From a virus, in IMG/VR virus record IMGVR_UViG_3300025012_000319, positions 1 through 20,258 of that record: a stretch of 20,258 bases of DNA; one strand, written 5' to 3'. The notes beneath the pieces were generated by a model. That model was not told the origin of the DNA and did not search any database. It saw only the letters and a list, made by a program, of their open reading frames with translations. Positions 1 through 20,258 of the stretch are shown here, piece by piece (position 1 is the stretch's first letter; the number at the start of each line of letters is the position of its first letter). The position numbers and the translations under genes are program-made.

Positions 1-1900
1 CCCGAGAAATGCCATCTATGGCCTCCTGTGTGATATTTGATTCACGCGCCGCTATTGCCTGGCGGATTACCGACTCGAACGGCTTCAACTCAGGGCGGGC
101 GGCGAACCGCTCGTCAAGAACACCGGAGTAAGCCGCTATTTGTTCCGGGGTCGCCTGATCGATTCGCTCGACTATCCCCTTGACCTCGGCAACTATCTTC
201 GGGTCCGCGTTGCTGCGCTGGATGTCCCCTGTCTCCGGGTCAATAGTTTCTTGAGGCCCAACGGCGGCCGGCTCCTGCTTCTTGGCTTTCTTCGCTGGAG
301 CTGCTGCCCGTGGCGGATGTGGCGCGTATTCATCATACTGCTGCCGCTCAACCTCGCCCTCAAACTGCCGCTGGGTCGGCTCCTGCTTCCCGGTCTGGTT
401 TGCCTCGCGCCGGTAAATGGTGGATTGCACATTCTGGACGATGGAATCAACGAGGTCCGCCGTCTGGTCCTGCACCCGCTCGATACCGGAAAACGCCTTG
501 CGCTGCTGAAGCTCTGTTTCCCTGCCCGTCCGCTTTTCCTGGCGCTCAAGAATCTTCATGGCCCGGGCAACCTTCACCGGGTCGGCGTGCAGCTTCGGGT
601 CATTGATTACCTTGCCGGCCCATTCCTCATCTTCGCCGCGGCGCAGGATATAATCATCAATCTGCTTGGTGTACCGGCCGGCGGCCTGCAGCCGTTCCAG
701 GTCGGTGTCCGCCGGGTTGTGCCGCTTGATCAGCTCGAAGAACTTTTCATCCGCTTCGGATACCCGGTTGGCCGCGTCAAGTTTACCGGTCGCCTGCTCC
801 AGAATATTGTCATCGAGGTTGAACCGTTCTCCGGTCTGGACCGCATTGAGCGCATGGAACTTCCAGGCTTCGGCAAATTTCTGATCGGGTATCTCTGAAT
901 AGATACGCCCAACAGCTTTCATTCTCCTGTTATTATCAAAAGTCCCGTCAGGATTGAGGGCGTTCAAGTCCTCCTTGACCTTCCTGCGCTCATTGGCCGA
1001 ATAGGCATTTGCGGCAAGGCCAAAGGTGAGGGTCATTACCGCAACGGGTATGGCCGTTTCAGCCGCCGCCTCAAGCCATGACATCTTCTCCCCTACGCCG
1101 GTCCTCGCATCAATATCGGACTGAAATTTTCCCTGCGCTGTTTCCGTCGCCCACTCCATCGGGAACTGCTTCAGTGCGATATTCTTTGCAACCTCTTTCG
1201 AGGAAAGGCTCAATAGCTGGCGTAATGCCGTCTTGGTCAGTCCGCCGGCCGCCGGCCCGATTCCTGTAGCCTTGCCAATCCCGGCAGTCAAGCCGACGAT
1301 TATATCGCTGACAAGCTCGCCGCCGGACTCGATAGCGGCATAATCCCTTGCGGCAACATGCTTTTCTTCTTCGCTAAGTGCAGTGTTCTGGTCAAGTTCT
1401 GCTTTCTTTTCGTGGTAAGTCCCGCCGAAAAATGTAAGGCCAAGTGCGCTCAGGCCAGCCGCACCCGCAACATAAGGACCGGCCAATGCCCCGACCGCCG
1501 CCGCCCCCAGCGGCACCGCAGATGGGAGCAGCGACCGTACACCGCTCATTACGCCCTTGCGGAAAAAGCTGTCTGTCCCCTGCGCCTCGCCCTGGTCTGG
1601 CTTCAGAATATCGTGCTTCCCCGGTACTTCCTCTGCCCAATCATATAGCTTTTGGCCTGTGTCAACCCCGGCTTCAGCAAGCCCACCACCGACCTTCCGA
1701 ACAGCGTCAACACCGCTACGCGCCAGGCTGCTGCCTAAATCGCCACCCCACCCGCGATTATAGGCGACAGGCTGAGGCCCGGACGGTTCCGCTACCGATG
1801 GTTCCGCCTCATCAGGTGCAGACGCGCCAAGCTCAGAAAAGATATCCCCCTCTTCTTCGCCAGGAGACGTTACACCAAGTTCATCGAATATGCTGGGCAT
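1..1900 (-). CDS. N-terminal part of a very large (>633 aa) internal/polyvalent phage protein (partial)
   Basis: The frame opens at ATG (1898-1900), preceded by AAGGA seven bases upstream, and stays open to the left edge: 633 codons without a stop, so the gene continues outside. The N-terminus repeats a short motif, SIFDELG (residues 3-9) and DIFSELG (19-25). There are three hydrophobic stretches at about 122-159 (Ala/Gly/Leu-rich), 193-220 and 279-300, then a long charged helical region with a Pro/Ala/Lys linker near residue 540. The phrase FPMEWATETAQGKFQSDI lies between hydrophobic segments. Proteins of this type in podoviruses are packaged with DNA and injected, sometimes with enzyme domains further along, but none is visible here. 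The ejection role is inferred. Confidence 0.78.
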   Translation of the reverse strand, partial: MPSIFDELGVTSPGEEEGDIFSELGASAPDEAEPSVAEPSGPQPVAYNRGWGGDLGSSLARSGVDAVRKVGGGLAEAGVDTGQKLYDWAEEVPGKHDILKPDQGEAQGTDSFFRKGVMSGVRSLLPSAVPLGAAAVGALAGPYVAGAAGLSALGLTFFGGTYHEKKAELDQNTALSEEEKHVAARDYAAIESGGELVSDIIVGLTAGIGKATGIGPAAGGLTKTALRQLLSLSSKEVAKNIALKQFPMEWATETAQGKFQSDIDARTGVGEKMSWLEAAAETAIPVAVMTLTFGLAANAYSANERRKVKEDLNALNPDGTFDNNRRMKAVGRIYSEIPDQKFAEAWKFHALNAVQTGERFNLDDNILEQATGKLDAANRVSEADEKFFELIKRHNPADTDLERLQAAGRYTKQIDDYILRRGEDEEWAGKVINDPKLHADPVKVARAMKILERQEKRTGRETELQQRKAFSGIERVQDQTADLVDSIVQNVQSTIYRREANQTGKQEPTQRQFEGEVERQQYDEYAPHPPRAAAPAKKAKKQEPAAVGPQETIDPETGDIQRSNADPKIVAEVKGIVERIDQATPEQIAAYSGVLDERFAARPELKPFESVIRQAIAARESNITQEAIDGISR

Positions 1901-1909
1901 TGACGATCC

Positions 1910-3109
1910 TTAGAGGGAAAAGTTATTCTGCTTCAGCCATGTGTCCAACTGCTCTTGCGACTTGAATTTCCCGGAGCTTTTCAGCTTGTCCAACTGTGCT
2001 GGAGATATTTTCTTTGCCCCGGCCCCCTGCCCGACATCCTTGATCTCGCCGCGATTGCTCACAAGGACAGGTTTCTCTACCGCCGTCATATCCACGATCT
2101 CGCCGGTCGGCATCTTTTCCAGCGACCAGCTCGCCTCTTTCGGCTGCGGCACATTCCCGCTCAGCATGGCTATCTGCTGGCCGATTGCCGTCCGCTCTTC
2201 GTCGGTCTTGGCAGAAAGCATCTGTCGCTTGAGTGCGTTCAGCGGTTCGCCACCCCTGATATTATACCCTGACTCTGCAACTTTCGCCTGATTCGCTGCG
2301 ATATCGGCGCCCGTCCTCGCACCTTCCAGCCCAAGCCGTGCCTGATCAGTGACATTCCCAAGGTCAACCTGCCTGGCGTCTGTTTGCGCCTTGAGGGTAT
2401 AGGCGTCCGTCTCCTGCTGCTTTCTGGCCATGATGTCTGCAATTCTGGCATCCCTTGACATCGCTGCCGACCGTGCGCCCTTATCGCTGTAAAGCGCCTT
2501 GTAATCCTTCGCCGGGGCTGCAGCAGTCGTTGCGGCAGGGCTCGGGTTCCGCCTGTCAGCAAATAACTTGTCACTATATGCCTTCAAACGTGCCTTCTGA
2601 TCGTCATAGGCGGAAGTCCTGCCACTGGCTTGAGCCCCTGACGATTCAGGGATACCGGACGTAACTGGTCCACTTTTGTCCGGTAATCCTGACATGTCAA
2701 CCGCACTGAACGAGCCGCCATCTTTATTCAGTCCGAATCCACCAGGGCGAGAATAACCGTCCCGTGCGCCCTCAACCGGGAATACTTCGCCGGTCCCCTC
2801 GTTTTTCATGAATCCCTGGCTGCCGGCAGGTGCGGAGCCGAAGAACCGTTTCCGCACCTGTTGCCCGAAATCAGTACTGTGAGATGGCAAAAGCTGATTT
2901 GTGGCGCCAGGCCGCGGAGCCGCCGCAACCGGTGCAGACGTTCGCGGTGGCGGAACGGCAACCGGCTTTTCAACTGGAGCGGTAGCAAGCCGTGCGCGAG
3001 TGGCCAGCGGGTCTTGTGGCTGCGTATTGGTCATCGCCTGCTTGTCCCATTCCTTGAGTTTATCCCGAACAGGGTCAATCCAAGTCCGGCCACTGTATTT
3101 ATCTGCCAT
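1910..3109 (-). CDS. Hypothetical low-complexity/helical protein (399 aa), putative internal virion protein
   Basis: The start MADKYSGRTWIDPV follows AGGGGG. Residues 27-75 are Pro/Ala/Thr-rich and probably disordered. Residues 90-170 are Gly/Ser-rich, with FMKNEGTGEVFPVEGARDG. From about 175 to 330 it becomes helical and Ala/Gln/Lys-rich (YDDQKARLKAYSDKLFADR, MARKQQETDAYTLKAQ). The final ~45 residues (KISPAQLDKLKSSGKFKSQ, then EQLDTWLKQNNF) form a compact helical end. No enzyme motif is seen. Its position before a giant protein with hydrophobic segments suggests that the two act together inside the virion, as ejection proteins often do; this is inference. Confidence 0.72.
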   Translation of the reverse strand: MADKYSGRTWIDPVRDKLKEWDKQAMTNTQPQDPLATRARLATAPVEKPVAVPPPRTSAPVAAAPRPGATNQLLPSHSTDFGQQVRKRFFGSAPAGSQGFMKNEGTGEVFPVEGARDGYSRPGGFGLNKDGGSFSAVDMSGLPDKSGPVTSGIPESSGAQASGRTSAYDDQKARLKAYSDKLFADRRNPSPAATTAAAPAKDYKALYSDKGARSAAMSRDARIADIMARKQQETDAYTLKAQTDARQVDLGNVTDQARLGLEGARTGADIAANQAKVAESGYNIRGGEPLNALKRQMLSAKTDEERTAIGQQIAMLSGNVPQPKEASWSLEKMPTGEIVDMTAVEKPVLVSNRGEIKDVGQGAGAKKISPAQLDKLKSSGKFKSQEQLDTWLKQNNFSL

Positions 3110-3112
3110 TAT

Positions 3113-3346
3113 CTACCCCCTGTCAGGTGTTTCGTCATAAGTATGATGTTCTTGCAACGGCTTGCCATAGCCATCTTGATAACCGCCCCAATACGAAAAG
3201 CTTGACTGGGCGCCTCCGGTCCGGCTGCCTCGCCGCTCGTCTTCTGCTGCGATTCTGTTGCCGGCCTCCAGGTGCCGCCTTGCAAGCAAATCAACGAGCA
3301 CCATCTTGTCCACCAACTCGCCAGTCGCTATCTCTATTCCTGCCAT
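3113..3346 (-). CDS. Small hypothetical protein (77 aa)
   Basis: This gene fits between two larger genes, with AGAGGG four bases before ATG and a stop three bases before the next start. The N-terminal half is a probable helix (GELVDKMVLVDLLARRHLEAGNR in parts). The C-terminal half is polar and Tyr/Gly-rich (SYWGGYQDGYGKPL). The family is not recognised. Its place between helical putative internal proteins suggests a minor virion component. Confidence 0.6.
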   Translation of the reverse strand: MAGIEIATGELVDKMVLVDLLARRHLEAGNRIAAEDERRGSRTGGAQSSFSYWGGYQDGYGKPLQEHHTYDETPDRG

Positions 3347-3357
3347 CGTGCCCTCTG

Positions 3358-4770
3358 TCAGGTTGCGGTTTCTTCAAAACTATGAGTCTCGGTAAGGCTG
3401 TCGCTGTGGCCCCAGGTCTCCCCCAACGATTCGGACTTGCTGGAACTGTAGCTCAGCGAGGTATGCACTGCGGTCAAGGCGGAAGCGAGCACCTGCGCCG
3501 TGATGTTGGCAATGGCCTCGGATATCTTCTCCTTGAGTCCGTTCAGGGCAACGGTCGCTTCAACCAGGGCCTTGACCTCCTCAACCTCCTTCTGCAGTTC
3601 CAGCCGGTCAGCTTCCAGCTTGGTCTTCTGTTCTTCGGTCAGGGCGGCCCACCATTTAGCCTCAGCGTCCACCGCTGAAGCGTAGCCGGTCACTTCGCCC
3701 TTGTAGCCTTCGACCAGGGCAGATATCTTTTTACCCATGAGGTCAACGAGCGCGGTATAAGCGCCCATCTCGCCGTCAAATTTCTTGACTACAACGTCGT
3801 TCTGTTTTTCGATGACCTCGACGGCCTTCAGTTTGGTTTCTACCCCAAACTTGATACCGTCCCAATGAACTTGCCACGCCCTGACTTTTTCCTGGTACTT
3901 CTGCAGGATGAATGTTGCGACGGTCTTCTTTGCCTCAAGAGCCCGATTCTCGAAGTCACTGAAGAACTGTCGTAAAATCTGCTCCATGGCCAGGGCCTTA
4001 TCAGTGAAGAACTGCGTAGCCTGGTAGGCAAGATCGGCCTGCTTGATCGTGATTTCGGCGTTCAGGTTGGTTTCCTGCTGCGCCCATTCCGCATCTGAGG
4101 AAAGAAGGATAGCGGCCTGGGCTCCGCCGGCAAACTCAAAGCCGTCCGCCCCGGTGGCGTCAAGTTTCTGCTGATAAGCCAAGGCGCGCTCTCTGCGCTG
4201 CCGTTCTCGCCCCCGGTTCCAAAGATCATCCTCAACATCGGCATCCAACCCGGTCCCGCCATTCTCCAGCACATCGTAGATTTTATTGAACAGACTGGTG
4301 AAAATAGGCGAACTGAAGGTGTCAGGCGTATAGTCAAGGTTCGGGTCCGGCTCATCCGGCTCTGTCGGCTCGGTGTAACTCAGGTCAACATCCGGGACCG
4401 GGCGGAGGTAGCCAAGAATCGGCACATCGTCCTGACTCGGCCAGTCGTCGGGGAGGGACAGCGTAGGTCGAGTTGGCAACGACCCCCGGCTTATCTCCTC
4501 AACCGGGCCGATAGTGACGCCGCGCAGCCGGTCCTGCCAGCCGTCGGGGAGAATGGCGGAGGCATATAGGGCCTGGAGAGAATTGAGCTGGGTAATGATC
4601 TGATCCTTCAGTGTAGAAGTAAGATCCCGGATAAACTGATATTTTTCTATCAGTACCGCCGCTCCAGTCGCAGGGTTTACCAGCCCGGCATCGACATCAT
4701 CAGGATGATTCGTTTCCGCCGTGGATGACACATCAACAAATTCTCCGTCCGCCTTATGGCTTCCGCTCAT
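3358..4770 (-). CDS. Long helical coiled-coil protein (470 aa), possible internal/tail protein
   Basis: This gene begins a new transcription unit with its own likely promoter; AAGAGGG lies 8 bases upstream of ATG. Residues 1-40 are acidic and polar. A Pro/Asp-rich stretch (TEPTEPDEPDPNLDYTPD) lies around residues 130-150. From about residue 180 to 430 the sequence is almost purely helical with Glu/Lys/Ala heptads (ALAYQQKLDATG, LEAKKTVATFILQKYQEKV, DRLELQKEVEEVKALVEAT). The last 30 residues are Ser/Thr/His-rich and disordered. No transmembrane helix is seen. It may be a DNA-ejection or tail assembly protein, but no family is recognised. Confidence 0.75.
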   Translation of the reverse strand: MSGSHKADGEFVDVSSTAETNHPDDVDAGLVNPATGAAVLIEKYQFIRDLTSTLKDQIITQLNSLQALYASAILPDGWQDRLRGVTIGPVEEISRGSLPTRPTLSLPDDWPSQDDVPILGYLRPVPDVDLSYTEPTEPDEPDPNLDYTPDTFSSPIFTSLFNKIYDVLENGGTGLDADVEDDLWNRGRERQRRERALAYQQKLDATGADGFEFAGGAQAAILLSSDAEWAQQETNLNAEITIKQADLAYQATQFFTDKALAMEQILRQFFSDFENRALEAKKTVATFILQKYQEKVRAWQVHWDGIKFGVETKLKAVEVIEKQNDVVVKKFDGEMGAYTALVDLMGKKISALVEGYKGEVTGYASAVDAEAKWWAALTEEQKTKLEADRLELQKEVEEVKALVEATVALNGLKEKISEAIANITAQVLASALTAVHTSLSYSSSKSESLGETWGHSDSLTETHSFEETAT

Positions 4771-4795
4771 CTCTCAGCCCTCTTTATTTTCGTTC

Positions 4796-4824
4796 ATTAT
4801 ATCACAATAACAGCGAAATACCAA
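4796..4824 (-). promoter_or_regulatory. Sigma-70-type promoter before the 470-aa gene
   Basis: On the minus strand TTGGTA (4/6 match to TTGACA) lies 17 bases from a perfect TATAAT, which also has an extended -10 TG one base upstream (TGATATAAT). The region is AT-rich against a GC-rich background. It lies in one of the few intergenic gaps (65 bases), 25 bases before the ATG at 4770. It is the best promoter candidate in the window. Confidence 0.6.
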
Positions 4825-4843
4825 ATATTTAGTTGCTAAATAT
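4825..4843 (-). other. AT-rich hairpin/palindrome upstream of a promoter
   Basis: A perfect 8-bp inverted repeat ATATTTAG/CTAAATAT surrounds a 3-base centre. It includes the stop of the 728-aa gene and ends one base before the -35 element of the promoter at 4796-4824. It could be a repressor/activator site or a weak terminator for the upstream message, but no T-run follows. The two readings cannot be separated from sequence. Confidence 0.4.
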
Positions 4844-7022
4844 ATGGAGCGAACCGTAATCCAGCCTGTGAGTGCTCAAGCCCTGTAGCCTCCTCAAGTG
4901 TTTGGATAGCATTCAGAGATACGTTGTCTCCGCGGATAAGGACGCGGATATAGTCATTATCCCCCGAAGCTGTAGAGAAAACCGCCAACTTGGGGATAGA
5001 AAAGTAAAGCATGTTCCCGTCGTCAGATTTGGCGAACTCGTTAAACATGAGGGTAATCCGTTCAAGGGGGACGCTGGAACTGCCTCCACCCATCCCCCAT
5101 GCTAAACGACGCTGGCACCATACTGCCTTTCTATACGAACCGGGGACCATCCCCCCTGCTATGCCGTTGAGTACGGTCGATTTTGCCCCTTCCGTTTTGT
5201 AGGTAGCCGGCCCATGGATAGTGTAATTGACTATGCGGCTCGGGAATACTCCTGTCCACGAGCAGGTGTCCTCGGGCTGTGTGCCGCAGACAGGGGGGTC
5301 CATAACGGGAGGATACTGCAGCGGGGAAATCGCCGGCGGCAATGGGTCGTATGCCCCCCGCCCCGAGGCGGGGGTAACAACACCGCCAGGCCCCAACGAG
5401 GAAAATTCGTATGTCCCGCCGTCAACGCCCCCTAGCGTGTCAAGGACTGTCTCGCCACCAGCATGGAAAAGGCATAGTTCGACAGTGGAAAGCACATTGA
5501 CCGTAGGCGCAGAGAGAATGTCGGTAGGGGAGAGGGAATTTACGGCCGCCGCCCTTGCGTAAACTGCCGTACCGTTGTTGATGTCCAGATAGATTAAATA
5601 TAAAAAATACTGCCTTACTGTCCCGGAAATTTCTATGGTATAGCTAAGCGGCGATGCCACGTAAATATGATCCCACGTTTTGGATATTTCGTACCCATTC
5701 TTCCCAATTGACACACCGTTTAGAAAATACTCCATCGTGGACGCGGAGGATACTGACTCTGCCCCGCTCTTCCCGTCGGTATATACTTCCCAGTCACGCT
5801 GTCTGGAATATTCAACATTTCGCTCTACCTCAAGGGTATTCGACCCGTTGGTAAGCGTGGTCCATCGAAATAAAAAAGAGCGCAGAACGTCAGATATCGT
5901 ATGATTGTACGGGTATGATGTCGTGTCCCACTGCTCGTAGTATTCATTGACGTGCTTCATCGGCACTGAATCATCTTGGTCTGCATACAAGGTTTCATTC
6001 GCCGGATTGCCCAAGCTGTAAGTGACCGCCTGCGTCACATCGTTATAGTTGGCATGATACTTGACAATCCCGACCATTTCGCGCACATAGATGTCTCCGG
6101 ACGCATCAGCGTAACCAAAAACCGGGCTTCCCGCCCAGGCCACGTTGAGCGGCGAGGCGTGCAGTTCAAATGCTGTGAGTTGCGATCCCAAGTCGTTGAG
6201 CTGGGTACTTATCGTGTCCGATGTCCCGATGGATCTTGACGGTTGAACTTTGGTTGTGATTTCCATGTCCCCGGTATAGTCATCATCTACCAGCGTGGAA
6301 TCAATCGTCATCACACGAACCCCGTAATTAAACAGCCCATCGTTGACAACATGCGTCAATTCCAGCCGGCCGCTAAAAGCGGCTCCGTTCGGAAACAAAT
6401 AAGGCCGGGCGGCAACAAGAATGTCACTGCCCAAATACGAGCCAGAATACACCATCAGATGCCTATCAGCTCCGCCGTTTAAGGTGCCTGATGCAATAAA
6501 TTGACCGAGATGTGGACTCAATACAGGGTTTACCAACTCACAATGCGTAACACCATCCACAGCAACTTCAGTAAGAAACGGCGATCCGTACCCATCTGTA
6601 CCGCTGCTGTCCGCCCCCGGATTCAGAATCATTCGCCCCATCTGCCCACAAGCCTTTTGATTCTCAACCCCTGCCGCAAACTCATGGCCGACAACCACTA
6701 CGTTCTCGGGAAGGTACTCGCCGTCATTGTTCGGTGGCGGATTGGGTGGGACCAAACAAAGTACCCTGTCATCTCGCTCAAACCCAAGCGCTGGCATATT
6801 TGATCCGAGCCCGCCGGTGTAGCAAAGTCCACAGTTGTACCGGATACTATTAGCTGCAAGATCAACCTCACCTTCAAGCCCAAGTGGCGGAGCGTCGAAG
6901 GTCACGGTCATGGAGTTATCAACGAGATTGACATTATTCACCGTGGCGACATAGCAACAGGCCCCGGTCGCCTTGCCGATAATCCCGATCCCATCTATCT
7001 TGTCGCAAAGGGTAGTATCCAT
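4836..7022 (-). CDS. Large virion-type protein of unknown function (728 aa)
   Basis: The ATG at 7020-7022 (MDTTLCDKIDG) lies one base after the previous stop; a start at 7061 would add 13 residues overlapping the upstream gene. The first ~130 residues are rich in Cys (GACCYVATV, YNCGLCYTGG, KACGQMG). The rest is long, beta-rich and Asn/Thr/Tyr-rich, and the window DWEVYTDGKSGAESVSS lies near the middle. There are Gly/Pro-rich turns at about residues 590-640 (including DPLPPAISPLQYPPVMDPP). No enzyme motif or membrane helix is visible. Such size and composition fit a tail or fibre protein. The stop codon lies inside an AT-rich hairpin next to the promoter of the following gene. Confidence 0.75.
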   Translation of the reverse strand: MDTTLCDKIDGIGIIGKATGACCYVATVNNVNLVDNSMTVTFDAPPLGLEGEVDLAANSIRYNCGLCYTGGLGSNMPALGFERDDRVLCLVPPNPPPNNDGEYLPENVVVVGHEFAAGVENQKACGQMGRMILNPGADSSGTDGYGSPFLTEVAVDGVTHCELVNPVLSPHLGQFIASGTLNGGADRHLMVYSGSYLGSDILVAARPYLFPNGAAFSGRLELTHVVNDGLFNYGVRVMTIDSTLVDDDYTGDMEITTKVQPSRSIGTSDTISTQLNDLGSQLTAFELHASPLNVAWAGSPVFGYADASGDIYVREMVGIVKYHANYNDVTQAVTYSLGNPANETLYADQDDSVPMKHVNEYYEQWDTTSYPYNHTISDVLRSFLFRWTTLTNGSNTLEVERNVEYSRQRDWEVYTDGKSGAESVSSASTMEYFLNGVSIGKNGYEISKTWDHIYVASPLSYTIEISGTVRQYFLYLIYLDINNGTAVYARAAAVNSLSPTDILSAPTVNVLSTVELCLFHAGGETVLDTLGGVDGGTYEFSSLGPGGVVTPASGRGAYDPLPPAISPLQYPPVMDPPVCGTQPEDTCSWTGVFPSRIVNYTIHGPATYKTEGAKSTVLNGIAGGMVPGSYRKAVWCQRRLAWGMGGGSSSVPLERITLMFNEFAKSDDGNMLYFSIPKLAVFSTASGDNDYIRVLIRGDNVSLNAIQTLEEATGLEHSQAGLRFAPYI

Positions 7023-7023
7023 C

Positions 7024-7605
7024 TCAACACGGCTTCTGAATGAATTTTCCGCCCAGCACATTGAAGGGCAGTATTCGCCCCCATGAGGACGTCTCCATGA
7101 CGCACCCGGCTTTCATGTTGTCCGCGTAAGTCATTGGCGAGTCAGGCACCCAAAGCACATAGACCAGATCCCCATCACGATACCGCGTGAAGTCCACCGG
7201 CTGGCAGCCGGTCAGCTCGATGTATCGCGTTTTCTTCTGGCATACGATCACGTCATAGGTCAGATGCAGGTTTGTGATATGCTCGATGCAGTCAATTTTC
7301 TCAGTGTAGGCCACAACCCCGACAGATACATGACAGCCGCACATGCACTCCTGGCACATCTTGCCCCGCTTCTCGGCGCCGCCCTTAGTCACTATCCGTA
7401 CCCTTGATAATCCGAACCCATGCCATGCTTCGATGATTACCTTGCCGTCGGTCCAATGGTCGGAGAGCTGCTTCAACTTCTGGAACTGCATGTTTCGCTC
7501 CAGGTTGTGCAGCATGGTCATGGCCCGGCCGATGTACTTTGAACCGACTGCGAAATCTCCTTCAATATCTTTTCTGGTCGGGATCTTGCGGTAATCGACC
7601 GCCAT
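7024..7605 (-). CDS. Cysteine-rich hypothetical structural protein (193 aa)
   Basis: The start chosen is the ATG overlapping the previous stop (TAATG), giving MAVDYRKIPTRKDIEGDF; a GTG two codons earlier is possible. The protein has a helical N-terminal third (HNLERNMQFQKLKQLSDHW). A dense Cys cluster follows, CQECMCGCH at about residue 84, with more cysteines later and one at the C-terminus (KPC). The cluster could bind a metal or form disulphides. It precedes a large protein that is also Cys-rich at its N-terminus. I recognise no family. Confidence 0.7.
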   Translation of the reverse strand: MAVDYRKIPTRKDIEGDFAVGSKYIGRAMTMLHNLERNMQFQKLKQLSDHWTDGKVIIEAWHGFGLSRVRIVTKGGAEKRGKMCQECMCGCHVSVGVVAYTEKIDCIEHITNLHLTYDVIVCQKKTRYIELTGCQPVDFTRYRDGDLVYVLWVPDSPMTYADNMKAGCVMETSSWGRILPFNVLGGKFIQKPC

Positions 7606-8804
7606 TAGCACACCTGGCCGCGCACATGCGCAAGCACTCCTGAGCAGGAATCGCCGCCGTCAGCGACAACGCCTGATTCCATAAAGAAGCCCAACTCGCC
7701 TTCAACCGCCATCTGCGGCCGTGAATACATAGTAATGCCGGACTCCATGAAGAAGCAGAGTTCGCCAACGGCCCGGGCCGAAATATCCGCCTCCATCTCA
7801 ATGCCGCTGGTCATGCTCAAACCAAGCTGGCCGCCGGCATTCATGGCAATATGGCTCGCCATCTGAATCCCGGACTCCATCTCGAAGCCCAAATCTCCTT
7901 GGACGACAGCGGCATTGCTCGCCGTCATCTGGATGCCGGATTCCATGGAGAACCCGAGATCGCCTTGAATCGTGTTGTTCAGGATGCTGATACCAGACTC
8001 AGCGTAAAACCCGAGATCGCCGCGGACCGCCATGTAAATGTGGCTGGCCATGGTGATTCCAGACTCCGTGGAAAATCCCCAATCGCCCTGGGCCTGCATC
8101 GGAATGGAATCGTCACCGGTGGCGGCGACGGTCACGTTGTTGAGAATTACCCCACCGCCCCATGACCCTTCGCCTTCAGCCTCTACGGGCGCAAGTGTCG
8201 CGCCACCGCCCCATGAGCCTTCCGCCGCCGCCTCAACACTGCCAGCAGTTACGCCACCGGTTCCGCCACCATCGCCAGCAGCAGATACCGCACCGAGCGA
8301 TACGCCGCCGACTCCACCATCTCCACCATATTCCACATGGCTAATTGCAAGGTCTGTTCCGCCCCAGTTATCGACTATCCGGAGGACGAAGTAGCGATAG
8401 GCGGTTGAGTCATCAAGGGCGAAAGTCTCGAACTCTTCTACGTCAGCAGCGGTGTGCTGTGTAAATGTGACAGGGTCTGCCGAGACAAGAGTTAAATCAG
8501 TCGTATCCGCGTAGGTGGTATTTGCAAAGGCTGTCGCTGAATTGGTCCCGTAAACTCGAACTGTTTTTGCACCGTCATCAGTCCATGCCCCGTGAACATG
8601 CCCGTTACTGATTTTCAGCTCATTTATTTTGCTGGCAACGCCAATATCGTAATTGAACTTCTGACTCCCGGTTATTCCGCTGTCTGCATACCACCTATCC
8701 GTCAAGACCTTTGTCGGATCAACGCCCTCGATTTCGCCTGAAAAAGATGACGTATATTTGACGTAAGTGCTTGTAAAAGCAGGTGCGTAATGCGGAGTAG
8801 CCAT
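7605..8804 (-). CDS. Fibre-like protein: discoidin-like domain plus 22-residue repeats
   Basis: The ATG follows the previous TAA directly. The product is 399 residues. Residues 1-160 look like a discoidin (F5/8 type C) galactose-binding domain, with RWYADSG near the start of the fold, FNYDIGVASKINELKI, and a closing VLRIVDNWGG then AISHVEYGG. Such domains often bind glycans. Residues 160-230 are a Gly/Ala-rich linker with two EGSWGGG motifs. Residues 240-380 contain seven repeats. The C-terminus has three Cys in the last 35 residues. This architecture suggests a tail or head fibre contacting the host surface. The binding target is unknown. Confidence 0.7.
   Translation of the reverse strand: MATPHYAPAFTSTYVKYTSSFSGEIEGVDPTKVLTDRWYADSGITGSQKFNYDIGVASKINELKISNGHVHGAWTDDGAKTVRVYGTNSATAFANTTYADTTDLTLVSADPVTFTQHTAADVEEFETFALDDSTAYRYFVLRIVDNWGGTDLAISHVEYGGDGGVGGVSLGAVSAAGDGGGTGGVTAGSVEAAAEGSWGGGATLAPVEAEGEGSWGGGVILNNVTVAATGDDSIPMQAQGDWGFSTESGITMASHIYMAVRGDLGFYAESGISILNNTIQGDLGFSMESGIQMTASNAAVVQGDLGFEMESGIQMASHIAMNAGGQLGLSMTSGIEMEADISARAVGELCFFMESGITMYSRPQMAVEGELGFFMESGVVADGGDSCSGVLAHVRGQVC
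7665..8087 (-). repeat. Seven in-frame protein repeats, period about 22 residues
   Basis: Units begin at residues 240, 262, 281, 303, 325, 347 and 369 of the fibre-like protein, with consensus G[DE]LGF.MESGI followed by a variable segment. The second unit is 19 residues long; the others are 22. The repeats are protein-level: DNA copies differ throughout, so unequal recombination is not recent. The pattern fits a repetitive beta-solenoid or trimeric fibre shaft. Confidence 0.8.
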
Positions 8805-9605
8805 TTACTGAACCGGAACTGTTATCGTGAACGAATCGATGGTCTTGGTATTTCCGGTCACAACCGAAGTGCTCATATTCAGGTCAGATCCGGATGCGGC
8901 CACGTCGAAGTCGAACCGGATAAGGGCCTCCCCCGCGTCCGCCCCGGTCGTGTAATCATTGGCGTAGAACCGGCCCCAGGTGATCGTCCCGGTATCAAGT
9001 CCGGCGTCGCTCCATACCTGCGCGACATCCTTGGAGACAACACCGTCCACCACCGCATCGAACAGGAGCCCGTTCGTATCGGTCCCGCCGGCAAACGCCC
9101 CGGAGCTTTCAGAGATGAGCAGGAGAAGCGTCCCCGCTTCTGCCGTTTCTGGAGTGGCCGGCCGCGCTCCGGAGTACAAGGCCATGACCCCGTATTTCAA
9201 CAGGTCCGCGATGGACTGCCCGCGGTGCGAAACAAGCGCCGACGCCCCGGCGGTAGCTGCAATCTCAGCGGTAAGCGAGGCAGTTGCCACGCCAATAGTT
9301 CCGGCCGCCACTGTCAAGGCTTCATAAGTGCCATCGTTGGTTCCGGAAGTGGTGACAACCGTAACCAGATCACCGACAGAGAACCCGGCAAGGCCGTTCC
9401 CCGAGTCGGTTATTGAGTCGTTACCCGCGCCGCCGTCAGCGAAGGCGATGGTGGTAATGGTGCCGACTGTATCCTGCGCGGTAGCCTTACCTGCGGCCAG
9501 GGCGTCAACCATTGCCTTTGAGAGCTTGACCGCGGCCCCGGCATTGCCAGGAATCAGCAGTGCAAGCAGTGCAAGAGCAAGTCCAATTTTCTTGAATACC
9601 TTCAT
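8805..9605 (-). CDS. Beta-rich structural-type protein, paralogue B, with signal peptide
   Basis: This 266-residue paralogue of the previous gene carries an added N-terminal signal peptide: a basic start (MKVFKK), a hydrophobic core (about residues 7-18, IGLALALLALLI) and a likely cleavage site after Ala24 (NAGA|AV). The start is firm, with AAGGAGG six bases before the ATG. The mature part keeps the paralogue's landmarks (SGNGLAGF, TNDGTYEALTVAAG, LYSGARP, ending SFTITVPVQ). A Sec signal is unusual on a phage structural protein: it could send the protein to the periplasm or cell surface, or the domain may have been recruited for another use. Function not recognised. Confidence 0.78.
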   Translation of the reverse strand: MKVFKKIGLALALLALLIPGNAGAAVKLSKAMVDALAAGKATAQDTVGTITTIAFADGGAGNDSITDSGNGLAGFSVGDLVTVVTTSGTNDGTYEALTVAAGTIGVATASLTAEIAATAGASALVSHRGQSIADLLKYGVMALYSGARPATPETAEAGTLLLLISESSGAFAGGTDTNGLLFDAVVDGVVSKDVAQVWSDAGLDTGTITWGRFYANDYTTGADAGEALIRFDFDVAASGSDLNMSTSVVTGNTKTIDSFTITVPVQ

Positions 9606-9618
9606 AGAAACCTCCTTA

Positions 9619-10371
9619 TCAGGTCAACGGAAGAGTGATTGAGAAACTGTTGATATCCACCGAGATCCCGGAGGTGATCGTGGTCCCGCCCGGCATCCAG
9701 ATTTCGGCGTTGCTCTCGATGGTGGAGATCCTGCCGTCCATGCGCACCGCTGAGGTCGAAGCCCCCGTTACAACCGTGTTGGCATGGAGCCTGCACCATG
9801 CAGAACTCAGCGTCGCCAATCCCGTTCCGGACAGCAGCATTGCTGCCCCGGTCGCTGGGTCAAGCATCCTCTCCACGGTTCGATCCGACACCTGCCGGAG
9901 GTTGATGCCGTATTCAGGAGATCCCGAGACGAAGGTTCCGCCAGCCCGTGAGATGATGGCCAGCAGCGTGCCGTTCTCGATCTGGTCGGCATCGGTCGGC
10001 CTGGAGCCGGAATAGATGTACAGGACGGAATTTCGCATGATGTCGCAGAACGAACCGCCTGCGAGGATGGAGAGGACTACAGCATCGCCAGCAACTTCTG
10101 TTGCCAGTGATCCCGCGGGGATTTCAACCGCGCCCGCAGCTACGGTCTTGACCAGATAAACGCCGTCATTGCTGGTGGATCCTTCGACGGAAATCCAGTA
10201 GTAGGGATAATCGGCAAAGACTGCCAGGCCGTTGCCTGAATCAAGAATCTGATCGTTGCCGCCTGCCCCAGTTCCGTCGCCAAAGCTGATGGTGGCCGCT
10301 GCCAGTTGTACGGGGATTGATGGGGTAGCATCGGCCTGCGCGTTAAGCAAGCCCGTTGATGGGTTCCACAT
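9619..10371 (-). CDS. Beta-rich structural protein, paralogue A
   Basis: This 250-residue protein begins MWNPSTGLLNAQADATPSIP, with TCAGGAGGC just upstream. It is beta-rich and Gly/Ala/Thr-rich and related to the following gene. Shared landmarks are SGNGLA, TSNDG.Y (SGTNDG in the other), YSG.RP, and the final FSITLPLT versus FTITVPVQ. It has no signal peptide. The family is not recognised. Position after the nozzle-like gene and the repetitive beta pattern suggest a virion surface or tail component. Confidence 0.75.
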   Translation of the reverse strand: MWNPSTGLLNAQADATPSIPVQLAAATISFGDGTGAGGNDQILDSGNGLAVFADYPYYWISVEGSTSNDGVYLVKTVAAGAVEIPAGSLATEVAGDAVVLSILAGGSFCDIMRNSVLYIYSGSRPTDADQIENGTLLAIISRAGGTFVSGSPEYGINLRQVSDRTVERMLDPATGAAMLLSGTGLATLSSAWCRLHANTVVTGASTSAVRMDGRISTIESNAEIWMPGGTTITSGISVDINSFSITLPLT

Positions 10372-10469
10372 GATATGCCTCCTGAAGAAATCTCGTTTCT
10401 CCCAAGAGGCCGACCTGGCGTGTTGAGTGGATGTCTATTTGCCGGACCTGGACAGGGCGGGCGGAATAG

Positions 10470-10562
10470 TTATTTTTGTGCTTCTTTCAATGCCTGTTCC
10501 GCCAGGGCGATGAACTGCTTCGCCACGCGGATCAATATTTTCAGTATGGTTTCAGCGGTCAT
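10470..10562 (-). CDS. 30-residue mini-protein
   Basis: This tiny gene starts at an ATG overlapping the previous stop (ATGA), exactly like the neighbouring coupled genes. It encodes a single amphipathic, Lys/Ala/Leu-rich helix (MTAETILKILIRVAKQF, then IALAEQALKEAQK) and ends in TAA. Without it, 187 bases would be untranslated in an otherwise packed operon. The helix could sit at a membrane or bind a partner helix. Function unknown. The remaining 98 bases before the next gene hold only that gene's ribosome site. Confidence 0.55.
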   Translation of the reverse strand: MTAETILKILIRVAKQFIALAEQALKEAQK

Positions 10563-11938
10563 CCGTTCACCAGTCCATGAGATCTTGCGACATACTCAAC
10601 GTCTATCGTATCAATGCTGAAATCGCCGCCCAGCAAGTTTTCAACCTTCACGGTCCAGTACCGGCCGGAAAGGTTGCTCAGCACTTTAATCCGCCGTCTT
10701 GATTGCGTCGTTTTGGTTGGGCTCAGAATTTTAGTTGCGCTGCAACCTTCGTCAGTCGTGACCGTAACCTGCAGGTCAAGCTCCGCTTCAAGCCCGAAAT
10801 ACAGATACCAAAGCCGTTTTGGATGCGAGTCCCCGAAGTCCGTCAGAACAGGAGCAAATGATGCTGAAATCGCCGTGCCGTTATCCGAATCGCCGCCGAT
10901 CTTGTACAGGCCAGCGGCCGACGCGGCCAGGTAGTAATCGCCAAACCGGCAGTACGAATTGAAATTGTGATTGGTGTACTGCGTTGCCGCCTTCTCCGTC
11001 AGCGGCCCGCGCTCAATGCTGGTGCAGAGCGTCACGCAATCCTGATATGAGCCGAGCAGGTACGGCCCCATGAGCAAGGTTGCCCCTGAACCAGCATCAT
11101 GCCCGGTCAATGACACCTTGCTTTCGGTCATGTTGACCATTGCCCCATCTGGCATCCCGACACATACGCCGGTCTTCGATAACCAGAAGGAGCATAGCCC
11201 TGGCGACTGCAGCCCGAGCCGTAGCCCTTCCGCAAGATCGTGACATGCGGAGTTGGCCACCGCTGGGTAATTGGCTATCTGGTCGCACCGCGGACGCTCG
11301 CCGGCCGTGTTGATGAAGTATGTTTTCTTGGCCGTTGAGACAAAAGCCCCGGACTTGACCGGCGCACCCATGATGACTGTGGAGTCAAGCCGGAAATGCC
11401 TTGTCCCGAGCTTGAACAGACCTGGCTCAGTCACTTCCGAGTAGAACACGGTATCGCCAACAGCAACGAACGCCCGCCCGCCGCAGAACCAAGTGAGTGA
11501 ACCGACAGGCGCGGCATAATACGGCTCCAGTTCGTCAGGATGTTCAAACCCTTTCTTCGACCAGGCGGATGATACGCTGTTTTCGATAACCCCGTTCTGC
11601 GTGCTGTTGGTGTAGTTGACCCGCTTCCCGGTATCGGAAAAGGAAATGCGTCCGCCGGACAGCCCTGAGCGCACCCCGAGCAAAGACAAGTCCCCTTTGA
11701 CCTGATAGAGCAGCCCATCCTTGCCGACGAAGCAATCTCCCCCGTTGCAGAACAGGGAATGAAAGTTCCCGGCCTGGAGCAGGCTAAAACCTTGCCGCCT
11801 GCTCACCCTGCCGTTGCTCTCAATGTTGATATCTGTGGCCAACTGGAGATCAGATACCCCGGTCTCCGGATCAAACTTTATCCGGGCCGGATCGTCTACC
11901 GTGTTGAGGCCGCTGGCGCCGGTGAAGATCCGTTTCAA
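10559..11938 (-). CDS. Tail nozzle / DNA stabilisation-like protein (P22 gp10-like)
   Basis: The start chosen is TTG at 11936-11938, overlapping the adaptor stop (TTGA) with GAGG seven bases upstream; another TTG at 11959 would add seven residues. The product is 459 residues, nearly all beta-strand in character, with repeated short blade-like segments (NGGDCFVGKDGLLYQV; GGRAFVAVGDTVFYSEV; FGDYYLAASAAGLYKIGG). This fits a propeller-like hub, as in P22 gp10-type proteins that close the head below the adaptor. The N-terminus (FTGASGLNTVDDPARIKFDPETG) has the typical early loop of these proteins, and the order portal, capsid, adaptor, nozzle also fits. No enzyme motif seen. Confidence 0.6.
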   Translation of the reverse strand: MKRIFTGASGLNTVDDPARIKFDPETGVSDLQLATDINIESNGRVSRRQGFSLLQAGNFHSLFCNGGDCFVGKDGLLYQVKGDLSLLGVRSGLSGGRISFSDTGKRVNYTNSTQNGVIENSVSSAWSKKGFEHPDELEPYYAAPVGSLTWFCGGRAFVAVGDTVFYSEVTEPGLFKLGTRHFRLDSTVIMGAPVKSGAFVSTAKKTYFINTAGERPRCDQIANYPAVANSACHDLAEGLRLGLQSPGLCSFWLSKTGVCVGMPDGAMVNMTESKVSLTGHDAGSGATLLMGPYLLGSYQDCVTLCTSIERGPLTEKAATQYTNHNFNSYCRFGDYYLAASAAGLYKIGGDSDNGTAISASFAPVLTDFGDSHPKRLWYLYFGLEAELDLQVTVTTDEGCSATKILSPTKTTQSRRRIKVLSNLSGRYWTVKVENLLGGDFSIDTIDVEYVARSHGLVNG

Positions 11939-12618
11939 TTCCAGTCCTCGGTGATACAATCCGCATCATCACGGATGAATGACGGCTCGCCATCCGCGGC
12001 GCCGATAAACCGGGAGAGGTCGGTCATCGCCGCCTGAAACTCGCCCTTGTAATAATCGGTATTGACCTTTGAACCCTCAACTCCGTCCTCTTTGTCCTCA
12101 TACCACCTGGCCAGAACATAGTTGACCAGAAGCCGTTCATGGAGATGCGCTGGCAGACCATCGGGCGTGCTCGCGTCAAGAGCCATCGCCACCGGCAACC
12201 GATGAAACCAGAGCGTAATCGTCTGCGCAGCCGTAGGAATAGGATTGTAATAGAGCGTGTTCCCTTTGAGGCAGACCGCCGAGACAGCCGAACCGGTACG
12301 GGTCAGATTGTCGTAATCGTCCATCATCTTAATGAACGAATCGTAAACCGTTATTTTGTTTCCGCTCGCATCCGTTACCCGGAATAATCCCCGGTGATAG
12401 GTTGCCGGCATGGATACATTGTGATTGGTGTCCGTGTCAACCGTGGCGCTTGACAGCAGATCAGGCAACGGCGCAAGAGTGGGCAGGCCCCAGTTACGAG
12501 GCCCGCCCCCTGCGATGTCAAGAACACCCCTGTTCAGCGATGCAAGGATATCGGTCGAGGAGAAGCTGGAGTCATCCGCCTTTCCCGATATTGCTGCTAC
12601 CAGTTCGCCCTTGTTCAT
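11935..12618 (-). CDS. Head-tail adaptor-like protein
   Basis: This 227-residue protein resembles the adaptor (connector) proteins that sit under the portal in podoviruses. The N-terminal helices (MNKGELVAAISGK, then STDILASLNRGVLDIAG), a central beta region (NTLYYNPIPTAAQTITLWF) and the C-terminal helical pair (HERLLVNYVLARWYED, then YYKGEFQAAMTDLSRFIG) match the layout of these proteins. The YVLARWYE helix followed by a long amphipathic helix is typical. It follows the decoration genes with a 3-base gap and overlaps the nozzle-like gene at its end. Assignment is by pattern, so the exact family is uncertain. Confidence 0.65.
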   Translation of the reverse strand: MNKGELVAAISGKADDSSFSSTDILASLNRGVLDIAGGGPRNWGLPTLAPLPDLLSSATVDTDTNHNVSMPATYHRGLFRVTDASGNKITVYDSFIKMMDDYDNLTRTGSAVSAVCLKGNTLYYNPIPTAAQTITLWFHRLPVAMALDASTPDGLPAHLHERLLVNYVLARWYEDKEDGVEGSKVNTDYYKGEFQAAMTDLSRFIGAADGEPSFIRDDADCITEDWN

Positions 12619-12621
12619 GGC

Positions 12622-12969
12622 TTACCGGCAGTACGGGTCAACGTCAATGTAGCCGCTGAAGGTCGCCGCCACGGTGCAATCAGAGAATGTCAAGCAGAGG
12701 ACATCCCCGGCGTTCACGGTTTTGGTGCCATACGTTGCATCTGCCGCATAGGTCCCGGTCGCGCCGGCAGCGATGGTTGATCCAAACGTCAAGGTGCCTA
12801 TTGTCTGGCTGTTTTCGCTGAGAACGATAGTCTCTGCGTCGCCCGGGTCAACAGAGCACGCAGCCTGCATTCCCAGTACCTTGCAATCAAACGGTGCCGG
12901 GATGTAATAGACAAGCGAGCTCCCGTTTGCGCTCAAAAGCTGGAAATCAATACGATATTGTCCTGCCAT
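12622..12969 (-). CDS. Small structural protein, copy 2 (putative capsid decoration)
   Basis: This paralogue of the preceding gene is also 115 residues and begins MAGQYRIDFQ. AAGGAG lies 8 bases before the ATG. The two proteins match most strongly at SENSQ.IG.LT, at residues 68-90 (identical) and at GYID.DPYCR. It has extra cysteines (Cys29, Cys38, Cys92, Cys98) that copy 1 lacks. Codons for the identical block differ at many third positions, so this is an old duplication under protein-level selection and not a recent copy or assembly artefact. The next gene starts 3 bases after the stop. Confidence 0.75.
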   Translation of the reverse strand: MAGQYRIDFQLLSANGSSLVYYIPAPFDCKVLGMQAACSVDPGDAETIVLSENSQTIGTLTFGSTIAAGATGTYAADATYGTKTVNAGDVLCLTFSDCTVAATFSGYIDVDPYCR

Positions 12970-12981
12970 TTTGGTTCTCCT

Positions 12982-13329
12982 TTATCTGCAATACGGGTCA
13001 AAGTCGATGTACCCGCAATAGGTTGAGGCCGCCGTAAGCTGGGTGATGACAACCTGGATAACGTCGCCGGCATTTACCGTCTTCGTTCCATAAGTCGCGT
13101 CAGCCGCATACGTTCCGGTTGCACCGGCAGTGGCGCCGGTTACATAGGTAAGAACGCCGATGTCCTGGCTATTCTCGGAAAGGGTGATGGTCTCAACCCC
13201 GGTATGATCCCCGGAGTTTGACGCCTGCACCCCCAATACCTTGAGGTCAACAGGGGCGACGATATAAAAAGTCGCGGCGCCACCGGTTGAGCCGACAAGG
13301 CAAAAATCAAGTCTGTACTGTCCTGCCAT
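12982..13329 (-). CDS. Small structural protein, copy 1 (putative capsid decoration)
   Basis: This 115-residue, beta-rich, Thr/Ala/Gly-rich protein is encoded just after the capsid gene, a usual place for head decoration proteins. The start has GGAGGA 8 bases upstream. It is a paralogue of the next gene: same length, same opening MAGQYR, same ending DPYCR, and identical residues 68-90. The segment ETITLSENSQDIGVLTY and the conserved GDV strand suggest a jelly-roll-like or similar beta sandwich. No database family is recognised, and the decoration role is inferred from position, size and duplication. Confidence 0.75.
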   Translation of the reverse strand: MAGQYRLDFCLVGSTGGAATFYIVAPVDLKVLGVQASNSGDHTGVETITLSENSQDIGVLTYVTGATAGATGTYAADATYGTKTVNAGDVIQVVITQLTAASTYCGYIDFDPYCR

Positions 13330-13346
13330 TGTGGTTCCTCCATTAA

Positions 13347-13369
13347 GGGGGAGGGCTATCCCCTCCCCC
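13347..13369 (-). terminator. Strong GC hairpin after the capsid gene
   Basis: A perfect 9-bp stem GGGGGAGGG/CCCTCCCCC closes a 5-base loop, 15 bases after the capsid stop and 18 bases before the next start. On the transcribed minus strand only TT follows, so it is a weak intrinsic terminator at best. It is well placed to act as an attenuator or RNA stabiliser that sets the amount of capsid message relative to downstream genes. Confidence 0.5.
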
Positions 13370-13383
13370 TGTCCTTGTCGGGG

Positions 13384-14321
13384 TTATGCCGGTTCGGTCA
13401 CGCCAGTGTAGCGGGCATGGGCCTTGCGGTGATCGGTCACAAGCTGGCCACTCCACCGGGTGTTTGCGGTCAGGGTGTCCGGGGTCAGCCGGTCCTTCTC
13501 CCAACGGGCTTGGTGAAGTTGTAGTTCTTGTGGGTCATGATCTTCAGGTGGCGTAGGTTCAGCGCATCCACCACGCCGGAGGTCTGATTGTCATCACCGA
13601 CAACCGGGGCGCCTTCGTGCAGGATGTTGGCGAAACCGGCCTCAACCAGCTTGGCATCACTGAACCGCTGCTGGACCTGCAGGACGCGGGTATAGCCATC
13701 CTTCAGGGTGTTGGTGGTCACGACCAGGTTCGGGGCGGCGGCGGCGGACTGCCCGACACGCGCCAGGGCGAAGAGGTTCTGCATCACCTTGAAGGAAATG
13801 GCAACCGCGTTGGCGGAACTGTTCGCCGCCCACAGTGCCATATCGTCTTGGGCGATCTCGCCGTAGGCCGTAGCGGTTACGGTGCTGAACATGTTTCCCA
13901 ATCCGAGAATTGAATCATCATCAGCAGCAGAGGCATAGACATGGGCTCCCATGTTGTCGCGGATGGTTTTCTCGATGTTACGCATCTTAGCCATAACCAG
14001 GTAAACCATGGCCGCTTCGCCTTCGTTCTCCCGCTGGTCTTCCAGGTCGATGGTGTTGCTGGCATACTCACCAGCCCACCGGAACCTGGCCGCGTTGATG
14101 ATATCGACCTTGGCCGCGTTGATGGTCGTGGTCTTGCCGTAGCTGCCACCGTTTGCCTTGGCGTGCTCCAGGAAGACACGGATAGACCGGCCGCCGTCAA
14201 CCAGATCAGATCCCTTGACCAGGTTCATCTCCATGCCACCATTGCCCATCAGCTTGTAGAGCAGGATGTTTTCGGTGAAATAGATATCGCTGGTTCGCTT
14301 TTCCCAATAATCATTTGTTGC
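13384..14321 (-). CDS. Major capsid protein, exon 2 (main body, with a -1 frame break near the C-terminus)
   Basis: This exon encodes most of the capsid protein, which builds the icosahedral shell. It opens with ATNDYWEKRTSDIYF and continues ENILLYKLMGNGG; no good start codon precedes this, consistent with splicing to exon 1. The body has the length and composition of a coat protein, with residues such as GRSIRVFLEH, DDSILGLGNMF and LKIMTHKNYNF. The original frame stops at 13485 after an odd RRTG. Shifting -1 at about 13503 gives 39 more credible residues beginning WEKDRLTPDTLTANTRWSG and ending RYTGVTEPA with TAA at 13384-13386. Spliced and frame-corrected, the protein is 322 residues. The break may be an assembly error, a real mutation or recoding. 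A strong hairpin follows the gene. Confidence 0.85.
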
Positions 14322-15371
14322 CAGTTTTGTTATCGTGAAGGAATTTAACCTTCACTTCTGCGCCTTTATTTATACGCGCAGCTCAGACTATATCATCCCA
14401 CTGATTCTATGGGCGGTGCGCTCGTGTCGGTTCATAGCCATAGCGTTTTGCTTCAGGCCGTATCCGTTAGTCGTTGGAGCTTCCGGGGCGTTTCCATCCC
14501 GGCTTGCCTGCTGATTACCCTGTCGGGCTTCCCAGCAATTCACACCGTTTGCAAAGTGAATTTCCCTGTGGCATTTTTTACAAAGAGTTACCCCGCGAGC
14601 ATTTTTATGCGCCCCTATGATAAGGTCGGCCAGTTCTTCCTTATTGCTTTCGACAGAAAGCCCAGGATTATCAGTTAGAACCCTATCACGAATATCGCTC
14701 ATCCTGTCCAGATGGTGCACATGCAAGTTTTGCTTAGAGCCGCATTTTGTGCACACATAGCCATCCCTTGCGAGAATATCCCGCTTCCAAGAACGCCACA
14801 GCTTGTTGGCTATGGTTGTGTAGAAGTTCGTTTTCCCGCCCTTCCACCACATATGCGACTCGCCGGCTCTTGACTTCAAAGAGCACACATTGCATCGCTT
14901 CTGGTTTCTTTTTTTGATGACTTTTCCGCAATCTTGACAGGTATGCGGGGAATCATACTTCCTTTGAGCTGCGCCTATCTTTGCCCTGACTTCTGCCGTA
15001 AATACGACAGGAGGGGCATTTTCGCCTTTGACTCGCTTCAGGTCTTCAGGATTCATCCTGAGACCTTTCCGCATAGCGAAGCCGTGAATCGTATTCCGCT
15101 TCTTCCCCATGATTCTGCTCAATGCAACAGAACCCTTGGTTGAATACCATTCGCAGATATACGCCTGCTCATCGGTAGTTAAATGCTCGTGTTTTGCAGT
15201 AATGGACAACCTTTCCGCCGCATGTTTCACGCTCTCTGCGGTACGGCCAAGAGCTTCAGCGCAGAACTTAATTGCGTCCCCGCTGTAGTTCTTTTTCAAG
15301 AACTGCTCTTCGTCTGCTGTCCATTTCTTTTTTACCATGGAATCACCATTTCACTTTGGGCCTACAAATTA
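14322..15371 (-). ncRNA. Group I self-splicing intron in the capsid gene
   Basis: Read on the minus strand, all core elements appear in order. P1: exon UUGAGGCU pairs with AGGCCCAA (15356-15363), with one bulged A and the conserved U-G at the splice site. P4/P5: AATTGCTGGGAA (14529-14540), then the CCC/GGG hairpin and GTAATCAGCAGG. P6: CCGGG/CCCGG. P7 5' strand: TCCAACGACTA (14468-14478), whose GACTA pairs with TAGTC in GATATAGTCTG (14384-14394). P9-type hairpins: CTGCGC/GCGCAG (14358-14381) and GTGAAGG/CCTTCAC (14335-14355). The intron ends in G (CTG at 14322-14324), as required. ACAAAU in exon 2 can pair with AUUUGU in the P1 loop (P10-like). P3 and P8 were not resolved by hand, and the 3' site could be one base different. 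Confidence 0.88.
14388..15338 (-). CDS. HNH homing endonuclease inside the intron
   Basis: This 316-residue protein would cut intronless capsid alleles and so spread the intron. Residues 5-46 (WTADEEQFLKKNY, then LGRTAESVKHAAERL) and 53-95 look like two helix-turn-helix/SANT-type DNA-binding units. Residues 134-152 hold a zinc knuckle pair (CQDC, CNVC), followed by the MWWKGG motif common in HNH homing enzymes. The HNH domain spans about 185-261: RDGYVCTKCG (Cys196, Cys199), VHHL with His208-His209, Asn246, then CKKCHREIH with Cys253, Cys256, His257 and His261. The start is 33 bases into the intron with a weak GGTGA ribosome site. Residues after about 263 are low-complexity and polar because this DNA is also the ribozyme core; the TAG stop is part of the P7 3' strand. 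Catalytic residues look intact. Confidence 0.88.
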   Translation of the reverse strand: MVKKKWTADEEQFLKKNYSGDAIKFCAEALGRTAESVKHAAERLSITAKHEHLTTDEQAYICEWYSTKGSVALSRIMGKKRNTIHGFAMRKGLRMNPEDLKRVKGENAPPVVFTAEVRAKIGAAQRKYDSPHTCQDCGKVIKKRNQKRCNVCSLKSRAGESHMWWKGGKTNFYTTIANKLWRSWKRDILARDGYVCTKCGSKQNLHVHHLDRMSDIRDRVLTDNPGLSVESNKEELADLIIGAHKNARGVTLCKKCHREIHFANGVNCWEARQGNQQASRDGNAPEAPTTNGYGLKQNAMAMNRHERTAHRISGMI

Positions 15372-15401
15372 AGCCTCAAGCTGCGTCAAACTAAGTGCCA
15401 T
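15372..15401 (-). CDS. Major capsid protein, exon 1 (10 codons)
   Basis: The ribosome site AAGGAG lies 8 bases before ATG and is followed by ten codons reading MALSLTQLEA, after which the frame meets TAA. This would be a useless peptide by itself. The sequence directly after it carries group I intron features, and 1,050 bases later an exon-like frame resumes with ATNDYWEKRTSDIYF. Joining the two gives a sensible capsid N-terminus. The last exon base is the U of GCU. It can pair with a G of the internal guide (AGGCCCAA, 15356-15363), as group I 5' splice sites require. Position after the scaffold fits the capsid gene. Confidence 0.82.
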
Positions 15402-15413
15402 TTTCGTTACTCC

Positions 15414-16184
15414 TTATGTTTGCACACCCCTTACCGCAGCGAGCATGGATTCTCGAAGCTCGCGCGGGTCGTTCGTGCGCTTGTTGTTGGTTTGCTGGAT
15501 TGAATTTCCAGGTTTCGTTAATACTTTTTCGGTCGCCTCGGACCCCTTGCGGATTCGCTCGGACTCTGCCGTGGCCTGCCGCATGGCTTCCTGAGCTTTG
15601 TAGGCGTAGTACGCGGAGAACTTGTCGTGCATCGGGTTCTGTTTCATGATTTCATCCAAGGCCCCGGAGTTGACTACCTCCTGGTAATCCTTGTGCTCGC
15701 CATAAAACTTTTCAACCACCGTCTGCATGTCACGGTCGGCCAGGGTGTTGTTGAACTCACCCCGGAGCCGTTCGATTTCCACCTGTGCCTGTTTTTGGGT
15801 CATCCCCGCAACCTGCTGGGCGGTAATCTGGTTGCTCTGCTTCATCGCTTCGGCAAACGTGATGCCCCCTTCCTCGTACTGTTTCGCCAAAGAGTTCAGC
15901 ATCCCGTCATAGTCAACGGGCGCCTCCTCTTTTTTGGCCGGTGCTGGACTCTCAGCGCGTTGGCTTAACATCTGCTCGTAAGCAGCGGCCTTGCCGCGCA
16001 GCTCGCCAAGTTCACCGGACCTTTTGCCCTCCATCTTCTGCAGTTCGGTGTACGCAGTCTCCAACTCTTCGGGCGACTTGTACTTGCCTGCGAAAAGGCG
16101 GGCTTCCGCCTGCGCTGGTGTTTCAACAGCCGTTTCCTTTTCAGGGGGCAGCGAGCCTGCAGGGATAATGTTCTCGTCTTTCAT
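15414..16184 (-). CDS. Capsid scaffolding protein
   Basis: This 256-residue, highly charged, helical protein lies immediately before the capsid gene, the standard place for a scaffold. Scaffolds guide procapsid assembly and are then released or degraded. The segment LFAGKYKSPEELETAYTELQ (about residues 30-50) is the recurring motif near the N-terminus of many podovirus scaffolds. A Gln/Glu/Ala-rich helical body follows. The C-terminus is basic and polar (NNKRTNDPRELRESML), as expected for the coat-binding end. The ATG chosen (16182-16184) has GGAGGA six bases upstream. A TTG two codons earlier is in frame but overlaps the spacer. The stop TAA is itself part of the capsid ribosome site TAAGGAG. 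Confidence 0.85.
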   Translation of the reverse strand: MKDENIIPAGSLPPEKETAVETPAQAEARLFAGKYKSPEELETAYTELQKMEGKRSGELGELRGKAAAYEQMLSQRAESPAPAKKEEAPVDYDGMLNSLAKQYEEGGITFAEAMKQSNQITAQQVAGMTQKQAQVEIERLRGEFNNTLADRDMQTVVEKFYGEHKDYQEVVNSGALDEIMKQNPMHDKFSAYYAYKAQEAMRQATAESERIRKGSEATEKVLTKPGNSIQQTNNKRTNDPRELRESMLAAVRGVQT

Positions 16185-16233
16185 CTCCAATCCTCCAGCG
16201 GGGGGCGCACACCGTATCCCGCCATTTACTTTG

Positions 16234-16252
16234 CCGCGCTTCAGGGGCGCGG
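16234..16252 (-). other. Short GC-rich hairpin between FmdB-type gene and scaffold gene
   Basis: The minus-strand RNA can form CCGCGC / GCGCGG around a 7-base loop. No run of T follows, so it is not a convincing intrinsic terminator. It could slow transcription or protect the scaffold/capsid message, but may be chance in GC-rich DNA. The rest of the 75-base gap holds the scaffold ribosome site (GGAGGA, 6 bases before the ATG). Confidence 0.3.
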
Positions 16253-16259
16253 AATCCCT

Positions 16260-16529
16260 TTACCCGGCTTCAACTATTCCGTTGTCGCGCAGGTATCGTT
16301 TATAAGCCACTCGGTCAGTTATCGGGCGCACATCGGTTCCCTTTGGGAGCAGATTGGCGGTTGCCGAAGATAACCACGGTGGCTCATCTCTTTGTATATT
16401 CGCTGAAATAATCCTCTCAGCACTTGCCCCGCACTCAGGGCATATCTCAAACTGCTTGCGGTCATCGATCTTCCGAATGACGGCGAATGTCTCGTTGCAG
16501 CACCCGCAAAAATGTTCATACAGTGGCAT
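16260..16529 (-). CDS. Second FmdB-type zinc-ribbon protein (89 aa)
   Basis: The start chosen gives MPLYEHFCGCC, the typical FmdB opening. An upstream start at 16568 would add 13 unrelated residues that overlap the previous gene further. Cys8/Cys11 and Cys30/Cys33 (CPEC) form the zinc ribbon, and the intervening IRKIDDRKQFEICPEC is characteristic. Residues 45-89 are an extra tail (PPWLSS, then RVAYKRYLRDNGI) absent from the first copy. The two zinc-ribbon proteins are only distantly alike outside the knuckles. It is the last gene before the scaffold, 75 bases away. Confidence 0.82.
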   Translation of the reverse strand: MPLYEHFCGCCNETFAVIRKIDDRKQFEICPECGASAERIISANIQRDEPPWLSSATANLLPKGTDVRPITDRVAYKRYLRDNGIVEAG

Positions 16530-16773
16530 ATTGCGTCCCGTACCAGCCTGGATCTCCGAACTCTTCAACCTCTACGCTGTCAATCGTCCCGTCCTTGATA
16601 ACCTTGTACCGCATCCCTGGTTTAAGGTTGCAAAGCACAGCCATCCCGCTTCCAGTGATGAACCGGCCATCAGAAGGTCGGAAGTCATTATTCACCCTGA
16701 CAATATCTCCTCGCTTGAATACTTGAAGCGTCACCTCGACCTCCACCCCTCGGACCATACGTGTCGCCCCCAT
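16516..16773 (-). CDS. Small beta-rich hypothetical protein (85 aa)
   Basis: The family is not recognised. The sequence alternates hydrophobic and polar residues (VEVEVTLQVFKRGDIVRV, then MAVLCNLKPGMRYKVI). This predicts a small beta barrel, and the phrase FKRGDIVRVNND is reminiscent of SH3-like folds. The start shares one base with the previous stop, and the next FmdB-type gene begins 14 bases before this gene ends. It sits between two zinc-ribbon genes, so it is probably translated as part of the same coupled set. Function unknown. Confidence 0.7.
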   Translation of the reverse strand: MGATRMVRGVEVEVTLQVFKRGDIVRVNNDFRPSDGRFITGSGMAVLCNLKPGMRYKVIKDGTIDSVEVEEFGDPGWYGTQYATV

Positions 16774-16958
16774 CAGAACTTGCTCCTCTCATACCCGCCT
16801 TTGCACCGGCCCTGAGGGAACATACTTCCGACCTTCGGCATTGCCGGCTTGCACATCCCGCCGCACTCTGGGCATTTGACATGCTTCGGCTTGGCGGTCA
16901 TCTTGCAGATGTGCTCAACCGTTTCCTGGCATTCTTTGCAGAAGTATTCGTAGGTCAT
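16773..16958 (-). CDS. FmdB-type zinc-ribbon protein (61 aa)
   Basis: The start chosen is the ATG that overlaps the previous stop (ATGA). It gives the hallmark FmdB opening MTYEYFCKEC, with an aromatic-rich first strand then CxxC. Longer upstream starts would add an unrelated leader. Cys7/Cys10 and Cys29/Cys32 (CPEC) should bind one zinc ion, with GG following the second knuckle as in the family. FmdB-like proteins are small putative regulators found across bacteria and in many phage late operons. Their biochemical role is unknown. The C-terminus is short and basic (GRCKGGYERSKF). The stop shares one base with the next start (TGATG). Confidence 0.82.
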   Translation of the reverse strand: MTYEYFCKECQETVEHICKMTAKPKHVKCPECGGMCKPAMPKVGSMFPQGRCKGGYERSKF

Positions 16959-17920
16959 GGCAACTTTCGCCCATCCTCGCCAGACATTGTGCCGTTGGCA
17001 TGTATCGTGGCATAGCACCGGCCATCGCCCAATTTCCTCTCAACAGCACAAACTCGGTCATCCATTCTCAAGAACCACTCTTGTATTTGGGCAAATCTTC
17101 CTTTTGCTTTCCTCTGCTCCTTCTCAACGGCTTTAATCGCATCCGGATGTACATCTTTTCGCGGGTACATAAAATCAATCCAATCCCCTGCGGTACTTGC
17201 TCCCGTCGCACAGCAACGGCCGCCCACCTTATCCTCCAGCTTTATGACTCGTTCGTTAATCCTCTCGAGCATGCCGTTCAGCCCGTTTTTATCTGTCTCC
17301 AGCGCATCAAGCCGTGCGTTCAACTTCTCTATTTTTTCTAGCATATAAAGGTAATCGTTTTGGCTGGCTTTCGGCTCTTCGGTGTAGTGGTATTCATCCT
17401 CGCCATCGTAGGAATGCTCCCGTGAAGAGCTCTCGCCAATGCTGGCGCTCATGCCAGTAAGCAATGAGCTTGTCCTGAGGTTATCGTTGATTTCGTTCAT
17501 GGCTTTGGCAAGTTCTTCACGGTATTTCCCGACTTGCTCCTGGGTAGCCCCGTACTTTTCTGCCAAACTTTCATCACGGGTTTCGCTTCCGGCAGCGTAA
17601 ATCCCTCCGCCGAGATCAACCAAGCCGTCCTTCTCTTTTGAAAGCAGCGAAAGGACGACATCCGCTTTCCCTTTAGACTCCCCGCTTAGTGACGTTCCCG
17701 TCGTGATGCAGCGAAGAAGACCCATTATTTCACCAAACATTGCGTCTGATAACTGAATCATTATTTCCTCCTCCCTTTTCCTTTTCGCCCGCACCCCGAT
17801 GAAGCCCCTCTCAACAAGAGCATCGAGCATCGCTTTCGCTCCTGCCCTCCAAAACTCAAGCCCGGAAATGGTATCCTTTTCATCTTCTGGGAACTCGTTA
17901 AGCCAATCGTCAAACGTCAT
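16955..17920 (-). CDS. Coiled-coil protein of unknown function, with a possible second internal start
   Basis: This 321-residue protein has no family I recognise. Residues 1-53 form a short helical, charged domain (LEFWRAGAKAMLDALVERG). Residue 54 is a second ATG (17759-17761) directly preceded by GGGAGGAGGAAATA, the strongest ribosome site nearby, so a 268-residue shorter product is likely as well or instead. Residues 115-150 and 188-232 have heptad-like leucine patterns (LEKIEKLNARLDALE). A motif is repeated: residues 224-239 (RVIKLEDKVGGRCCAT) resemble 289-304 (RVCAVERKLGDGRCYAT), each at the end of a helix. The full-length start overlaps the portal stop (ATGA), and the stop overlaps the next start. 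Its position between portal and scaffold suggests a head-assembly role, but nothing in the sequence proves it. Confidence 0.75.
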   Translation of the reverse strand: MTFDDWLNEFPEDEKDTISGLEFWRAGAKAMLDALVERGFIGVRAKRKREEEIMIQLSDAMFGEIMGLLRCITTGTSLSGESKGKADVVLSLLSKEKDGLVDLGGGIYAAGSETRDESLAEKYGATQEQVGKYREELAKAMNEINDNLRTSSLLTGMSASIGESSSREHSYDGEDEYHYTEEPKASQNDYLYMLEKIEKLNARLDALETDKNGLNGMLERINERVIKLEDKVGGRCCATGASTAGDWIDFMYPRKDVHPDAIKAVEKEQRKAKGRFAQIQEWFLRMDDRVCAVERKLGDGRCYATIHANGTMSGEDGRKLP

Positions 17921-19803
17921 TCCACTTCCCCCTGATAAGCCACCGGAACCCCAGGCTGAGGCTGCGCGCTTATCGGGCTATCCTGCGGCCCATTGCCAGG
18001 GCCGCCCTGCGGCTGCATCAGCACCGCCAATAGCTCTTGCGCCTGGTCCTCCGGGAATCCAGCCTGAATCAATACCTGGATGGCCTGCTCAAGCTGCTTC
18101 TCACCCATCCTTTCGATAATCTGCTTATGGCCCGGGAAGTTCAGCGTTTCGAGCAAAGCCTGCTGGTCAATCGCGCTCTTTCCAAACAGTTCAACAGCCT
18201 GCTCTTGGCGCTGCAATTCGGTCTTGTGAATCGTGCTGCCGGCCTCGACCATGTAAGCAAACTTTCGCCCCAGGTATTCGACACCCCGGAACGGCACGGC
18301 CTCGCCCTCGACATCTACCAGTCCGGCGTCATGCCCATGGTTCTGCCACATGCTGATAGCGCAGCTTCCGCGCTGGCTCACCATGTAATCAATCGCGTTG
18401 ATTTTGTGCTGGATCAGGACTTGATTGCGCTCCTGCAGGGCCACAATGGCACTCGCCGCCCGGACGCCTGGAGGGTTTGCCCCGCGGTCGGCATCCTGGA
18501 TTGCGTATACCCGGTCAAACAGGCCCATGAGCATGTCAAGCACTTGGAACATCTGCCCGTTCATCGGCGGCATGGGGACAACGCGAATCCCCGCTGCCGC
18601 TTCCGCTGTTTCCGGGAACAGAACAAGGCCTGGCTCGCTGCTCAGATTGTTTTTAGTGATTCCGGACTTCGGTGGGATAACCAGTATCCCGGTCATCGAA
18701 CGCATGAAATACTTGATGATCCGGGAAACAATCTCATCAATCTTAAAAATCAGGTCTGCCGTCTGGTCTGCTGCCGAGAATCCCCAGATTGACGTGGTAT
18801 CGTCGTAGCTGTTCGCCTTGTAGAATGGGAGCCGGTCGAACAGGTAACAGGTCTTGACCAGTTCTTCGTTCAGCTCTGGGTTTATCGAAGGGTTCGCAAG
18901 GTCGGCCAGGAGCAGTTGCCCTTCATTCGTCACGGTGATTACCCGAATCCCGCCCGGGTATTTCAGCTTCTCAACCTCAACCTCGCCCATTATCGGTTTG
19001 CCTTCCGGGTCAACTCCTATTTCCTTTGTTTCCCACACCTTGATCTTTGTCGGATCTCTTACCCATACCTCTACGGCCAGCGCCCGGTTGTCCCGGTATT
19101 CAGTCCCGGCTTTGTCAAGCGTGTTCAAAACCACCTTGCCCTGAACGGTATAATCTCCGGCTCTGACTGTCGGTGCGTATTCCTCCCGGTCCTCGCCCAG
19201 AATGGAGTAAACATCACTCGGCTCCACATCCTCAACGCCGTATTTTGCTTCCAGCGCCTCGCAGCTATCCGGGTAAGCATGGCAGAAATAGGGCATATCC
19301 GCCCCGATGTCCTCATAATATCCAGGCGCAGGGAAGCAAGCGAACGGATCGAGCACGATAATGCCGGGCTGCTTCCGCTTGCTGTCCCAGTACGCCTTTT
19401 CAAACGTGATACCGTATTTCTCACTCTTCAGGGTCGTGGTCCGCAACTTTGGCTGTTGCGCTGAATCCTCCCACCATTTTCGGAGCATGGCGGTAAGCGT
19501 CTTGTCGGCGCTGTCCCCTATCCCGTCCAGGTCAATACACTCGGCAATCGGTTTTCTGCTGGTGATATTGGCAACCGTCCGCTGCACATTGCTAAAAAAC
19601 AGGTTGACGCTGATCGTGCTCTTTTTCTTCTTCTGGCCCCAGTGGTCCCCGCGGTAGAGCATGTAATTCCGCTTTGCCGTATCTGGCCATTTCAACCGGT
19701 CCTTCTCGTCCCTGGCGTTCTCGAACAAACCCCACGCCCACTTTGCCACGTCTTTGTGGCCAGCGGGCGGCGGATTGATCAATGACCACTTCTTGTCAGC
19801 CAT
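17917..19803 (-). CDS. Portal protein (P22-like / podovirus type)
   Basis: At 628 residues this is in the size range of podovirus portals. The dodecameric portal forms the DNA entry channel at one capsid vertex and docks the terminase. The N-terminus has the helical, Trp-rich start usual for these proteins (YMLYRGDHWG, then SVNLFFSNVQRTVANI), which leads into the wing domain. Around residues 345-470, segments such as IIKYFMRSMTGILVIPP and a helix containing MLMGLFDRVYAIQDADRG are followed by APPGVR-like and ALQERNQ motifs, which fit the stem and crown. The C-terminal ~40 residues are rich in Gln, Pro and Gly. The start ATG overlaps the zinc-ribbon gene and the stop overlaps the next start (ATGA). 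The next genes downstream include scaffold and capsid, as expected for a head operon. Confidence 0.88.
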   Translation of the reverse strand: MADKKWSLINPPPAGHKDVAKWAWGLFENARDEKDRLKWPDTAKRNYMLYRGDHWGQKKKKSTISVNLFFSNVQRTVANITSRKPIAECIDLDGIGDSADKTLTAMLRKWWEDSAQQPKLRTTTLKSEKYGITFEKAYWDSKRKQPGIIVLDPFACFPAPGYYEDIGADMPYFCHAYPDSCEALEAKYGVEDVEPSDVYSILGEDREEYAPTVRAGDYTVQGKVVLNTLDKAGTEYRDNRALAVEVWVRDPTKIKVWETKEIGVDPEGKPIMGEVEVEKLKYPGGIRVITVTNEGQLLLADLANPSINPELNEELVKTCYLFDRLPFYKANSYDDTTSIWGFSAADQTADLIFKIDEIVSRIIKYFMRSMTGILVIPPKSGITKNNLSSEPGLVLFPETAEAAAGIRVVPMPPMNGQMFQVLDMLMGLFDRVYAIQDADRGANPPGVRAASAIVALQERNQVLIQHKINAIDYMVSQRGSCAISMWQNHGHDAGLVDVEGEAVPFRGVEYLGRKFAYMVEAGSTIHKTELQRQEQAVELFGKSAIDQQALLETLNFPGHKQIIERMGEKQLEQAIQVLIQAGFPEDQAQELLAVLMQPQGGPGNGPQDSPISAQPQPGVPVAYQGEVE

Positions 19804-20170
19804 TCACGGCCCCCTTACGCCTGCCGCCCTTGCTCTTTGCCCGAAACACTTCATGCTCGCCAGTGACGTGGCCGGCCTGGAATATCTGGCTGACGCTTAT
19901 CGGTGCAGTCTCACGCGCTTTGATCTTCGGGAATCCTGAACCATTTCCGTACAGTGTCCCGCATCCAGGGCATTCCAGCGCACCGTACACAGAATCCTCG
20001 TTCTCCGGGAAACTTGACCATCCGTATCCGCGCCATGGCTGCTTCATCTTGAAATTGTAGCCCTTCGCCGGCTGCTTCGGGTCGTACCCGGCCCGTGTCT
20101 CATGGAAACTCTGCCCGCAGCCGTCGCAGATCACATCATAGATTATCGTCGGGCTCCCGGGGAAACTCAT
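19796..20170 (-). CDS. Small zinc-ribbon protein upstream of portal
   Basis: This 124-residue protein has two CxxC knuckles, Cys15/Cys18 (CDGC) and Cys67/Cys70 (CPGC). This is the layout of a zinc ribbon with an unusually long insert. The insert is rich in Tyr, Trp and Lys. The C-terminus is basic (KSKGGRRKG), so it might bind nucleic acid. Its ATG overlaps the stop of the preceding gene (ATGA), and its own stop lies inside the first codons of the portal gene (8-base overlap). It is therefore embedded in the packaging/portal operon. I do not recognise a named family. A DNA-packaging accessory role is only inferred from position. Confidence 0.8.
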   Translation of the reverse strand: MSFPGSPTIIYDVICDGCGQSFHETRAGYDPKQPAKGYNFKMKQPWRGYGWSSFPENEDSVYGALECPGCGTLYGNGSGFPKIKARETAPISVSQIFQAGHVTGEHEVFRAKSKGGRRKGAVNG

Positions 20171-20258
20171 TGCTTACCTCCGAACATTTCGCGGAATCGC
20201 AGGTTGCGGGTAAGGATTTCTCCCGGCAGCGGCTTTTCCTCTGCATCGTCAAACGCGC
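20167..20258 (-). CDS. C-terminal end of a late phage gene, possibly terminase large subunit (partial)
   Basis: Only the last 30 or so codons are inside the window. The frame is open from the right edge and ends ...REMFGGKQ followed by TGA. The stop overlaps the start of the next gene in an ATGA arrangement, so the two are probably translationally coupled. The fragment carries no diagnostic motif. The suggestion of terminase large subunit rests only on position: in many tailed phages this gene lies just upstream of the portal, which begins about 360 bases further on. It could equally be another small morphogenesis gene. Confidence 0.5.
   Translation of the reverse strand, partial: AFDDAEEKPLPGEILTRNLRFREMFGGKQ

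Follow-up and report, generated by a model that had tools for sequence, protein, structure and literature searches.

Group I introns are common in phage genes (PMC8541194, PMC12363816), with examples in terL and polymerase of KASIA (PMC8541194) and 2,513 introns recorded in the Jug phages (PMC12363816). The capsid gene is among the genes they interrupt. Mycobacteriophage LittleE carries a probable group I intron of ~820 nt in its major capsid gene, with splicing proven by RT-PCR and N-terminal sequencing, and lactococcal Tuc2009, likened to the present case by description only, likewise has a group I intron in its capsid gene (PMC3706429). The LittleE intron resembles the one described below in its similar size, in the U at its 5' splice site and the G at its end, in its homing endonuclease gene and in the existence of intronless relatives (PMC3706429). 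Unlike the endonuclease frame described here, that of LittleE lies on the opposite strand, its product being called LAGLIDADG-like in the text and HNH in a legend (PMC3706429).

The window, by which we mean the whole stretch of 20,258 nucleotides of viral DNA that was analysed, very probably contains a mobile group I intron, likely of subgroup IA, which interrupts a tailed phage's major capsid gene in phase 0, with codon 10 before it and codon 11 after it. The anatomy of the sequence, the homology of both exons and the intronless relatives are observed directly. A sequence-only reading of this DNA had already placed a group I intron after the tenth capsid codon, which now agrees with an RF00028 match, a paired core and a gapless homologue junction, and had remarked that introns in phage genes are known, which extends to capsid genes (PMC3706429). 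Capsid-gene group I introns being known already from LittleE and Tuc2009, what is uncommon here is, first, the ten-codon first exon and, second, the endonuclease frame that runs across the ribozyme core. The placement so near the capsid start codon is the chief unusual trait, and a limited literature search found no published description of a capsid-gene insertion after ten codons.

On the minus strand, the capsid start reads TAAGGAGTAACGAAA-ATG from 15401, with AAGGAG upstream, and the frame encodes MALSLTQLEA before it meets TAA at 15371. A capsid frame lacking a start codon resumes at 14321 with ATNDYWEKRT. The interval between them, 15371-14322, is exactly 1,050 nt, is preceded by U and ends in G (G14322). 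The start with its ribosome site, the early stop, the startless frame 1,050 bases further on and the terminal G are all as the sequence-only reading had given them. The features of the locus are collected in Table 1.

Table 1. Exons, intron, intron-encoded frame and paired elements of the interrupted capsid gene, with the evidence for each
Feature	Coordinates	Strand	Description	Evidence
Exon 1, major capsid gene	15372..15401	-	ATG to GCT, ten codons, MALSLTQLEA	Sequence; alignment to >30 intronless N-termini
Group I intron	14322..15371	-	1,050 nt; U precedes 5' site; terminal G	RF00028, 39.4 bits; helix check
Exon 2, major capsid gene	13485..14321	-	278 codons in window	NF033394, PHROG 9953
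Intron ORF	14388..15338	-	316 aa, HNH homing-endonuclease-like	PHROG HNH families
P1	15354..15380	-	Exon GGCU + intron UA (15375-15370) / UAGGCC (15364-15359)	
P3 5' strand	14541..14547	-	CGGUGUG	Base-by-base check
P4, P5	14509..14537	-	P4 14537-14532 / 14514-14509; P5 14528-14525 / 14520-14517	RF00028, inner-core fold, helix check
P6, P6a	14478..14508	-	P6 14508-14506 / 14480-14478; P6a 14502-14498 / 14487-14483	RF00028, inner-core fold, helix check
P7 5' strand	14468..14472	-	GACUA	RF00028, helix check
P7.1, P7.2	14428..14466	-	P7.1 14466-14464 / 14430-14428; P7.2 14459-14456 / 14439-14436	Inner-core fold, helix check
P3 3' strand	14414..14420	-	CGCACCG	Base-by-base check
P8	14397..14413	-	CCCAU / GUGGG	Inner-core fold, helix check
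P7 3' strand	14386..14390	-	UAGUC	RF00028, helix check
P9, P9.1	14335..14381	-	P9 14381-14376 / 14363-14358; P9.1 14355-14349 / 14341-14335	231-nt fold, helix check
Intron 3' end	14322..14324	-	P9.0 CU (pairs with AG 14383-14382), then terminal G	Helix check

Exon 2 encodes a phage major capsid protein. It scores 124.8 bits with the NCBIfam model capsid_maj_Podo (NF033394), whose cut-off is 80, and joins that profile at position 9; it also matches the major head protein family PHROG 9953, entering at position 15. It is a member or relative of the NF033394 family and the capsid of Methanosarcina virus MetMV, of which the relatives examined are without the intron. In more than 30 relatives, 38-61% identical, the capsid gene is uninterrupted, the contiguous form being found in >30 viral contigs, several of them near-duplicates of each other, and in four genome contigs. 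The N-termini of these proteins follow a MALxLxxLxA-xTxDY-like pattern, as in MALTLDELNA-ITLDYWERGT (contig L003) and MALSLSQIQA-ATDDYVEKRS (contig L013), and align without a gap at the predicted junction MALSLTQLEA-ATNDYW. With the intron taken out, the frame of a conserved capsid gene is continuous again, and the spliced product MALSLTQLEA-ATNDYWEKRT, predicted before any homologue had been consulted, accords with its intronless counterparts. Because the closest of these is only ~61% identical at the protein level, the gain of the intron is undatable.

Several observations concern the surroundings of this gene. At ~13504 on the minus strand, near its 3' end, the capsid frame departs by a shift from that of L010, a near-identical contig, and stops early in the window, while L010 and the relatives continue for ~40 residues past that point; the shift is either a real mutation or an error of sequencing or assembly. 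The capsid gene is followed directly by two adjacent, similar proteins of 115 aa (12982-13329 and 12622-12969; MAGQYR.DF..., with TGTYAADATYGTKTVNAGDV in common), which are a tandem duplication and possibly decoration proteins; neither has a PHROG match. Between the portal and capsid genes are two small FmdB-like zinc ribbon proteins, one at 16773-17018, matched by TIGR02605, and one at 16260-16568, likened to it by eye only. Finally, the protein encoded at 7605-8804 contains several repeats of the GDLGFxMESGI type.

The group I model RF00028 matches 14595-14374 on the minus strand from end to end (model positions 1-253) with 39.4 bits, an E-value of 3e-8 in a 1.3 kb stretch and of 1.1e-10 on the whole record. 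The match is seen at a permissive threshold: its score does not reach 50, the curated gathering cut-off, which is why a default Rfam scan lists nothing. With RF00028 applied at E <= 0.001 to 26 records, the 25 other records of capsid relatives gave no match and the sister contig L010 alone did, which speaks for specificity. A group I model had been expected to hit the minus strand here and does so in the right place, albeit under the cut-off. Base by base, P1, P3, P4, P5, P6, P6a, P7, P7.1, P7.2, P8, P9.0, P9 and P9.1 pair with zero mismatches, so that the P3-P8 core with its P7 pseudoknot is present. The helices named from the letters alone, namely P7 (14472-14468 with 14390-14386), P4-P6 and the two P9 hairpins, are among them, as is the U-G pair of P1 at the 5' splice site (U15372 opposite G15362, the wobble position being obtained by counting). 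A possible P10 (UUUGU/ACAAA) is, by inspection, weak and displaced by three exon bases.

Without guidance, free-energy folding of 231 nt (14552-14322) recovered the nested core helices (z = -3.08, with one of 200 shuffles as stable), and the inner core of 173 nt taken alone gave z = -1.45; folding energy therefore supports the fold and does not decide it. The two copies of the intron are identical and thus offer no covariation with which to check the fold. Extra helices between the P7 5' strand and the P3 3' strand, that is P7.1 and P7.2, are typical of subgroup IA. Both pair here and appear in the unaided fold, and by this anatomy the intron probably belongs to subgroup IA. The phage IA2 introns (T4 td, Twort and others) possess P7.1/P7.2, a U-G splice site, a terminal G and an intron ORF, and share these with the present intron, a likeness in which subgroup is judged by anatomy only; set against them, the ORF described here has its start downstream of P1 but ahead of P3 and extends across the core. 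The probable IA assignment fits the reported share of IA2 among viral group I introns, which exceeds one half (PMC11835236).

The precise splice sites admit one variant of this explanation, in which both lie one base downstream (after U15371 and G14321) and residue 11 is Ser rather than Ala. By inspection these sites also keep the frame, with a U preceding the intron and a G closing it. We consider them very unlikely, since U15371 faces A in P1 whereas U15372 faces G in the usual wobble, since residue 11 in the relatives is A, V, I or T and never S, and since P9.0 fits beside G14322.

The intron ORF contains an HNH motif and matches PHROG HNH families with E-values from 4.5e-12 at best to 1e-3; the Pfam HNH match is weak (9.1 bits, under the cut-off) and an NCBIfam search returned nothing. 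Its product is most likely a homing endonuclease. The HNH part ends just upstream of P3, and the last ~52 codons cross the ribozyme core P3-P8, the stop UAG lying inside the P7 3' strand; a frame that spans the core in this manner is an uncommon feature. Neither DNA relatives of the intron nor protein relatives of the ORF (at 1e-5) were found in 50,697 phage records. Among the viral contigs, relatives of the intron or its ORF are limited to the sister contig and two 27% matches, and this scarcity rules out covariation analysis.

The sister contig L010 is nearly identical to the window, carries an intron of identical sequence in the same place, the sole relative to do so, and has an intact exon 2. 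The near-identity extends over ~12000-19500, some 7 kb around the intron. Blocks at 9500-12000 and 19500-20258 differ, which suggests recombination between related phages. An argument for homing from this comparison was rejected, as divergence begins only far outside the intron.

Other readings of the locus fare poorly. It is highly improbable that a free-standing HNH gene has been inserted without a working intron, leaving the capsid gene broken or translated from a start inside it, for instance ATG 14249. A mechanical list of ORFs does give a 254-aa capsid from that ATG, the capsid frame of the window is also shifted at ~13504, and the Rfam score is under its cut-off; yet a group I core with all its helices intact and paired adjoins the homology-defined junction exactly, an internal start would drop residues 1-34 of the spliced protein, which are conserved in relatives, and L010 retains the intron together with an intact exon 2. 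Even harder to credit is an intron that was formerly active and has since lost the ability to splice, this contig holding a decaying copy. The frame shift in exon 2 would agree with such decay, but all helices are intact and the HNH frame remains open; L010 lacks the shift, which amounts to one base and is likelier to be a sequencing or assembly error. An intein is rejected by the stop codons between exon 1 and the intron ORF, and ribosome bypassing by a gap that is too long and by the presence of a ribozyme core.

In the explanation that we favour, a mobile group I intron, three activities are inferences: splicing, cutting by the endonuclease, and homing. Once transcribed, the intron would fold into the P3-P9 ribozyme core, to whose catalytic site P1 would deliver the last part of exon 1. 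Exogenous guanosine would then cut after U15372, and the freed exon 1 would attack after G14322 to yield MALSLTQLEA-ATNDYWEKRT. The intron-encoded HNH protein would most likely cut intronless capsid alleles at the insertion site, and repair of the cut allele would copy the intron in.

The shortness of exon 1, at 30 nt, and the stop codon with which the intron begins may have a further, regulatory consequence. By geometry, a ribosome that initiates or terminates on the unspliced RNA must disturb P1, and competition between translation and splicing is therefore to be expected. We tentatively propose, as a possibility we rate rather unlikely in its full form, that a ribosome on unspliced exon 1 covers or melts P1, competing with splicing, and, once released at the stop, can restart 30 nt further on at the endonuclease ATG. 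If this were true, the output of capsid and endonuclease alike would be governed by a race between ribosome and ribozyme. For competition of this kind, the very short exon 1 provides a clean natural test.
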